Below are positions 1 to 64,000 of a DNA stretch of 64,000 nucleotides, in pieces; position 1 is the stretch's first letter, and each line of letters opens with the position of its first letter. The position numbers and the translations under genes are program-made. The stretch covers positions 3,067,324 to 3,131,323 of the forward strand of contig NZ_KZ987724.1 of the NCBI RefSeq assembly GCF_003614185.1, read 5' to 3'. Under the pieces are notes generated by a model, which saw nothing but the letters and a program-made list of their open reading frames with translations, made no database searches and was not told where the DNA came from. The DNA is from Paenibacillus aceti. Its GTDB lineage: Bacteria; Bacillota; Bacilli; Paenibacillales; Paenibacillaceae.

Positions 1-584
<584 letters not shown>

Positions 585-768
585 GATGAAAGGAAGTTTT
601 ACCCGAAGGTAAAATCTCTTTCAACTAAACAAGTGTTTGACTTGCTCATTTTGAATCTGACTTATTTCTTAGATTTCACTTGACGTGAAACACGCTCACT
701 CGTTGTTCAGTTTTCAAAGATCAACTTCGTTTTCGTTGCCGTCTTTCGTTCTCGGCAGCAACTCTTAT

Positions 769-797
769 ACTATATCATGTTACTCATTGAAAAGCAA
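769..797 (-). promoter_or_regulatory. rRNA operon promoter
   Basis: On the minus strand a -35 box TTGCTT (792-797) is followed by a 17-base spacer and a -10 box TATAGT (769-774). It reads toward the 16S gene. The roughly 180 bases between it and the 16S 5' end (585-765) would be the pre-16S leader, which is removed during rRNA processing; I see no gene there. The hexamers and spacing are seen directly; promoter activity is inferred. Confidence 0.6.
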
Positions 798-936
798 GTG
801 TTTTTTTGAAAGTTTTTAAATCCTTGCTTGCAACAGCTTGTCCTTCTCACATCCGCTGACGATGGATTATCGTTCAACGGATTATTAATATACCATACAA
901 TAACTCTCCCTACAACCCTTTTTTTCAAAAAAAAAC

Positions 937-994
937 ATAGAAATAAAAGAGCAGGGCATCTACCTCACTCTGCCCCGCTCTTTTCTATTTCTAT
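937..994 (-). terminator. Terminator after the LysM gene
   Basis: A long interrupted inverted repeat (atagaaat-aaaagagc-gggca pairing with tgcccc-gctctttt-atttctat) lies directly after the stop of the LysM gene. On the minus strand it is followed by a T run (the aaaaaaaaa tract at 927-936 on the plus strand). It also insulates the LysM gene from the divergent rRNA promoter. Confidence 0.75.
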
Positions 995-996
995 CG

Positions 997-2679
997 TTAT
1001 CCCCAAGGATTGCGCCGAGTCGAACTCTTGCGGCTCTTTTGGGAGGTAGATCCCGACTTGGAGCTGGAGCGTTTACCGCTTCCTTTCCTGCTTACGGAAC
1101 CTGATTGACTTCCCGAGATTTTAACCTCTTTTTTAGCAGTTGTCTTTGATTTGGTTTGCGGCTTCTCAGCTACATCCTCCTCGGCGACCCTACCTTGTTC
1201 TGATGCGAAGCCTGCTTGTTGTTCTCGAGCACCGCCCAATTCATTGAATGTGCCAAATCCTCCCTCAAACGTTACAGGAGCTACAGGAGCATAATATTGA
1301 GGCTGCTGAACGACGGGAGCGCCATAATATTGGTTAGGAGCATAGTTAGCAGGATTAGCCTGGAACGCAGGGTCGAAAGGAGCTACTGGATACTCATAAC
1401 CATAAGGATACCTATAATGGCAGCCGCAGGAATACATCGGCCATGGCCCAGGTGCGGGTCCATATCCAGGTCCATACCCTGGCCCACACTGCTCCGGAGA
1501 TAGCCCTGGAAAAGGACTGTTCGGCGCAATCGGCGCTACGTTGTTATCACTATTAGGTGTTGGGCCTCCCCAGCCACTTTGCCCTTGTGCCCAAGGTTGA
1601 TTGTCCGGCTGCCCTGATGGCATCCATCCCATTCCCATCATATTCCCCATCATGTTATTGCCTTGCTGCATCCAATCCTGGCCTAAACCTGGGTATCCTC
1701 CGGTCATAGCCTCGTTCTCCATCATCGGCCCCATCATAGAAGGACCCTGGTTGGGAAGCTGCGGGAAATCATAGAATGAAGAGATTTGGTGTGATTTATG
1801 GTGCATCTTATGGTCATCGCATCCATGGGTGGAAGACGGGTACATCGGCATTCCGCCCCCATAAGGATCTACAGAATAATATGGAGACGACGACCAAGGC
1901 TCCGGACATTCTGGAACTGGCTTGCACGGCGGCTCTTCTGACTTAACGGATTGGAACTGTATTTGTTCAACGAATTCCAGTTTGATTGGCGGCATCGGAT
2001 TAGGGGCAGGCATTGGCGGGTTGGAATTTTCAATCGGTGAAATCGGCTTCGGCATCGGTGGATTTGGGTTCGGAGCTGGCGGGTTTGGAGCGGGCATTGG
2101 TGGATTCGGATTTGGCGCTGGAGGTGTGGGCTTTGGTTTTGTCATTTCTTCCTTAGGTGGATTCGGTTTCTGCTCAGGTTTCTGCTCAGGTTTCTGCTCA
2201 GGCTTCGCCTCTGGTTTAGTTTCCGGCTTTGTCTCTGGCTTTGGCGCAGGTGCTGGTGCTGGTGCCGGTGTCGGCTTCGGCGCAGTATTCTTCTTGCCTC
2301 CTGTTCCGGGAACCTTCCCTTCACCACTATGCCCTGGCGGATTCGCCATGCCTCCCCCCTTAACAGGGATCAAGACGATATCCCCTGCCTTCAGCACATT
2401 TGGATCGCTAATTTGCGGATTAGCATTGATAAGCGTCTGCAACGGGATGCCCCAAGCTTTTGACAGCTTCCACAGCGTATCCCCTTGTTTGGCCACATGC
2501 TTGTAGCCTTCACCCTCAACCTGAACCGCACCCGCCGGAATCTTCACCTTCTCTCCAAGGGTCAGTTGATCCGGATTGGCGATTTGCGGATTGGCTTCAA
2601 TCAACTTTTCCAGCGGTACATTGTACTTTTGAGATAGCTCATATAATGTATCGCCTTTTTTCACGATGTGTATTTTCAC
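997..2679 (-). CDS. LysM-domain spore-type protein (SafA-like), proline-rich
   Basis: This 560-residue protein starts at a GTG preceded by AGGAGGT at nine bases. Two LysM peptidoglycan-binding domains occupy residues about 2-47 and 59-105, each with a GDTL motif followed by a NPQI motif. A proline-rich low-complexity stretch follows (about 120-230) with repeated KPE and PNPP units. After that comes a region rich in Met, Gly, Tyr and Pro, and the C-terminus is basic and rich in Ser and Lys. N-terminal LysM domains ahead of a long low-complexity tail resemble spore coat/cortex morphogenetic proteins such as SafA. That assignment rests on architecture, not on clear sequence identity. It has its own terminator and is probably monocistronic. 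No signal peptide is seen, consistent with action inside the mother cell. Confidence 0.7.
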   Translation of the reverse strand: MKIHIVKKGDTLYELSQKYNVPLEKLIEANPQIANPDQLTLGEKVKIPAGAVQVEGEGYKHVAKQGDTLWKLSKAWGIPLQTLINANPQISDPNVLKAGDIVLIPVKGGGMANPPGHSGEGKVPGTGGKKNTAPKPTPAPAPAPAPKPETKPETKPEAKPEQKPEQKPEQKPNPPKEEMTKPKPTPPAPNPNPPMPAPNPPAPNPNPPMPKPISPIENSNPPMPAPNPMPPIKLEFVEQIQFQSVKSEEPPCKPVPECPEPWSSSPYYSVDPYGGGMPMYPSSTHGCDDHKMHHKSHQISSFYDFPQLPNQGPSMMGPMMENEAMTGGYPGLGQDWMQQGNNMMGNMMGMGWMPSGQPDNQPWAQGQSGWGGPTPNSDNNVAPIAPNSPFPGLSPEQCGPGYGPGYGPAPGPWPMYSCGCHYRYPYGYEYPVAPFDPAFQANPANYAPNQYYGAPVVQQPQYYAPVAPVTFEGGFGTFNELGGAREQQAGFASEQGRVAEEDVAEKPQTKSKTTAKKEVKISGSQSGSVSRKGSGKRSSSKSGSTSQKSRKSSTRRNPWG

Positions 2680-2827
2680 GCGCTAAAGACCTCCTAGGTT
2701 TCTTCTCCGGTACGTGATATTCGCCCGGGGCCCAATTAATACATCCTATGCAAAAAGCCCAGTTTTGACATCCTTGAAAATAAAAAAAGCTAAAACAATC
2801 CCGCCCGAGGATTTGAGGCATGAAAAA

Positions 2828-2856
2828 CCCCCGCCATCTCATCAGATGCACGGGGG
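2828..2856 (-). terminator. Terminator after ilvE
   Basis: On the minus strand CCCCCG and CGGGGG, with an inner ATCT/AGAT pairing, form a strong hairpin followed by TTTTT. It lies about 40 bases past the ilvE stop and closes the hom-thrB-pheA-ilvE group. Confidence 0.8.
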
Positions 2857-2894
2857 CCATGACCTTAACATTAATATGAATTGTCAAAATAGGA

Positions 2895-3774
2895 TTACCA
2901 GACCTTCAATCCATCCTGATCGACGATACTGCGGAAGTCTTCAAGCAATTCCAGTGTAACCGGGCCTGCCGAACCGCCGCCAATAATACGTCCATCTACC
3001 TCACGAACCGCGATGACCTCAGCCGCCGTCCCTGTCAAGAATACTTCATCAGCTACATAGACATCATGCAGAGTGAACGGCTCTTCCTTCAGCTTCAGCC
3101 CCTTCTTCTCGCAAATTTCAATGATCGCCTGACGAGTAATCCCCTCCAATGCTCCCAGATAACAAGGTGGCGTCGTAATAACCCCGTTCTTCACGATAAA
3201 AATATTATCGCCGGAGCCTTCCGTAACATAGCCTTGGGCATTCAGCATAATCGCCTCGCCAGCGCCAGCCAGGTTGGACCTGAATTTTCACCAGAATATT
3301 GTTCAAATAATTTAACGATTTGATCTTAGGATTAAGCGCATCGGGAATATTGCGGCGCGTCGATACGGATACGGCCTTCAATCCATTCTTATATGCTTCC
3401 TCCGAGTAGATCGCAAGCTGCTCCACAATAATAATGACAGAAGCCTTCTCGCAGCGATTAGGATCAAGCCCTAAATTGCCCGCACCGCGAGATACAATTA
3501 AGCGAATATAACCGTCGCGCATCTCATTGCGGCGCAGCGTCTCGACCAACGCCTGCTCCATCTCTTCATAGGTCAATGGAATTTCAAGCATAATCGATTT
3601 AGCGGAATCATACAGGCGGTTCAAATGCGCTTTGCATTTGAAGATATTCCCGTTATAAATGCGGATGCCCTCGAAGATCCCATCGCCATACAGGAAACCA
3701 TGGTCATACACCGAGACTGTCGCTTGCTCCTTCGTAACGAATTGACCATTTAAATAAATCCATTGTTCTGCCAT
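2895..3774 (-). pseudogene. ilvE: Branched-chain amino acid aminotransferase, frameshifted
   Basis: This is a class IV PLP-dependent aminotransferase that would interconvert branched-chain amino acids and 2-oxo acids. The 5' frame (3774 down to 3205) begins MAEQWIYLNGQ, carries the YDHGFLYGDGIFEGIR motif, and runs to NNILVKIQ. The 3' frame resumes at about NLAGAGEAIMLNAQ and contains the TEGSGDNIF motif typical of this fold, ending at 2895. Joined together the two frames give about 293 residues, the normal family length. One extra base near 3275-3280 (GTCC where GCC is expected after the CAG codon) explains the shift. A Shine-Dalgarno GGAGGTG precedes the start, six bases after pheA. It is either a true recent inactivation or a sequencing error; both halves are otherwise well conserved. 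Confidence 0.9.
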
Positions 3775-3779
3775 TAATA

Positions 3780-4664
3780 CTACACCTCCGAATTTAATAC
3801 CTTGCTAGAATAACTAGGATAGCTTCCAAGCACTCTGACTTGGCATCCTAAGGCCTCGATTTCTTCTATAGCAGAGGGAAGCAGTACCGCGTCCAGAGCG
3901 GCCAATACATCCATATAAAAATAATAACTACCTAATCGCTTCTTCGTAGGTCGTGATTCTATTCTAGATAAATTCAGCTTGCGCCATGCGAATGCGGATA
4001 GCACCTGATGCAGCGCACCCGGGAAGTCCTCCGGCAGAGTCACGAGAATACTCGTCTTGTCCTGCGCACCCTGTACTGGAATTTGCAACGGCTTCGGACC
4101 GATCAACACAAAACGCGTGTAGTTATTATCATGATCCGTCACTCTGCTTGCAAGGATGTCCAGAGCATGCTGCCTCGCTCCAAGCGAAGTACCGATCGCT
4201 GTCCAGCCTTCACCTGGATTATGCTTGACCAGTTCGATCGCTTCCGCTGTACTGCCCACATTCTCCAACTCCGCGTGCGGCATATGCGTCTTGAGAAATT
4301 TCATGCATTGCGCCATCGCTACCGGATGGGATAGCACTCTGGAAACCTGGGAATAATCATTCTCCCCCGCAGCGCTAACAAGCTCACTGCGCCGTCCAAT
4401 CAAATTCTGAATGGAAGGGTAGACCCATTCCACCTGCATCGGAACATCCACTTCATGGACGAGCCAATCCATATGCAGACTCACCGAACCCTCGATGGTG
4501 TTCTCCATAGGAATAACGCTATAATCCGTCTGACCCTTCTCCGTTGCCAGAAAAACGTCGGAGATCTGCTTGAAATGATGCAGCTCCACAGGCTCCTCGC
4601 CAAATAAGTGAAGAACTGCTTCATGAGACACCGTCCCCTCAGGCAACAATGCTATTCGTTTCAT
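3780..4664 (-). CDS. pheA: Prephenate dehydratase
   Basis: PheA converts prephenate to phenylpyruvate in phenylalanine synthesis. The 294-residue protein has the periplasmic-binding-like PDT domain (residues about 3-185) with the NNYTRF catalytic motif near its end. A C-terminal ACT domain (about 205-280) carries ESRPTKK, the phenylalanine-binding signature used in feedback inhibition. Its ATG overlaps the thrB stop by four bases (ATGA), implying translational coupling. It lies between thrB and ilvE, so aromatic, threonine and branched-chain synthesis genes are transcribed together here. Confidence 0.95.
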   Translation of the reverse strand: MKRIALLPEGTVSHEAVLHLFGEEPVELHHFKQISDVFLATEKGQTDYSVIPMENTIEGSVSLHMDWLVHEVDVPMQVEWVYPSIQNLIGRRSELVSAAGENDYSQVSRVLSHPVAMAQCMKFLKTHMPHAELENVGSTAEAIELVKHNPGEGWTAIGTSLGARQHALDILASRVTDHDNNYTRFVLIGPKPLQIPVQGAQDKTSILVTLPEDFPGALHQVLSAFAWRKLNLSRIESRPTKKRLGSYYFYMDVLAALDAVLLPSAIEEIEALGCQVRVLGSYPSYSSKVLNSEV

Positions 4665-5635
4665 GCTTTGACTTCCCCTCTTACGTAATCCAGTAGTGAA
4701 CTGTCATTATCCATAGTAAGCTCCTGAGCTCCATATGTGCAAGGTTTAAGCCAAAGCGTTCTCGCCGATATATCGTGAGACTTAAGCACTTCTATCAGGA
4801 AGCCTTCCAGCTGTTCTCGCTTTCCGGCCTGCCCATCCACAAGCGCGAGCAATGTAGGCCCTGCTCCGCTCAGCGCCGTCCCCAGCGCGCCATGCTGTGA
4901 AGCCTCCTCCAGAATTTGCATCATTCCAGGCACCAGCGGAGCCCGATAAGGCTGATGCAGCCGATCCCGCATAGCTGCGGAGATCAGATCGAGCCTTCCC
5001 ATAGCCAGAGCGGCCGTCAGTATTGAAGTATGACCGACATTATATACTGCATCACTTAGACTAACCTGCTTGGGCAATACTTCACGCGCCTTGGAGGTAG
5101 ATAATTGGAATTCAGGTATGGCGACCAATACCTCCAGCTGCTCTGGCGGCTCAATGCGCAGAATATCAGCATGGACTCCGTCCCATACAGCTGTAATTAT
5201 CCCGCCATAGAGTGAAGCCCCAACATTGTCAGGATGATGCTCCAGGGCAACAGCCATATCAAGGAGCTTAGAAGCCGATAATGGCGAGCCAATTAATGCA
5301 TTCGCGGCATACAAAGCCCCGACTATAGCCGAAGCACTGCTGCCCAGACCACGAGTCAACGGGATATCCGAGTACATGGAGATCTCCAGCTCGGGAATGT
5401 CCACCCCCGCCTCAGCAAAGACGGATTGGGCCACAATGTATACAAGATTACTTTTATCCTGAGGAAGACCTTCCAGATTGTCACCATATAAATGAAAAAC
5501 CGTCGAAGCTGCAGGCTTCATCTCCACCCACGAATAGAGAGACAACGCCATGCCTAATGTATCAAAACCCGGCCCCAAATTCGCCGTGCTTGCCGGAACC
5601 CGAACCCGAACACCCGAGCTGCGAATCATACTCAT
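4661..5635 (-). CDS. thrB: Homoserine kinase
   Basis: ThrB phosphorylates homoserine with ATP in threonine synthesis. It is a GHMP-family kinase with the N-terminal PASTANLGPGFDTLG segment, the ATP-binding PLTRGLGSSASA motif near residue 90, and the late GALGTALSGAGPT motif. I place the start at the ATG at 5635 because AAGGTGG lies six bases upstream; a TTG at 5641 is too close to that site. The length of 324 residues is slightly longer than many homologues. No thrC is present in the cluster. Confidence 0.94.
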   Translation of the reverse strand: MSMIRSSGVRVRVPASTANLGPGFDTLGMALSLYSWVEMKPAASTVFHLYGDNLEGLPQDKSNLVYIVAQSVFAEAGVDIPELEISMYSDIPLTRGLGSSASAIVGALYAANALIGSPLSASKLLDMAVALEHHPDNVGASLYGGIITAVWDGVHADILRIEPPEQLEVLVAIPEFQLSTSKAREVLPKQVSLSDAVYNVGHTSILTAALAMGRLDLISAAMRDRLHQPYRAPLVPGMMQILEEASQHGALGTALSGAGPTLLALVDGQAGKREQLEGFLIEVLKSHDISARTLWLKPCTYGAQELTMDNDSSLLDYVRGEVKA

Positions 5636-5696
5636 AACCAACCACCTTCATATCTGTCACCGATCATAGTCATCATGTCATAAACCATATCCTCTT

Positions 5697-6983
5697 CTAG
5701 CCTTCCACACGGTATGCACTCTTCACTTTGCGGATAACATCCAGCGACTCGAAGTGATTCAGCACTTTGTCCATGGCCGCCTTGCTTGCATTATGCGTTA
5801 CGATAATAATCTCTGCATCGCTCGTGCTTGCATTCGGAGACTGCACCACCGATTCCAGGCTGACATCATATTCAGCAAACACCTGAGTAATCTTCGACAA
5901 CACGCCCGCTTTATCCGCCACCTGAAGCAGCAAGAAATTTTTATATGCGATCTGTTCGTCTGTTCTCAGCTTCTTCGGCTTATATGGGCCGATCGCTCTC
6001 AGACCGTTGACACCGAGCTTCTTATTCTTAATCACTGCGACCAAATCAGCTACAATCGAGGTCGCCGTAGGCATTTCCCCTGCACCAGGGCCATAGAACA
6101 TCGTCTCGCCTACCGCCTCGCCGTAAACATATACGGCATTAAATACACCATTAACAGCGGCAATCGGGTGGCTATGCTTCACCATTGTCGGCTGCACACT
6201 GATACTATACTCATCATCCTGCCGTTCAGCGATTCCTAGTAATTTAATCTCATAGCCCATTCTCTTGGCATACAGTATATCTTCCTTGCTAACTGCAGTA
6301 ATGCCACGTACCGCCACATCCCGCAGATCTACGTTCGTCCGGAATCCAAGCGATCCAAGGATCGCCATCTTACGGGCGGCATCCAGCCCCTCAACATCAG
6401 AAGTCGGATCAGCCTCGGCATATCCAAGCTGCTGTGCCTCCGCTAATACATCATCATAAGAGGCACCTTCCTGGCTCATTTTCGTTAAAATATAGTTTGT
6501 CGTTCCATTCACAATCCCCATGATCTTCAGAATGCGATCCGAGGAGAAGCCTTCGATCAGCGTGCGAATAATCGGAATACCTCCGGCTACGCTGGCTTCA
6601 TAGAATACGTCGCATTGCTGCTCCATCGCCTTCGCCAAAATTTCCGCACCATAGAGGGCCATTAAATCTTTATTGGCTGTGACGATATGCTTGCCGCGGT
6701 TCAGCGCCTCCAGAATATATTCCTTCGTCTGTTCCACGCCGCCCATCACTTCGATAATGACATCGATCTCCGGGTCATGGATAACTTCCCAAGGATCCTC
6801 CGTTAATTTGTTACGTTCGATATCAATGCTGCGATGCTTATCTATGTTCTTCACCGCGACCTTCTCAATGACAATCGGTGATCCGACCTGACTGCTCAGA
6901 TCCTCCTGATGCCCTTCCACAATCCGGACGACGCCGGTGCCAACTGTACCCAGTCCAAGCAGACCTACCTTTACTGATTTCAC
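5697..6983 (-). CDS. hom: Homoserine dehydrogenase
   Basis: This enzyme reduces aspartate semialdehyde to homoserine with NAD(P)H, the branch-point step to threonine and methionine. The Rossmann motif VGLLGLGTVGTGV is at the N-terminus. The catalytic domain includes the NGTTNYIL motif and the family segment GYAEADPTSDVEGLDAARK. A C-terminal ACT domain (about 350-428) contains DKAGVLSKI, usually the site of threonine inhibition. I chose the GTG at 6983, preceded by AGGAGGGG at seven bases, giving 428 residues. An upstream in-frame extension lacks a ribosome site. Confidence 0.96.
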   Translation of the reverse strand: MKSVKVGLLGLGTVGTGVVRIVEGHQEDLSSQVGSPIVIEKVAVKNIDKHRSIDIERNKLTEDPWEVIHDPEIDVIIEVMGGVEQTKEYILEALNRGKHIVTANKDLMALYGAEILAKAMEQQCDVFYEASVAGGIPIIRTLIEGFSSDRILKIMGIVNGTTNYILTKMSQEGASYDDVLAEAQQLGYAEADPTSDVEGLDAARKMAILGSLGFRTNVDLRDVAVRGITAVSKEDILYAKRMGYEIKLLGIAERQDDEYSISVQPTMVKHSHPIAAVNGVFNAVYVYGEAVGETMFYGPGAGEMPTATSIVADLVAVIKNKKLGVNGLRAIGPYKPKKLRTDEQIAYKNFLLLQVADKAGVLSKITQVFAEYDVSLESVVQSPNASTSDAEIIIVTHNASKAAMDKVLNHFESLDVIRKVKSAYRVEG

Positions 6984-7030
6984 TCGCTGTCCCCTCCTAT
7001 ATCCCACTCTCGGGTAATCATTTTGACAAC

Positions 7031-7468
7031 CTATCCTTGACCGACGATCTCTGCCTTTTTTACGCCGGGGGTTCCCTGAAGCATCTCAAGCATCCCGTCC
7101 AGCTCCTCGGTCAGACGCGATGTTTCCACGGAGATAACTACATTTGCCTTGCCTTGCAGCGGAATACTCTGGTTAATGGTAAGCACGTTGCCGCCAGAGC
7201 CAGCGATCATTCCCAACACCTTGGATAGAATACCGGAGCGATGCTCCAGATCGAAAGATATCGTGACAATGCTCTCGCGTTCAATCTGATTCAACAGATG
7301 AATTCCGTCCTTGTATTTATAAAAGGCGCTCCGGCTAAGTCCTACTTGTGCCACGGCTTCATTGACTGTCTTTACATCTCCTGAAGCGAGCAGCTGCTTA
7401 ACCTGAAGCGTCTTGAGCACAGCATCCGGCAGAATATCCTCGCGAACCAAATAGTAGCGTTCCTTCAC
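7031..7468 (-). CDS. pheB: ACT domain protein PheB (UPF0735)
   Basis: This 145-residue protein joins a short helical N-terminal segment resembling a small helix-turn-helix (VNEAVAQVGLSRSAFYKYKD) to a C-terminal ACT domain (about 68-145). It matches the PheB/UPF0735 family that accompanies pheA and obg in Bacillus. Its biochemical role is not established; amino-acid-responsive regulation is likely from the ACT fold. The start is a GTG with AAGGAGAGG upstream. It heads the pheB-hom-thrB-pheA-ilvE group. Confidence 0.85.
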   Translation of the reverse strand: MKERYYLVREDILPDAVLKTLQVKQLLASGDVKTVNEAVAQVGLSRSAFYKYKDGIHLLNQIERESIVTISFDLEHRSGILSKVLGMIAGSGGNVLTINQSIPLQGKANVVISVETSRLTEELDGMLEMLQGTPGVKKAEIVGQG

Positions 7469-7510
7469 AAACGTCCTCTCCTTAGAGACTTATGTTTTTG
7501 TATAGTGGAC

Positions 7511-7539
7511 ATTATAACGGAAATCTACTATTCCGGCAA
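7511..7539 (-). promoter_or_regulatory. Promoter for pheB-hom-thrB-pheA-ilvE
   Basis: On the minus strand TTGCCG (7534-7539), a 17-base spacer and a perfect TATAAT (7511-7516) sit about 45 bases before the pheB GTG. This is a good sigma-A promoter for the biosynthetic group downstream. Confidence 0.6.
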
Positions 7540-7606
7540 TCCATTTTTCGCATAATTAACGTAGACTTCCACCCAAATCTATATATTCAGAAGGTAAATA
7601 TACAGA

Positions 7607-7645
7607 AAACGGCTACTGTCCACGTAATGGGGACGTACCCGTCTC
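7607..7645 (-). terminator. Probable terminator after obg
   Basis: On the minus strand an imperfect stem (ACGGGTACGTCC with GGACAGTAGCCGT) is followed by TTTTCTG. It lies 20 bases after the obg stop and before the pheB promoter. The stem has mismatches, so confidence is moderate. Confidence 0.5.
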
Positions 7646-7664
7646 TGTATGCTTTATTTATCCA

Positions 7665-8978
7665 TTAATAGTAGTAACTGCTGCCTTCCACAAATTCGAA
7701 TTCAAAATCACCGATGCGCACAATGGTCCCGTCCTCGGCACCGCGCTTGCGCAGCTCATCATCAACGCCCATATGGCGAAGGGTGCGGGCCAGCTTAAGG
7801 ATAGCCTCATGCGAATTGAGCTGCATCCGCTTCATCATGCGCTCGATCTTCTCGCTCTCGACGACGAAGGTCTCGTTCTCCCGACGAATTGTGAAGCTGT
7901 CGTCTTCCTTCTTGTCCAGCTTATAGATCTTACGCTCTGTCTGTTCAGCAACTTCTTCAACCGCTGGTGCATCAGGGATCTGATCTAGCAGATCTGCTGT
8001 CTTATACAGAAGCTCCTGAACACCCTGGCGGGTCAGAGATGACATCTCCAGGATTTCGAGGTCAGGATGTATCTTACGCACCTGCTCACGGAATTCCACC
8101 AGGTTGTCCGCCGCTTCAGGAATATCCATCTTGTTCGCGACGACAATCTGTGGCCGACTCGCCAGCTCAGCATTGTACTGCTCCAATTCGGCATTGATCT
8201 TCTGCCAGTCGTCGAACGGATCGCGGCCCTCTGAACCGGCCATATCCACGACATGAATAATCAGCCTTGTCCGCTCGACATGGCGCAGGAACTCATGTCC
8301 CAGGCCTACGCCTTCATGTGCCCCCTCGATCAGGCCAGGCAGGTCAGCCATGACGAAGCTGCGACCGTCCCCAACATCAACTACACCCAGATTCGGCGTA
8401 ATCGTCGTGAAATGATAAGCACCAATCTTCGGCTTCGCGGCAGATACGACCGAGAGCAAGGTTGATTTGCCAACACTCGGGAAGCCGACCAAGCCGACAT
8501 CGGCCATCACCTTCAGCTCCAGCACGATCCAGCGCTCTTCGCCCTCTTCACCATTCTCGGCCAGCTCTGGAGCCGGATTATTCGGTGTAGCAAAACGGAT
8601 ATTGCCACGGCCGCCACGGCCGCCCTTGGCCACTACAACCTGCTGCCCGTGCCGCGTCAAATCGGCGATAACCTCCTGGGTATCGTCATCGATAATGACA
8701 GTCCCCGGCGGAATGCGCACAATCATATTCTCTGCATTCGCGCCGTTCTGGCTCTTGTTGCGTCCCTTCTCTCCGCGAGGCGCCTTGAAATGGCGCTGAT
8801 AGCGAAAGTCCATCAACGTACGCAAACCTTCATCCACGCGGAATATAATGTCGGCTCCTTTACCGCCGTCTCCGCCGGCCGGACCGCCCTCTGGTACGTA
8901 CTTCTCCCGTCTGAAAGCGACGATCCCGTCTCCGCCGTCGCCTCCTTTTACATATATCTTCGCCTTATCTACAAACAT
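7665..8978 (-). CDS. obg: GTPase Obg (ribosome assembly and stress/sporulation)
   Basis: ObgE/CgtA binds GTP and the 50S subunit and in Bacillus links ribosome status to sporulation and the general stress response. The glycine-rich Obg fold is at residues 1-158. The G domain follows, with G1 [10 protein letters not shown]3 DLPGLIEG and G4 NKMD. The Obg C-terminal (OCT) domain is at about 345-425. The 437-residue length fits Bacillota. The start has GAGGTG upstream and overlaps the spo0B stop by ten bases, so the two are translationally coupled, as in B. subtilis. Confidence 0.97.
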
Positions 8979-9745
8979 GCGTTCACCTCATTCGTATTAT
9001 GCACTGAAGTCTTTACTGGAACTCTAAGTCTGCAAGAGAACCGATTTGAATCGATACGCTCCGCCCGGACGCTCTTGCCAGACTGCCAATCATCAATATA
9101 TTTCTGTAATTTATCAGCATTGCCCGCTTCACCCTCAGGATAAAAGGCTACGACTACCTCGCCATTCTCCTGATACATGCATAGATGGAGTTCTAACACC
9201 TCATCCCATGAAGAGCGGCCCATGAACTGAAATTTCTTGATTGTATCCACAATCGCTTCCGTCAACTCTTCAGCATCCTCTGCCCGAAGCATTACATCCA
9301 GTTGCAGCTCATCCCTGATCTCTATTCTGAGATCAATTGATCTGTTCACCTCACGGAAGGATTGTAGAAAGAACACGAGCGATGGAATGCCCAATCTTGA
9401 AATTTTACTCTCTAATACCATATGTTCTTTTATTCTTTCCACACAGATACCCAGTTTATCATATTTCCCAAGCTTCATATAGCCATATATAAGCTGAAGA
9501 TCATTCATCCAGTCATGCCGATGATGTCCTAAAGTAGCTGTAGCCGTTCTCTGTACCGATTCCAGCAAATGCTTGCGCTCAACTGCGGCCCGTCTCTGGA
9601 TGTATCTGATGTAGCCCTGAAATAGGATCAATAAGCATAGGGCGATAATGATATACCCGTAGAGTGAACGAATGAAATACATAGACGTCAGGCAAGACAG
9701 CACCAGCACCGCATAGAGAGTTGGAACCGCGAATCGATGTTTCAT
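8969..9745 (-). CDS. spo0B: Sporulation phosphotransferase Spo0B
   Basis: Spo0B relays phosphate from Spo0F to Spo0A in the sporulation phosphorelay. The key evidence is the [22 protein letters not shown] segment, matching the phosphorylated-histidine motif of Spo0B, together with its place directly before obg. The N-terminus holds two predicted membrane helices (about 8-55), which the B. subtilis protein lacks. That makes it longer (258 residues) and suggests membrane attachment, as in many Paenibacillus-type proteins. I chose the ATG at 9745 with GAGGAAGG upstream; the frame remains open further upstream without a ribosome site. Confidence 0.88.
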
Positions 9746-9873
9746 AGCCTTCCTCGTTTCTGCACAGATTAGGTAAAAAATGTACCTTAATAACATACTC
9801 AGTATATCACAATCCTTGTCCAAAAACGCTTTTCAGCACATGGATCTCTGCCAGAAAATTCCGTCTAAAAATT

Positions 9874-9903
9874 AAAAAATCCCTGGCACCTAGATGCCAA
9901 GGA
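9874..9903 (-). terminator. Terminator after rpmA
   Basis: On the minus strand CTTGGCATCTAGGTGCCAGG is a near-perfect hairpin followed by TTTTTT. It separates the ribosomal protein cluster from spo0B-obg, which therefore probably has its own promoter. Confidence 0.85.
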
Positions 9904-9935
9904 CTTTGTAAACCTTCGCTATATCAGCAAAGTTC

Positions 9936-10247
9936 TTAAGCTTCGACTGCAGCTGCTACCGGAGCAGCTTCCACTGGGTAGACGCTCACTTTTTTGCGGT
10001 CGCGGCCCCAACGTTCGAACTTCACTACGCCGTCAACTTTTGCGAACAGCGTATCGTCTTTACCGATGCCCACGTTAGTACCTGGGTGAATTTTCGTTCC
10101 GCGTTGACGAACGAGAATGCTTCCGCCAGTTACAACTTGACCGTCTGCACGCTTAACGCCAAGGCGTTTCGCGATACTGTCGCGTCCGTTCTTCGTGGAA
10201 CCTACGCCCTTCTTCGAAGCGAACAACTGAAGATCCAATTTCAACAT
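9936..10247 (-). CDS. rpmA: 50S ribosomal protein L27 with cleavable leader
   Basis: L27 lies near the peptidyl-transferase centre. The N-terminus [14 protein letters not shown] contains the Bacillota-specific extension cut between Phe and Ala by the protease Prp, which is encoded next door. The core has the conserved [11 protein letters not shown] and [16 protein letters not shown] motifs. The C-terminal tail is Ala/Val/Glu-rich and a little longer than usual (103 residues in all). Confidence 0.97.
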
Positions 10248-10266
10248 TGTCCATCTACCTCCTTCT

Positions 10267-10599
10267 TCAAATAATAACGTTCTGTATCTGAATATACGTT
10301 CCGTATGAATCCTCGATACTCTTAAGCATTACAACCATAGACGAGAGCAATAGCTGCACCTGGTCCGAGGCCTCTGTCTTCACATCAGCAGGCAGCTTCG
10401 CATTAAGAAAGCCGCTCTTCATCTGACATTCCATAGCAACTCCAGCGAGTTCCTCGATGGAATTAACGGTTCCAACAGTGATAGCCGATACCCCAGCACA
10501 TACTATATCTTTCCCGTGATCCGCGTAATTAGCATGACCTGACACTTTAAAGCCGACTATACTGTCATCCACTTGACGTAAAACAGAGACGATAATCAC
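10267..10599 (-). CDS. prp: Ribosomal-processing cysteine protease Prp
   Basis: Prp removes the N-terminal extension of L27 before or during ribosome assembly. The 110-residue protein shows the family motif [19 protein letters not shown], with the catalytic His in GHA and Cys in VCAG. It lies between rplU and rpmA, the invariant order in Bacillota. The start is a GTG with AAGGTG six bases upstream. Confidence 0.95.
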
Positions 10600-10612
10600 T
10601 TATCGCACCTTC

Positions 10613-10924
10613 TTACGCTTGGATTTTCTCGATAGTTACTTTAGTGTAAGGTTGACGATGACCTTGTTTCTTATGGTAGTTCTTCTTAGGTTTGTATTTG
10701 TATACGACTACTTTTTGGCCCTTGCCGTGCTTCTCAACTTTCGCTGTTACACTAGCGCCGGATACCAATGGAGTTCCCGCTACCAAACCTTCACCTTTGG
10801 ATACTGCCAATACACGGTCGAACGTCACGCTAGCGCCGTCCTCAGCATTCAATTTCTCGATGTAAAGAACATCGCCCTCTTGAACACGGTATTGTTTACC
10901 ACCAGTTTCGATAATTGCGTACAT
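10613..10924 (-). CDS. rplU: 50S ribosomal protein L21
   Basis: The protein begins [14 protein letters not shown], the diagnostic L21 start, and ends with the [15 protein letters not shown] rRNA-binding region; it is 103 residues long. The ATG at 10924 has GAGGAGGTG upstream, so the six-residue extension open further upstream is not used. It is the first gene of rplU-prp-rpmA. Confidence 0.97.
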
Positions 10925-10929
10925 TTGCT

Positions 10930-11060
10930 TGCACCTCCTCATGTCTCAGACTCGCCTAATTCAGGTGCCGCTCTCCAAGGAAGCGGTCTTGCATACCCGA
11001 TCGGAGCGGTTACAGCATGTGTACAAGGCTCACTCATATCACATACCCTAGTATATTACC
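10930..11060 (-). ncRNA. Candidate L21 leader (5' regulatory RNA of rplU)
   Basis: About 130 bases without a gene precede rplU. On the minus strand a TAATATACT -10-like box near 11050 is followed by a GC-rich segment. That segment contains complementary pieces (ACCGCTCC with GGAGAGCGG) that can fold into a hairpin before the ribosome site. Bacillota commonly carry an L21 autoregulatory leader here. The hairpin is seen; identity with that RNA family is inferred from position. Confidence 0.45.
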
Positions 11061-11077
11061 ACGACGAGATATGAAAA

Positions 11078-11863
11078 TCAACTGGGATCATCACCGCTGC
11101 CAATCAACACCTCGACATCCAGCCTGTTCAGAGCTTCAATCCATTCCGGCGAGCAGCCCGGATCGGTTACAATCATGGAGATCTGCTCCAGAGGAGCAAT
11201 ATGTGCGAAGGTCGTGACTCCGAATTTGGAGTGATCGGCGACCACGATAGTTTCCTCGGTCCGCTGCATCATTTTTCGCGATACCAAGGCTTCCTCCAGA
11301 TGATAATCAGTGACTCCATCGACGATTGAAATACCTCCGGCTGAAATAAAAGCTTTATTCACTTTAAACTGCTCCAGGAGTTGATGCGCGATCGCATCGG
11401 TCGCCGCTTGACAGTTCTTGCTGACCTCGCCACCGGCAAAGATCACCTTGCCCTGAAAATCCTCCAACGCACAGGTAAGAATCGGTACGGAGTTGGTAAT
11501 GACCGTCACATCGGCGCGATGCTTCAACTCCCGCATGATCTCCAAAGTGGTCGTACCGTTATCCAGCAGGATCGTCTCTCCCTCTTTCACCAACGAAGCC
11601 GCGAGCTTGCCAATCGACTGCTTCTCCGCATAATGCATTTGCGACCTCTTGAGGAAGGTCGGTTCAATCCACTCCGAGCGAGTCTGTACCGCTCCGCCAT
11701 AGACCTTGCGCAGCTTCCCTTCCTTCTCCAGCCGATCCAGATCCCGGCGTATCGTCTCGGTCGAGACGTTGAACAGCGCCGCGAGCGCATGCACCTGGAC
11801 CTTACCTTCAGCGCTTAGCTGGGACAGTATAGTCTGACGACGTTCCTCGTGAGTTAAGGACAT
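11078..11863 (-). CDS. DeoR-family transcriptional regulator
   Basis: This 261-residue protein has a DeoR-type winged helix at the N-terminus (HEERRQTILSQL, then a recognition helix with STETIRRDLDRLEKEG). A sugar-phosphate-binding effector domain follows, with DNGTTTLEIMREL and the late VVADHSKFG motif. Such proteins usually repress sugar or nucleoside catabolic genes and release DNA when bound by a phosphorylated sugar. It is divergent from the phosphoesterase and transporter genes, which are its likely targets. Confidence 0.9.
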   Translation of the reverse strand: MSLTHEERRQTILSQLSAEGKVQVHALAALFNVSTETIRRDLDRLEKEGKLRKVYGGAVQTRSEWIEPTFLKRSQMHYAEKQSIGKLAASLVKEGETILLDNGTTTLEIMRELKHRADVTVITNSVPILTCALEDFQGKVIFAGGEVSKNCQAATDAIAHQLLEQFKVNKAFISAGGISIVDGVTDYHLEEALVSRKMMQRTEETIVVADHSKFGVTTFAHIAPLEQISMIVTDPGCSPEWIEALNRLDVEVLIGSGDDPS

Positions 11864-11993
11864 AAAGACTCCTCCTATATAAATTGGTTTGGCGAATTTA
11901 GCAGGATTTATCAGGAATTAGCAGGGGCCATTCCAACTATATCTCAACTATATTCCACCGACACATTCCATCGAATCAATTCCACCGAACCTA

Positions 11994-12020
11994 TGTGTTT
12001 TGTTGTTGTTTTCATTTTTA
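11994..12020. promoter_or_regulatory. Putative DeoR operator, regulator-proximal copy
   Basis: Read on the minus strand this site contains AAAACAACAACAAAACA. The same AAAACAACA core recurs on the plus strand at 12156-12190, next to the opposite promoter. Repeated A-rich operators on both sides of a divergent region are typical of DeoR-family autoregulation. Function is inferred. Confidence 0.45.
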
Positions 12021-12121
12021 GTTTATAGGTAACTCACAACCGTTGTCAAACTGCTGCGCATTACCGGCAAGGCCAATTGTTAACGCAATGTATACGAAAT
12101 TTGTATTATTGTAAAAAAGCA

Positions 12122-12150
12122 TTGACAAAACGATTCCCTGAGCATAAAAT
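12122..12150 (+). promoter_or_regulatory. Promoter of phosphoesterase-transporter operon
   Basis: A consensus -35 TTGACA (12122-12127), a 17-base spacer and TAAAAT (12145-12150) lie 60 bases before the ATG of the metallophosphoesterase. This is a strong predicted sigma-A promoter. Confidence 0.75.
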
Positions 12151-12155
12151 CAACA

Positions 12156-12190
12156 CGAAAACAACATTAAATTAACATAAAACAACACCA
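12156..12190 (+). promoter_or_regulatory. Putative DeoR operator, promoter-proximal copies
   Basis: CGAAAACAACATTA and CATAAAACAACACCA share the AAAACAACA core and lie immediately downstream of the -10 box, where a bound repressor would block transcription. They match the inverted copy at 11994-12020. Likely bound by the adjacent DeoR protein (inference). Confidence 0.5.
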
Positions 12191-12210
12191 AAACACCAAG
12201 GAGGGGCATT

Positions 12211-13155
12211 ATGAGCCACCGCTTAGCTTTTCGACAGGATGGAACTTTTACAATTGTACAATTTACGGATCTTCACTGGAAGGACGGAGGAGACGCGGAT
12301 CTTCAAACCCGTGAATTAATGAAGCTGACACTAGATGCGGAGAAACCAGATCTCGTCGTATTTACAGGAGATGTGATATACACGGGTCACAATACCAATT
12401 GCACCGACCCGGTTCAAGCCTTCCGCGATGCGGTAGCTACAGTAGAAGGATACGGCATCCCATGGGCAGTTGTATTCGGCAACCATGATACAGAGAGCAT
12501 GATTACTCGGGAAGAGCTTATGCAAGTCATTCTCGACCATCAGCACACTGTAACGGAAGCTGGACCGAAGGAGATCTACGGAGAAGGCAATTATACGATT
12601 GAATTAATGGATTCCAAGGGACGTCCGGCAGCGAATCTGTATTTCCTGGACTCGGGCAGCACCTCGCCTCTACCGCATGTTCCCTACTATAACTGGGTAC
12701 GCCGCGATCAGATGAACTGGCTGGCTAGTGAATCGGTCCGGCTTAATCCGGCGGATCAGGCGGAGAAATTGCCAGCGCTTGCTTTCTTCCACATTCCTGT
12801 TCCCGAATATCAACAGATGTGGGATACCGAGGTCTGCTACGGCCATAAGCATGAACCTGTCTGCAGCGCGCCCGTCAATTCAGGCTTGTTCACCACCTTA
12901 CTTGAGATGGGGGATGTCATCGGTACCTTCTGCGGCCATGATCATGTGAATGATTATCACGGTACACTTCATGGCATTCGCCTCTGCTATGGCAGAGCAA
13001 CAGGCCTCAACACTTATGGTCGCGAAGGCTTCCCGCGCGGTGCCCGCGTCATCCGTCTGACGGAAGGCGAGAGAGATTTCACTACTTGGCTACGCCTTGA
13101 GAACGGTTCGAAGATCACTGAGCAGCCTATCCATCAACCGGAGAATGCAAAATAA
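12211..13155 (+). CDS. Calcineurin-like metallophosphoesterase
   Basis: This 314-residue protein has the full metal-binding set of the family: FTDLHW (D-x-H), FTGDVIY (GD), FGNHDTE (GNHD), a His in AFFHIP, and CGHDHVND (GHDH). No signal peptide is visible, so it is probably cytoplasmic. Its substrate is unknown; partnership with a DeoR regulator and an EamA transporter hints at a phosphorylated sugar or nucleotide metabolite. The start has AAGGAGGGG upstream. Confidence 0.85.
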   Translation: MSHRLAFRQDGTFTIVQFTDLHWKDGGDADLQTRELMKLTLDAEKPDLVVFTGDVIYTGHNTNCTDPVQAFRDAVATVEGYGIPWAVVFGNHDTESMITREELMQVILDHQHTVTEAGPKEIYGEGNYTIELMDSKGRPAANLYFLDSGSTSPLPHVPYYNWVRRDQMNWLASESVRLNPADQAEKLPALAFFHIPVPEYQQMWDTEVCYGHKHEPVCSAPVNSGLFTTLLEMGDVIGTFCGHDHVNDYHGTLHGIRLCYGRATGLNTYGREGFPRGARVIRLTEGERDFTTWLRLENGSKITEQPIHQPENAK

Positions 13156-13173
13156 CAGAAAGGCTAACCTACA

Positions 13174-14031
13174 ATGCTGATACCTATTTTACTTGTTCTC
13201 GCATCCGGACTATGTCACGCTGTCTGGAACCTCTTTACGAAACGGAGCATTAACAAAGGCGTCTTCCTGTGGACGATTATGATGATCCCCGCGGTCCTTC
13301 TACTGCCTGTGCTAATTGCAGAGCTCTGGAGAACTCCGCTATCCTGGGGTGACTATGGACTATTAGTGCTGTCCGTTGTGTTACAAGGTGTATACTCCTG
13401 GCTCCTGTCCAAAACCTATGAGCTAGGTGATCTATCGCAAATTTATCCGATTATGCGGGGCACAAGCACCTTGCTGGTGCCTTTGATCGGGGTTGTTTTT
13501 CTCAAGGAATCCTTGTCTCTATTCGGTTGGACCGGAATCATCCTGATGATCGGCGGGTTCTTCGTACTTAGTGGAGTCACTGTCGGAAACAAGCAGACCG
13601 CTAGACAACCACAAAGTCTGAAGCCCTTCGCCTTGGCGCTTCTGGTAGGGCTGTGTACGACCAGTTATGTATTCGTAGATAAGCTGAACCTTCAGAATAT
13701 CTCTCCTCTGGCTTTGCTCGAAGTGACCAATATCGGTTTTGTAGCGGGTCTGACCCCGCTCGTGCTGACTTCAAAGGCATTGAAGCGAGAATGGAAGGCC
13801 AATCACAAGACGATTCTTCTCGGTGCGATCCTGAATCCTGGCTCGTATCTGCTCTTCCTGTTTGCGATGCAGCAGGCGCCGATGGCTCATATTAGCCCAT
13901 TGCGAGAAATCGGGACGGTGTTCGCTACTTTCCTCGGCGTGCTGATTCTCAAGGAACAGCAGGGCCTGAAGCGGATTGCTACCTCGATTATCATCTTCTG
14001 CGGAATTATGCTGATCGGGATATTGGGATAA
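13174..14031 (+). CDS. EamA/DMT-family transporter
   Basis: This 285-residue protein is almost entirely hydrophobic with about ten predicted membrane helices in two repeats. Each repeat ends with an EamA-like GVVFLKESL or LGVLILKEQQ segment. The family exports or imports small metabolites; the substrate is not evident. It begins 19 bases after the phosphoesterase stop and ends in a terminator, so the two genes form an operon. Confidence 0.85.
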   Translation: MLIPILLVLASGLCHAVWNLFTKRSINKGVFLWTIMMIPAVLLLPVLIAELWRTPLSWGDYGLLVLSVVLQGVYSWLLSKTYELGDLSQIYPIMRGTSTLLVPLIGVVFLKESLSLFGWTGIILMIGGFFVLSGVTVGNKQTARQPQSLKPFALALLVGLCTTSYVFVDKLNLQNISPLALLEVTNIGFVAGLTPLVLTSKALKREWKANHKTILLGAILNPGSYLLFLFAMQQAPMAHISPLREIGTVFATFLGVLILKEQQGLKRIATSIIIFCGIMLIGILG

Positions 14032-14057
14032 GTCAAGTTCATAGCGTTAAGTGCATA

Positions 14058-14094
14058 AGTCGAGTCTGGAGCGTGATCTCCGGCTCGGCTTTTT
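14058..14094 (+). terminator. Terminator of phosphoesterase-EamA operon
   Basis: AGTCGAGTCTGGAG pairs with CTCCGGCTCGGCT around a six-base loop and is followed by TTTTT, 27 bases after the EamA stop. Confidence 0.85.
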
Positions 14095-14192
14095 GGCTTT
14101 TCACCCCACGAGCATTGTAATATTTATACATATTAGGTATCCTGAATTTGAATGAATTGCTTGAGTTCCTATTATTTAGTCGAGGTGAAAAT

Positions 14193-14792
14193 ATGAAAAA
14201 AAGACTTTCTAGACTGCTGGTCTCGGTCTGTTTTCTTGTCTTCATCGCGGAATGGGATCGTCAGGGATATTATACGATGCGCTATAATCTGAGGAACTCC
14301 CAGGTCACCAGACTGTGGGATAACGATGATGGCGGAAGCACGTCCATCCGTGCTATTCATCACCAGAGGATCTATTTCGGTTATTACTATCCTTCTGAGG
14401 AGAGAGGGATTTCAGACCTGCTGGATGAGCGAGCGCTTAAGGTTTATTCCTCCCAGCTGAACGGGAAGGATATCCAGGAAGAAACGGGCATTCCGCCGGC
14501 ACCGATCATTTTCAATACGCTGATCGATGATCAGTACAGCTATGTGCGCCCTGTATCGTTCCAGTTAAAGAGGATTGAAGGGATTGCTGACGAGTTGAAA
14601 ATCTACAAGAACTCTAAGCTTGTTCACAGCATCCCTATGTCCCCTGAATCCGTGTATCAATCTATAATCGTCGGAGATGAGCGTTATATGTTCATGACAG
14701 GAACCGCTGATAATAAGAGCTATATTCAATATTTAGATAAGCAGGAGATCGAGACGGGGACAGCTGATTTCAAAAAGATACTGGAAGATTAG
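14193..14792 (+). CDS. Hypothetical membrane-anchored or secreted protein
   Basis: I do not recognise this 199-residue protein. A basic N-terminus and one hydrophobic segment (MKKRLSRLLVSVCFLVFIA) suggest a signal anchor or signal peptide. The rest is soluble and rich in Tyr and charged residues. The start at 14193 has GAGGTG seven bases upstream; an open extension further upstream has no ribosome site. It is a single gene between two terminators. Confidence 0.65.
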   Translation: MKKRLSRLLVSVCFLVFIAEWDRQGYYTMRYNLRNSQVTRLWDNDDGGSTSIRAIHHQRIYFGYYYPSEERGISDLLDERALKVYSSQLNGKDIQEETGIPPAPIIFNTLIDDQYSYVRPVSFQLKRIEGIADELKIYKNSKLVHSIPMSPESVYQSIIVGDERYMFMTGTADNKSYIQYLDKQEIETGTADFKKILED

Positions 14793-14817
14793 GTAGAATA
14801 TTTCTAGCTATCAAATA

Positions 14818-14849
14818 GAAAACCCACACTTCCATGGAAGTGTGGGTTT
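14818..14849 (+). terminator. Terminator hairpin
   Basis: AAACCCACACTTC-CATG-GAAGTGTGGGTTT is a perfect 13-bp stem. It sits 25 bases after the preceding stop, with T-rich flanks on both strands, and may work in both directions. Confidence 0.75.
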
Positions 14850-14865
14850 GGGCTAACAATGCCTA

Positions 14866-15058
14866 TTCTAATGAAACTGGGTAGCGCTATTTGCGCCAAA
14901 AAGGGCCGCCCGCGATTCTAAACGAAACTAGGTAGCGCTATTGAAGCAAATTTGGGGGCTAATGCCCGGTTTTGACCAGAATAGCGATATGAGGTTTCGT
15001 TAAAATTTTCTTATCGCTGATTTGGCGAAAATAACGATATGGTGTTTCGTTAGAGATT
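14866..15058. repeat. Cluster of four intergenic repeat units
   Basis: Two direct units (14866-14893 and 14915-14942) read attctaa-cgaaact-ggtagcgctatt, with small variations. Two inverted units (14980-15006 and 15030-15058) read aata-cgatatg-ggtttcgtta, the approximate reverse complement. Nothing here is coding. It looks like a dispersed palindromic repeat family between the hypothetical gene and rng, with several copies decayed together. Confidence 0.65.
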
Positions 15059-15078
15059 CCGCAACCCCAGCCAGCCGA

Positions 15079-16272
15079 TTATTCACTCAACAACAGTACA
15101 TTTTCTTCACGCACCCGCTTGCGGGTCATCTCCAGCAGGCCAAGCTTGGTCCAGCCCAGAATATGATGCTGGGTCCGGTCGCCCTCCAGCGAGGATTCCA
15201 GCATATCCAATACAGCATTCTGATGCTCTTCCCGGTCCATATCTATGAAATCGACAATAATAATGCCGCCGGCGTCGCGCAGCCGTACCAATCTGGCAAT
15301 TTCCTGCGCCGCCTCCATATTCGTCTGGAACACCGTCTCCTCCAGCGTCTGTCCGCCGGTGAATCTACCGGTATTTACATCGATCACCGTCATTGCCTCG
15401 GTATTATCCCATACTATGTATCCGCCGCCCGGAAGCCAGATTTTCCTCTGGAAATCCTTCTCTAGCTGCTGGCGAATTCCATAATGCTCGAACAATCCTT
15501 CCTCGCCGCCATACACCATAAGCTTGGGCGATTTGCCTGGAAGCATCGTATCCAGAAAAGCCGTAGTCTGTTCTAATTGCTCGCGGCAATCCATAATCAG
15601 CTCATCCGTCTCCGGACTATAGATGTCCCGCATTAATCGCTGGAGCATCCCGAGATCATGGTGAAGCAAGCTCGGCGCTCTCACATCCTCCGCTTTGCGC
15701 TGAATATGATGCCAACGCTCCCGCAGCATCCCCAGATCCTCTGCTATAGCCTCCGGCTCCGCATTCTCCGCCACCGTGCGCAGAATAAGTCCTTCCTCTT
15801 CGTCTCGCAATTCCTCGCCAATCGTCCTTAACCTTGCTCTTTCCTCTTCCAGCCCAATTTTCTTGGAAACCGCAACATAGCCTGCCGTAGGCATGTAGAC
15901 GAGCCACCTGCCCGGCAAGGAATAATGAGTCGTTACCCGAGCCCCCTTATTCCCGAAAGCATCCTTAACCACCTGTACAACCAGTTCTTGTCCCGGTTTG
16001 AGCAGGCTTGAAATCAACGGCTTTTGCCGCGGCTGTTTCTCCAAATGCGGGTGAAGCAAGTCATCGATATAAAGAAATGCATTCTTCTTCTGTCCGATAT
16101 CGACAAAAGCAGCCTGCATACCAGGAACTACATTCACAACTTTGCCCTTGAAAAAGCTGCCCACCAGTCCCCGTTTCTGAGAACTTTCCGCTGCATACTC
16201 CACCAGTCTGCCATCTTCCAGCAGCGCCATTTGGGTGGAATCAGGACCGCAGTGAACAATCATTCGCTTCAT
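15079..16272 (-). CDS. rng: Ribonuclease E/G family protein (short form)
   Basis: This is an RNase G-type endoribonuclease acting in rRNA and mRNA processing. The 397-residue protein has an S1 domain (about 35-120), the RNase E/G catalytic domain, and the metal-binding aspartates in VIDVNTGR and IVDFIDM. It stops shortly after the conserved MTRKRVRE segment and so lacks the CPxC zinc-link found at this point in E. coli RNase E/G. The start is the ATG at 16272, five bases after AGGGTGAG. It occupies the site between spoIVFB and rplU. Confidence 0.88.
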   Translation of the reverse strand: MKRMIVHCGPDSTQMALLEDGRLVEYAAESSQKRGLVGSFFKGKVVNVVPGMQAAFVDIGQKKNAFLYIDDLLHPHLEKQPRQKPLISSLLKPGQELVVQVVKDAFGNKGARVTTHYSLPGRWLVYMPTAGYVAVSKKIGLEEERARLRTIGEELRDEEEGLILRTVAENAEPEAIAEDLGMLRERWHHIQRKAEDVRAPSLLHHDLGMLQRLMRDIYSPETDELIMDCREQLEQTTAFLDTMLPGKSPKLMVYGGEEGLFEHYGIRQQLEKDFQRKIWLPGGGYIVWDNTEAMTVIDVNTGRFTGGQTLEETVFQTNMEAAQEIARLVRLRDAGGIIIVDFIDMDREEHQNAVLDMLESSLEGDRTQHHILGWTKLGLLEMTRKRVREENVLLLSE

Positions 16273-16338
16273 CATCTCACCCTTTGCCTTACTTTCTATC
16301 AAAAAACTGCCCTACCATTATAACATGACATAGGCATG

Positions 16339-17196
16339 CTAAGCGCCTGGCTTTCCCCGTAAAAAAGAGGAAATTATCCGCTGCTCCGGCAAGACAGCCA
16401 CGATATCCCCTTGTTGATTCATCACATAGACGAAATGATACTTCTGTCTTCTAAATAGACGCAAAATTTGCTCCAAAGGTTGCGATTTATTCGTTACAAT
16501 CGGCTGGGCCAGCCCTCCGTTCATCCAATGGCGTACATACACTTGCTCCCGATTCACTAGAAAACGCATAAAACGGTACATAATATTGCGATAATCCATC
16601 CAATTTGAATAGAATAGAAAGATTCCGACCAACAGCAAATTTAAATTGGGCATGCCTTGTCCAAACATATATGGGACTACTGCATACAGGATCACTAACA
16701 CGCTGAACAGTAGACTGATCCGCAAGGAATAGACGAGTGTGAGGTGAAAGGGAAGTATCGTGCTGCAGAGTGATTGCCATACCTTGCCTCCATCGAGGGG
16801 CAGAATCGGCAGCAGATTAAATAGAGCGATCAGGAGATTACTATGGATAAAATAAATAAAGAAGGCGCCCTCCCATAATCCACAAACCTTCAGCAGCAAG
16901 GATATACCTATTAGAATGACATTCTGCAAAGGCCCGGCCAAGGCGATCGCGATCTCCCGGCGCACGGTCAGATGACTCGTATCCTCCATCTCCGCCACCC
17001 CACCGAACGGAAGCATCTGGATGGACAGCACATTTACGTCGAAGCATCTGGCGGCGAATACATGGCCTAGCTCATGGATGAATACGATCGCGAACAAGGC
17101 GATCAGCTCCAGGAAATGCCCGGTCAGCACCGAAGCGAGCATGATGATGACAAAAAAGGGATGTACCGAAATCTTGATGCCACTCCACTTAATCAA
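16339..17196 (-). CDS. spoIVFB: SpoIVFB intramembrane metalloprotease
   Basis: This site-2-type protease cleaves pro-sigma-K in the mother cell during sporulation. The 285-residue protein has several membrane helices, the zinc motif HELGH near residue 42, and the second metal motif NLLPILPLDGG. A C-terminal CBS-like domain (about 215-280) follows, as in SpoIVFB. It overlaps the spoIVFA stop by eight bases. Confidence 0.93.
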   Translation of the reverse strand: MIKWSGIKISVHPFFVIIMLASVLTGHFLELIALFAIVFIHELGHVFAARCFDVNVLSIQMLPFGGVAEMEDTSHLTVRREIAIALAGPLQNVILIGISLLLKVCGLWEGAFFIYFIHSNLLIALFNLLPILPLDGGKVWQSLCSTILPFHLTLVYSLRISLLFSVLVILYAVVPYMFGQGMPNLNLLLVGIFLFYSNWMDYRNIMYRFMRFLVNREQVYVRHWMNGGLAQPIVTNKSQPLEQILRLFRRQKYHFVYVMNQQGDIVAVLPEQRIISSFLRGKPGA

Positions 17197-18097
17197 ACGA
17201 AATCACATCCGCGGGATCGATATATCGATCATTCTTTTTCAAGGCAAAATAGAGGGTTGGAAGTGCATCTCCTTCACCAGCAGCAAGGCTTCCGATGGAC
17301 TCGCCCCCTTCGATCCAGTCTCCCCGGTTCACCGTGGTCTGCTCCAAATATCCATAGATCGATTTATATCCATTCGCATGCTGAATCGTCACTGTCATCC
17401 CTGTCAGCGCATCCTGCTTCACATCCAGTACACGGCCTGTATCGATGCTTCTCACTAGCAGGCTATCCGCCGCAAGCTGTTTCGGAACTAGCTCAACCCC
17501 CTTCAGATTCAAAGCAAAGGGATTAGCCAGATGTCCGCTCAGCGGTGAGATAAACCCCCTGGCCGCTCCAACCTTTACCCCCTTCTCCTCATTATGCTTG
17601 AAGATCGGGATGAAAGAGGGTGCTCCGCCTATATTTTTCTCATACCATGCTTCGATCGCGCCAAAGTCCATCTCCTCCGTCATGGCCTTGGCCACGAAGA
17701 CTCTAACGGGAAAAGCCCAATCCGGTTCATAACGCTCTATCCCCCAGATGCCGATAAAAATAAGCGCACTGATCAAAAGACGCAGAAACATCGCCGTCCA
17801 GAAGCTGATACGCCGCTTCCCGCCAAAATAGTCATCCCTTTCACCGGAGTAATAGCTGGGGCTCTCCTGCCATCGTCCTTGCCCCCGCTTCCAGAGCAGC
17901 TCAGGATCTGCCTCTTCCTGCTGATCTATGATGTTAGGGTAACGGTTGGCAGGCTCCCGCTGCACCGACTGAGCCGACAGGCGATAAGCAGGGTCGCTCC
18001 ATTCCTTCTCCTGGAGGACTGGCCTGTGCGCTTCCGGTGAGGTTAACTGCTTGATCCTCTCTTCCCGCCGCTTCTTAATATTCGACTTCACATCCAT
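17189..18097 (-). CDS. spoIVFA: SpoIVFA, regulator of SpoIVFB (M23-like)
   Basis: SpoIVFA tethers and inhibits SpoIVFB until a forespore signal arrives. The protein has a long, charged cytoplasmic N-terminus and one membrane helix (about residues 105-125). The external C-terminal domain is related to M23/LytM peptidases, with GFISPLSGHLANPF and a late YGYLEQT segment. The canonical zinc ligands appear degenerate (GHLANPFALN), as expected for the regulatory homologue. I chose the ATG at 18097, which has GGAGGA upstream (302 residues). Confidence 0.88.
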   Translation of the reverse strand: MDVKSNIKKRREERIKQLTSPEAHRPVLQEKEWSDPAYRLSAQSVQREPANRYPNIIDQQEEADPELLWKRGQGRWQESPSYYSGERDDYFGGKRRISFWTAMFLRLLISALIFIGIWGIERYEPDWAFPVRVFVAKAMTEEMDFGAIEAWYEKNIGGAPSFIPIFKHNEEKGVKVGAARGFISPLSGHLANPFALNLKGVELVPKQLAADSLLVRSIDTGRVLDVKQDALTGMTVTIQHANGYKSIYGYLEQTTVNRGDWIEGGESIGSLAAGEGDALPTLYFALKKNDRYIDPADVISFD

Positions 18098-18189
18098 CGT
18101 CCTCATTCCTCCGCTCAGACTGCTTGTCATACTCTATATTTATGAGCGGTCGAGCAGGAATATGAACAAGCTTCCCCCGCCTGACAATT

Positions 18190-18226
18190 CAAAAAAAACC
18201 GATGCTAAGCATCAGCACCGGTTCAT
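18190..18226 (-). terminator. Terminator after minD
   Basis: On the minus strand a hairpin with arms ACCGGTGCTGATG and CATCGGT is followed by eight T residues, 15 bases after the minD stop. It separates minCD from spoIVFA. Confidence 0.8.
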
Positions 18227-18241
18227 TTCTATTTTATCTAA

Positions 18242-19036
18242 TTAGCCCATTCCAAAAAACTTCTTGAAGCGCTTGAAGCGCCCCTGCTTCTGCTCTAACA
18301 GCATCAGCGGCACGGTATCTCCCAGAATACGACGCGCGATATTGCGATAGGCGATGGCAGCCATTGATTCTGGATTCATCACCGTAGGCTCGCCAGTATT
18401 GGCCGCCTTAATGACGAGTTCATCATCCGGTACGATCCCCAGCAGATCGATATTCAACACCTGAAGAACGTCATCGATATCGAGCATATCGCCCGTCTTC
18501 ACCATATTCGTGCGAATCCGGTTCACCACCAACTTCGGCGAGGAAATCTGTGAATTTTCCAGCAATCCGATAATCCGATCCGCATCGCGCACGGCAGCGT
18601 TCTCCGGTGTCGTCACGACAATAGCCTGATCGGCGCCAGCGATGGCATTTCTAAATCCTTGTTCGATCCCGGCAGGACAGTCGATGATAATATATTCATA
18701 TTCCTTCTTCAGTTCCAGTACAATATCCTTCACCTGCTCAGGCGTCACTGCATTCTTATCCTTGGTCTGCGCAGCTGGCAGCATGTACAATTCATCAAAC
18801 CGCTTGTCCTTGACCAGCGCCTGATTCAAGCGGCAGCGTCCTTCAGCCACATCGATCAGATCGTAGATGATTCTGTTTTCCAGTCCCATGACGACATCGA
18901 GGTTCCTAAGGCCGATATCCGTATCCACCAGACATACCTTCTTGCCGAGCAGCGCAAGCGCTGTGCCGATATTTGCCGAGGTAGTCGTCTTGCCGACACC
19001 GCCTTTGCCAGACGTGACAACGATAGCTTCTCCCAT
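18242..19036 (-). CDS. minD: Septum site-determining ATPase MinD
   Basis: MinD is a membrane-bound ATPase that recruits MinC to block division at the poles. The deviant Walker A motif TSGKGGVGKTT, the IDCPAGIEQG motif and the C-terminal amphipathic membrane-targeting helix (RFKRFKKFFGMG) are all visible. Length is 264 residues. The ATG at 19036 lies six bases after AAGGGGTG, which itself encodes the end of minC. Confidence 0.97.
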   Translation of the reverse strand: MGEAIVVTSGKGGVGKTTTSANIGTALALLGKKVCLVDTDIGLRNLDVVMGLENRIIYDLIDVAEGRCRLNQALVKDKRFDELYMLPAAQTKDKNAVTPEQVKDIVLELKKEYEYIIIDCPAGIEQGFRNAIAGADQAIVVTTPENAAVRDADRIIGLLENSQISSPKLVVNRIRTNMVKTGDMLDIDDVLQVLNIDLLGIVPDDELVIKAANTGEPTVMNPESMAAIAYRNIARRILGDTVPLMLLEQKQGRFKRFKKFFGMG

Positions 19037-19039
19037 CAA

Positions 19040-19699
19040 TTACACCCCTTTGAACACGTTTAAATCCGGCCTCACCCGGAGCAAATTCGTAATCTTATCA
19101 ATCTGCATTTGCCCGTCACGTAAAAAAGCGAACTCCATGCTTGTCTCCCGATTCTCCCACTCATCCGGTGGCCTGCTGATAATCTCTGCGATCCGGAGCT
19201 GGGTAGGTGCCAGATAAGAGGCCGCGATGACCGCCTCCTCATTGCCAGCTATGCCCGCATGGGCCATTCCCCTAAGCGCTCCCATTATTAAAATATCTCC
19301 GGTACACGTAACCGTTCCCCCTGGATTGACATCCCCCAGGAAGAGCAGGTTGCCTTCATGATGCAGCACCTGCCCGGAACGAACCATTCCGCACATCGTG
19401 GCAATTTTCGCCGTGTCCTCTTCCGTGATCATGCCTGGTGTGTCCACGGAGCGAATAAGCAGATTGCCTTTTTGTCTCAATATATCAAGCAGCGCTTCCT
19501 TCTCTTCGTCCGACACGATCCTCATCCCGAATTTCACATCAACATGAATGATCGGGCCAGTCAGGATGTTCTGATGGCTATGCTCCAATTTATAACGCAA
19601 TTCGTCAAGCAGAGCCCCGAATTCGCAAGTATCGTCAAACAGGAAAACCAGGCCATCCTTGATGCCCTTAATTGTCACATGGTTGGATTTCACCGTCAT
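19040..19699 (-). CDS. minC: Septum site-determining protein MinC
   Basis: MinC inhibits FtsZ assembly. The 219-residue protein has a variable N-terminal domain (about 1-105) and the conserved C-terminal beta-helix domain, which includes GTVTCTGDILIMGALRGMAHAG and ASYLAPTQLRIA. It is immediately followed by minD. Confidence 0.95.
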   Translation of the reverse strand: MTVKSNHVTIKGIKDGLVFLFDDTCEFGALLDELRYKLEHSHQNILTGPIIHVDVKFGMRIVSDEEKEALLDILRQKGNLLIRSVDTPGMITEEDTAKIATMCGMVRSGQVLHHEGNLLFLGDVNPGGTVTCTGDILIMGALRGMAHAGIAGNEEAVIAASYLAPTQLRIAEIISRPPDEWENRETSMEFAFLRDGQMQIDKITNLLRVRPDLNVFKGV

Positions 19700-19775
19700 A
19701 AGCCTGTCCCTCCCTCTTATTCAATTCGCGTAGATGCGAACAAGTTCCTGCTTGCATTCCTTGAAATATGCGAAG

Positions 19776-20306
19776 TCAGGACTTCTGTTCCGGGGAGCGA
19801 CGCTTGGTGAGAATCTCAAGCTGCCGTCTTAGCGGCACATAGATTGCCAGTGCGAACACAAATTGCACGAACATATTCGGTATGATGTGATTGACGAGCG
19901 CCCATGAATAGGCCTGATGAGTTAGCTCGAACAAGGAATAGATGCCGAATATTGTAGAGTCCAGCAGCAGACTGCCGAAGATGATGAGGATCAGCACCAT
20001 CGGAAGCGGGATCGGACGGGATCTCGATGGAAGTCCCACCAGATACCCGGTAAATCCCATGGCAAAAGAGTAAGGCCCAATGATAGCACCATAGAAGACA
20101 ACATCATGCAATACTCCAAAAATCAGACCGAGAACTAGCCCGGTATGTCGGTTCTCAAAAATGGAAAAATACATAATCACCACAAAAACCAGATGAGGAA
20201 ATAGCCGCGTCTGCCATGAATATGGAATTAACCAGGGGACAATCGTTCCCTCAACAATGAACAGGACGAACAGCAGCAAGATTAATATCGTTTTTCTCTT
20301 CCTCAC
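19776..20306 (-). CDS. mreD: Rod shape-determining protein MreD
   Basis: This is a 176-residue integral membrane protein with about five helices, located after mreC, where it works in the cell-wall elongasome. Sequence is poorly conserved across the family, so identity rests on position and hydrophobic profile. Its GTG start overlaps the mreC TAG stop by one base, showing tight coupling. Confidence 0.9.
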   Translation of the reverse strand: MRKRKTILILLLFVLFIVEGTIVPWLIPYSWQTRLFPHLVFVVIMYFSIFENRHTGLVLGLIFGVLHDVVFYGAIIGPYSFAMGFTGYLVGLPSRSRPIPLPMVLILIIFGSLLLDSTIFGIYSLFELTHQAYSWALVNHIIPNMFVQFVFALAIYVPLRRQLEILTKRRSPEQKS

Positions 20307-21181
20307 TATTCTTCAACCTCCGGAGCAAACACCACGAACAGTTCCTTCCAATCAGTAAAGCTTGCTGCCGGTTCTACCGTAGCGGTGTAGGTCAGACCAT
20401 ATTGGCCGACTTCGATCTCCTTCACCTTACCGATCACCATCCCTCGAGGGAATACGCCACCGATGCCCGAAGAGACGATCAGATCATCCTTGGCAAGCGG
20501 AGTAGGCGATGTAATCCGTGACATGAGGAAATAACCGGTTGTCTGATCATAGGACTCAATCATACCGAATACATCATTCTCCTTGCCTTGAGCGGTCACA
20601 GCAATCCCGTTGGAATTGGGATCCTTGGCATCCATCGTGGTCGCCAGTCTGACGGTAGAGGTGAAGTTACTCACATGGCTAATGACGCCGACCAGCCCTT
20701 CTGCAGACGATACAGCCATTCCTTCCTTAACCCCTTCCCGTTCACCGATGTTCACGACGATCGAACGGTTAATCGGGTCATCATTGATGCTCACGACCTG
20801 AGCGATCTTCCATATATAGTCATACTGTTCTTTCTGAGCCTTGGTAAAATCAAGATCCTTCTTCAGTTGCTCATTCTCCTGCTCAAGCCGATTGAATCTC
20901 GCTTTGTCGCGTGTATAATGAGCCAAGGCGATCTTCAGTTGTTCATTCTCTTCCTGTAAAGAACGCAGGTTGGAGATGTCCTCAACCACACCTGCTATGT
21001 ATGAGGTGGGTCTATAGAATAAATTTTGCACGAAGCCAACCGTATCCTTCACAAATTTCTCCGGCCAGGACAAGCCTGCTCTCGATCCGAGGGTAAAGCC
21101 CATCACCGCGATAAAAAGAATAAGTCCGATCAACAAAACAAATAATCTTTTGTTGCCAAGTAGCTTAAACAGTTTAAGCAC
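20306..21181 (-). CDS. mreC: Rod shape-determining protein MreC
   Basis: The 291-residue protein has an N-terminal membrane helix (about 10-30), a coiled coil (about 70-115) and the MreC beta domain with VVNIGEREGVKEGMAV. It connects MreB to penicillin-binding proteins outside the membrane. It lies between mreB and mreD. Confidence 0.95.
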   Translation of the reverse strand: MLKLFKLLGNKRLFVLLIGLILFIAVMGFTLGSRAGLSWPEKFVKDTVGFVQNLFYRPTSYIAGVVEDISNLRSLQEENEQLKIALAHYTRDKARFNRLEQENEQLKKDLDFTKAQKEQYDYIWKIAQVVSINDDPINRSIVVNIGEREGVKEGMAVSSAEGLVGVISHVSNFTSTVRLATTMDAKDPNSNGIAVTAQGKENDVFGMIESYDQTTGYFLMSRITSPTPLAKDDLIVSSGIGGVFPRGMVIGKVKEIEVGQYGLTYTATVEPAASFTDWKELFVVFAPEVEE

Positions 21182-21305
21182 CCTCCAACCTTACGAATTT
21201 CTTCTATTGTAGCTCCTCACAGTTTGTCTTTGAAACAAGCAGAAACGAATCCTCGTCCTCTGACGAACGGTATCCGTTTCTGGCAATTAGCTACACAAAT
21301 AGAAA

Positions 21306-21340
21306 AGCGGCTTGGCCATCCATAGCCGGATGGCGCCGCT
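21306..21340 (-). terminator. Partial terminator/attenuator after mreB
   Basis: On the minus strand AGCGGC-GCCATCC pairs with GGATGGC-GCCGCT and is followed by TTTCTATTT, 35 bases past mreB. It could reduce read-through into mreC-mreD-minCD. Confidence 0.75.
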
Positions 21341-21375
21341 AATCAATATTAATTTCCGCATCTATCCCGCCGTTA

Positions 21376-22410
21376 TTAGCGTCTGGAACGAAGCGTCGAA
21401 CTGTTCTTCGTCTTGAACAGATGAATATTGTCCAGGGCACGGCCTGTACCGATAGCTACACAGTCGAGCGGATTATCAGCAACGATCACAGGCATCCCGG
21501 TTTCACTGGCCAGCAGCTTGTCCAGGTTGCGCAGGAGCGCACCCCCGCCGGTGAGGACGATACCGCGGTCCATAATATCGGCCGCAAGCTCAGGAGGGCA
21601 TTTCTCAAGGGTTACTTTGACAGCATCTACGATAGCGCTGACCGTATCGTTAAGAGCTTCTGTAATTTCATCGGATGTAATCGTGATCGTCTTCGGCAAT
21701 CCGGTAACGAGGTCACGACCGCGAATTTCCATCGTCTCTACCTTCTCAAGGGCGAGCGCAGAACCGACATCCATCTTCAATTGCTCGGAGGTTCTCTCCC
21801 CGATCATCAGATTGTATTGACGTTTAATATACTGAATGATCGATTCGTCCATCTCATCACCAGCGACGCGCACCGATTTGCTCGTTACGATGCCGCCGAG
21901 GGAAATCACAGCAACCTCTGTCGTACCGCCGCCGATATCGACGACCATACTGCCTGTAGGCTCCCAGACCGGCAGATCGGCACCGATGGCCGCTGCGAAA
22001 GGCTCTTCAATCGTATAGGCCTCACGAGCTCCTGCCTGCTTGGTCGCATCCTCAACAGCACGCTGCTCTACCGCAGTAATTCCGGAAGGAACACAGACCA
22101 TGACATTAGGATGACGCTGGAACATCGAACGCTGCTTCTGCGCCGAACGGATGAAATATTTGATCATCGTCGCCGTCGTATCAAAATCAGCGATAACCCC
22201 ATCCTTCATCGGACGGATCGCGCGGATATTGCCAGGCGTTCTGCCGATCATTTTCTTAGCCGATTCCCCTACAGCAACGATGTTCTTATTATCAGTATGG
22301 ATGGCAACCACCGAAGGTTCCCTCACAATAATTCCTTTGCCACGGATATAAACAAGGGTATTTGCAGTCCCTAAATCAATTCCTAAATCTTTCGAAAAGC
22401 CACCAAACAT
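21376..22410 (-). CDS. mreB: Actin-like rod-shape protein MreB
   Basis: MreB forms membrane filaments that organise wall synthesis. The 344-residue protein has the actin-fold motifs [10 protein letters not shown] (phosphate 1), [13 protein letters not shown] (phosphate 2) and [11 protein letters not shown] (adenosine). The start has GAAAGGAAG upstream. A weak promoter (TTGAAG, 18 bases, TATAAT) overlaps the end of radC. Confidence 0.97.
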
Positions 22411-22449
22411 GCTGTAATCTTCCTTTCTTCCTGTATCTAATCAATTATA

Positions 22450-23139
22450 TTACATCAAACCCTGCTCCTTCAAACTCACGAATTGACCGTCTCCAATCAC
22501 GATGTGATCCAGTACATCAATTCCCACAATTTCACCCGCTTCGCACAGACGGCGCGTCATGCGGATATCTTCCGGACTTGGCGTCGGATCTCCGCTCGGA
22601 TGATTATGGGCGCAGACGATCGATGCACTACTGCATTTAATCGCAGCGCGATACACTTCGCGAGGATGAACGATCGATGCGTTCAAGCTACCAACGGAAA
22701 GCGTCTCTTGAGCAATGATATGATTTTTCGTATTCAAAAAAAGACATACAAAGTGTTCCTTAGGTAAGTATCTGAGCTGCTCCATCAATACGTCTGCCGC
22801 GTCTTGCGGACTACGAATACTCGCAGTCTCCGGCAAACGTGATTTAGCCAGTCTTTGTCCAAGTTCGATCCCAGCCTTGATCTGTACAGCCTTGGCCGTA
22901 CCGACCCCTTTCATTTGCGTTAAGTCGTCTAGACTACGATCTACTAGGCCGCGAATGCCGCCGATCTCAGCGAGAATCCGCTGGGCCATATGGACAGCCG
23001 ACTCATGCTTCGTGCCGGTCCGCAGCAATATCGCTAACAGCTCGGCTTGGCTGAGCGCCCCTGCTCCATATTCCATCATCCGTTCTCTCGGGCGCTCCTC
23101 GCTAGGAATGTCACGCAGCATATAAGGTGCCAAATTCAT
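22450..23139 (-). CDS. radC: RadC family JAMM-domain protein
   Basis: This 229-residue protein has an N-terminal helix-hairpin-helix region (about 55-80, with DLTQMKGVG) and a JAB/MPN+ domain with the metal motif CAHNHPSGDPTPSPED. Its cellular function is unsettled; an early DNA-repair assignment is doubtful. In Bacillus the order is maf-radC-mreB; here maf is truncated just upstream, so radC may have lost its normal promoter. Confidence 0.93.
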   Translation of the reverse strand: MNLAPYMLRDIPSEERPRERMMEYGAGALSQAELLAILLRTGTKHESAVHMAQRILAEIGGIRGLVDRSLDDLTQMKGVGTAKAVQIKAGIELGQRLAKSRLPETASIRSPQDAADVLMEQLRYLPKEHFVCLFLNTKNHIIAQETLSVGSLNASIVHPREVYRAAIKCSSASIVCAHNHPSGDPTPSPEDIRMTRRLCEAGEIVGIDVLDHIVIGDGQFVSLKEQGLM

Positions 23140-23268
23140 CTTGAACCCTCTCCTCCGAATATTAGTTCAGTACCAAGTCTTCTAAAGTCTTAGTCACAAG
23201 CTTCATTCGGAAGGATATGCTTTATCACTTCCTAGTATAAACGGATTTATTTTCTTTTTGTTACATTT

Positions 23269-23412
23269 CTACAATACATATACTCCAAAATTGCGAAGCA
23301 TATCAACGAGCAAGGATAGCGGAAGACCGACAACATTGAAATAGCAGCCTTCTATACCAGTTACGATCGTTGCTCCCAAGCCTTGAATGGCGTAAGCGCC
23401 AGCCTTGTAGTG
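23269..23412 (-). pseudogene. maf: Maf nucleotide pyrophosphatase, C-terminal fragment
   Basis: The minus strand encodes KAGAYAIQG and then a GLPLS-containing tail ending ...GVYVL and TAG at 23269. This is the C-terminal part of the Maf/septum-formation protein family, nucleotide pyrophosphatases acting on non-canonical or modified nucleotides. Homology stops sharply at about KAGAY; the preceding bases belong to the serine recombinase gene. The N-terminal ~150 codons are not in this window. The position before radC is exactly where intact maf lies in Bacillus. Confidence 0.9.
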
Positions 23413-25199
23413 CACGATGGTTCTTTTAAGCTGACAGTATCATTGACGAGTTCCCCGCCATAAAAGTTTGACGCCAAAGTAGAAACTAATGTTTTGATTA
23501 CCGCCCCCGCTTTATAAGTAACGGTGGCTTTATAGCCGTCACCGTTACCATCAGGGTCATGATCCCCACCTTCGTACTGTAGCAATTTCTCAATATTGGC
23601 TTTCAAGTAAATTGTAGGTTCTCCGTCTTCGTTGACAATTATTTTATCAACTAACAAACTAAGATCCTTACGATCAAACATCTCTTTTCCAATAAGTTCA
23701 TCAAGAACACTCAACGCAGTAACTGAACCTTCCTGAAACCTTGAAGATTGCTTTTTAATTTCAGTTAAATCATCAATCTGCCTTTGAATATCTTTGATTA
23801 GCAAACGCTTCTCAGCTTCAATTTCTGCATATGCTTCTGAGATAATTTCCTCATCTTCGGGGCGTCGAGCAACTTCATTTATCCTCTGCTTCATTGTTAC
23901 TTTCAGTTCATCAGAAAGTTGCTTTAGACTTGAATTTAGCCTCTGGAGGGACTTATCTAGATTGTCTGTTCTTTTCACCTGATCTTTCAATTTACCATCG
24001 AAACCACTAATTGCATTGCTCAGTTTTTCTCTGAGGACAACAAGGTGGGCTTTTATTGCAAGCAGCAATGTTCGATCTAAGATGTAATGTGTTGTACAAG
24101 CTATTTTACCTACTCTTCTGTATGTCCCGCATATGTAGGACTTGTGTTTGCCTTCCTTATTAAGAGCAACAAATCCACGTCCGCAATCGGCACAAACAAG
24201 AAAGCCAGTGAATAGGTTTACATGCTTATGTCCCGAACCTCTATAATGCATGGTGAGACGTTTTTCAGCGATCTCCTGTGCAAGTTCGAAATCCTCCACA
24301 CTTACCAGAGGTTCGTGATTATTTGTAAACACATAGTGCTGAGACGGATCGACCCTCAGAATTTTCCCATTGATCTCAGCAAGCTTATATTTACCTTGTC
24401 GAAGTACTCCAATGTAAAAGTCATTTCTTACGATTCTTTGAACCATTCGCTGAACCCAAACATGTGTAACATCTTTTTTGTAAACTTTACCTTCAGCTTC
24501 TTTATTTCTTTGGATAACCATTGATGGAGTAGGCACTTCGTTTTCAGTCAGATAAATACAAATTTTTCTGTAGCCGTCACCTTGTAAATACATTTCGAAG
24601 ATCTTCTTAACCACCCAAGCAGTTTCTTCATCAATAATTACTTTCTCTCGGTTAAGCGGATCTCTCTTGTAGCCGTAAGGAACTGCTGACAAATACTTGC
24701 CATCAATCATTTTGGTCTTGTTGTTATCTTTTATTTTGGTGCTTATATCTTTGACATACCTCTCATTATACCACGTTTTTATTCCAAGTATCGAGTCGTC
24801 ATCAACGAATGAGTCGTAGTTATCACTTATCAGAATTACTCGAACACCTAACCTTTGCATATCTTCGAGAAACAGCAATGTATGAGCATTATGCCGTCCG
24901 ATACGTGATATGTCCTTTACCAAAAGCACAACTTTATACCCATTTTCAATTGCAAAATTAATATCTTTTAACATCCGAGCAAAATCAGGTCTGTTGAAAG
25001 AATATCCGCTGTAATTATCATCTTCGTACAAATTCTTTTCAGAAATTTCTTTCCCAAACACCTCTTTTGCATGATTCGAAATTATCTTCTTTTGGGCAAT
25101 AATTGTAGCGTAATTCTTCCTATCTTCATCGCGGCTAATGCGTGTATAACCAATCAACAAACACTTATCTCCAGAATTTACAACCTTAAAATTAGTCAT
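23361..25199 (-). CDS. Large serine recombinase (island integrase)
   Basis: This 612-residue site-specific recombinase probably catalyses integration and excision of the island. The N-terminal resolvase domain (about 12-160) has YTRISRDE with the catalytic Ser and the later KDISRIGR motif. A recombinase domain (about 175-290) follows. The zinc ribbon uses CADCG and, later, [12 protein letters not shown] (about 335-365), and a long coiled coil lies at about 385-480. The last 16 or so residues are encoded by maf sequence read in another frame, so the gene crosses attL. It is the first gene at the island edge, as is usual for integrases. Confidence 0.93.
23395..23425. other. Left attachment junction (attL) of the genomic island
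   Basis: Maf coding homology ends here and the recombinase gene begins, so the crossover lies within these ~30 bases. Composition also shifts from moderate G+C to A+T rich to the right. Large serine recombinases share only a few bases between attB and attP, so the exact core cannot be fixed without the right end. Confidence 0.75.
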
Positions 25200-25238
25200 A
25201 TTTGATACCCCATTTCTTATATTTTCATTGGATTTGGG

Positions 25239-25481
25239 TCATTGTACCTTGGTATCGAAAACTGGTTCAACATTGTTTTTGAGTGCGTTTTGAAGCACTA
25301 ATTTTTCAAGACCAACAAGGACATCATCAGTCCCAGAAACGAATGTGATCAGTTTATAGGACTTGAATTTTCTGGTCTTGAGATCTTCCTTGAGTTCCAA
25401 AAATTCCGCCGAATCCTTATCCTGCTCAGTCATCCAGACATACACCAACTTATTTGCATTATCCATCTTCACTTTGATCAA
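25239..25481 (-). CDS. Small hypothetical protein
   Basis: I do not recognise this ~80-residue soluble protein with a central MTEQDKDSAEFLELKEDL helix. The start is taken as TTG at 25481 because GGAGGTG lies eight bases upstream and the TTG overlaps the stop of a 35-codon ORF (TTGA). The ATG at 25466 is the alternative. It sits just upstream of the recombinase and could influence it; that is only positional. Confidence 0.55.
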   Translation of the reverse strand: MIKVKMDNANKLVYVWMTEQDKDSAEFLELKEDLKTRKFKSYKLITFVSGTDDVLVGLEKLVLQNALKNNVEPVFDTKVQ

Positions 25482-25585
25482 GATAATGCACCTCCAACGA
25501 CCCACAACACAGACATGTTGGAATACCAGATCTTGGAGAGGAAGGTCTTTCTTGACTTGACTAACTTACTAATGATCGCAGACAT
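25478..25585 (-). CDS. Short hydrophobic peptide, translationally coupled
   Basis: A 35-residue ORF starts at ATG 25585 with GGAG seven bases upstream. It encodes a basic N-terminal half followed by a hydrophobic MSVLWVVGGALS tail. Its TGA overlaps the next start (TTGA). The element TCAAGAGTC, shared with other island promoters, lies about 57 bases upstream. It may be a leader or small membrane peptide; function unknown. Confidence 0.4.
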   Translation of the reverse strand: MSAIISKLVKSRKTFLSKIWYSNMSVLWVVGGALS

Positions 25586-25712
25586 GTTTAACACTCCGTT
25601 TTCACTATATTTGGAGCGGTAACTCCATGCCTGCTTGTTAAGGACTCTTGAAAAATATCCGTAACACGAACTCAACTCAAGACAGGTGCAGATCAATTGG
25701 ACTCAAAATAAG

Positions 25713-25762
25713 AAAAAGCACTCACTTCCTGACTAGAAACAGTCAGAGAGATAAGTGCTTCA
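25713..25762 (-). terminator. Terminator after the SF3 helicase gene
   Basis: On the minus strand AGCACTTATCTC-CTGACTG pairs with CAGTC-GGAAGTGAGTGCT and is followed by TTTTTC. It lies about 60 bases after the helicase stop. Confidence 0.8.
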
Positions 25763-25825
25763 TAATTGAAATTCTACAAAATAGAGCTTTCCTCCTTAAG
25801 CTCGCAAGCGAGCTACTTCAAAAAC

Positions 25826-27256
25826 TCACTCCGGATAATAAAAGTAAATCCCAAGCCCCTCGACATAAAAATCACCGTTGATTTTCTTCTCGCGAACTTT
25901 AATGCCTTGCTCGATGAGAACTCTGCTGAACATCTCCCAAAACTTTGTGGAGCCTATGGACTTTACATTGTCCAAGCCATTATTATCTGCCCATCTTGAA
26001 AAATCTCGCTTAAAGTCTGATCTTAAGGTCTGTTCACCTTCAGCCCAAAATACCCGCGCTTTGAAATACTCGGGGATCGGGTTTTGACTGACCTTATAAT
26101 CCTCTAATGCTTTTTCACACACTTTACTTTCGGTCAGATTAAAGTTGTTATCGATTAAACGAGCCAAGCCTTTCATTGCAAAATTCAGTATGCCTGGTAA
26201 TTCTGTCAGCAGCTTATCGAGAAGTGATTTGTCCATGTAGCTTACCCCCTCAATAGGGGCTTCGCCTGCTCTCAACTCCCGATAAATTTTGTTGAAAGGA
26301 ATGATTTGAAGTCTTCGGAAATACCCATTTGTTAAATCATTTGAATCCATCATACTGTTCAGCAATACAATCGTCTTAGCAAACAATCTTGTGTTGAAAG
26401 AAGCTTTGAATTTCTGCTCGACGTTTACCGCATCTCCACCAGTTAAGATTTTGAAGTTCTGAGTGTTGAATTTCCGATCAAATTCATTCTCGGTCGAAAC
26501 ATTCACCAGCTTTCCCGGCAGGTTTTGCATACCAAAACGACCACCAAGATCTTTCAACGAGACATTTGACACATTTTCAATTCCGATAAGGTGACGGATG
26601 ACTTCTGATAATACACTCTTACCATTTGACCCCGAACCTATGAAGAAAAACGCCTTTTGAATCTTAATGTCCGGTATAAAGCAGTAACCCATTATTTCCT
26701 GAACAAGTATGATACGCTCCCTATCACCTTCAAAGATGTCGAATAGGAATTCTTCAAACTTCGGACACGATGCTGATCCGTCATATTCAATCGGAATTTG
26801 AATGGTGGATAAGTAGCTTGGGTCATGATTAATAAATTCCATCGAATAAAGATTTAACATTCCATTCGTTAAGTTTATAAGCCCCTTTTCGGGATTCATT
26901 TCTTCAACAAATGGTATCTCTCTCCTTAAAGCCTCGAAGTACTCACCCTCCCATTTCCGACACCAGATATCCGCTTTTGCTTCATGAATAATACCGCGGC
27001 AGATCGCCTTTAACATCCTGTCGTTCATTTCGATATAATACCCCTTACTACAATAGGCATAAATCTGCGCATTACCTAGTTGAACGAGATGCATTCGACT
27101 TAATGCGTAAGTGGCGAATGTATTAGCGTTCATTTCTAGATCTCTCTTCCCGTAAGTAATCCCCCGTTCTTTAAGCGCGAGACGCTCATCGAGCTGCTCT
27201 ACAATTGGTGAGACACAGGATTTCATGACTTCAAGAGTTTGATATGATGCTGCCAT
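25826..27256 (-). CDS. Superfamily 3 helicase, phage/plasmid primase-associated (D5-like)
   Basis: This 476-residue protein resembles the D5_N plus SF3 ATPase module that unwinds DNA for plasmid, phage and island replication. The Walker A is GSGSNGKSVLSE near residue 210. Downstream come the sensor region with KTIVLLNSMMDSND and the arginine-finger region YFRRLQIIPF. The C-terminus (about 380-476) is a winged-helix-like tail. There is no primase-polymerase domain at the N-terminus. The start is the ATG at 27256; GCTCAAGAGTC lies 41 bases upstream in the promoter region. Likely the island's replication protein. Confidence 0.88.
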   Translation of the reverse strand: MAASYQTLEVMKSCVSPIVEQLDERLALKERGITYGKRDLEMNANTFATYALSRMHLVQLGNAQIYAYCSKGYYIEMNDRMLKAICRGIIHEAKADIWCRKWEGEYFEALRREIPFVEEMNPEKGLINLTNGMLNLYSMEFINHDPSYLSTIQIPIEYDGSASCPKFEEFLFDIFEGDRERIILVQEIMGYCFIPDIKIQKAFFFIGSGSNGKSVLSEVIRHLIGIENVSNVSLKDLGGRFGMQNLPGKLVNVSTENEFDRKFNTQNFKILTGGDAVNVEQKFKASFNTRLFAKTIVLLNSMMDSNDLTNGYFRRLQIIPFNKIYRELRAGEAPIEGVSYMDKSLLDKLLTELPGILNFAMKGLARLIDNNFNLTESKVCEKALEDYKVSQNPIPEYFKARVFWAEGEQTLRSDFKRDFSRWADNNGLDNVKSIGSTKFWEMFSRVLIEQGIKVREKKINGDFYVEGLGIYFYYPE

Positions 27257-27297
27257 TTTTAAGCACACCTTTCTCGGGTTTGTATATCACTCTCCGA

Positions 27298-27308
27298 GAC
27301 TCTTGAGC
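27298..27308 (-). promoter_or_regulatory. Shared island promoter element GCTCAAGAGTC (copy 1)
   Basis: On the minus strand GTGCTCAAGAGTC is followed after about ten bases by GATATAC, 41 bases from the helicase start. Exact copies occur at 52544-52554 and 58059-58069, and a shorter TCAAGAGTC at 25643-25651, each at a similar distance from a start codon. Confidence 0.5.
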
Positions 27309-27377
27309 ACTTTCCCAATTTTCGTCTCAACTCCTGCATAAAAAAATGACCCTAATTTATTTTGGATGAATAAAAAC

Positions 27378-27407
27378 AGTGTAGACCACCAAAGGTATTC
27401 TACACTG
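27378..27407 (-). terminator. Terminator after the 237-residue hypothetical gene
   Basis: On the minus strand CAGTGTAGA and TCTACACTG form a perfect 9-bp stem followed by TTTTTA, just after the stop at 27419. Confidence 0.8.
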
Positions 27408-27418
27408 TAGTCAGGTTT

Positions 27419-28132
27419 TTATTTGGATGTTAAATGCAGTTCCCTCATGCTTTGTGCTTTCCTCTTCTTGCCTTCTTCTCTCTTTTTCAGTAGATGCTCC
27501 AGTAATGGACCATACTTATCTGCGTACTTCGGTATTACCTTCCATTCACCTTGAACTTTCTTGTCGATTGGGATGATCTGTTCAGTAATTGGAACAACAT
27601 CTTCTCTATAACCTGATTTGTTCTTGGGCTTATTTCTCTTAAATTGAATCGATGGTGTGGGTAACTTGGCGTCTCCTTTTTCAAATGCTTTCAAATATAA
27701 GGAAACATAGCCACCTCTAGGATCATCATTAGCTTCAAAAAAACCAGCGTACTCATCCCTTAACATCAAGAACATAAACTCGTAATAGGTAAGATCAAAC
27801 TTTTCATTTGCTTTTACTTTACGTTTTCCGATCTGATCTTTACTTATTCCCGTATACTTATCCAAACGAACATCAATGACAGGAACATCGTCAATATCTA
27901 CATCAGAGATCAAGGTGATACCTACCTTTGTAGGACATGGTTCAGATTTCCTCACACCATCTGCGACATTACGCTTTGACTTAAATGATTGAAATCCGAG
28001 TAAAGTAACAAAATGTAGAGTATGAGACAATGAACATAAATTCTCTTTTCGACTCTTTGGCATATCCGCTATTATCTGATGACCGATTTCTAGAAATCTT
28101 GAATTATATTTTGTTTTCTTACCAGCACCCAT
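27419..28132 (-). CDS. Hypothetical island protein (possible replication partner)
   Basis: I do not recognise this 237-residue basic protein. It has no membrane segment; the C-terminus is Lys/Arg-rich with KKREEGKKRKAQ. It follows the 443-residue gene by one base and precedes the SF3 helicase, so the three may act together in island replication; that is inference from position. Confidence 0.65.
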   Translation of the reverse strand: MGAGKKTKYNSRFLEIGHQIIADMPKSRKENLCSLSHTLHFVTLLGFQSFKSKRNVADGVRKSEPCPTKVGITLISDVDIDDVPVIDVRLDKYTGISKDQIGKRKVKANEKFDLTYYEFMFLMLRDEYAGFFEANDDPRGGYVSLYLKAFEKGDAKLPTPSIQFKRNKPKNKSGYREDVVPITEQIIPIDKKVQGEWKVIPKYADKYGPLLEHLLKKREEGKKRKAQSMRELHLTSK

Positions 28133-28133
28133 T

Positions 28134-29465
28134 TTACCCCTCCTTCGGATCTAATAATCTAATCGAGTATCCTGGCTTTCTGTTTTTTGAATAATAATAC
28201 TTCTCTAGGAACCTATCTTTTTTATACTCAACATTGTAATCTTCGAACACATGATAGACCGTATCAATTGTTGAGAAGAAGGCTAGTTTGTCTCCTTCAT
28301 TTGTGGGAATGAACTGATAGCTTCCATCTGTTTCAAATAATTGTTGAAGAAAATTATTTTCATTGTATGTATACCGCTCTACACCAAAATCATTTAGATT
28401 GAACTTTACTGTCTTTCCAAAAAAGTAAGTCTCTTGATCGTATCTCATAATTTTATCATCTCGATGACTTATAAGAGTTCGATTCCCTTTTTCCCTTACA
28501 TACGTAGGTATCTTTTGGGCTACACGCAATTCTTCGGGAATTGAATTTATGGCTTCAATTTCAATTTCCTCTGTCAATCGCGTCTTGACTCTTGGATAGT
28601 ATGTTAATGAGATAGAGTCTTCATCAAACCCTTCAATTACTGCAGGGTAGCACTCAGAAAGTTTACCCGGATTGGACTCCGTTGCACCTATACGTTCATA
28701 CAGCAGTACGACATCACCTATCTCGAATTCGCTTGTAAGATATTGAAACTTTTCTGCTTTATTGTAGAATCGGTTCATCCATCCCCGCTGTCTGAATTGC
28801 ATAACGAAAGCTATCCAATCAAATTGATGCTCTTTAATTTCGGATGGACCATCTGCGGCTTCATTATAGAATTTATCAAGTTGTATTTTATCTGTGCTCG
28901 ATTCTTCAAGATACCTTATCTCGACTAATCCATCGAGCAAACTATTTCCGAATCGCATAAGGATGTAAAGATCCACATATTCGAAACCATCAGGATAAAC
29001 TGCCCCATGATCAATTATTAATTTCGGAATAGGTTTGTTGACCTTAGCACTTCTTACCATGATATAAGCAATTAAGCTGATGTATCCTGCAGATTTTTTA
29101 CTTGAAGCATTCAAGACTTGATTAGCCATAATATCTGATTGCAGTTCAAACACTACTTCATCGTCGGTATCTTTCTTAAAGTAGACTCCCTCAACCGATT
29201 TTGTAAAGAAGTTCCTATCGGAGTAAGGTTTCAATGTCCCGATTGGTTTGAACCCCACATCAAGCCCGTTTGTTACCACGAAACTGAAGTGTTCACCGAT
29301 GAGCAATTCCTCTGAAATTGTTACATCGGACAAAACCAATTTCTTCTTAAGCAAGGTTTGGGCATACTTGTCGAGTTCATAGGCAAGCAGAAGCTCCGAA
29401 CCTGTATAAATAGTGGTTACTTTCTTGTCTAAAGGTAATAATTCGTTTAATCTTATGACATCCAT
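28134..29465 (-). CDS. Hypothetical island protein, 443 residues
   Basis: This is a soluble acidic protein of unknown family. The ATG at 29465 has GAAAGGAG upstream, so the nine-residue extension open upstream is unused. A good promoter lies 50 bases upstream. It is in an operon with the next gene (one-base gap). Confidence 0.65.
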   Translation of the reverse strand: MDVIRLNELLPLDKKVTTIYTGSELLLAYELDKYAQTLLKKKLVLSDVTISEELLIGEHFSFVVTNGLDVGFKPIGTLKPYSDRNFFTKSVEGVYFKKDTDDEVVFELQSDIMANQVLNASSKKSAGYISLIAYIMVRSAKVNKPIPKLIIDHGAVYPDGFEYVDLYILMRFGNSLLDGLVEIRYLEESSTDKIQLDKFYNEAADGPSEIKEHQFDWIAFVMQFRQRGWMNRFYNKAEKFQYLTSEFEIGDVVLLYERIGATESNPGKLSECYPAVIEGFDEDSISLTYYPRVKTRLTEEIEIEAINSIPEELRVAQKIPTYVREKGNRTLISHRDDKIMRYDQETYFFGKTVKFNLNDFGVERYTYNENNFLQQLFETDGSYQFIPTNEGDKLAFFSTIDTVYHVFEDYNVEYKKDRFLEKYYYSKNRKPGYSIRLLDPKEG

Positions 29466-29512
29466 TTTCAATTCTCCTTTCACATGAAGCAATCATTGGT
29501 AGTATTCTCTAT

Positions 29513-29541
29513 ATTTTAACCCATCGATAGTTTTGGCTCAA
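29513..29541 (-). promoter_or_regulatory. Promoter with TTGAGCCAAA element (copy 1)
   Basis: On the minus strand TTGAGC, a 17-base spacer and TAAAAT precede the 443-residue gene. The -35 box and the next four bases (TTGAGCCAAA) are identical to the promoter at 30244-30273, suggesting common descent or a shared regulator. Confidence 0.6.
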
Positions 29542-29547
29542 TTATAG

Positions 29548-29573
29548 AAAAACCACCTTCCAATCGGATAAGT
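29548..29573 (-). terminator. Terminator after the nuclease-like gene
   Basis: On the minus strand AACCACTT and AAGGTGGTT form a stem followed by TTTTC, 23 bases past the stop at 29596. Confidence 0.75.
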
Positions 29574-29595
29574 GGTTACGACCTGTTTCCAATCT

Positions 29596-30201
29596 TTACT
29601 TAATGAATACGACATACACCTTATCTGTCGTTAGCAGGTTACTATCTTCATAAATTTCGACCTTCTCCTTAATATCAGCCTGCAAATTCTTTATTAAGTG
29701 CTGCGCGGCGGATAAAGTATGGTCGCCAAAATCATAGATCACCAAAAATTTGAACGCTGCCGCGGGATCAATCGATTTTACTTTTGATTTCCCTTCAAGT
29801 AGCCCCCTGATATCTTTTACGATTCCGTTTCTTTGAGCTGAACCAAATTTGTAACCATTATTGATCGGCTTGTTACATTTGATCTCAGCAATAATATTGA
29901 CCTCTCCAGTAACGATGAGATCGTATCCATTATCATTCGGTCTGCTTTTAAGAACTTGTTCCAAGTAAACTTGATAATTCTCCTTCACATAAGGGAAGCG
30001 ATCACTAACCCAGTCAATAAATCGGATGGTCGTTTTGTATGTAATGATGTTATGGATGTCCTTCAACGTAGTCTTTATGTCTTCGAAGTCTTCAACTGAC
30101 ATCCGAGAATAGTAATCTTCATTGGAGCCGGTTATTTTATTGGCTACGAACTGGTTGAAGCGTTCTTTTAACTCGGATTCTCTATCATAAGGTAAGCTCA
30201 T
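29596..30201 (-). CDS. PD-(D/E)XK-like putative nuclease
   Basis: The 201-residue protein contains YDLIVTGEVNIIAEIKCNKP at about residues 94-113. This has the D-x(n)-E-x-K layout and beta-strand spacing of restriction-endonuclease-fold enzymes. The flanks are helical. The fold assignment is mine from the motif; the substrate is unknown and it could instead be a non-catalytic member. It is a single gene between its own promoter and terminator. Confidence 0.5.
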   Translation of the reverse strand: MSLPYDRESELKERFNQFVANKITGSNEDYYSRMSVEDFEDIKTTLKDIHNIITYKTTIRFIDWVSDRFPYVKENYQVYLEQVLKSRPNDNGYDLIVTGEVNIIAEIKCNKPINNGYKFGSAQRNGIVKDIRGLLEGKSKVKSIDPAAAFKFLVIYDFGDHTLSAAQHLIKNLQADIKEKVEIYEDSNLLTTDKVYVVFIK

Positions 30202-30243
30202 TTTTTACCCCCTGTTAAGACAAAATAGTATGTTTATCCACTA

Positions 30244-30273
30244 ATTGTATCTCGAGTGGCTCCTTTGGCTCAA
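30244..30273 (-). promoter_or_regulatory. Promoter with TTGAGCCAAA element (copy 2)
   Basis: On the minus strand TTGAGC, an 18-base spacer and TACAAT lie about 45 bases before the nuclease-like gene. The TTGAGCCAAA stretch repeats the promoter at 29513-29541. Confidence 0.55.
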
Positions 30274-30336
30274 CAAAAGAAAATAATGCTACTGAAATCC
30301 GCTTCCTTCGATGCCCCCTAATACAACAAGGGCAAA

Positions 30337-30370
30337 ATAAAAGATGGTGCCTGTTACAGACACCATCCGA
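30337..30370 (-). terminator. Terminator after the stalk-domain gene
   Basis: On the minus strand GGATGGTGTCTG and CAGGCACCATC pair, followed by TTTTATTTT. A very similar hairpin is found at 52718-52745. Confidence 0.8.
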
Positions 30371-30391
30371 AATGGAACCCCTAATGGTCAA

Positions 30392-31780
30392 TTACTCTTC
30401 ATCTTTGTAATCAATCTTCGTGTCGATTCCAACTGTATTTGTTTTACTATCCCACGTTACGCCAATGTTGAACGCTTTTGCGATGTCGCGGAGCTTGAAG
30501 TAGTTGTTACCATCTATTGTGTAGGCGACCAAGCTTACTTCCTTGCCATCAATATATAAGGTGGAAGAAGTAGGCTTGGCTTCTTTTGTTGCTGGCTTAG
30601 CGGATACTTTAAGCTCTCCACCCGCAGGAGTGTACGCTTTACCGGAAAGAAGACTAATTGCATTCTTTGCTCCATCCCATTTCACTTCAAATTGTTTCTC
30701 GGTGCCATTCACAACAGATGCGATGTCGCGAAGCTTAAAGAAGTTGTTGTTATTGATGTTGTAGGCTTCAAAGGATACTTCTTTGCCGTTGACGATAACC
30801 TTGGAAGCGGTTGGCTTGGCAGATACAGGCTTGCTCGACTGATTTATATCTGCATCAACCACTTTGTAACGATTGAATCCTTCATACATGAAGTAAATAT
30901 TCTTAAACGAGTCGATTACATTACGATCTTTGTCATAAACCTCTATAGATGCAACTAAAACATCGTCTGTAAGAACAGATTCGAATGTAACACTCGGCAT
31001 ATATACTGAAACTTTACCATCTTTGAATTCCTCGTCTACATATTTCATTTGACCTCCAAAATAGCTGTCGACACTCACATAAACTGAATGAGCCTTTGGG
31101 TTTGTAGTTACTAGATCGAACAAGAATACATTAGAGTCCTTCTCAAATTTCGGAGTCTTTAAGGTGATCGCAGAGACTTCAAAACCACCGATCTCATCGT
31201 CATTTCCCTTAACTTTCTGAAGCTTTAAAGAACTGCTCGGGAATTTAATCTTATACCCCGAATTTTCATTAAGAACATTTACTGTCGACATACCTTGTTC
31301 GGCTTCACTGTTACCGGATTCGGAGTTAGTCTTAGGATCATTACTTGCAGTTCCTTCGCCTACAATCTGCACCACGAATTCGGCAACAGTATCAGGTGAA
31401 AACTCGCTGCCGAAGCGCACGTTCACCCCATAATAGCCCTTCTTGCTGAGACTTACGGTACTGCCTTTTACAGCGATATCTTCGGAAGCTTCTCCCATAA
31501 TGAAGGACTCACCACCAAGCTTCGCGTCAGGGAGGAAACTGATACTCGGATGCGGGTCTTTTCCGGTAATAGTAAGCGTTACTGGCTTGTCGGATACAAA
31601 AACCGTATCTCCAACACCTGATCCTTCATCAATAAACTGCTTTTTATCAGTTACGTTTGAGATTGAAACATAACCTCCTTGCTTCGTCTCAACTTTCGCT
31701 CCACTCTCAGCCATAACCGTTAGTGAAGTAAACAGGGAAATAACCAAAGACAAGACCAACATCATAGATATCTTCTTCAT
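30392..31780 (-). CDS. Secreted copper-amine-oxidase-type stalk-domain protein
   Basis: The 462-residue protein has a clear signal peptide (KKISMMLVLSLVISLFTSL, cleavage after about MAES). Its middle is beta-rich and unrecognised. Two C-terminal repeats (about 325-395 and 400-450) follow, each with the stalk-domain signature NNFFKLRDIA or NNYFKLRDIA and a VxWD motif. These domains are common in secreted Paenibacillus and Clostridia proteins, where they mediate surface attachment or folding. No enzymatic motif is seen. Confidence 0.8.
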   Translation of the reverse strand: MKKISMMLVLSLVISLFTSLTVMAESGAKVETKQGGYVSISNVTDKKQFIDEGSGVGDTVFVSDKPVTLTITGKDPHPSISFLPDAKLGGESFIMGEASEDIAVKGSTVSLSKKGYYGVNVRFGSEFSPDTVAEFVVQIVGEGTASNDPKTNSESGNSEAEQGMSTVNVLNENSGYKIKFPSSSLKLQKVKGNDDEIGGFEVSAITLKTPKFEKDSNVFLFDLVTTNPKAHSVYVSVDSYFGGQMKYVDEEFKDGKVSVYMPSVTFESVLTDDVLVASIEVYDKDRNVIDSFKNIYFMYEGFNRYKVVDADINQSSKPVSAKPTASKVIVNGKEVSFEAYNINNNNFFKLRDIASVVNGTEKQFEVKWDGAKNAISLLSGKAYTPAGGELKVSAKPATKEAKPTSSTLYIDGKEVSLVAYTIDGNNYFKLRDIAKAFNIGVTWDSKTNTVGIDTKIDYKDEE

Positions 31781-31841
31781 TTTCCATCACTCCATTTTCA
31801 TTGTTGTATGCTTATCATGAGCAATTGCTCTAAAAGCCAAG

Positions 31842-32372
31842 TTATTGAACTGTTCTCTTCGCCTGATACATCGATTGGATAAATAACTGGATATCTGATT
31901 TTTCAAAGTGGTGTTCGCTAATACAAATCCTTTTCCCTACAAAGGCGACTTCGAACAGCTTGTACCTCTTAAATAGATAAAGAACCAAGGCGATAACAAA
32001 GACTCCTGCCAATATCGAGCTATAAAGCTTAATTTGGCTAAAATGCGCACCATATTTCTTCATTCCTCTAGAGATCTGCATTAGGATCGTGATTAATACC
32101 CCGACCGTTACAAGGTAGTAGAGATTACGTCTCGATCTTTTACGTATGTAGCCAGCACCAATGAAATCTTGAAGCGGTATCGATTCGGGTTCGAATATTT
32201 TTCTGGAAGTGTCGCCATTATCATACCGATAATGTTCACCGAAAAAGTGGATGTACTTATTGGTAAGAACTACTACAGGCTTTTGACCCTTGTTCCCGAT
32301 GTTACCTTTACCTAATACCGCTCTGATCTCCTCACCATTGCTCAAGGTTAATCCTTTAACGACAGTACTCAT
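31842..32372 (-). CDS. Membrane protein with bPH-like domain (short paralogue)
   Basis: This 176-residue protein has an N-terminal domain (about 1-75) resembling bacterial pleckstrin-homology folds (VVVLTNKYIHFFGEHYRY), two membrane helices (about 85-135), and a C-terminal domain that again resembles the fold. It is similar in layout to its neighbour, whose end it overlaps by four bases. Function unknown; the pair may sense or shield the membrane. Confidence 0.6.
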   Translation of the reverse strand: MSTVVKGLTLSNGEEIRAVLGKGNIGNKGQKPVVVLTNKYIHFFGEHYRYDNGDTSRKIFEPESIPLQDFIGAGYIRKRSRRNLYYLVTVGVLITILMQISRGMKKYGAHFSQIKLYSSILAGVFVIALVLYLFKRYKLFEVAFVGKRICISEHHFEKSDIQLFIQSMYQAKRTVQ

Positions 32373-33229
32373 TTGTTACCATTGGACAGGAGATTCTTTT
32401 TTGCTTCGTCAAACTCTTCTTGGGTGATAAGCTTCTGCTGTAGTAGTTCGGAGTATTTCTTTATCTCGTCAGCAATTCCAAGTTTGGAGTTAGTTTCAGT
32501 GGGCGTTTGTGGCGCGGCTGCCGCTGCAACCTGAGTAGGCGCTGATTCTACAACATGGTCTTTAGCCCTTCTAAGTTGCTTCTGAAAATCGTCGATCTCT
32601 GCTTTATCATACAAATTGATGTTGAAGGCAATCATACCCCCTGCGAAGGAGATCTCGAACAAATTTTTGCGTTTCAATATGTATGCAGTTAGCGTGATTG
32701 AAAAGCTCAATATTGAAGCGATCAATACAAATGTCAAAATGTTCATAACTGTTGCCTGATCACTACTTCCCAAGCTACTTAGAACACCGAAAAGAATGAT
32801 TGATAAAACTAGTGAAGATAAAGAAGTAATCAACAGTGATATCGGATTAACCCTGGTGTAACCTGTTCCGGTCACATCCTTCAGATCAACCATCCGCTCT
32901 TCAAAAGACTTTTTCAACTTACCAGCTTCTTTGTAGTAACACTTTCCTTTGAAGTAAACCCGCTTGTTACTAATGACGGAAAATCCACTGGCAAGCGAAC
33001 CCCCTGATAGGAAGTTGATGATATAACCATTACCAATTGAAGCAATATATCTCTCCGTTGGTTCTGCGAATACTTCCCTGAACTTTTTCAATACTTCTTC
33101 CGATAAAATTGCACCTCGACCTAACTTTCCCTCAGCTGAGACTTTAAAGAATGCAATTAGCGGTGGAACAATAATCACGAGTAAAAAGAATGTGATGATT
33201 AATTGTGGTGCTGAACTCGACAAGTGCAT
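32369..33229 (-). CDS. Membrane protein with bPH-like and SHOCT domains
   Basis: The 286-residue protein has an N-terminal membrane helix, a bPH-like domain with FSVISNKRVYFKGKCYY, a second helix pair (about 125-190), and an Ala/Pro/Thr linker. The C-terminal SHOCT motif is IKKYSELLQQKLITQEEFD and ends in KKNLL. SHOCT domains are short oligomerisation helices. It is an operon partner of the shorter paralogue. Confidence 0.65.
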   Translation of the reverse strand: MHLSSSAPQLIITFFLLVIIVPPLIAFFKVSAEGKLGRGAILSEEVLKKFREVFAEPTERYIASIGNGYIINFLSGGSLASGFSVISNKRVYFKGKCYYKEAGKLKKSFEERMVDLKDVTGTGYTRVNPISLLITSLSSLVLSIILFGVLSSLGSSDQATVMNILTFVLIASILSFSITLTAYILKRKNLFEISFAGGMIAFNINLYDKAEIDDFQKQLRRAKDHVVESAPTQVAAAAAPQTPTETNSKLGIADEIKKYSELLQQKLITQEEFDEAKKNLLSNGNK

Positions 33230-33409
33230 CTTCTCCTTTGGTTAGACTTTATTTAACACTGTCCCACTGCCCCTTCTAGACAAATCCTCATTATTCCTTA
33301 CCAGAGTAGGCATTTCGACATATATTGATAAGTATAATATAGGAACTATACTTCGCCAACTATAATTAGTTATCAAAAATTCGCGTATTCCCTAACATAA
33401 AGGAAACGA

Positions 33410-33634
33410 ATGCAAGGGGCTGTATCCTTTATGAAATTGAAAGAAGCTAGGGAAAAGAAGAATCTTAGCCAAGAGAGCGTCAGCCGCGCTGTTAATATAT
33501 CTTTGAAGCATTATCAAAACATTGAACACGGTCTGACAACTCCAACTGTCAATATTGCATTGCATATCTGTGAAGTGTTGAAGGTTGACCCCCGAAAAAT
33601 TGATGAGTGGAAAGACAGACGACCGCCTGTTTAA
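33410..33634 (+). CDS. Small XRE-family regulator
   Basis: The 74-residue protein is essentially one helix-turn-helix: LKEAREKKNLSQESVSRAVNISLKHYQNIEHG. The ATG has AAAGGA five bases upstream. It is the first plus-strand gene of the island and is divergent from the membrane-protein pair, so it probably represses the intervening promoters (inference). Confidence 0.8.
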   Translation: MQGAVSFMKLKEAREKKNLSQESVSRAVNISLKHYQNIEHGLTTPTVNIALHICEVLKVDPRKIDEWKDRRPPV

Positions 33635-33795
33635 TCAGATAACCCTTAGTCCATGATATTTAGAACCTACTCCTTAGTCAGTTGACTTTAAGTCACATCG
33701 AAAACACCACCTCGACTAAATTATCCATCATATCTATAACTTTTGACCTACTATCCCGATATACTTATTAAGAAGAATATGGGAAGGAGGTCTTT

Positions 33796-34485
33796 TTGTT
33801 TGTGGACATACGGAATGAATTTGGGCAAAGAGTCCGTGAATTGAGGGCGAGAAGTGGCATGTCTCAGGAATCGCTTGCATATCGCGCGGGGCTTGATCGT
33901 ACATATTTAAGTGGTGTCGAACGGGGAGAACGCAATGTCAGCCTGGTTAATATCGAAAAGATCGCCGCGGCGCTTTCTGTATCGGTTGAATACATGTTCT
34001 CTAGTGAACGCTTCTCATCAACCCCTGCATATCAACCTAATGACTTCACGATACCATTTACAGAGCGGTTTAAATATCAACTCGATGGTGACCGAAAGAT
34101 TCTCGCCTTTCAAGTTTATGGGTTACTTACAGGAGATAATGTTGATTTTATGTCTAAGACCCTTATGAGGATTTGTAGTTCCTTTGGAAAGGGTGAACTG
34201 AACGTTTTTGTTGATCACCGTGATATGAAAGCTTCTGACGGGGAGCCAGTAGTTTACTCACCAGAAGTTGCTGAACGAGCTATAGCTTTTCAACGGAACT
34301 TGCTTTTGTATAGCAGTAAAGCCGTGGTGCTTTGTAATTCAGAATTTCAGGTTCATCAACTTAATCGAATTACCCAAGAAAGCGGCATTCCTACAGTCCC
34401 ACTATACGGTCGAGATAAAGATATGGTCGGACAAGCATACGAGCTGCTCAACATTAACGGGAATGACTTAATTAAAGTGCATTAG
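33796..34485 (+). CDS. XRE-type regulator with conserved C-terminal domain (paralogue 1)
   Basis: The 229-residue protein has an HTH domain (about 8-65; [24 protein letters not shown]) and a C-terminal domain (about 85-225) with [15 protein letters not shown]. That segment looks like STAS/SpoIIAA-like folds; this match is tentative. The start is TTG at 33796 or GTG at 33802 downstream of AAGGAGGT. It is followed after six bases by a near-twin gene. Confidence 0.75.
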
Positions 34486-34500
34486 TTTGAGGTGGATTTA

Positions 34501-35193
34501 GTGAATGTAAGAATTGAGTTTGGGAATAGAATACGTGAACTCCGAGCAAGAAGTGGTATGTCTCAAGAAGTCTTGGCTCACCGAGCAGGAATGGATCGGA
34601 GCTATCTAAGTGGTGTAGAACGAGGATTACGCAATATCAGCTTGGATAATATCGAACGACTTGCTAAAGCATTGAATGTGTCGATTTCGTATATGTTTGC
34701 AGTCGAAAGGCTTTCAGATACCCCTGCTTACCAACCGCATGACTTTACCGTTCCACTCTCTGAGAGGTTCAAATATCATGTTGACAGTGATAAGCGGATT
34801 CTGTCATTTCAGGTAACTGGATTGCTAAATGGTCAACATGTAGACCATATGTCGAAAACCTTGCTGGGGATATGCAACGCCTTTAAGAAAGAAGAACTAA
34901 GTGTTTTTGTTGACCACCGAGATATGAAGGCTGCCGATGGAAAGCCAGCTGTATACTCTCCAGAAGTAGCAGAAAAAGCAGTTTTATTTCAGCAAGAGCT
35001 TACTACATATAGCAATAGGGTAGTTGTACTCTGCAATTCTGAATTTATGGTACAGCAAATGAATTTTGTCACTGCGACAAGTGGGATTCATGATAAGTCG
35101 ATTCACTTGTTCGACCACGACAAAGAAATGGTAGGGAAAGCATACGAGTTGCTCGACATAAACGGGAATGACTTGATACAAGCTAAAACTTAA
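34501..35193 (+). CDS. XRE-type regulator with conserved C-terminal domain (paralogue 2)
   Basis: The 230-residue protein aligns end to end with the gene before it: the same HTH ([24 protein letters not shown]), the same [12 protein letters not shown] core, and the same GNDLI near the C-terminus. The GTG at 34501 has GAGGTGG five bases upstream. This tandem duplication kept a domain that may bind a ligand or partner. Both genes share a terminator. Confidence 0.75.
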   Translation: MNVRIEFGNRIRELRARSGMSQEVLAHRAGMDRSYLSGVERGLRNISLDNIERLAKALNVSISYMFAVERLSDTPAYQPHDFTVPLSERFKYHVDSDKRILSFQVTGLLNGQHVDHMSKTLLGICNAFKKEELSVFVDHRDMKAADGKPAVYSPEVAEKAVLFQQELTTYSNRVVVLCNSEFMVQQMNFVTATSGIHDKSIHLFDHDKEMVGKAYELLDINGNDLIQAKT

Positions 35194-35216
35194 AGCCGCC
35201 AATAACTGGCGGCTTT
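35192..35216 (+). terminator. Terminator after the tandem XRE genes
   Basis: AAAGCCGCCA-ATAAC-TGGCGGCTTTA forms a perfect hairpin overlapping the stop region. A close copy occurs at 51354-51381. Confidence 0.8.
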
Positions 35217-35269
35217 AGAATTTCACAGGATGCATGTGTATAATAATCATAAAACAGGGAGATGTTGAA

Positions 35270-35626
35270 TTGGTTCAGATTTATGATTTTCTTTCTCGTC
35301 AACCACTCAGTAAACTCAAGCAACACAACTATGAGCAGAACGATAAGATTATCGAACAACACGGCAAATACATTGGAGTGCTTACTAAACAAAGAACTGA
35401 GTCGCTACGGGAAATAATTGATTTGATGAAACTTAAGAAAAATCAGATTAAACAGTTAGTGTCTGAGTTTGAGGAATTGCGCTCTGGATATGATGAGATG
35501 GTTCAAGAAGCAGTGAGCTTTCTTGAAGCAAAGAAAAACGGAGTAGATTTCGATCCGGAAACATGGGATTTCTACGTGGACGTTAAGGGGCATAGTTGGG
35601 TAGTAAAGAAGGAGAAAGAAGATTGA
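35270..35626 (+). CDS. Small coiled-coil hypothetical protein
   Basis: The protein of about 118 residues is mainly charged helix (about 25-95), probably coiled coil. The TTG at 35270 follows GGGAGATG and is preferred over the open frame upstream. It is convergent with hsdS; the family is not recognised. Confidence 0.55.
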   Translation: MVQIYDFLSRQPLSKLKQHNYEQNDKIIEQHGKYIGVLTKQRTESLREIIDLMKLKKNQIKQLVSEFEELRSGYDEMVQEAVSFLEAKKNGVDFDPETWDFYVDVKGHSWVVKKEKED

Positions 35627-35659
35627 CGGGTCAAATGGAAAGTTCCAATTGACCCGTCT
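35625..35659. terminator. Bidirectional terminator between coiled-coil gene and hsdS
   Basis: GACGGGTCAATTGG-type arms (GACGGGTCAA with TTGACCCGTC and an inner TGGAA/TTCCA) form a long stem flanked by A and T runs. It lies between two convergent genes. Confidence 0.85.
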
Positions 35660-35662
35660 TTG

Positions 35663-36853
35663 TTAAATAAACATTTGTTGCATTAATCCAGCTTTAAGCT
35701 GATTAAGAGCCTTCACTTTGGTTTCTTCTTTCAAGATTTTTTCTTCTAAAGTAAACAGAAATGAAGCAATTTTTTTCTGTTCTTCTAGTGAAGGTATTGG
35801 AATGTCTAGGCTTCTAATGGAATCCCACTCAGTTCTCGGCATCTTGGAACCTGAAGATACATTCGCTGCCTGTTGAAACATATCACTTTGTATTATAAAG
35901 TACAAATACTCATTGCAAACTTTAGAGTTAGTTGTTGTTATAACCCAAATCTCTGATGAGCATATCCCATCGAAAGTTGCAAACCAATACTTCTTAAGAT
36001 ATGGTCGTAATTTCCCAAATAAAACAGCACCTTTACTGAATTGATTTTTAGTGCTTTGCTGCTCATGCGATGAGAAATATCCGTTGATTTGACCTCTATT
36101 ACCAACAATATTCTCGAGCTCAATGCATGGTATGTTCGTCTTACTTTGTGGATTTATCTTTTTGGAACTGTTTGTGGCTATTTGCTCAAATATTTCTATG
36201 TTCCATTCAGGAAAATCCTGACCTCTATCATCTTTGAAACGGAGTTCCTGCGAATAAATCTTTTGTAACATACCCTTCTTGAACAACTCCAATTGTTCGA
36301 TCTTATCCTGTTGCTTCTCAATCTTTCGATCAAGTAATGAAAAGAAGTCCCCGATCTTTTTTTGCTCTAAAAAAGTTGGAATTGACCGTTTGATTTTTAT
36401 GAATTGCGAAAAGTGAACTCTTTGCTTTTCGATTAATGAACCAGTAGCAATTGATTTATATTGTAAAATCATTTTTCCTGTCTTCAATAAATTTTCAAAG
36501 AATTCACTATTAAATCCTTCTTTTGTTCTAAAGACATTATAATAGCCAGAAACAGCTATACTCTGACCCCCATTATATTTTGCAACTGCACCCAATGTAA
36601 GGTTCATTGGATTGTACACAAATTCATCGTCTTTGACAATCTTATAATTATCCTCATCTTTTTTTAAGAGAAAAGAACGTTCATACCGTTCGCTTTTTGG
36701 GGTAACACCTTTCTCTAGAGTCAAACTAAAAAGTGGGTAATTAGCTGTATCACTAGTTCGTTCATTTACTTCTTCAAAAACCTCGCTGAAGTCCACTTCT
36801 TTCCACTCTTCAGTAAACTCATTGAAACGAATCGATGGCACTCTAGTACTCAT
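35663..36853 (-). CDS. hsdS: Type I restriction specificity subunit HsdS
   Basis: HsdS determines the DNA target of the type I enzyme. The 396-residue protein shows two target-recognition domains. Each is followed by a conserved helix (FLEQKKIGDFFSLLDRKI at about 160-180 and LEEQKKIASFLFTLEEKI near the end), which set the spacing between half sites. Its start overlaps the hsdM stop by four bases. Confidence 0.93.
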   Translation of the reverse strand: MSTRVPSIRFNEFTEEWKEVDFSEVFEEVNERTSDTANYPLFSLTLEKGVTPKSERYERSFLLKKDEDNYKIVKDDEFVYNPMNLTLGAVAKYNGGQSIAVSGYYNVFRTKEGFNSEFFENLLKTGKMILQYKSIATGSLIEKQRVHFSQFIKIKRSIPTFLEQKKIGDFFSLLDRKIEKQQDKIEQLELFKKGMLQKIYSQELRFKDDRGQDFPEWNIEIFEQIATNSSKKINPQSKTNIPCIELENIVGNRGQINGYFSSHEQQSTKNQFSKGAVLFGKLRPYLKKYWFATFDGICSSEIWVITTTNSKVCNEYLYFIIQSDMFQQAANVSSGSKMPRTEWDSIRSLDIPIPSLEEQKKIASFLFTLEEKILKEETKVKALNQLKAGLMQQMFI

Positions 36854-38409
36854 CCGCTTACCCCCAATTCCTTTAAATATGAAGCTAGGGTAGCATCAAT
36901 TTGAGCAAGTTCATTATCAATTTCTTGTAACCGAGTTTTAACTGACACAATATCTATCACTTCTTCATCATCAAATGTATCGACATACCGTGGAATGTTC
37001 AAGTTATAGTCATTGGTCTTAACTTCATCGATACTAGCTGCATAAGAGTATTTGTCTATCTTACTTCGATTGGCGTAAGTATCGACAATTTTGTCCACAT
37101 CTTCATCACGAAGTCTATTCTGATGTTTTCCCTTTTCAAAATCATTGGATGCATCGATAAATAGAATATTGTCATTATCTTCCCGGCATTTTTTGAACAC
37201 AAGGATGCAAGTCGGAATATTAGTACCAAAGAAAATATTTGCCGGTAAGCCGATTACCGCATCCAAGTAGTTTTTTTCTTCGATCAAGTATTTACGAATT
37301 ACTCCTTCCGCCGCGCCGCGAAACAATACCCCATGAGGAAGGACAACTGCCATTGTTCCGTTATCATCAAGATGATGAATCATATGTTGAACAAAAGCGA
37401 AATCGGCTTTGGATGCGGGAGCTAGTTTACCGTAGGCACTAAACCGCTCATCTTGCAGGAACTTTTCATCAGAACTCCATTTCGCTGAGTATGGAGGATT
37501 TGCTACTACAGCTTCAAAGCGCATATCAAGATGCCGCGGCTCATCCAAACTATCGGCATTTTGAATATCGAAGTTATGATAAGACACATCATGCAGGAGC
37601 ATGTTCATACGAGCCAAGTTATAAGTAGTTGAGGTTTTCTCTTGCCCGTAAAACTTTCTGACTCTCGCTTCCTTGGCAACCCTCAAGAGCAACGATCCTG
37701 AACCGCAAGTCGGGTCATAGACATTTCTTAAGTCATTCTTACCCAGTGTAACTATCTTAGCAATGATTTTGGAAACTTGTGGTGGAGTATAGAACTCACC
37801 AGCTTTTTTCCCCGCATTGGCAGCAAACTGTCCGATCAAATACTCATAAGCATCGCCCAGAACGTCAATGTCCACATCATCATGTAAGAAGGGAATATCA
37901 TTGATATTGACCATGACCTTAGCGATCAGCTTGGAACGAGACTTTACATCACGACCCAATTTCGAGGAAGCCAAGTCCATGTCATCGAAAAGGTGTTGGA
38001 AGTCATCTTGACTCGTCGCTCCGAGTGTAGATTCGGTTACTTTGTTGATTGCTGCTTGCAGCATTTCAATATCGAAATTGCCTTGCTCTCCCTTACCAAT
38101 TTCCTCAATCATGCTCGAAAAAAGGTAGTCTGGTTCAATGACGTAGCCAATTTCCTGAATTAGCTGATCTTTTAAAGCGTCTCGATATGCTTGATCCTTC
38201 CAAGCATCTCTGTAAGAAACATTATCTTCCTGAAGAAGACTATTAACCCGATCTTCCGTTTTGTCCGACAAGTAACGATAAAAGATCAGACCAAGAATAT
38301 ATTTCTTGAATTCGTAAGCTTCAAGTTGACCACGAAGATCATTCGCCATATCCCAAAGCTTCTTATGTAACTCGGCTTGTTGATGACGCTGTAACTCAGT
38401 CGTTGTCAT
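36850..38409 (-). CDS. hsdM: Type I restriction-modification methyltransferase HsdM
   Basis: HsdM methylates adenine using S-adenosylmethionine. The 519-residue protein has an N-terminal HsdM helical domain, the SAM motif YDPTCGSGSLLL and the catalytic NPPYSAKW motif. The ATG at 38409 has AAAGGAGGAGG upstream and overlaps the stop of the short HsdS-like gene (ATGA). Confidence 0.95.
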   Translation of the reverse strand: MTTTELQRHQQAELHKKLWDMANDLRGQLEAYEFKKYILGLIFYRYLSDKTEDRVNSLLQEDNVSYRDAWKDQAYRDALKDQLIQEIGYVIEPDYLFSSMIEEIGKGEQGNFDIEMLQAAINKVTESTLGATSQDDFQHLFDDMDLASSKLGRDVKSRSKLIAKVMVNINDIPFLHDDVDIDVLGDAYEYLIGQFAANAGKKAGEFYTPPQVSKIIAKIVTLGKNDLRNVYDPTCGSGSLLLRVAKEARVRKFYGQEKTSTTYNLARMNMLLHDVSYHNFDIQNADSLDEPRHLDMRFEAVVANPPYSAKWSSDEKFLQDERFSAYGKLAPASKADFAFVQHMIHHLDDNGTMAVVLPHGVLFRGAAEGVIRKYLIEEKNYLDAVIGLPANIFFGTNIPTCILVFKKCREDNDNILFIDASNDFEKGKHQNRLRDEDVDKIVDTYANRSKIDKYSYAASIDEVKTNDYNLNIPRYVDTFDDEEVIDIVSVKTRLQEIDNELAQIDATLASYLKELGVSG

Positions 38410-39113
38410 CTTTTTACCTCCTCCTTTAGATACCCTATCAATAGCTGTTTGATATATTGCTGTTCCCATACGATTCTCTCCTGATGTAGACGATTTTTTC
38501 GATGTAATAATCTGTGGACGCTACCAATCTTCACTTGATCGTCCATAGGTGGCAAAATAATTTCCAATGCCCTAAGCATTTGAATTGACAAAGCTGCTAT
38601 ACTGGAACCCTGCGTAGCGATCTTCAATTGTTTGCGACAGTCTGGATGATCATTTATAAACCACTCCAGATAGTCGGGATGTAATTCACTTGTAGGCTCG
38701 ATTATGGCAAAGTTAGAAGGAATCAACTTTCCGACATGCTCCTGCTGCAATGCTACTGCTCGTTGTCCAGTCAAGCTAATTAGGACTAAACCCTCCCTAG
38801 CGAGCGGTAAAGACCCTAAACGATCCTGATCTACATGAACATCTTGATGATTTTCTACCGATGAAGTGGGATCAGGACTTAACCACTCATTCATTTCTTT
38901 CATCGTGTAGACCGGAAGCTTTACTGCCTCTAATGAAGGTGACGTCTGGATACGAGAAAGAAACGCCCCTTGCACCACCGTTGCACATTGTTCTAGATTC
39001 AAACCAACCCTCCCCTTTGCTATTTTTCCAAATAGCATTGAAACCAACAATTTCATGATAATAAAAAACAGCAGAAAAGGCAAGTCCTTTTCTGCTATTT
39101 TTATAAATAGCAC
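38406..39113 (-). CDS. Short HsdS-like protein (single recognition domain)
   Basis: This protein resembles half of an HsdS. It has one target-recognition-like domain (about 35-180) and a C-terminal conserved-helix segment (MDDQVKIGSVHRLLHRKNRLHQE). It may be an accessory specificity unit or regulator of the enzyme. The GTG at 39113 overlaps the hsdR stop by one base, but none of the possible starts (39113, 39056, 39038) has a good ribosome site. A terminator-like hairpin lies inside the first codons, and the segment after GTG (LFIKIAEK) resembles the one after the ATG at 39038 (LFGKIAKG). Confidence 0.65.
   Translation of the reverse strand: MLFIKIAEKDLPFLLFFIIMKLLVSMLFGKIAKGRVGLNLEQCATVVQGAFLSRIQTSPSLEAVKLPVYTMKEMNEWLSPDPTSSVENHQDVHVDQDRLGSLPLAREGLVLISLTGQRAVALQQEHVGKLIPSNFAIIEPTSELHPDYLEWFINDHPDCRKQLKIATQGSSIAALSIQMLRALEIILPPMDDQVKIGSVHRLLHRKNRLHQERIVWEQQYIKQLLIGYLKEEVKR
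39070..39096 (-). terminator. Hairpin inside the hsdR/HsdS-like junction
   Basis: AGCAGAAAAGG-CAAGT-CCTTTTCTGCT is a perfect 11-bp stem, followed on the minus strand by GTTTTTTATT. It should terminate or attenuate transcription after hsdR, uncoupling restriction from modification genes. Confidence 0.7.
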
Positions 39114-41866
39114 TATGAATAACGTGTGGTGTGCTCGGTAATGAACTCAATGATCCGTTGAATCATTGCTCTTTTTTGAAGGAAAGGCAACCTAACAACA
39201 TCGCTTATCTCTTGTTGGTTAACAAGCCCACCGTACTCATATTCCTGCACAAAGCTTTGGATTACTTCAGGCGATAACCCCACTTCACCTGCAAATGCCT
39301 CGATTTCCTTCATACGTTCTTCTTGTTCGAAAGCATTGTAGTTATCGTCTACCGAATCTGCATTGGTTAATGTCGGTACTACTTTCCGCAAGAAGTCCTT
39401 CAGCAAATTGGCTTTTAGTCTGAGTTGCTCATTGTCAGCCCGATCGATCTCATCGACAATATCTTTTACTGACTTGTCTCGCTGCTCCTGATTATCGAAA
39501 TCAATGTTTCGGATCAGATTCATAATGTAACTAACATTAATCCGATCTGTATGCATCAGCTCGATTAGGAAGTCAACGTTCGCCAAGATCGATTCTTTAC
39601 CTCCGCCGCGCTTAACTTCATCATAAATACGGAGATACTTGCTCTTGTAATCCTGGTACTCCTGTTCAGAAATACCCAATCGAGCCGGGTCGAATTCAAA
39701 CTCGGTAAAAGTTTGGAGACGAGTCAGATATTTGGTAAGCTCACGGAAGCTAACCACAAACTCTTGTTTTTCTTCCTCCCGCTCCAAAGCATCTACTTCC
39801 GCTGGCGTAGCGGCAAGAGCTTTGACTTTTACCAGAGCTGCCCTGAACATTTGAAGGTATTCTTCGTAACTCTTCATCAGGACATCATCGACGCTATCTG
39901 TCTTTGAGAACAACTTGATTGCCTCGTCCGTATCTTCCTTGAGATTGCGGAAGCATACAATATTCCCATAAGGTTTGGTCGCTTTCTCTGTCCGATTGGT
40001 TCGGGAGAAGGCTTGAATCAAATTATGATATTTTAAGAAGCGATCCATGTAGAGAATATTCAAAGTTTTGCTGTCGAATCCTGTCAAAAAGATGTTGACT
40101 ACCAGTAAGATATCGATCTGAGCAGTCTTGACTTTACGAGAAACATCGGCAAAATATCCTTGGTACTTATCTGTTGAGAAGTTGGTTCCAAACATAGCAT
40201 TGTAGTCCTTGATGATACGTTCAAGGCTATCCCGAGAATGCTCGTCTTGTCCATCGCCTTCACTGTCCTCATTCTGCCCATAGGTGAAAATGCCGGCAAT
40301 CTTCAAGTTATGTGACATTGACTTGAAGGTGTCGTAGTACTTAACCAGCATCGGGATGCTATCCACAGTGAATAGTCCTGTATACCCCTTACTGCGTGAC
40401 TTCCGATCATGATGAGTTATGATGTTCTCAGCAATCAAACGAATACGATCATCATGCATCCAGACTTCATCAGTCAGAATTCCTTTGACGCGGGTCTGAT
40501 CCTTTTCGTTAATTGAAACATCAACCGTTTGTATGTAATCCACCGAGAACCCCAAGACATTGCCATCATGAATCGCATCTTTAATCAGATACGTATGTAG
40601 ACATTTCTCAAAAATATCGGCGGTTACCCGACCGTCTTGGCTTTTGTTTTCCTCGAACAATGGTGTCCCCGTGAAACCAAAGTACTGCGCCTCTTTAAAA
40701 TGATTGTCAACGAGTCTTTTCATCTTACCAAACTGACTGCGATGACACTCATCAATAATGAAGACAACCCGCTCCTGTTGATACGGCTTCATGATCTCCT
40801 CATATCGAGGATTTTTTATTGCGTTCGCCATCTTTTGAATTGTAGTAACGATCAACGGCTTCGTTAAGTCCGAAATTTGTGCCACCAATTTTTCAGTATC
40901 GTCTGTCATGTCTACTGAATCCGGTTCAAATTTGTTAAACTCCGCCAAGGTCTGACTATCCAAATCCTTACGGTCAACAAGGAAGAAGACCTTCTTTATA
41001 TGCGGTTCGTTCGCAAGGATTTGACTCGACTTAAATGAAGTTAATGTCTTTCCGCTACCAGTTGTGTGCCAGATATAACCGTTGTTCTTGGTTTCCAAGG
41101 CACGCTTAATAAGTGCTTCAACTGCATAGACCTGATACGGTCGCATGACCATTAATAGCTTCTCGGTCTCATTCAATACCATGTACCGGGCTATCATCTT
41201 AGCCATGTGGCACTTTTCTAGGAAGTTGGACGTGAAATCACTTAGATTGGTGATACGATTATTTTCTGCATCCGACCAGAAGAAGGTGTGCGAAAACAAG
41301 ATGTCACCATCAGAGTTTGCAAAATATTTCGTATCAACCCCATTGCTGACAACAAACAGCTGCAGATAGCGATATAACCCCCTGAAGGAGTGTTTTCGAT
41401 ACCGTTGGATTTGATTGAATGCTTCTTTAAAATCTAAGCCGCGGCGCTTTAACTCGATCTGCACTACAGGTAAGCCGTTAATGAAAATTGTTACATCATA
41501 ACGATTTTTATACGTCCCTTCGACTGTTGTCTGATTGGTGACCTGAAAAATGTTTTTACACCAATCACGGGTATTCATCAACTCAAGATAGACCTCTGTT
41601 CCGTCATCACGCTGGAACACTTGTTTATCCCTCAGAATCTTTGCTGAGTCAAAAATGCTCTTCCCATCAATCTGTGTTAGGAATCGGCTGAACTCCGCGT
41701 CTGTTAACGGCTGACCATTTAATTTCTTCTCATTGAACTTATTCAGTTGCTGTTTGAAGTTTCCTAAAAGTGAATCGTAATCATTTATTGTTACTCGCTC
41801 GTACCCTTGACGAACAAGTTGCTCGATTAGATTTTTCTCAAGCTGGGCTTCCGACTGATAGGACAA
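39113..41866 (-). CDS. hsdR: Type I restriction endonuclease subunit HsdR
   Basis: HsdR translocates and cuts unmethylated DNA. The 917-residue protein has an N-terminal nuclease domain with VVQIELKRRG (ELK catalytic part). The SF2 helicase follows, with HTTGSGKTLTSF (Walker A), IIDECHRSQFG (DECH box) and FSRTNRTEKA (motif VI). The C-terminal helical domain binds the methylase core. The TTG start at 41866 has GAGGAGG eight bases upstream. Confidence 0.95.
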   Translation of the reverse strand: MSYQSEAQLEKNLIEQLVRQGYERVTINDYDSLLGNFKQQLNKFNEKKLNGQPLTDAEFSRFLTQIDGKSIFDSAKILRDKQVFQRDDGTEVYLELMNTRDWCKNIFQVTNQTTVEGTYKNRYDVTIFINGLPVVQIELKRRGLDFKEAFNQIQRYRKHSFRGLYRYLQLFVVSNGVDTKYFANSDGDILFSHTFFWSDAENNRITNLSDFTSNFLEKCHMAKMIARYMVLNETEKLLMVMRPYQVYAVEALIKRALETKNNGYIWHTTGSGKTLTSFKSSQILANEPHIKKVFFLVDRKDLDSQTLAEFNKFEPDSVDMTDDTEKLVAQISDLTKPLIVTTIQKMANAIKNPRYEEIMKPYQQERVVFIIDECHRSQFGKMKRLVDNHFKEAQYFGFTGTPLFEENKSQDGRVTADIFEKCLHTYLIKDAIHDGNVLGFSVDYIQTVDVSINEKDQTRVKGILTDEVWMHDDRIRLIAENIITHHDRKSRSKGYTGLFTVDSIPMLVKYYDTFKSMSHNLKIAGIFTYGQNEDSEGDGQDEHSRDSLERIIKDYNAMFGTNFSTDKYQGYFADVSRKVKTAQIDILLVVNIFLTGFDSKTLNILYMDRFLKYHNLIQAFSRTNRTEKATKPYGNIVCFRNLKEDTDEAIKLFSKTDSVDDVLMKSYEEYLQMFRAALVKVKALAATPAEVDALEREEEKQEFVVSFRELTKYLTRLQTFTEFEFDPARLGISEQEYQDYKSKYLRIYDEVKRGGGKESILANVDFLIELMHTDRINVSYIMNLIRNIDFDNQEQRDKSVKDIVDEIDRADNEQLRLKANLLKDFLRKVVPTLTNADSVDDNYNAFEQEERMKEIEAFAGEVGLSPEVIQSFVQEYEYGGLVNQQEISDVVRLPFLQKRAMIQRIIEFITEHTTRYS

Positions 41867-42106
41867 ATGTAAAACCTCCTCAGGTGTTCTTTACCCCACT
41901 CATACACAGGAGTCTTACAATATTCTACATTTCCCAGCCGATATCCTTCTAAAGCCCCATTTATTAAACTTCTCTTTCAATGGACTGCTCTCGCAATAGA
42001 TGCAGCAGTGTCTGATCCAATGCCTCCTAATCGACATTCTTCATCACAATTCTGGAAATGTGATACAATAGTTTTAATATTCAATGTTCCTTAGAGGGGG
42101 GTTATT

Positions 42107-44272
42107 ATGTCGGAAAAACACGCAGATAAATTACTTCATGTCCAGAATGGAGTTATACGTCACCTGTTATATTCAAAGGTAGACGAGCAGGATTTAATCA
42201 ACCGTTATCGTGTAGTTGTCAAACGTGAAGTTAAACGAGATTTAAAAGTGGCTTTGGAGCGACTTGACAAGCAAAAACTAGTGGAGATTGTGGCTATCTC
42301 ACCAGAGATAACTGAATCTGATATCGAAACCTGTTTTGAAGATAATCGATACAGCCGCAGACCCAATTTTCGGCTGTATATGCTGCGTCCGCATAACCCT
42401 CAACTTAGTTCATCCTCATTCATTGCAGATCACAAGAATAATACTGGTGTGTCCAAAATGAATGAGCTCCTCAAGCCAATCACTTACCCCAATGACAACA
42501 TATTTGGACTACTTGCTATTGACCAAACAGTTGTCAATCACGAAACGGTAGAAATCTCATTACAATATCAAGAAAGATATAATTACATCAATCCTGAAAC
42601 CGAACAGTCCGATTTTATTTACGAATTGAAGTTCGGCTTCTTATGGATCAACTTTGATCAACGCTTTGTGAGCATTAGTATACCTACTGAGTCACTGGTT
42701 GGAACAATATCCAAAACTCTTGAAAGAGCCTTTGATTGCTTTGTTTCACCTGTAAACATCACCAAAAAGATTGTCGACAGTGTGTTTAGCAAAGAGTCAA
42801 TGAAAAGAACCACTTTGAGCAATCCTGACCCCGAATCAGGTAAGCCAAGCAAAGTTACTTTGGCTGACAGTGATCTTGGTAATAAGGTTGGTCAACTTAC
42901 TGAATTCGATGGGTACGACTCGCCAAGTTCAGTTTATCAAGAAGCAATCGACGAGGACGGAGACTTCTTCTCAACTCTTGGGGTCAACAATGACAAAGGC
43001 AAGATTTATCTTACCCGTCAGCTTAAAGCCTCTGAAATGAGACGTTGGGGGATTTGGCGAATCGGACAGATCATGAATTACATAAACTCCATACAGGAAA
43101 ATGGCGAAATCGATGATAAGTTCGAATCATTTGGACTTGATGAAGATCCCGATCTTGTTGCCTTCACAACTACAAATGACGAGAAAAAAGTTATTTTGGA
43201 AGTCATTAAGGCAGTTGTCACCTGTAAGGTAAAAAAGATTGATAGCTTCAAGCTCCACGACTTAAATGTTGATAAAATTGTAGGTTCACTGAAGAAGCAT
43301 ACCATTTCCCACTTCTATCCTTACTGCGATACTTGCGACCATTATGCAGATATCACCTGTAATAACTGCGGAAACACCGACTTGTTAACGGTTTCCGTAA
43401 AAAGAGGACAGGCTCCAAAGGTCGTATGTTCATTCTGTTACACTGAACTTCAACAGGATAACGTTCGCTGCTTAATGGATCATAAGGTCAGAATCGATTC
43501 CTGGTATGATGGAGTCGTAATTAATCCTAAATCAACTTTAGTCGAACTTACCGAAAAGATCATAAACAAGTATTTTCCGGATGAGGGATTTTCGCACGAA
43601 GAAGAATCCTTCTATCTTCAAAACAATGTCGTTCACTATTCATCTAGAGTCGCTTCGAAAGTCATGTTCAAAGTGAGAGAACTACAACAATTTAAGCCCG
43701 TTTGGGATCGGAGAATTACCCCTAAACGCCGCGAAGAACTTGCTGAAGTGTTGAGCTTACTTAGAGAGAAATGTTCTAAACATAGTGTAGATGCCTGCCA
43801 AGCCTGTCAGCATGAAAAAAGCGTCCGCTGCATAATGAAACCTTTTGTAACGTTTACTGATCATAAATTACATCCGCATCATGGACAAGAATACGGTGAC
43901 ATCAGCTTTACCATCCAGATGCTTGGTATGGACGATGCCGTATTTGTAGGGATAGCCAAGAGTTATGAGAAGAAACCGATAAAACCAACAGACACAAAAG
44001 CTTATGAGATGCTTCAACAGTTTGTTTATAAATGTAAGGACACTACTGTCAATGTTTTAGGAATTGTGGTAGCAGGGGAACTTGAACAGGGTTTTGTAGC
44101 CGTGTTGCAGGATCTTGCCGGAAGGTACAAAAAGAAAGTCGTAATGTGGACTTACGAGGAATTGATGTTGGTGGTCGATTTTGCCATCAAGAAATATGAT
44201 TTATCAATCGCTGAGGTTGTTGAAGAACTAAAGGCAGACAAAGTCAAAAGAAAACGGAAGCCTGCCAGTTAA
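42107..44272 (+). CDS. Large zinc-finger protein of unknown function
   Basis: I do not recognise this 721-residue protein, which is divergent from hsdR. Visible features are a Cys-rich zinc-binding region at about 405-460 (CDTC, CNNC and CSFC pairs) and a second Cys cluster at about 565-575 (CQAC). The C-terminal domain (about 585-700) includes HGQEYGDIS and VFVGIAKSY, which could be a PD-(D/E)XK-like fold. The last point is speculative. The start has AGAGGGGGG upstream and a TACAAT box near 42062. Placement beside a type I system suggests defence. Confidence 0.65.
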   Translation: MSEKHADKLLHVQNGVIRHLLYSKVDEQDLINRYRVVVKREVKRDLKVALERLDKQKLVEIVAISPEITESDIETCFEDNRYSRRPNFRLYMLRPHNPQLSSSSFIADHKNNTGVSKMNELLKPITYPNDNIFGLLAIDQTVVNHETVEISLQYQERYNYINPETEQSDFIYELKFGFLWINFDQRFVSISIPTESLVGTISKTLERAFDCFVSPVNITKKIVDSVFSKESMKRTTLSNPDPESGKPSKVTLADSDLGNKVGQLTEFDGYDSPSSVYQEAIDEDGDFFSTLGVNNDKGKIYLTRQLKASEMRRWGIWRIGQIMNYINSIQENGEIDDKFESFGLDEDPDLVAFTTTNDEKKVILEVIKAVVTCKVKKIDSFKLHDLNVDKIVGSLKKHTISHFYPYCDTCDHYADITCNNCGNTDLLTVSVKRGQAPKVVCSFCYTELQQDNVRCLMDHKVRIDSWYDGVVINPKSTLVELTEKIINKYFPDEGFSHEEESFYLQNNVVHYSSRVASKVMFKVRELQQFKPVWDRRITPKRREELAEVLSLLREKCSKHSVDACQACQHEKSVRCIMKPFVTFTDHKLHPHHGQEYGDISFTIQMLGMDDAVFVGIAKSYEKKPIKPTDTKAYEMLQQFVYKCKDTTVNVLGIVVAGELEQGFVAVLQDLAGRYKKKVVMWTYEELMLVVDFAIKKYDLSIAEVVEELKADKVKRKRKPAS

Positions 44273-44282
44273 TATTTCGCAA

Positions 44283-44323
44283 AATCAACCCTGTCAATTC
44301 GACTTCGACAGGGTTGATTCATT
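44283..44323 (+). terminator. Terminator of the 721-residue gene
   Basis: AATCAACCCTGTC pairs perfectly with GACAGGGTTGATT around an 11-base loop, followed by CATTTG, just after the stop. Confidence 0.8.
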
Positions 44324-44436
44324 TGCTATCAGACAGTGGGCAGCCTAACTATGTAGCACATCAACTTAAGATTCATTTTTGGAACAAAATACCCCACCAG
44401 ACGAATTTCTTGATGCAATATTCGACAGATGGTGTA

Positions 44437-45303
44437 TTATCCCTTCCTGTTACTTGAAATCATGTCTTTAGCATCAGTTTCGTTAACCTCTAATACATCA
44501 GTCGAAACCTTCTCTGGCTTTTTGCCATCCCTGAATGCAGAGTTACCATCAAGCTTCGCCAACAATATTTTGCGGGTTGTTTTATACTCCTCTCCCACCA
44601 TACCGAGCCGGATCAAGAAAAGTCTGAAGGTAAACTTACCGTTGTCGGTGTCCTTGCCTTTGGGCGATGTATACTTTAACTTCATCGCAGTCTGGTTTAA
44701 CAGTCCGACAAGCTGCGTGTAGGCATGTATCTCTTCAGGACTGCGTTCTGCTTGGAAAAACTTAAAGATGATCGTACTGCTATCAAAACTGAACGTGATG
44801 CCTGGGCAGTATTGTTTACCAATTTCTGATATCACTGTCTTGAAACTTTCCAGTGTATCGACATTAGCCTCATTGATGGCTTTAGCAAAATTATCTTCGA
44901 TAATATTCGATTCAATACCAAGTGATCTTTTTACAAGTACTTGTTTGCTGTAAAGCAAATTAACCAAATTTCTTAGGGATACCCCTGTATGCCCTTCCAG
45001 CGGTACGACTACTTCAAGTAGGGCGTTTGAACTTATTGTCGAATCGGCTGGATCACCTGATTCAACTTGAATGACTTGGTCATTGGGTTCGAGCGGTTCG
45101 TCTTGTATGGCAGCAACCTGTCCAGTTAATACGCAGTCGAGATCAGCCTCCTTGCCATTCGAAGTCGTGATCTTGCCCGCTCTGTCAATCGAGTAAATCT
45201 CCGTATCAGTCTCAATCTGATAAATGAAGCTCGGAACCCCCATATACTTAGGCTTTACTCCAAAATGATCGCCTAACGTCTTTATGATTTCTTTTCTGTC
45301 CAT
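44437..45303 (-). CDS. Hypothetical protein, virulence-related-type family
   Basis: The 288-residue protein begins MDRKEIIKTLGDHFGVKPKYMG. I recall this style of N-terminus from Clostridia/Bacillota proteins loosely labelled virulence-related, without known function. It is acidic in the middle, with a mixed alpha/beta C-terminal half. The ATG at 45303 has GGAGGTTG upstream. The label is weak. Confidence 0.55.
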   Translation of the reverse strand: MDRKEIIKTLGDHFGVKPKYMGVPSFIYQIETDTEIYSIDRAGKITTSNGKEADLDCVLTGQVAAIQDEPLEPNDQVIQVESGDPADSTISSNALLEVVVPLEGHTGVSLRNLVNLLYSKQVLVKRSLGIESNIIEDNFAKAINEANVDTLESFKTVISEIGKQYCPGITFSFDSSTIIFKFFQAERSPEEIHAYTQLVGLLNQTAMKLKYTSPKGKDTDNGKFTFRLFLIRLGMVGEEYKTTRKILLAKLDGNSAFRDGKKPEKVSTDVLEVNETDAKDMISSNRKG

Positions 45304-45434
45304 AACAACCTCCAATTAGAATTTACATCTTCAATGAGATAGGCGTTACCGCCTTTCATTGAGGTTGTTGTAGTTCTAACTTGGACGGTGTTTTAATGCA
45401 AGTAATTGTTGAGCATACCCCAAATAAATACAAC

Positions 45435-45463
45435 TTGACGGATATAGAAAGCAGATGTACTAT
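45435..45463 (+). promoter_or_regulatory. Promoter of the DUF1413-like gene
   Basis: TTGACG, a 17-base spacer and TACTAT lie about 70 bases before the ATG, followed by a short tandem repeat tract. Confidence 0.6.
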
Positions 45464-45472
45464 GTAACTATA

Positions 45473-45501
45473 AGCTACTAGCCACTAGCTATTAGCTACT
45501 A
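45473..45501 (+). repeat. Short tandem repeat of agctacta-type units
   Basis: Four imperfect copies (agctacta, gccacta, gctatta, gctacta) lie immediately after the promoter, inside the expected transcribed leader. They could be a protein-binding array or a slippage-prone tract. Confidence 0.5.
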
Positions 45502-45534
45502 TGAGTAAATCTCGAACAGAAAGGAGAATGTCAA

Positions 45535-45786
45535 ATGAGAATCGATAAAAACACTTCTCTGGAAGACTTGATGAACATTGCCAAAGCAACTGTTCCAAGT
45601 CTGGATCAAGGTGAGGAGTTCCTTGTCAAAGACCTGTTTCGGGGCTTTGAATGGAACCGGATCGCTAAGGGCAATCGTACTAAGCTTGGCTCCATGTTCT
45701 TAAACTACGCCGAGAACCATGCGAGTAACTCCCTTGAGATATTAGGGAAAACGCCGCAAAATCAGCAGATGTACAGAAAGCTGTAG
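45535..45786 (+). CDS. DUF1413-like small protein
   Basis: The 83-residue protein contains EEFLVKDLFRGFEWNRI and ends LGKTPQNQQMYRKL. Both resemble the DUF1413 family found on Bacillota plasmids and mobile elements, often near toxin-antitoxin or regulator genes. Function unknown. AAAGGAG precedes the start. Confidence 0.7.
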   Translation: MRIDKNTSLEDLMNIAKATVPSLDQGEEFLVKDLFRGFEWNRIAKGNRTKLGSMFLNYAENHASNSLEILGKTPQNQQMYRKL

Positions 45787-45790
45787 CTAC

Positions 45791-45841
45791 AAAAAGAACC
45801 GAATCAGTGTGCATCCATACCACATCGATTCGGTTCTTTTC
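45791..45841 (+). terminator. Terminator after the DUF1413-like gene
   Basis: AAAGAACCGAATC pairs with GATTCGGTTCTTTT around a long loop, with T run after it. It is usable in both directions. Confidence 0.75.
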
Positions 45842-45885
45842 ATTTGCCTAAATGTTCTTGAGATGAAACCAGCATGACCATTCCT

Positions 45886-46860
45886 TTAACTATTTTGACG
45901 CGACTTAGTGAGATCCCTCGCTTCGGATATCGTTGAGCAAGTGAACAATGTATCCAACATACACCACACTCTGCCATTGGGGTATATGTTTCCGGTCTTA
46001 ACTTCATTACTTGGAGCAAATGGAACTCCTAAGTGATATACGAAACTTGGTTTCCACTCCTCGTCTTTAGCCTCCGTAAAAACTTTAGACATGTTAGTGA
46101 CAACCTCATACCCTTCTATGTGATGAATCGATTGCAGTTTTCCATCATAACGAAATGCAATGTAGTTAGGTGGCTCTTTTACCCATCCATTACCACCGAC
46201 AGGGTGAAAGTATCTCCTCTTCTTGCTAATAATGTCTCTCCATGAAATTGACCAACCATCAGGAGATCCAGCTCCAACAGATACTACATACACCATATTC
46301 GAGTCTTGCTTCTGCATTGTCATCAAACTCCCCAAATAAACATTCAATTCTTGCAATAACCGCTTCTCAGCATGTGTTCCGAGTGGATGTGCCAGCTTGG
46401 AGAATTGGTAAAAGTCCTTCCATGATAATACCTCAACCGGAAAACCATTTACTTGATCTGGGACACGGTGCTTGGCGTAATCTCTGCTGCATTCGCTCAA
46501 TACAATCAGTCGCTTATCATGGCAAGGATTTTGTATGAAGGATGTTCTGGTTGCATACTTTTGAAGCTGTGTGATGTCTGGAAGGTTCCAGCCTCTCTTC
46601 GCCTCAATAATTAAGTGAAATTCTTGGGTCAACTCAATTTCTATATCAGTGAATCCTTTGCCCTTTTCATATTCCTGCATCCGAATTTCAACTTCATTAA
46701 CATCACCGTTCCATTTAAGAACATTTTGGAGAAAGACCTTCAGAAATGAAGGGCACTGCGTCAACCCCCATGCCACACTATAGCTTATATCATTCTCGTG
46801 TTCACCTAAAAGCTGAAATACGCTTCTCATTTCTCGACTATGTAAAAATAATTTTGTCAT
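45886..46860 (-). CDS. PD-(D/E)XK nuclease-family protein
   Basis: The 324-residue protein has FTDIEIELTQEFHLIIEAKRG at about residues 70-90, with D, E and K spaced as in restriction-like nucleases. A helix starting LPDITQLQKYA follows. The C-terminal half is unrecognised. It may be a restriction or defence nuclease. GAGGTAAATGAC precedes the ATG; the next gene upstream is 17 bases away, so they form an operon. Confidence 0.6.
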   Translation of the reverse strand: MTKLFLHSREMRSVFQLLGEHENDISYSVAWGLTQCPSFLKVFLQNVLKWNGDVNEVEIRMQEYEKGKGFTDIEIELTQEFHLIIEAKRGWNLPDITQLQKYATRTSFIQNPCHDKRLIVLSECSRDYAKHRVPDQVNGFPVEVLSWKDFYQFSKLAHPLGTHAEKRLLQELNVYLGSLMTMQKQDSNMVYVVSVGAGSPDGWSISWRDIISKKRRYFHPVGGNGWVKEPPNYIAFRYDGKLQSIHHIEGYEVVTNMSKVFTEAKDEEWKPSFVYHLGVPFAPSNEVKTGNIYPNGRVWCMLDTLFTCSTISEARDLTKSRQNS

Positions 46861-46877
46861 GTCATTTACCTCAGTCG

Positions 46878-47294
46878 CTATGATATCATTCGTTCAGGCA
46901 CTGCTTGAAACTTATTCAAGCAACCCCTCACCTGAATGTTATTTCCCCAAATATAGAACTTCCAATGCTCACCTTCTCTAGGATTCACAATCTGATTATC
47001 AAGAGTCATCATTGTACGCAGTTCTTTGAAATCTACAATATAGATATTACCCCCTTCCAAACGAACCACTAAAACTGCTATGTCCGCATCATCCAAGAGT
47101 TCGACCTGTTTTGTCGTAAGGTCGAACCAACCCTTACCGATCGTATGAATCTTGGAGTGTGGAGTGCAAATGACAATCTGTTTTCCATCCACAATTCCCT
47201 GATACATAATTTTCTTCCCCTTAATCATAGAAAAGGAGCAGCCGTACTTTTTCTCCAACTTGTTAATAACAATTTTCTTGTCAGGAACAGGCAT
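46878..47294 (-). CDS. Hypothetical protein upstream of the nuclease gene
   Basis: This 138-residue soluble alpha/beta protein, rich in beta-forming residues, is of no recognised family. AAGGGGG precedes the start. Its place directly before the PD-(D/E)XK gene suggests a regulatory or partner role; that is inference. Confidence 0.6.
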   Translation of the reverse strand: MPVPDKKIVINKLEKKYGCSFSMIKGKKIMYQGIVDGKQIVICTPHSKIHTIGKGWFDLTTKQVELLDDADIAVLVVRLEGGNIYIVDFKELRTMMTLDNQIVNPREGEHWKFYIWGNNIQVRGCLNKFQAVPERMIS

Positions 47295-47409
47295 TGTAAT
47301 ACCCCCTTATTCCGTCTTTTCCATATCATAGCATATGGTTTTGTAGCCTGCAGATGATTTTGCATGGCTAAAAGTTGTTGTTAATCTGCCGCGGCTAAAC
47401 ACTGTTACA

Positions 47410-47652
47410 CTACTTATTTCTGTCCCCAGGCACAAAGTCATTCCGACACCACCTGACAAAATTGGCTGAATGGGTTAGGTATGTCTTGGCGGTGTTCTCT
47501 TTAAGAAGACCGGCTTTCAGATTCTCGATTACCTCTTGCTCGTACTGCTCATACAATAACTCCAATTGCTTAATAAAGTCTAGCGATGCTTTCATCCGGT
47601 TAGCCCCCTCGAGATAAGTCTTAAGTTCATTATAATGAACTGGTTCAGCCAT
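47410..47652 (-). CDS. Small helical hypothetical protein
   Basis: The 80-residue protein is mostly helical and charged, with DFIKQLELLYEQYEQEVIENLK and a TAKTYLTHSANFVRWC segment resembling an N-terminal core-binding motif of tyrosine recombinases. That similarity is faint. It is an isolated gene. Confidence 0.45.
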   Translation of the reverse strand: MAEPVHYNELKTYLEGANRMKASLDFIKQLELLYEQYEQEVIENLKAGLLKENTAKTYLTHSANFVRWCRNDFVPGDRNK

Positions 47653-47727
47653 TTTTATCAGTAGTTAAAGTCATAGTCGTTTCCTCCAAGATAAAATCTT
47701 ATAATGATTATCGTCATTTAGTACAAA

Positions 47728-47757
47728 AGCCAGATGCATATATTTGCACCTGGCTTT
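47728..47757 (-). terminator. Terminator after the YkgJ-like gene
   Basis: On the minus strand AAAGCCAGGTGCA pairs with TGCATCTGGCTTTT, about 20 bases past the stop. Confidence 0.8.
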
Positions 47758-47775
47758 AAAGAATCAATTACTAGC

Positions 47776-48477
47776 TTACCATTCAAGCGCATCGTCTTCT
47801 TGATAAATTGAGATTGCGTAATCGATAAAATCCATCAATTTTCTCCTGCTAATTTTATCTATACTGATTTGATATTTTGTACCATACTTCATATGGAGTT
47901 CTAGGGCAGTAATATCTAAACCTAAAAATCGGTCTTCGTTAATACTTGTATAATCAATATCCTCATATTTTGCTATGAATTTTGAAGTGAAGTTTGCCGA
48001 ATCCTTCACGCAAACTGAGTCAATCGTTAAGACTAATCCAGACTTTCCATTGCTTCCAATGCTCGTATCAGTAATATCGATTATTTCATCCTTGCTGTAT
48101 TGACCTTGACAAATAATTGCCCTGGCATTTTTTACTCTTGGTGCATATTCATCACCGGGTGTATAGCCAAAGATCTCTTCAAACTTTGCAACCAGTGCAG
48201 ACTTTAAATCACTCATTTCATTGCTCTCCAATCTCTTAAGCATGTCGCATGACTTATAGTTTATTGCGTAGAATTGTTCGAGAGTCATTTGATCTTTAAA
48301 GAACAACTCGTAGGATTCATCTATTCTACATATGACGGGGCGAGTTTCGTAAATACTACATAGATTCGTCTCCACGTCAAAATGAAGACATACCCCATCG
48401 CCCCGATCCAAATGTTTGTATTGCTCGGTCATCCCTACCTTTTTACAACACAATCCGCATTGATCACAATAAAACAT
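47776..48477 (-). CDS. YkgJ-type cysteine-cluster protein
   Basis: The 233-residue protein starts MFYCDQCGLCCKKVG and continues with CLHFDVETNLCSIYETRPVICR. This is the CxxCxxCC plus C...C layout of the YkgJ/Fe-S or zinc cluster family. Its ATG directly follows the TAA of the preceding gene, so the two are coupled. This is the third gene of the 51,078-47,776 cassette. Confidence 0.8.
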   Translation of the reverse strand: MFYCDQCGLCCKKVGMTEQYKHLDRGDGVCLHFDVETNLCSIYETRPVICRIDESYELFFKDQMTLEQFYAINYKSCDMLKRLESNEMSDLKSALVAKFEEIFGYTPGDEYAPRVKNARAIICQGQYSKDEIIDITDTSIGSNGKSGLVLTIDSVCVKDSANFTSKFIAKYEDIDYTSINEDRFLGLDITALELHMKYGTKYQISIDKISRRKLMDFIDYAISIYQEDDALEW

Positions 48478-49512
48478 TTATTGATTCATCAGCGAATTAA
48501 GATACTTATTACCGTTCTCAAGCACATATTCTGTCGCTTCATCCAATTGACCCTCTTGCTTAAGAAGCGGCGAATCGAGAATAACCTTAATAGCCTGAGC
48601 TAATTGGACGCATTTGTATATCTCTTCTTGTTCTGTCTTAGAATAATCCTGCCAGTTAACCCCTTTTGAATCAATAATATCGCGTAACACTCCTACTTGA
48701 TAAGCAAAAAAGACATCTAGCTTTTTTAATAGCTCAGTTAGCTGATTCGCTCGAGTAAAAATTGCTTTCAAGGCTATACCGATGTTCCTTGCCTGCTTCT
48801 TAAAAGCCTTGGCTTTATCATAGTTGCCGTATGCATCGTTTAAAGCGGATTTAGCTTGGCTCGCAAAAATAGCTCCACCAATGGCAAGTGCTGGTCCAGC
48901 CACAATACCCCCAAGAACAACCATACCGCCTGTTACTCCTAAACCGCCTGCGGTTAAAGCCCCTCCACCAAGCCACGCCAGTGTCGCGTTTGTCGCGGCT
49001 ACACCTGAAAGGGTACCTAATGCCGTACCAGTCGTAGCTGTAACTATAAGCCCACCAAGTCCACTCATAACAACACTGTATGTACCGTAGGCAAGTAAAG
49101 CCCCAGACCCGATTGCCGCTAATCCGTTAATCGCTATTTTCTTCGCTTCAAATGATGCCTCCTTTAATTGCTTAAAACTCTCACTTGTCGGATTGAAGTT
49201 TTTGAGTTCATCGATCCCTTGGCTGTTTTTAAGATCGATATTCTTAATTTTTTCAAAATTCAATACAAAGTCATTGATCGACGTTGTAAGAATTCGAATT
49301 TTCTCCTGTCCAAGTTCTGTAATGGCTTCATTTGTACTTTCCCTTGCCATTGCAATAAAGTCTTCCGACTCTTTTGCAATGTCCTGGGACGTCTGGTTAA
49401 TGGATTTAGCTCTATCCATATCCCTCTTTGCTTCGAAGCCTTTCTTGACTCCTGCCGCGGCAGTAATAGCCGCTATCCCTGCTGCAATTGCAGGTATTAA
49501 TGGTAATGGCAT
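48478..49512 (-). CDS. Glycine/alanine-rich membrane protein (cassette gene 2)
   Basis: The 344-residue protein has an N-terminal helix (PLIPAIAAGIAAITAAAG), a helical middle, and a long Gly/Ala/Thr-rich hydrophobic region (about 130-215). That region has glycine-zipper repeats able to insert in a membrane. A helical C-terminus follows. GGAGGAG precedes the ATG. A pore-forming or membrane-perturbing role is possible but unproven. Confidence 0.65.
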   Translation of the reverse strand: MPLPLIPAIAAGIAAITAAAGVKKGFEAKRDMDRAKSINQTSQDIAKESEDFIAMARESTNEAITELGQEKIRILTTSINDFVLNFEKIKNIDLKNSQGIDELKNFNPTSESFKQLKEASFEAKKIAINGLAAIGSGALLAYGTYSVVMSGLGGLIVTATTGTALGTLSGVAATNATLAWLGGGALTAGGLGVTGGMVVLGGIVAGPALAIGGAIFASQAKSALNDAYGNYDKAKAFKKQARNIGIALKAIFTRANQLTELLKKLDVFFAYQVGVLRDIIDSKGVNWQDYSKTEQEEIYKCVQLAQAIKVILDSPLLKQEGQLDEATEYVLENGNKYLNSLMNQ

Positions 49513-49533
49513 GTATACTCCTCCTTGATAAAA

Positions 49534-51078
49534 TTAAAATTCTAAGACCGCATTCTTGTCGGACATAAAAGTATCAAACTCTGTGAAATTCTTAAATTTT
49601 AAGGCTCCACCCATTTCAATCGCAATATTACTTAGCCCTTGCGTGAATAACTCAATATTTTCAAACCGACTTGCAGTTTCAATCATAGAAAGTGAATCAG
49701 TAAAAACCTTCTGTCTTTCAGCGTAAAATCTTTCAACCATTTCCTGTAGTTCATTACCCTGTTTATTCATCGCTTCTATAGCGGCTGATGCAATTGCACT
49801 TATCTTTGCCCTTCTTTCTGCTGAAAATCGTTCCTCTCGAAGGGTCTGCATACATGCATTATAGATTGATGAGCTTGCTAAATATCCAACCATACCCCCA
49901 ATGACTGTTCCTACGCCTGGGAATACTGCTGTTCCTATTGCCGCACCAAAGCTGGCTGCCATCATGCCGGTACCTTTTTCACCTAATTCTTCAACAAGCT
50001 GAAGGCTATCTATTTCACCTTTGGCATATCGAATTAGCGATTTACCCACTTGAACTGTGGCAGTGGCGATCATAGCAGGCATGTTGCTCTTTGATAGGTT
50101 AACAAAGACACTTTCCTTACTTGCTGCCATGAAACCCCTGATAGCAGTATCAGTAGCACCTATGACATATGCAGTAGCAGCTCCTGCCGCAGTATCCTTG
50201 GCTACATCCACAATCGCCTCTCCGACACGCTTCTTACCTCTAATGAGACTAGTTACGTTTTGGGCAGTTGAAATCGCTACAGAAATTACAGCTGCACTCT
50301 TTGCATTTTCAAGACCCGATTGATGTGCAGTTTCTAACACATATTTTGCAGTTGCTAATTTGGGATGTTCGCGCAGGAATATGGCTTCTTTTGAAGTAAT
50401 TCCGCTATCCTTTAAGTCACTCGAAACTTGACGATACCTCTCTGCCTTCTCTTCTAAGATACCAGCTTTATCGAACTGCCCTTGTGTTCTAAGTTTTTCA
50501 GCTTGCTCAGTCAAGTCCCTTGCTTTATCCTCGGCGTACTTCTTTGCAATTTCGTACTGCTCTTGTGGGACTAAGACATCATTCCCACGATATCTATTCC
50601 AATCATCTTTCGTCATTTTCCTTACCAATTCTTCTGAACTCTTCTTTATTTCTTCCGGAGTCTCAAACTTCCCATAAAACTTCATTTGAGCACCCCACGT
50701 AGGGTTGCCCGAATCATCAATAGATAAGACGTCGAATTGCGGGTCATTTCCTCTACCGATATCATTAGATCGGTAGACTCGAGTGTCGTTCTTATTGATA
50801 ATATTTTCGGCGTTCGTTTTATCAACATAATGGATCTCGGCTGAAAATCCAGCTTGCTGCTTTATATTCTGATACTTAAAATCAGGATGCACCTTCGATT
50901 CGGACATCTGCTTGAGTCCTTTTCTAATGATGTCTCCATCGGCATCGACAGATCCTTTATACCCCTTGATAAACTCCGATGCTGCACGACCATAACGCTC
51001 AATATTTTCTGTTGTTGCTGCTCCAATAGTCGAATCAATTAAACCGTTATGACCTTTTTTCTTATCTTTATCGCCCAT
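49534..51078 (-). CDS. Glycine-zipper protein (cassette gene 1)
   Basis: The 514-residue protein has a soluble alpha/beta N-terminal half with YRSNDIGRGNDPQFDVLS. Its C-terminal half contains several Gly/Ala-rich hydrophobic stretches (GAAIGTAVFPGVGTVIGGMVG). I chose the ATG at 51078 with GAAAGGGA upstream; the frame stays open for 52 more codons without a ribosome site. It is followed after 21 bases by the second membrane protein, so the three genes form one operon. Confidence 0.65.
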   Translation of the reverse strand: MGDKDKKKGHNGLIDSTIGAATTENIERYGRAASEFIKGYKGSVDADGDIIRKGLKQMSESKVHPDFKYQNIKQQAGFSAEIHYVDKTNAENIINKNDTRVYRSNDIGRGNDPQFDVLSIDDSGNPTWGAQMKFYGKFETPEEIKKSSEELVRKMTKDDWNRYRGNDVLVPQEQYEIAKKYAEDKARDLTEQAEKLRTQGQFDKAGILEEKAERYRQVSSDLKDSGITSKEAIFLREHPKLATAKYVLETAHQSGLENAKSAAVISVAISTAQNVTSLIRGKKRVGEAIVDVAKDTAAGAATAYVIGATDTAIRGFMAASKESVFVNLSKSNMPAMIATATVQVGKSLIRYAKGEIDSLQLVEELGEKGTGMMAASFGAAIGTAVFPGVGTVIGGMVGYLASSSIYNACMQTLREERFSAERRAKISAIASAAIEAMNKQGNELQEMVERFYAERQKVFTDSLSMIETASRFENIELFTQGLSNIAIEMGGALKFKNFTEFDTFMSDKNAVLEF

Positions 51079-51353
51079 AGAAATATCCCTTTCGAACGAA
51101 TGGTTATAGGTATATTGTACCAATTCGACAATCTGCAATAAATACCTGCCTGCTTCATTATGTGATACTGCAAAAATTTGCATTGATGCTAAGGTACTGC
51201 TTACGCTTCTTATTTTACAAGTGAATTTTGACATAAGTCTGTCAGCGAATGTTTGTTCTCAATAAAAATTGTGACTTCTTACATGGGGAAGGTGGATAAG
51301 TGGGTAAGCTGTGTAGGACAGTTCGTATTGAAAATCGGGTAAACCTAATACAG

Positions 51354-51381
51354 AAAAGCCGCCAAATTAGTTGGCGGCTTT
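51354..51381 (-). terminator. Terminator after the mini-recombinase gene
   Basis: AAAAGCCGCCAA-ATTAG-TTGGCGGCTTTG hairpin, almost identical to the one at 35192-35216. Confidence 0.8.
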
Positions 51382-51390
51382 GCTTACCTC

Positions 51391-51690
51391 TTATAACGCG
51401 ATTTTATCCAACAACACTAAACTGTACCGATTACCTAGCTCTGATACCTTAGCAAAATCTCGGGTCAAAGATCCCGCTGAAGCAACAATGATTGTATCTC
51501 CGTTCAGGGCGGTCTTCAAGAGCTTTTTGTAGCCTGGTCGATCATTGTCTAAGCCGCTAAACCCGTCATCGATGAATACTTCTTCAATGAGAAACCCTTT
51601 TTCATTGGCATACTGCATGCACTTTTTGACTTGGGCTATGATTGCATCAGGGGATTGCATTGCACTTCTTGCATAGACGTAATATTTCAT
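51391..51690 (-). CDS. Degenerate serine-recombinase catalytic domain (mini protein)
   Basis: The 99-residue protein is a stand-alone resolvase-like fold: YYVYARSAMQ (strand 1), EVFIDDGFSGLDNDRPGYKKLL (the conserved DxGxSG...RPG segment) and GDTIIVASAGSLTRD. The catalytic Ser of the usual YARVS motif aligns with Ala, and the D-R pair of the KLDRLxR motif is replaced by Gly-Ser. So it is probably inactive as a recombinase. It lacks a DNA-binding domain and may act as a partner or decoy for the active recombinases. Confidence 0.75.
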   Translation of the reverse strand: MKYYVYARSAMQSPDAIIAQVKKCMQYANEKGFLIEEVFIDDGFSGLDNDRPGYKKLLKTALNGDTIIVASAGSLTRDFAKVSELGNRYSLVLLDKIAL

Positions 51691-51780
51691 TGTAAATTCC
51701 TCCGTTTGTTTTATTGGTTAGGATTGGTTGTTCTCTGGCTGTTCTTTATGGGCATCGAAAGAGGATACCCCTAAGGGGGA

Positions 51781-52497
51781 TTAGGACTTGTTGTTGTATA
51801 CCATGCTTCCGACAAGGCTTGCAAATGTCGATTCGATAGGGTGACCGAACAGTAAGCCCGAAAAGATTAGGTCATAATCACTCTTTGGATTAGTGAAATC
51901 ATACCCCGCAAGGTAGTCTGATAGCTTTTGGTTACTTAAGGCGCGGATTTTACTTTTAACATACTGATTCATGAAGTAACCTCTCACTTCATCGTAGCGA
52001 GCCTCTTCCAGCAGCTCATACGATTTGATGAGGGCTTCTAAATCCAAGTGCTGGCTAATGGTGCCGCTTAGGGCGAAGCCAACTGTTTTCTGATCAGCAA
52101 TTTGTGTTTCCTTGGATACTAAATCCGATTGTCGAGCCAGCTCATGGTAATCATTCTTGTCATGGTTGGCTACGGTAACAAATCCAATTGGCTTGAGTCC
52201 AGCCAATACTGCTCTAATGAAGTAATCTCCTCTGTTTTGCCCTTCTTTGTAATGCCATTCCCCACAGAAACCCATGTTAAGCCAGCGGTGCATTTTGGAC
52301 TTGAATGGGAGATCTACTTTCGGAAATTTGTAGGTCGCCACGATGAAGCCATTGTTAAAGACTCTAACCACAATTGAGTTCTCCTGTTTCCGTGTGACGA
52401 AGGCTGATCGTCCTACACCTGGTTTGTCCATAACCTTTCCGGTCAAATTTGGGTTCGAGCTGCTCCATCCATCAATCGCGAGAAATTGGTTCATCAT
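51781..52497 (-). CDS. Hypothetical island protein, 238 residues
   Basis: This soluble protein of no recognised family has an N-terminal beta-rich half and a helical C-terminal half. AGGAGGC precedes the start, and the shared element GCTCAAGAGTC lies 46 bases upstream. It may be in an operon with the mini-recombinase that follows 90 bases later. Confidence 0.6.
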   Translation of the reverse strand: MMNQFLAIDGWSSSNPNLTGKVMDKPGVGRSAFVTRKQENSIVVRVFNNGFIVATYKFPKVDLPFKSKMHRWLNMGFCGEWHYKEGQNRGDYFIRAVLAGLKPIGFVTVANHDKNDYHELARQSDLVSKETQIADQKTVGFALSGTISQHLDLEALIKSYELLEEARYDEVRGYFMNQYVKSKIRALSNQKLSDYLAGYDFTNPKSDYDLIFSGLLFGHPIESTFASLVGSMVYNNKS

Positions 52498-52543
52498 ACT
52501 GTTTTGCCTCCTAGTTTTTATTTGCGTACACTATCTTGCCTGT

Positions 52544-52554
52544 GACTCTTGAGC
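52544..52554 (-). promoter_or_regulatory. Shared island promoter element GCTCAAGAGTC (copy 2)
   Basis: On the minus strand TTGCTC lies within the element as a -35-like box; 17 bases later TAGTGT could be the -10 box. It precedes the 238-residue gene by 46 bases. Same 11-mer as at 27298 and 58059. Confidence 0.5.
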
Positions 52555-52717
52555 AATATGTAGAAATTAAATAAGATGATGCCGGGGAGACATCATCTTT
52601 AGATTATTTTTTTTTACTGAATGCGCATTACCGTGAAGATGCCCCACGCCGAGCTATCTGAACCTTCTTTCTGAACAATGCTACACGCTCTTTAGCTTAG
52701 TGACATATGCCCAATAA

Positions 52718-52745
52718 AAAAGATGGTGCCTTGGGAGACACCACC
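52718..52745 (-). terminator. Terminator after the PIN-domain gene
   Basis: On the minus strand GGTGGTGTCTCC-CAAGGCACCATC forms a hairpin followed by TTTTTT. It resembles the terminator at 30337-30370; another hairpin (GATGATG/CATCATC with a T run) lies nearby at 52575-52612. Confidence 0.8.
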
Positions 52746-52757
52746 ACTTGATATTTT

Positions 52758-54287
52758 TTATATTGCAAGAAGACCCCTCATAGTCTTAATATCATCTCTC
52801 ATCTTGTTAACAGAATCTCTGTTTTTCTGAACAACTTCTGATAGATCACGAATGACTTTTTCAAGTCGATATGTTTTTGATTCTTCTGAACCATCAGCGG
52901 CTCCACCGTCTTCATCGAAGTTTATATACCCATAATACACTTCGATTTCACCTTCTGAAATTTTTTCTGCATTCTTATGGAGCACAACCCATAAAGAATC
53001 CGAATCGTCATCCCTCGGATCGAGTTGACCTTCCACAAATAGCTTGACTGTATTACCTTCAAGATCAATAAAGCTTAACAACTCATCAACTGCAAAGTAA
53101 TCCTTGTATTTTATACTGTCTCGAGTGATTTCTAGATCTTCTAATGAAAACAAGTGTTCATTCACGAATTCCATAACTGCATCTCTTACTTCTTCTTCCG
53201 TGAAACTAATATCATGATTGATTTGTAAGAACGGCGAGTTTACGTTATAAATCTGAATCTTTGCAACTAAGTCCGCAATGGGCTTAGCATTGCTATCAGT
53301 TTCAAACTGATAGTACTCATCAATGGCATCTTCAATCTCGGCACCTAAAGAAGAAAGCAAAGACTCAATCGTATTAGTTAGCTCTTCTACCTCAGTGCTC
53401 TCACTAATACCTTCTATGTATGCATCATCAGAGGATAATGACGACAACCCAACTGATTCTCTTTCCATTTTATTCAAATCTCGACGAGAATCCTCGACCA
53501 TCTGCCTTCTTTCCTCTTCCTCCTCTTCTATCAATTGTTGATAAATGTTAGCTTCTTGGGTCTCTTCGGAAAAATCCTTAATTAAAGTTTTACTGTAGTG
53601 TAACCTGTAGTTGAATAACTGAAGTAAGTTATTTTGTCTTAGTGCCTCTTCGATATGTGGGTGAATCTGTTCTTTCTCCGTCTTATCGGTTCCTTTTGAG
53701 AAGTCTTTGTGATTTCGTGTGATAAAATAAATTCGATCTTCATCATTAATAGTCACAAAATCGCGGATATTTATTAATGTCTCAATAATCGTAGCATCTG
53801 CCCAAGATTCCTTACCCTCGATATGAAACGGACATTGCTTATATAGTTTTCTTCTCTGAACTTTTAGTAATAAATCTCTGTTCTCCTCAAGTCTTATCAC
53901 ATTTCTGTATTGCAATAATCCCGTTATCTTTTGAGTAGCATCATTTATATATCGCTCTTCATTTCTTCCAAACTCATCAACCATATTTCCAAGAGCTTGC
54001 TTTAACGGGCTAATCTTTTCATTATACTTCCTGATCTCCTCTACGTGATTTATCCAATAAACTTTATTAATTGATTTCCCAGCTTCCTCCACCAATTTAC
54101 CTACATTCTTGACCTCACCAGCAATATGTCTCTTTACTTCAGTTTCAATAATAGCAGGTAACAAAATCTTCACTTGATCATGATCCAGCAACATTTTTAA
54201 CGTCTCGTAGGAATCTGCCGTATGTGATTTATTCCTAGATACGATCATGTCGATATAGATGTTGGTGTCAAGCAGTAAATACTTCAT
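52758..54287 (-). CDS. PIN-domain (DUF4935-like) ribonuclease-type protein
   Basis: The 509-residue protein has an N-terminal PIN domain. Its acidic residues are visible in LLLDTNIYID (residue ~5), LPAIIETEVKRH, SWADATIIET and TRNHKDFS, the usual quartet. The C-terminal half is long, acidic and helical, without a known domain. PIN enzymes cut RNA or DNA. I chose the ATG at 54287 with AGGGGAT upstream. It lies 114 bases after the UvrD-like helicase gene on the same strand; the pair looks like a two-gene defence or repair cassette. Confidence 0.75.
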   Translation of the reverse strand: MKYLLLDTNIYIDMIVSRNKSHTADSYETLKMLLDHDQVKILLPAIIETEVKRHIAGEVKNVGKLVEEAGKSINKVYWINHVEEIRKYNEKISPLKQALGNMVDEFGRNEERYINDATQKITGLLQYRNVIRLEENRDLLLKVQRRKLYKQCPFHIEGKESWADATIIETLINIRDFVTINDEDRIYFITRNHKDFSKGTDKTEKEQIHPHIEEALRQNNLLQLFNYRLHYSKTLIKDFSEETQEANIYQQLIEEEEEERRQMVEDSRRDLNKMERESVGLSSLSSDDAYIEGISESTEVEELTNTIESLLSSLGAEIEDAIDEYYQFETDSNAKPIADLVAKIQIYNVNSPFLQINHDISFTEEEVRDAVMEFVNEHLFSLEDLEITRDSIKYKDYFAVDELLSFIDLEGNTVKLFVEGQLDPRDDDSDSLWVVLHKNAEKISEGEIEVYYGYINFDEDGGAADGSEESKTYRLEKVIRDLSEVVQKNRDSVNKMRDDIKTMRGLLAI

Positions 54288-54401
54288 TGTGATATCCCCT
54301 TTATCTTTCCAGCTTGACTTCAACAGCGGAAAGTACGAGTATTGAAACTATTCGGACAAATAATCATAACAGCCTTTGCATTGTTAGTGTCGAGCTGCCC
54401 C

Positions 54402-56972
54402 TTAATGGGCAGCTATTACGTGAACTGGACTGACCTTATCAGAATCGATAATCGGTAAGTTCAGTTCTTTTAAGAATCTTGATCGCCCACATGGCTTATC
54501 TTGAATTGTCTTAGGAAAGGTCACATATAGCTTCTGTTTGGCTCTTGTAACTGCAACATACATCAGTCTTCGTTCTTCTTCCATCGTTGTCGGTGGTTCA
54601 GCTTTTTCTCTACACGATTGAACATCCACATCTTTGAGTTCTTCGGCATATTTTGAAGGCAGACCCCCATCATTGCAACCAATGACAAATACATTTTCAA
54701 AAGCTAACCCCTTGCTTCCGTGAATCGTTAAGAAATACAGGGCATTGTACTTTTTGTCATGGTACTTCTCCAGATTTTCCTTCATTTCATCCTTACGCCG
54801 CTTCATCCTCTCATGGAAACCGAGTAAGTCATTCCAAGTGCTGTATTTTTCGAGTTCCTTAAGAATCCATTCCTTTTCCTCATCAGTTACATTATCTTTA
54901 ACTCTAGGAAAAGCTAAGAATTGCTCCGCGACTTCCTTCATGTTAACCGGCTTTTCTTGTTTCAGATTAATAAGATGAGTCAGGTACTGTTTTAGTGGGA
55001 GCGTGTCCTTGGTTTTAGACTTTTCAATGACTAGCGCACAAGCCTCGCGAATAACGTCAGATAAAGTAGCGATGTCTAAGGTTTGATACCACTGTTCAAT
55101 AGCGTGCTTACTGACGAAATGATGTCCTAGTGCGTTAGTCAAAATGGACCTCCACAATTGAAGCTTGTTACCTCTTGAAGCCATTAACTCTTGCCACATA
55201 CCAAACGCATTATTAAAATCCTGAATAGAAAAGATACCCATAACATCGTCCATTTTCTCGATGACATACGGAACCCCTTTAACATCTAGGGCTTGGAACA
55301 TACTTTGAAGCTGTCTTCTCGATCTATACAGAACTGTTGACTTTGTATAGTTGATGGGATCGACTTTGCCCTCCAATACAAAGGGTTCTAGCTTACCGAT
55401 CTCCTGGGATCTCGACAAAATCCAGTGAGCTTCTTCTTTGGTATCTGGACAGCCTACGATGATCGCTTCGCCATCATCTTTATGGAATGCATCCATCGAC
55501 TTGGGTATACGATCATGCTTATTCTCAGAGATAACCCAGTTACCAGCATCTACAATCTTCCGCTTTGAGCGATAGTTCCTCATCAATCTTATCTCATGAC
55601 TGGTGTAGACTTTTGGAAGATCCTTAATATAGCTAGGATCTGACCCCCTAAAAGCATAGATCGACTGGTCATCGTCCCCCACTATGATTAATTTCGAAGC
55701 ACTTGTTGGGGGACAAATTAGTTTGACCGTTTCCATCTGTAACGGATTAATATCTTGGAACTCATCAATGAAGATATAATCGTATCTGTTCTGGACGAAC
55801 TCTCTTGCTTCTGGATACTGAAGCAATGCATCGTATAAGTTAATTAGGAAGTCATCATATACAACAATCTCGTTGTCCTTCCTTACCTGATTCAACTCAT
55901 TAATCATCATGTTGAAGCGGACGCTAACAGGAATATCTTCCTTATCATCGATTACACTGTCGAAATGCTTCTCGATATAATCGGTCATTTGGTCAACTGA
56001 GAACCCCATATTAATCCAGAAGCTTATACGATCAAAAATCGTCTTTTCGTTTTCCTTGTCAAACTTAAACAGTCTGTATTTGTTAATCAGCTTACGCAAC
56101 TCTCTCTTGTACTCAAACTCGCCTTCATCAGCATTTCCGTTTTGAATCCCTATTGAGGAATAAGCAGGATTCTGCCTCTTTAACTGATTGAACAAGCTCA
56201 TGAAAGTGCCATGAAAAGTACTGACATTGACCTTTGAATTTTCCACCCCAAGGAAGAGATTTACTCGTCCTTCCATCTCTTCTTTAGCCTTACGAGTAAA
56301 AGTCATCATACAGATCCGATTGGGGTTAACATTCTTCATCTGAATAAGGTAAGCAACCTTCGCACAGATCGTTTCAGTTTTACCACTACCAGCACCTGCA
56401 ATAATTTGAAGATGCTTTTCCATACCGTATCGGATAGCTTCAACCTGATTTTCATTGAATGGGTTACCTTTTATCTTTTCAGCAATTTCAAAGAAGCTGC
56501 TGTCCCAATCTGTCTTCGCTACAGGATTATCTGATTGGGGAATCTGGATTTCTAAGATTTCACCGAATCTCGACTTATAATAAGAATGTTCACTTTCGAT
56601 CTTAAGGTGCTTTTGCTGCAGGGCTTTATAATTATTCTTAGTCGCGGTTAGTTGATTCGAGAGTTCTCCATGACTGTCCGATAGATCAGAGTACTCTTTC
56701 TGCAGCTTCTTAAAATCAGAATCCCTCCTATAGAATTCTTGCTCAAGTGATTTATACTTTGTCACCATTTCAGAATTTATTTGCTGCATTTTCTCGATGG
56801 TTTTCCTTGCCGCGGCGAAATCATCACTAACTTTATTAAGCTTGGACGCTATAATAGCATTCTCATAATTGGCTTTGTCCAGCCTACTACGGAGATGAGT
56901 AACCTCTTCCAACAGTTTGTCTTTGCCTGTCAGCTTATCAACCAAGTTCTTCAATACCTTTAAGTCCTCCAA
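54402..56972 (-). CDS. UvrD/Rep-type SF1 helicase with coiled-coil N-terminus
   Basis: The 856-residue protein has a coiled coil at about 1-150. The SF1A helicase core follows: AGAGSGKTETICA (Walker A, near 197), FIDEFQDINPLQ (motif II), VGDDDQSIYAFRG (motif III), HGSKGLAFENVFV (motif V) and YVAVTRAKQKLYV (motif VI). It is not UvrD or PcrA itself: the N-terminus is extra and the motifs diverge. The start is TTG at 56972, or TTG at 56954, which follows AAAGG. A palindromic operator precedes it. Confidence 0.88.
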   Translation of the reverse strand: MEDLKVLKNLVDKLTGKDKLLEEVTHLRSRLDKANYENAIIASKLNKVSDDFAAARKTIEKMQQINSEMVTKYKSLEQEFYRRDSDFKKLQKEYSDLSDSHGELSNQLTATKNNYKALQQKHLKIESEHSYYKSRFGEILEIQIPQSDNPVAKTDWDSSFFEIAEKIKGNPFNENQVEAIRYGMEKHLQIIAGAGSGKTETICAKVAYLIQMKNVNPNRICMMTFTRKAKEEMEGRVNLFLGVENSKVNVSTFHGTFMSLFNQLKRQNPAYSSIGIQNGNADEGEFEYKRELRKLINKYRLFKFDKENEKTIFDRISFWINMGFSVDQMTDYIEKHFDSVIDDKEDIPVSVRFNMMINELNQVRKDNEIVVYDDFLINLYDALLQYPEAREFVQNRYDYIFIDEFQDINPLQMETVKLICPPTSASKLIIVGDDDQSIYAFRGSDPSYIKDLPKVYTSHEIRLMRNYRSKRKIVDAGNWVISENKHDRIPKSMDAFHKDDGEAIIVGCPDTKEEAHWILSRSQEIGKLEPFVLEGKVDPINYTKSTVLYRSRRQLQSMFQALDVKGVPYVIEKMDDVMGIFSIQDFNNAFGMWQELMASRGNKLQLWRSILTNALGHHFVSKHAIEQWYQTLDIATLSDVIREACALVIEKSKTKDTLPLKQYLTHLINLKQEKPVNMKEVAEQFLAFPRVKDNVTDEEKEWILKELEKYSTWNDLLGFHERMKRRKDEMKENLEKYHDKKYNALYFLTIHGSKGLAFENVFVIGCNDGGLPSKYAEELKDVDVQSCREKAEPPTTMEEERRLMYVAVTRAKQKLYVTFPKTIQDKPCGRSRFLKELNLPIIDSDKVSPVHVIAAH

Positions 56973-56996
56973 TACTTTTCTGGTTGGTTATCACAT

Positions 56997-57011
56997 GTGA
57001 GCGCGGCTCAC
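56997..57011. promoter_or_regulatory. Palindromic operator upstream of the helicase gene
   Basis: GTGAGC-GCG-GCTCAC is a perfect six-base inverted repeat with a three-base centre. It lies about 25 bases before the start codon and just downstream of promoter-like sequence (TTTACA and TAGTACTAT near 57013-57045), where a dimeric repressor would bind. Confidence 0.5.
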
Positions 57012-57127
57012 GAAATAGTACTATTGTCTTGTAAATATTCACCATCGAGAGCCTTTTTTCCTGCTTTCTGTAAACAACAATCGACAAATCCCGCGCGTAA
57101 AGTCTTACGCATTTTCAAGAAAATAAA

Positions 57128-57158
57128 AAAGCGGCACCCCCTATTAGGTGACCGCTTG
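57128..57158 (-). terminator. Terminator after the WG-repeat gene
   Basis: On the minus strand AAGCGGTCACC and GGGGTGCCGCTT pair, followed by TTTTATTTT. Confidence 0.85.
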
Positions 57159-57189
57159 CATTGATTTATTGTCTTCATAAATCGAACCC

Positions 57190-58002
57190 TTAATTGATAC
57201 TATACTTCAAACTATTCCATAATCTCCGCATATCCTTCATCACAACCGCTACATGGATATACCGCGAGAGTACTTCATCGTATTCAAGTGGAATTACAGG
57301 GATATTCTCTTTCGTAATTGTTCTCCACTTGCCATCCTTCTTTACGACTATCGCCCCTTCAATAAAACCTTCGAATCCGGGATGGAATGTGTTCATCATA
57401 TCATCGTACTCGAAAGGAATCACTACTTCTCCAGCGGTATCAATGCAACCCCATTTGCCATTCGAATCTTTGACTGCGGCTAACCCCTTGTAGAAGCATT
57501 TGGCATCTTGATACTGTAATGGGATTAGTTCGTTACCGAACTGGTCGATGAAACCGAAATATTTGGGGCACTCTTTAATACAGAATAAAGGGGAACGTTC
57601 AGTGCCGTTCACTGGGTCATCGAGTAGATCATATTGATCGAAATCATCATCTTCAAATATGGCATCGATAAAGTCATCCAACTGCTCGGTATATTTGCCC
57701 ACGATTGCTAACCCATTAATGAAAGATCCGGCAAATTTGTAACCCCTCGAGAAGGGAACTACTTCTTTCCCTCGATGATCCAAATATGCGTAGATACCGC
57801 TCTGATTCTCAACCCTAATCAAACCGTAATCAACCATCTGCAAGTTAAGATACTCGCATGGGATTATTAATTCGTCTTCCTCATTCACTAAGCCATACAG
57901 ACCATACCAAGCCAGCCCTTCTTCATTGTCCTTGTTTACGACGATTCCTAACCCACCGATGCGATCAACTACTTCTCCGAACTTGGACTCTCGTTTTTCC
58001 AT
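57190..58002 (-). CDS. WG-repeat protein
   Basis: The 270-residue protein contains at least four WG-type repeats: YGLVNEEDELIIPCEY, YAYLDHRGKEVVPF, FGFIDQFGNELIPLQY and WGCIDTAGEVVIPFEY. Each has the Gly-x-Ile/Leu-Asp...Gly...Ile/Val-Pro pattern. WG repeats form beta structures of unclear role, often in proteins encoded by accessory regions. There is no signal peptide. The element GCTCAAGAGTC lies 57 bases upstream. Confidence 0.8.
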   Translation of the reverse strand: MEKRESKFGEVVDRIGGLGIVVNKDNEEGLAWYGLYGLVNEEDELIIPCEYLNLQMVDYGLIRVENQSGIYAYLDHRGKEVVPFSRGYKFAGSFINGLAIVGKYTEQLDDFIDAIFEDDDFDQYDLLDDPVNGTERSPLFCIKECPKYFGFIDQFGNELIPLQYQDAKCFYKGLAAVKDSNGKWGCIDTAGEVVIPFEYDDMMNTFHPGFEGFIEGAIVVKKDGKWRTITKENIPVIPLEYDEVLSRYIHVAVVMKDMRRLWNSLKYSIN

Positions 58003-58058
58003 GCCATTCTTCCTCCTTGATATTTGTCATTAAAATTTGTTTCTACTCTTATGTCTAC

Positions 58059-58069
58059 GACTCTTGAGC
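58059..58069 (-). promoter_or_regulatory. Shared island promoter element GCTCAAGAGTC (copy 3)
   Basis: On the minus strand TTGGCTCAAGAGTC precedes the WG-repeat gene by 57 bases. The sequence after it (GTAGACATAAGAGTA) aligns with the spacers of copies 1 and 2. Confidence 0.5.
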
Positions 58070-58156
58070 CAACTCCGTAAGTTGTTTTCAACTCACCCAA
58101 TCAAAGAAGAAGTTCGCATGAAAAGATCGTGAAACCCCTATTGAAGTAGTACAACG

Positions 58157-58189
58157 CAAAAAAAAATCACACCTCGGTGAAGTGTGATT
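58157..58189 (-). terminator. Terminator downstream of the resolvase operon
   Basis: On the minus strand AATCACAC pairs with GTGTGATT, followed by TTTTTTTT. It would end transcripts arriving from the operon at 61,780-58,548. Confidence 0.75.
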
Positions 58190-58547
58190 ACCGTTGAGTC
58201 CGACTATCTAGTCGAGGATGGCGGGATGGAGGGGAATCGGAGAAGTCGTATAGATATCCTCAGGAGCTTACCTGTTCTGGATTGTTGTTCTTTCTCTGCT
58301 CGATCTTTGTTTGATTCTTTACAGTCGTTGTCTTGTTTATATGTTTTGTTTCTGCCATCATGTGCTGAAATTCATTTGAACTGTAGATTTATTAAAAATT
58401 CTTCAATGACCAACTATCTACCCGTCTTTTTTCTTAGGCAGATATTATGAAAAACTGGCTAAGAGCTTTAATCGATCAAGTAAAATAATCATCCGGCAAA
58501 CGATAGATGAGGATTTTATCGACACCTTCAATTACCGGATAATTAGA
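58190..58547. other. Gene-free stretch at the end of the resolvase operon
   Basis: About 360 bases without a convincing gene on either strand. It is A+T rich except for a short GC-rich patch (58215-58245). I could not fit a tRNA cloverleaf or other known RNA there. It may be an untranslated 3' tail or a decayed gene. Confidence 0.4.
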
Positions 58548-59039
58548 TTAAATGACCCCCATTCCAACAACCACTCTTCTCAATTGCATCCCGAACTCCA
58601 TCGGTGCAGGGATGTTCAAATCCGACAAACTTATCAAATCGAATTCTTCCTTCCGTTTCCTTAGGTAATGTCTAATTTTTATAGCATCCTGTTTAATTGA
58701 AGGGCTAGTTGAAATTATGGGTAGTCCAGATGATGACATCGCAGTATAATTCTTGAGAACGTGATCCAAGGCATCAAAGATTGTTATCCAGTTTATCCTT
58801 ACGTTCTCATTTGTTAATTCAATTACTTCCTTGAAATCCTTTTGGGTACGTATACAATTATGAAGCATGATACATAGATATCTGCTGTCCTCATAGTATT
58901 TTTGGAACCTCTCTTGATTGTTCAATAGATTTACATCGGGGCGGAACTCACTGTAGTTACCAACTAACGTTCCAGAATGACATCTCTGGTGCTTATCGAT
59001 AAAAAGAGCTATCAGTAAATTATCGGGTCTTCCTTTCAT
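58548..59039 (-). CDS. Hypothetical protein (resolvase operon gene 5)
   Basis: The 163-residue protein is of unknown family. The ATG at 59039 follows GAAAGGGG. It is predicted helical, with a C-terminal FDLISLSDLNIP segment. It begins 17 bases after the stop of the preceding gene. Confidence 0.55.
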   Translation of the reverse strand: MKGRPDNLLIALFIDKHQRCHSGTLVGNYSEFRPDVNLLNNQERFQKYYEDSRYLCIMLHNCIRTQKDFKEVIELTNENVRINWITIFDALDHVLKNYTAMSSSGLPIISTSPSIKQDAIKIRHYLRKRKEEFDLISLSDLNIPAPMEFGMQLRRVVVGMGVI

Positions 59040-59055
59040 TTCTGCGAACCCCTTT

Positions 59056-59376
59056 CTATAGATACTTCTTCTCGAACGAGAAAATCGGGCAACCATTACA
59101 AATAAAGATTTGCATTATCGTGTTCGGCTCAACTACATGTTTACAACACACTTTGCCGCATAATCGAATGAGATTCTGTAACCTTATAAAGTCCCATCCA
59201 TCCATAAACCTTTTTATGTCATTATCCGTTCTGATTGATAAGACTCTTTCCTTTAATGCAGAAATATCGTACGGCTTGATTTCATCATTACTAATTCCAA
59301 TTTCAAGTAATGACTCCAGCTTAGCTATTACGTTCAGGCACTCATCTTTGAACTCCTTTACACCACTTTCAGCCAT
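59056..59376 (-). CDS. Small Cys-containing hypothetical protein (operon gene 4)
   Basis: The 106-residue protein has late cysteines (CGKVCCKHVV and CNGCPIF) that could bind a metal. The ATG at 59376 follows AAGGGAGAAGG. Family not recognised. Confidence 0.55.
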   Translation of the reverse strand: MAESGVKEFKDECLNVIAKLESLLEIGISNDEIKPYDISALKERVLSIRTDNDIKRFMDGWDFIRLQNLIRLCGKVCCKHVVEPNTIMQIFICNGCPIFSFEKKYL

Positions 59377-59401
59377 AGTAACCTTCTCCCTTATTACGGT
59401 T

Positions 59402-59728
59402 TCATTTTGCTTCGTACTGCAGAACATTGATTTCAACGACCCCAAATTCATAAAAACTATCCGAATCAATATCCCCGCAATGAAGAATTACTCGGTACCG
59501 ACCAGTCCTTGCATCCTCGAGTAGCCGGTTCCTTTCAGTCTCGCTTCCATCTCTTTCAATGTAAGAATCGATTAGGACGATGTTGTGCTGATCAGCGAAA
59601 GAATGTATCTGGTGGAGCTGCGCGGCGATAACTCGTTCAGCTTCCTCTCGATCCATGTTTACCACTGATATATAGACCGCCGCGGCGATTACTTCATTGT
59701 TTTTATGGAGTTGCCCCAACAAATTCAT
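59402..59728 (-). CDS. Second degenerate serine-recombinase mini domain (operon gene 3)
   Basis: The 108-residue protein follows the resolvase N-terminal pattern: AAVYISVVNMDREEAERVIAAQ (strand 1 and helix), then DSYIERDGSETERNRLLEDA (cf. D-x-G-x-S-G...R-x-x-x-x-M/L). The next segment, RYRVILHCGDIDSDS, lies where KLDRLxRS is expected. The catalytic Ser and Arg positions are lost. Its start overlaps the preceding gene by 26 bases. It is probably a non-catalytic derivative, perhaps regulating the active resolvase two genes upstream. Confidence 0.6.
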   Translation of the reverse strand: MNLLGQLHKNNEVIAAAVYISVVNMDREEAERVIAAQLHQIHSFADQHNIVLIDSYIERDGSETERNRLLEDARTGRYRVILHCGDIDSDSFYEFGVVEINVLQYEAK

Positions 59729-61133
59729 CCTTGATCACATCCCCTGTCACTGATAAGCCATTTAACATCTTGATAGCTTCAATATATTTAGCGCGAACGT
59801 CGAACTGCTCAACCAACATTTCATTTGCTCCAATGGCGTCCATAACTTTCTTACTCATCCCATCTTCAAGATGGTCTTTCCAGTACTCGATCATAGGTCG
59901 AGTGTACGTCAAATCTGGAATACGCCCTTTCAATCTGCCGAAGTGGAATTGAGCATTCTCGACCGAATTTTGGGTCAGGTACTTGATAAAAGAAAGGTAA
60001 ATGATACTAACAACCTGTCCGAATGTAATCCCTACTAATTTTTGTAGGATCAACAGGCTATGAGCGATGCTCTCTTTATTTATCTCCAGCTCATAATCAT
60101 CCTCTGCTTTCAAAATGTGATTGATTACCGTATCGCGAAACCTTTGTACAACATGGACGTCACCTTTATCAATACCGTAACCCCTCAGGGCTTTAACAAT
60201 GCGCTCAAAATCAATCCGCATAACTACTTTGATAAATTCAGGACTCTTGATAAACTCATAACGGACACTCCGGCATACATTCTCAAATGACAGATACTGC
60301 GCCCACCCTGTCTTACAGTCTTCTGAAGCCTCATAAAATATCTGATGCCCTTTGTCGATTAAGTCGAACCCCCACTTGATAACCAAATTGATAGTAGGGA
60401 TATACTTTTCAATAGCTTCAAAATCATTTTTATTAATGATCTGCTCTAACCGCTCAGTACGCTTTGCAACTACTATTTCATTCTTCAACTTGTTGAAATA
60501 ATCCTGAAGGATACTTGAATCCATACTGTAGAATTGAGGACGAAGTGAAGTTCCAGACCACCAATCCTCTACATGAGGTTCGATGAAATGGTGAATCTGA
60601 ATACCTTCTTCCTTAATTGCATCCAGTACTAATTCAGTTGGCTTTCTTGTCCTTTCAAGAAGATCCCACAGTTTTTCCACCGTGCATGAACAGTATGAAA
60701 TATGCCGAAGTCTCGGAAAGCGAGTATTGTAATTCGTGTCTCCATCAAGCAGATCTTTGAGAAAAGTGTCACTGGAAAGCATTCTCTTGGGATATTCCTC
60801 AGTACAAAAAACGATCTCCTCAAGTGAAGAAAGAATACGCCCTGAGATAACCGAAGAAAGGATCGACTTGTATTTATGTGCTTCCGAATCTAATAACTCC
60901 TCATCCTTTTTACATACTGTTCTTAAATCAACACGTTCAATTAAAGTACGTGAACGCTGACTCGTAACAAAATGCTGAATAACTGCCCAGTCAAACCCAA
61001 TGATGAGCCGACGAAAATTGTTCGGTGACCATTCATGTATGATCGGCTTAGGTTCAGTTGGTGAGGGCTTTTTGCGCTCGCCAGCTGCTATGCCTTTATT
61101 GATGGACTTTACAAGTTCTCGCAATCGATACAT
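59703..61133 (-). CDS. Hypothetical protein of 476 residues (operon gene 2)
   Basis: This large soluble, mainly helical protein is of no recognised family. It contains FDWAVIQHFVTSQRSRTLIE early on and many charged helices. The ATG at 61133 has GGGGTAAGG upstream; the open extension beyond has none. It lies 62 bases after the resolvase stop, in the same operon. Confidence 0.6.
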   Translation of the reverse strand: MYRLRELVKSINKGIAAGERKKPSPTEPKPIIHEWSPNNFRRLIIGFDWAVIQHFVTSQRSRTLIERVDLRTVCKKDEELLDSEAHKYKSILSSVISGRILSSLEEIVFCTEEYPKRMLSSDTFLKDLLDGDTNYNTRFPRLRHISYCSCTVEKLWDLLERTRKPTELVLDAIKEEGIQIHHFIEPHVEDWWSGTSLRPQFYSMDSSILQDYFNKLKNEIVVAKRTERLEQIINKNDFEAIEKYIPTINLVIKWGFDLIDKGHQIFYEASEDCKTGWAQYLSFENVCRSVRYEFIKSPEFIKVVMRIDFERIVKALRGYGIDKGDVHVVQRFRDTVINHILKAEDDYELEINKESIAHSLLILQKLVGITFGQVVSIIYLSFIKYLTQNSVENAQFHFGRLKGRIPDLTYTRPMIEYWKDHLEDGMSKKVMDAIGANEMLVEQFDVRAKYIEAIKMLNGLSVTGDVIKDEFVGATP

Positions 61134-61195
61134 TGCCTTACCCCCTATCCAATCAAATTCACTCACCTCATCAACGCCCCGTTGTAATCAAGCTA

Positions 61196-61780
61196 TCAAA
61201 TAGGACTTCTCCTTCGTCGAAGCTCACGTTTCAGAGTACTTTCACTGATACGTGTTATGCCTACGACTTCATTCATGCTGTGGGTTTGGAGCAAATTAAT
61301 CGCGTGATCCAACTGCAATTTAGTAAATTTAGGTGGACGACCTTCTCGAAAACCAACTTTCTGCTTAGCAATGGCTTTCCCTTCGGCAGTTCGCTCAATG
61401 ATCATATTTCTTTCAAATTCAGCGAAAGCGAAGAATATGGTACGAATCAGAATACTAGTCGGTGTGTTGTCCAAAATCCCCATATTAAGAATGTGTATAC
61501 GAACACCTCGCTCGATCAAATTCTTTACGATCTTTTCGCCTTCGACTGTGGAGCGAGCAAACCTATCCAGTTTGGTAACGACCAGAGTATCGCCAGCCTT
61601 TAAAATTTGTAAAAGCTTTGTGAATTGAGGGCGATCCATTTTCGAGCCAGTAAAATTATCTACAAAGATAAAGGATTGAGCGACCCCTTCCGATAGTAGT
61701 TGATTTACCTGATGCTCCAGACTATTACCATGCCTAGACTGACCAACGGTACTTACTCGGGCATACCCGTATTTCGGCAT
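61196..61780 (-). CDS. Resolvase/invertase-type serine recombinase (operon gene 1)
   Basis: The 194-residue protein has all catalytic features: [12 protein letters not shown] (nucleophilic Ser), [23 protein letters not shown] (Arg pair) and [12 protein letters not shown] (long E helix). A C-terminal helix-turn-helix (about 155-190; [18 protein letters not shown]) follows. It can invert or resolve DNA at its own sites. The ATG at 61780 follows GGTGG. Expected res or inversion sites would be in the gene-free stretch just upstream. Confidence 0.92.
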
Positions 61781-61795
61781 ATTACAGACCACCAC

Positions 61796-62198
61796 CTACA
61801 AGTTTTTAGATTTACTTATGACCCCCAGTTATGACACCGACTAAACCCGCATTCCACCGTCCAAAAATCGGGCGGAATTGAGAGGGGCAATACTCAAGAG
61901 TTATGACCCGAAGGACAAACCATTTTAATACGGCTCCGCTAACAAAGAAGGAAATGTGTTCTTTTAAAACAATCCTGATAACTATTGGCACGACCTGTTA
62001 GGAACGGAGAACGAATAACTTTCTTATATAGAAGAAAGATATTCGGGAGCCATCCCCCCCGAGGGGAGGGATCATTAGGATTGGGCAACCAAATGGCAAT
62101 ACCGCATCCATTACTTCTATATAGTTAATCTAGAAACCGATGCTGAATTCGGACTTGCCCTCGACCGTTCCAGCAATTATTTTTACGAGCTATAAAAG
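61796..62198. other. Gene-free region upstream of the resolvase, candidate res site
   Basis: No gene is supported in these 400 bases. Visible structure includes a palindrome CTTTCTTATATAGAAGAAAG (62016-62036), an inverted copy of its core (CTTCTATATAG near 62117), and a GC-rich hairpin at about 62052-62072 (ATCCCCC...GGGAT). ACTCAAGAGT occurs at 61908, related to the island promoter element. Inverted sites before a resolvase gene suggest recombination or operator sites (inference). Confidence 0.4.
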
Positions 62199-62243
62199 AA
62201 AGGCAGTATAAAACTCGATGAACGAGTCCTATACTGCCTTTTT
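62199..62243. terminator. Terminator after the 71-residue gene
   Basis: AAAGGCAGTATA...TATACTGCCTTT stem with an inner CTCG/CGAG pairing. It closely resembles the hairpin at 63864-63905 (same layout, many identical bases). T runs are on both sides. Confidence 0.75.
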
Positions 62244-62259
62244 CCAACTTATATGATAT

Positions 62260-62475
62260 TTAACACTGACTCTTTTCAAATTCCTCGATTAACTCAAGCA
62301 AAGTAAGTTCAAGATCTTCGAGATCGGTTCGCTTAAGTGTGCGAACCGCATGATTCACATCAGTATCCATCAATATATTTTTCTCGTTTATTATTCTTAG
62401 ACACGTCTCCCGGTACGGTTCCCATCGAAGCCCGTAGAACAAAGCCACTCTTTGTTTCAAGTCCACAGCGATCAT
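62260..62475 (-). CDS. Small acidic hypothetical protein
   Basis: The 71-residue ORF has an acidic helical C-terminus (DLEDLELTLLELIEEFEKS). It ends just before a terminator, which supports it over the overlapping open frame at 62360-62626. The ribosome site (AAAGG) is very close to the ATG, so the start is uncertain. Confidence 0.4.
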   Translation of the reverse strand: MIAVDLKQRVALFYGLRWEPYRETCLRIINEKNILMDTDVNHAVRTLKRTDLEDLELTLLELIEEFEKSQC

Positions 62476-62782
62476 CCTTTGCTCGATTCATACAATAGAA
62501 ATTTGTTTGGTAATATAGCATGATTCGCTGGTTATTACCAACATAAAAGCCGACAGCGTCCCAACCGCAATTTAAACGCGTTCCTTCTATTGTAATGTAA
62601 TCAGAGCCGAACCTGAACGACAACAAAGCAAAAAGCGATAAGCCTTACCCCATAATGAATTAAACGCCTTGTAATCGATTTAATTTCGATACCAAAGCCA
62701 CCAGTACAAGAAAATCGATTTGTGAACCTCGTGGAGGAGACTTACAATTTTTGAAAATAAATTCTACAAGGCTACGTCGAGA

Positions 62783-63193
62783 TCAGGAACTTTGAGCCGA
62801 GAAACCTTTCCAATTATTATGAAAGTGACTCATTGCACTTTGGATACCCCGAACCGTTTTTGCCCTATTTATATTTTCAATCGTCCTTTCGCCTACAAAG
62901 ACGCGCATCTTATTATCGACTTCGGATAGGGTATTTCTTAATTGTTCTTCTGAAATGCGTAGCTGAGCTGCTGCAGCTTTAAGGTTACGCTTGTTTGAAA
63001 TATAGCTTTTTACGCAAAGCTGAAATTGACCAGACAAGCGACTTGTGAAGTCATTAACCATAAAGAACGCAATAAATCTTAAGGCATTGAACTTTTCCGT
63101 AATGAGCGGTCTCAACATCGGATCAGCCCCACTTGAACTCATCAAATCCGAGTAGCGAATATAATTACTCTCAAGTCTCGATAAGAACTTCAT
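62783..63193 (-). CDS. Tandem paralogue pair, member 2
   Basis: The 136-residue protein begins MKFLSRLESNYIRYSDLM and later has ERTIENINRAKTVRGIQSAM. It aligns along its length with the next gene to the right. A segment with LKAAAAQLRISEEQLRNTL resembles a helix-turn-helix, so DNA binding is possible. GAAAGGA precedes the ATG at 63193. Confidence 0.65.
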   Translation of the reverse strand: MKFLSRLESNYIRYSDLMSSSGADPMLRPLITEKFNALRFIAFFMVNDFTSRLSGQFQLCVKSYISNKRNLKAAAAQLRISEEQLRNTLSEVDNKMRVFVGERTIENINRAKTVRGIQSAMSHFHNNWKGFSAQSS

Positions 63194-63348
63194 TCGATCA
63201 AATCCTTTCTTCGGAAAAATATAGTAATTGAAGATCGAACCCCAAATGACGCAACAAAAGGGCATCGGCTACTTGTATAAGATTGATGTCGTAGCAACTG
63301 CCAAATTTGGATCAATGTCATGAATGAAAAATACACTTGCTAGAACAG

Positions 63349-63756
63349 TTATGCAGAAATAGAGTACCGTTTTAACATTTTATTGAAGCCCCTCATGGCT
63401 TTATGAATATCCCAAACAGTCCTAGCCCTGTTGATATTCTCGATTGTGCTTTTACCGACAGTCATCATCATTTCTACATCAACACTGGTTAGAATCTTCC
63501 TTAGTGTGTCCTCCGGCAAGTTGAGATCGGATGCCGATTCAGGAATACTGAATTTGTTCATTTGGAAAATCTCCACACACTTCTGATTATGAATTGTAGT
63601 GTTATCTAAGAAATCTCCGTACAGGAATATGATAATCCGTCGAAGGGCATTGTGCTTCTCACTGAGGATCATCTTCGTCCGTCGATCGATACCTTTTGAA
63701 TGTAATAATCGCTTGTAACGCTTATAGCTCTTTTCTACGCTCATGAGGAACTTCAT
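63349..63756 (-). CDS. Tandem paralogue pair, member 1
   Basis: The 135-residue protein begins MKFLMSVEKSYKRYKRLL and later has KSTIENINRARTVWDIHKAM, matching its neighbour. The middle ESASDLNLPEDTLRKIL again looks like a helix-turn-helix. AAGGAAGG precedes the ATG at 63756. Family unknown. Confidence 0.65.
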   Translation of the reverse strand: MKFLMSVEKSYKRYKRLLHSKGIDRRTKMILSEKHNALRRIIIFLYGDFLDNTTIHNQKCVEIFQMNKFSIPESASDLNLPEDTLRKILTSVDVEMMMTVGKSTIENINRARTVWDIHKAMRGFNKMLKRYSISA

Positions 63757-63863
63757 GGTTATCATCCTTCCTTACTCCAAGATTTGGAGGACAGTAATGT
63801 CCTGTACTTATAGGCTTAATGATTTATTAACTGCTAAATCAGAATCATCTCTGAGAATAAGAA

Positions 63864-63905
63864 AAAGCAGTACAGAACTCGACATGCGAATTCTGTACTG
63901 CTTTT
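63864..63905. terminator. Terminator at the right end of the window
   Basis: AAAAGCAGTACAGAA pairs with TTCTGTACTGCTTTT with inner CTCG/CGAA bases. It follows the partial gene on the minus strand and is a near copy of the hairpin at 62199-62243. Confidence 0.75.
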
Positions 63906-63914
63906 CCAACTACT

Positions 63915-64000
63915 TTACCTGCAGTTACTACACTCGATTAAGGTTAGCTTTTCCTTGTAGCTAATATCGTAAATGTCTAGGGCTTCCTCTTTTGACCGAA
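63915..64000 (-). CDS. C-terminal end of an unidentified gene (partial)
   Basis: An open frame enters from the right edge and ends ...KEKLTLIECSNCR with TAA at 63915, ten bases before a terminator on the minus strand. Too short to identify; a late CxxC may bind metal. Confidence 0.4.
   Translation of the reverse strand, partial: RSKEEALDIYDISYKEKLTLIECSNCR

Follow-up and report, generated by a model that had tools for sequence, protein, structure and literature searches.

An integrative element of 86.5 kb (86,487 bp from core to core), which carries a gene for a large serine recombinase, has inserted into the maf gene of Paenibacillus aceti, and maf was probably given a new end by the insertion rather than broken. 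At the far end of the element the host maf frame crosses the junction in-frame and continues into a Maf C-terminus encoded by the element. The window analysed here is a stretch of 64,000 nucleotides of the P. aceti genome (designated G000; window at G000:C1:3067324-3131323). It contains the left junction, and the far end lies 46 kb outside it (Table 1).

Table 1. Features of the maf locus and the inserted element; positions refer to the window unless a genomic coordinate is given
Feature	Position	Strand	Basis
radC, host gene downstream of maf	22450-23139	-	ORF list; neighbourhood
Native maf C-terminus, orphaned (last 42 codons and stop)	23269-23398	-	Translation; host side of attL
Large serine recombinase, 612 aa	23361-25199	-	Pfam Resolvase, Recombinase and Zn_ribbon_recom, all above cut-offs
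GG dinucleotide at the attL crossover, opening the Gly codon of KAG	23399-23400	-	Six attL/attR pairs
Left element arm of the attachment site, mimicking the Maf AAR-GCN-GG codons	23401-23444	-	Joined-end comparison
Left 40.6 kb of the element, continuing to G000:C1:3177208 outside the window	23401-64000		Genome comparison
P4-family primase/helicase	25826-27268	-	TIGR01613, 190 bits against a cut-off of 108.7; D5_N and DUF5906
Type I restriction-modification cassette: hsdS, hsdM, second hsdS-like frame (borderline match), hsdR	35663-41866	-	Domain and homology matches
maf N-terminus	G000:C1:3177196-3177663	-	Maf profile search of the genome

The initial annotation had proposed that an island bounded by a serine recombinase gene had split maf, and this was confirmed: the element lies inside maf, and 42 codons and the stop are left between radC and the recombinase gene. 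In a profile search, positions 145-187 of Pfam Maf matched this remnant (window 23287-23412, E 2.4e-12), the last 12-14 nt of the match being the element's look-alike of the KAG codons. The remnant had been annotated as ending at 23425; the remnant itself is real, but the final 25 nt or so up to that coordinate belong to the element. Remnant and recombinase gene share 38 nt, and approximately the last 12 codons of the recombinase are consequently read from host DNA in another frame. As these codons (23361-23398) belong to the host maf, the C-terminus of the recombinase would vary between hosts and in the circular form; in genome G092 a stop codon precedes the site in the recombinase frame. The order maf-radC was also found in P. 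forsythiae and P. rhizophilus. The suggestion that the insertion alters expression of radC-mreBCD found no support, with one promoter-like and no terminator-like site at 22900-23700, compared to 1.4 and 0.8 in shuffled sequences.

The N-terminal part of maf and the matching half-site, predicted to lie at the other edge of the island, were indeed found there, 86.5 kb away. The frame at this far end encodes Maf positions 115-186 a second time and then stops. Apart from this hybrid frame and the remnant, the Maf profile found nothing in G000, so that a complete maf elsewhere in the genome, the finding that would have spoken against a split gene, was not encountered.

The crossover could be placed by comparing six attL/attR pairs. 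In the order G000, G030, G171, G092, G480 and G483, the base left of GG is T, C, T, G, C and A in attL, following the element arm, and T, T, C, C, A and G in attR, following the host. The base right of GG is that of the host in attL and invariably G in attR. This pattern places the exchange within K-A-G-(A/S)-Y, at the GG that begins the Gly codon. All 30 empty sites that were read have the KAG motif, with A (27) or S (3) as the next residue. Joining the host flanks at GG gave an uninterrupted Maf in G000 and in 5/5 of the other hosts. Some 35 nt to the right of the crossover, from GACACCACAATGCACC on, are unchanged in all six, which fits an attP arm. When the element ends are joined, an imperfect dyad centred on GG becomes visible (12-14 positions out of 30 in the six elements; the 7.5 expected is the value for equal base frequencies, not one derived from shuffles). 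From these comparisons we deduced that attP and attB are dissimilar and have only the 2-bp GG core in common. A crossover at the Tyr codon was also considered and rejected, as the residue after KAG in attR is D, G or A, as opposed to A or S in the empty sites. The GGC-TAT form of G030 is present in G483 as well and therefore looks like an allele of the element.

Recurrence was investigated by searching for the recombinase in 296 genomes of the family, 393 of the order and 398 of the class; these samples overlap in part and each includes G000. Close recombinases were detected in 4, 5 and 2 genomes, respectively (E up to 1e-60, 1e-80 and 1e-80), which together are seven different genomes. Identity to the G000 recombinase was 95% in G030, 97% in G171, 96% in G480, 70% in G483, 64% in G092 and 50% in G414. 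The motif at which maf is interrupted is the same in all seven. Six of them (all except G414) combine the hybrid frame with a remnant on the recombinase side. G414, whose assembly has 8% contamination, contains a truncated host frame, followed by a complete maf of 193 aa within a shorter element (approximately 13.5 kb) and then the remnant. In a set of 59 genomes, G000 included, Maf was present in 57, among which G000 and G030 have hybrids; the other two had no Maf match. A scan of 84,980 species, which may not include close relatives of the window, yielded 183 matching loci, and among the 80 loci listed the same tail was present at 99-100% identity in two.

In 6/6 hosts the 3' end of maf comes in-frame from the element. 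From DTTM on, the tail is identical at 103/103 residues in five hosts (104 with the preceding Tyr), whereas the N-terminal parts of these five host Mafs are only 45-60% identical to each other; in G483, 87/103 tail residues (85%) are identical. At the DNA level four copies are identical over 309 nt, and G171 has 9 nucleotide differences in 8 codons, all synonymous. The G483 copy has 69 nucleotide differences, 48 of them at third positions, and of its changed codons 40 are synonymous and 16 are not (dN 0.10, dS 1.4-1.8, dN/dS about 0.06). None of the six copies contains a stop or frameshift. Judged by these substitutions, the tail is under strong purifying selection as a protein, part of which could predate its capture.

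The replacement is out of register, as approximately 35 residues before KAG (Maf positions 115 to about 149) are repeated. The hybrid thereby has 60 extra residues, located within a hairpin. Measured from the T-G before this hairpin to the last KAG, the distance spans 100 residues in 6/6 hybrids and 40 in 6/6 joined genes. Among 108 loci examined for this distance, 78 other Mafs were readable (30 were lost to the motif pattern or to cut frames): 71 have a gap of 38-45 residues and seven, all from Paenibacillus or Gorillibacterium, a gap of 70-108, showing that extra sequence in the hairpin is tolerated in nature. The sequence LGDIGQYR, which follows the linker, is also present in long-hairpin Mafs, for instance that of Paenibacillus sp. 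cl123 (80% identity over the tail).

A structural model of one hybrid showed a complete Maf fold, with the qualification that the alignment used favours the hybrid reading. Natural Mafs were paired in the alignment with the element copy, so that the looped-out duplicate was partly built into the model. The block of the restored KAG loop (residues 211-220) had a pLDDT of 61, and a single-sequence AlphaFold control reached 31.7. We located 44 further Mafs, 32 of which are in alignment A2. In a balanced alignment with N-terminal fragments (A3), MAFFT again placed these fragments on the element copy, among the rows listed.

These observations fit the following scheme. The 612-aa recombinase presumably integrated the element, inserting it into the conserved KAG(A/S)Y motif of maf, directly after the GG that begins the Gly codon. 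To the right of the crossover the sequence must then serve the recombinase as its attP arm, and the YGIQG expected after KAG cannot be encoded there; the arm is instead read in-frame as a linker. Beyond it, the element encodes Maf anew, starting within the variable hairpin and ending at the stop, and in doing so supplies a second KAG(S)YGAQG motif. The predicted product is a Maf of about 253-265 residues, counted from four before the LAS motif, which would consist of the N-terminal part of the host (1 to about 110), a looped-out stretch in which the former strand, helix and KAG of the host are joined to the att linker, and the C-terminal part from the element. Excision would return the native maf. 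Because the element-encoded part completes Maf, the protein is most likely active while the element is in place; we consider it quite probable, as the selection on the tail and the model indirectly suggest, that the hybrid is produced, adopts the modelled fold and is functional.

It had been suggested that the element might be excised on cue, with maf inactive while the element is in place and restored by timed excision, as for sigK by excision of skin or spsM by that of SP-beta. A large serine recombinase element does indeed interrupt the gene, and since 6/6 hosts have kept the remnant intact, exact excision would restore maf. However, the notion of a gene that is broken until excision was not supported, since its N-terminal part is fused in-frame to a strongly selected Maf C-terminus borne by the element. 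The integrated gene thus has a replacement tail under selection, and the related element in G414 brings a whole maf instead; on these grounds we regard such regulation as very improbable.

Maf as a plain broken gene was rejected, as the frame at the far end is open and selected. A variant, in which the hybrid is dead and its tail a passenger that entered through capture of attP out of an older maf, is likewise unlikely. The 60 extra residues and the duplicated segment would fit a dead protein, and the two of 59 genomes that have no Maf match indicate that its loss may be tolerated and that Maf may be dispensable. Against this stand a dN/dS of about 0.06 along the tail, six copies free of stops and frameshifts, the constant gap of 100 residues in 6/6, the gaps of 70-108 in other Mafs and the complete fold of the model. 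For an assembly or binning artefact, in which the junctions would not be real, nothing was found in favour; both junctions lie within one contig of 5.57 Mb and recur in five other genomes, making this explanation practically inconceivable. The preferred reading is therefore still that of a maf that was re-ended and probably functions as a hybrid.

Nine Mafs have a tail of the element type, and no such recombinase was found in the downstream flank examined, which was as short as 0.5 kb for L097 and 4 kb for L094. They are from P. forsythiae, P. rhizophilus, P. cymbidii, P. hemerocallicola, P. montaniterrae, Gorillibacterium, Paenibacillus sp. cl123, Paenibacillus sp. YN15 and one MAG, and 7/9 have the long hairpin. 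These Mafs might be fossils, from which the element has gone and in which the tail was kept; the element family would then be a vector that repeatedly and permanently replaces the C-terminal third of Maf. We put this forward tentatively and with some doubt. An origin of the element's tail in the lineage of these nine Mafs is just as possible.

In trees of the N- and C-terminal parts, built without L019, L020 and L111, the C-terminal parts of the nine and the six element tails formed one clade (support 99/97), which is partly a result of selection because the nine were found by a tail search. The tree of the N-terminal parts requires 5 label changes to accommodate the nine, and well-supported branches force at least 2 of these. 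A single clade for these N-terminal parts, a group chosen after the first tree, was not rejected by the AU test (p 0.07). Downstream of eight of the nine genes (all except L097) a search for remnants of the native maf C-terminus gave nothing convincing (best E 0.031). When the 72 element ORFs were compared to the flanks of these eight, one match was found, a 462-aa protein with a Cu-amine-oxidase domain (64% over 146 aa, L098), which may reflect merely how common this domain is. In 8/8 of the tail-type genomes examined (all except L096) there were no Maf pieces outside the one frame. In three Paenibacillus loci with a tail-type maf (L090, L093 and L098), no RadC motif was found within 10 kb downstream, and the gene upstream of maf is one that we take to resemble an N-acetylmuramoyl-L-alanine amidase gene.

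The recombinase, which combines the Resolvase, Recombinase and zinc-ribbon domains in one protein (Pfam), resembles TndX and TnpX, the large serine recombinases of Tn5397/Tn4451-type elements. TndX was among the annotated plasmid matches (31.6% identity over 71% of the query), and TnpX was the best match in the PDB (2mhc); both have a similar domain make-up. The recombinase of the element differs from them in that identity is low and in that one conserved target, maf, is used in 7/7 genomes examined. Matches in the phage and plasmid collections (332 and 148 records) were all below 60% identity, and a scan of viral contigs with the recombinase yielded 9 stretches and no relatives.

The element has a G + C content of 0.41 and contains 72 non-overlapping ORFs of at least 80 aa. 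At 85% identity or more, 53 of these are present in G030, 55 in G480, 44 in G171 and 57 in G092, and 34 in all four. The recombinase of G092 is only 64% identical to that of G000, yet the tail is identical and 57/72 ORFs reach the 85% level; it seems from these values that the recombinase end was exchanged while target and tail were retained. In G483, 37/72 ORFs have any match, at 24 to 93% identity. The element of G483 (L172-L175) shares with that of G000 HsdR (93%), HsdM (87%) and a neighbouring protein of 721 aa (87%), whereas the giant backbone proteins are 56-61% identical, which suggests recent exchange of modules between divergent elements.

Among the cargo are candidate defence genes. 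HsdS (35663-36853) shares only 27-29% identity with the corresponding proteins of four sister elements, compared to 90-98% for HsdM and HsdR, a pattern of specificity swapping. At 52758-56972 a PIN-domain protein (521 aa) adjoins a GajB-like UvrD helicase (856 aa). This pair, possibly a Gabija-like pair without GajA, was matched in G030 and not in G480, G171 and G092. Three conserved giant proteins of 1670, 1725 and 1164 aa (L006:13496-18508, L005:14601-19778 and L007:452-3946) have almost no family match; they are possibly the transfer apparatus of an undescribed type of element. A comparison to the PDB, covering the proteins of 1670 and 1164 aa but not that of 1725 aa, and to phrogs gave for the 1164-aa protein weak matches to a DNA translocase coupling protein (6o1w, E 0.0024) and an FtsK-like phrog (E 0.00037). 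In 48 of the 72 element ORFs (one of these in part; the other 24 were left out) no Pfam match to a relaxase or VirB4 was found.

A serine recombinase element may thus insert midway through a conserved motif and yet spare its host, when the end of the protein is supplied again from a variable loop onward and the codons of the att site are absorbed into that loop. A gene that seems truncated next to a recombinase gene need not be functionally lost. If the hybrid works, a fixed tail of 104 residues (identical in five copies, 85% in the sixth) complements N-terminal parts with only 43-60% identity among them, which would amount to a natural experiment in domain compatibility and offer mobile elements a route to reshape core proteins.

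In the titles and abstract openings of the literature searched, no report was found of a mobile element that inserts into maf and brings a replacement tail. The word maf is absent from the main text of PMC10083194, whose supplementary lists of recombinase targets could include it; in the portions of PMC8627217 and PMC12607529 available, the string stands for MAFFT, a strain name or a file format.

Precise joining of the interrupted gene is possible for skin in sigK, SP-beta in spsM and A118 in comK, which, like the present element, are large serine recombinase elements within a host gene. comK is broken while A118 is integrated. Published abstracts describe the targets of skin and SP-beta as broken with the element in place, whereas maf here has an open replacement frame. 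In this respect the element is closer to those in icd and many tRNA genes, which carry the 3' end of the target and thereby keep the recombinant gene open; according to PMC10111431, the presence of such a replacement sequence in attP is the usual case. In contrast to the icd type, the replacement in maf is not collinear but starts some 35 Maf positions ahead of the crossover, and the host protein gains an internal duplication. The enzyme also differs, being a serine recombinase with a 2-bp core, and attL and attR consequently share almost no sequence. Judged by its sequence, the maf case is an integration with gene restoration, and as such a variant of a known principle.
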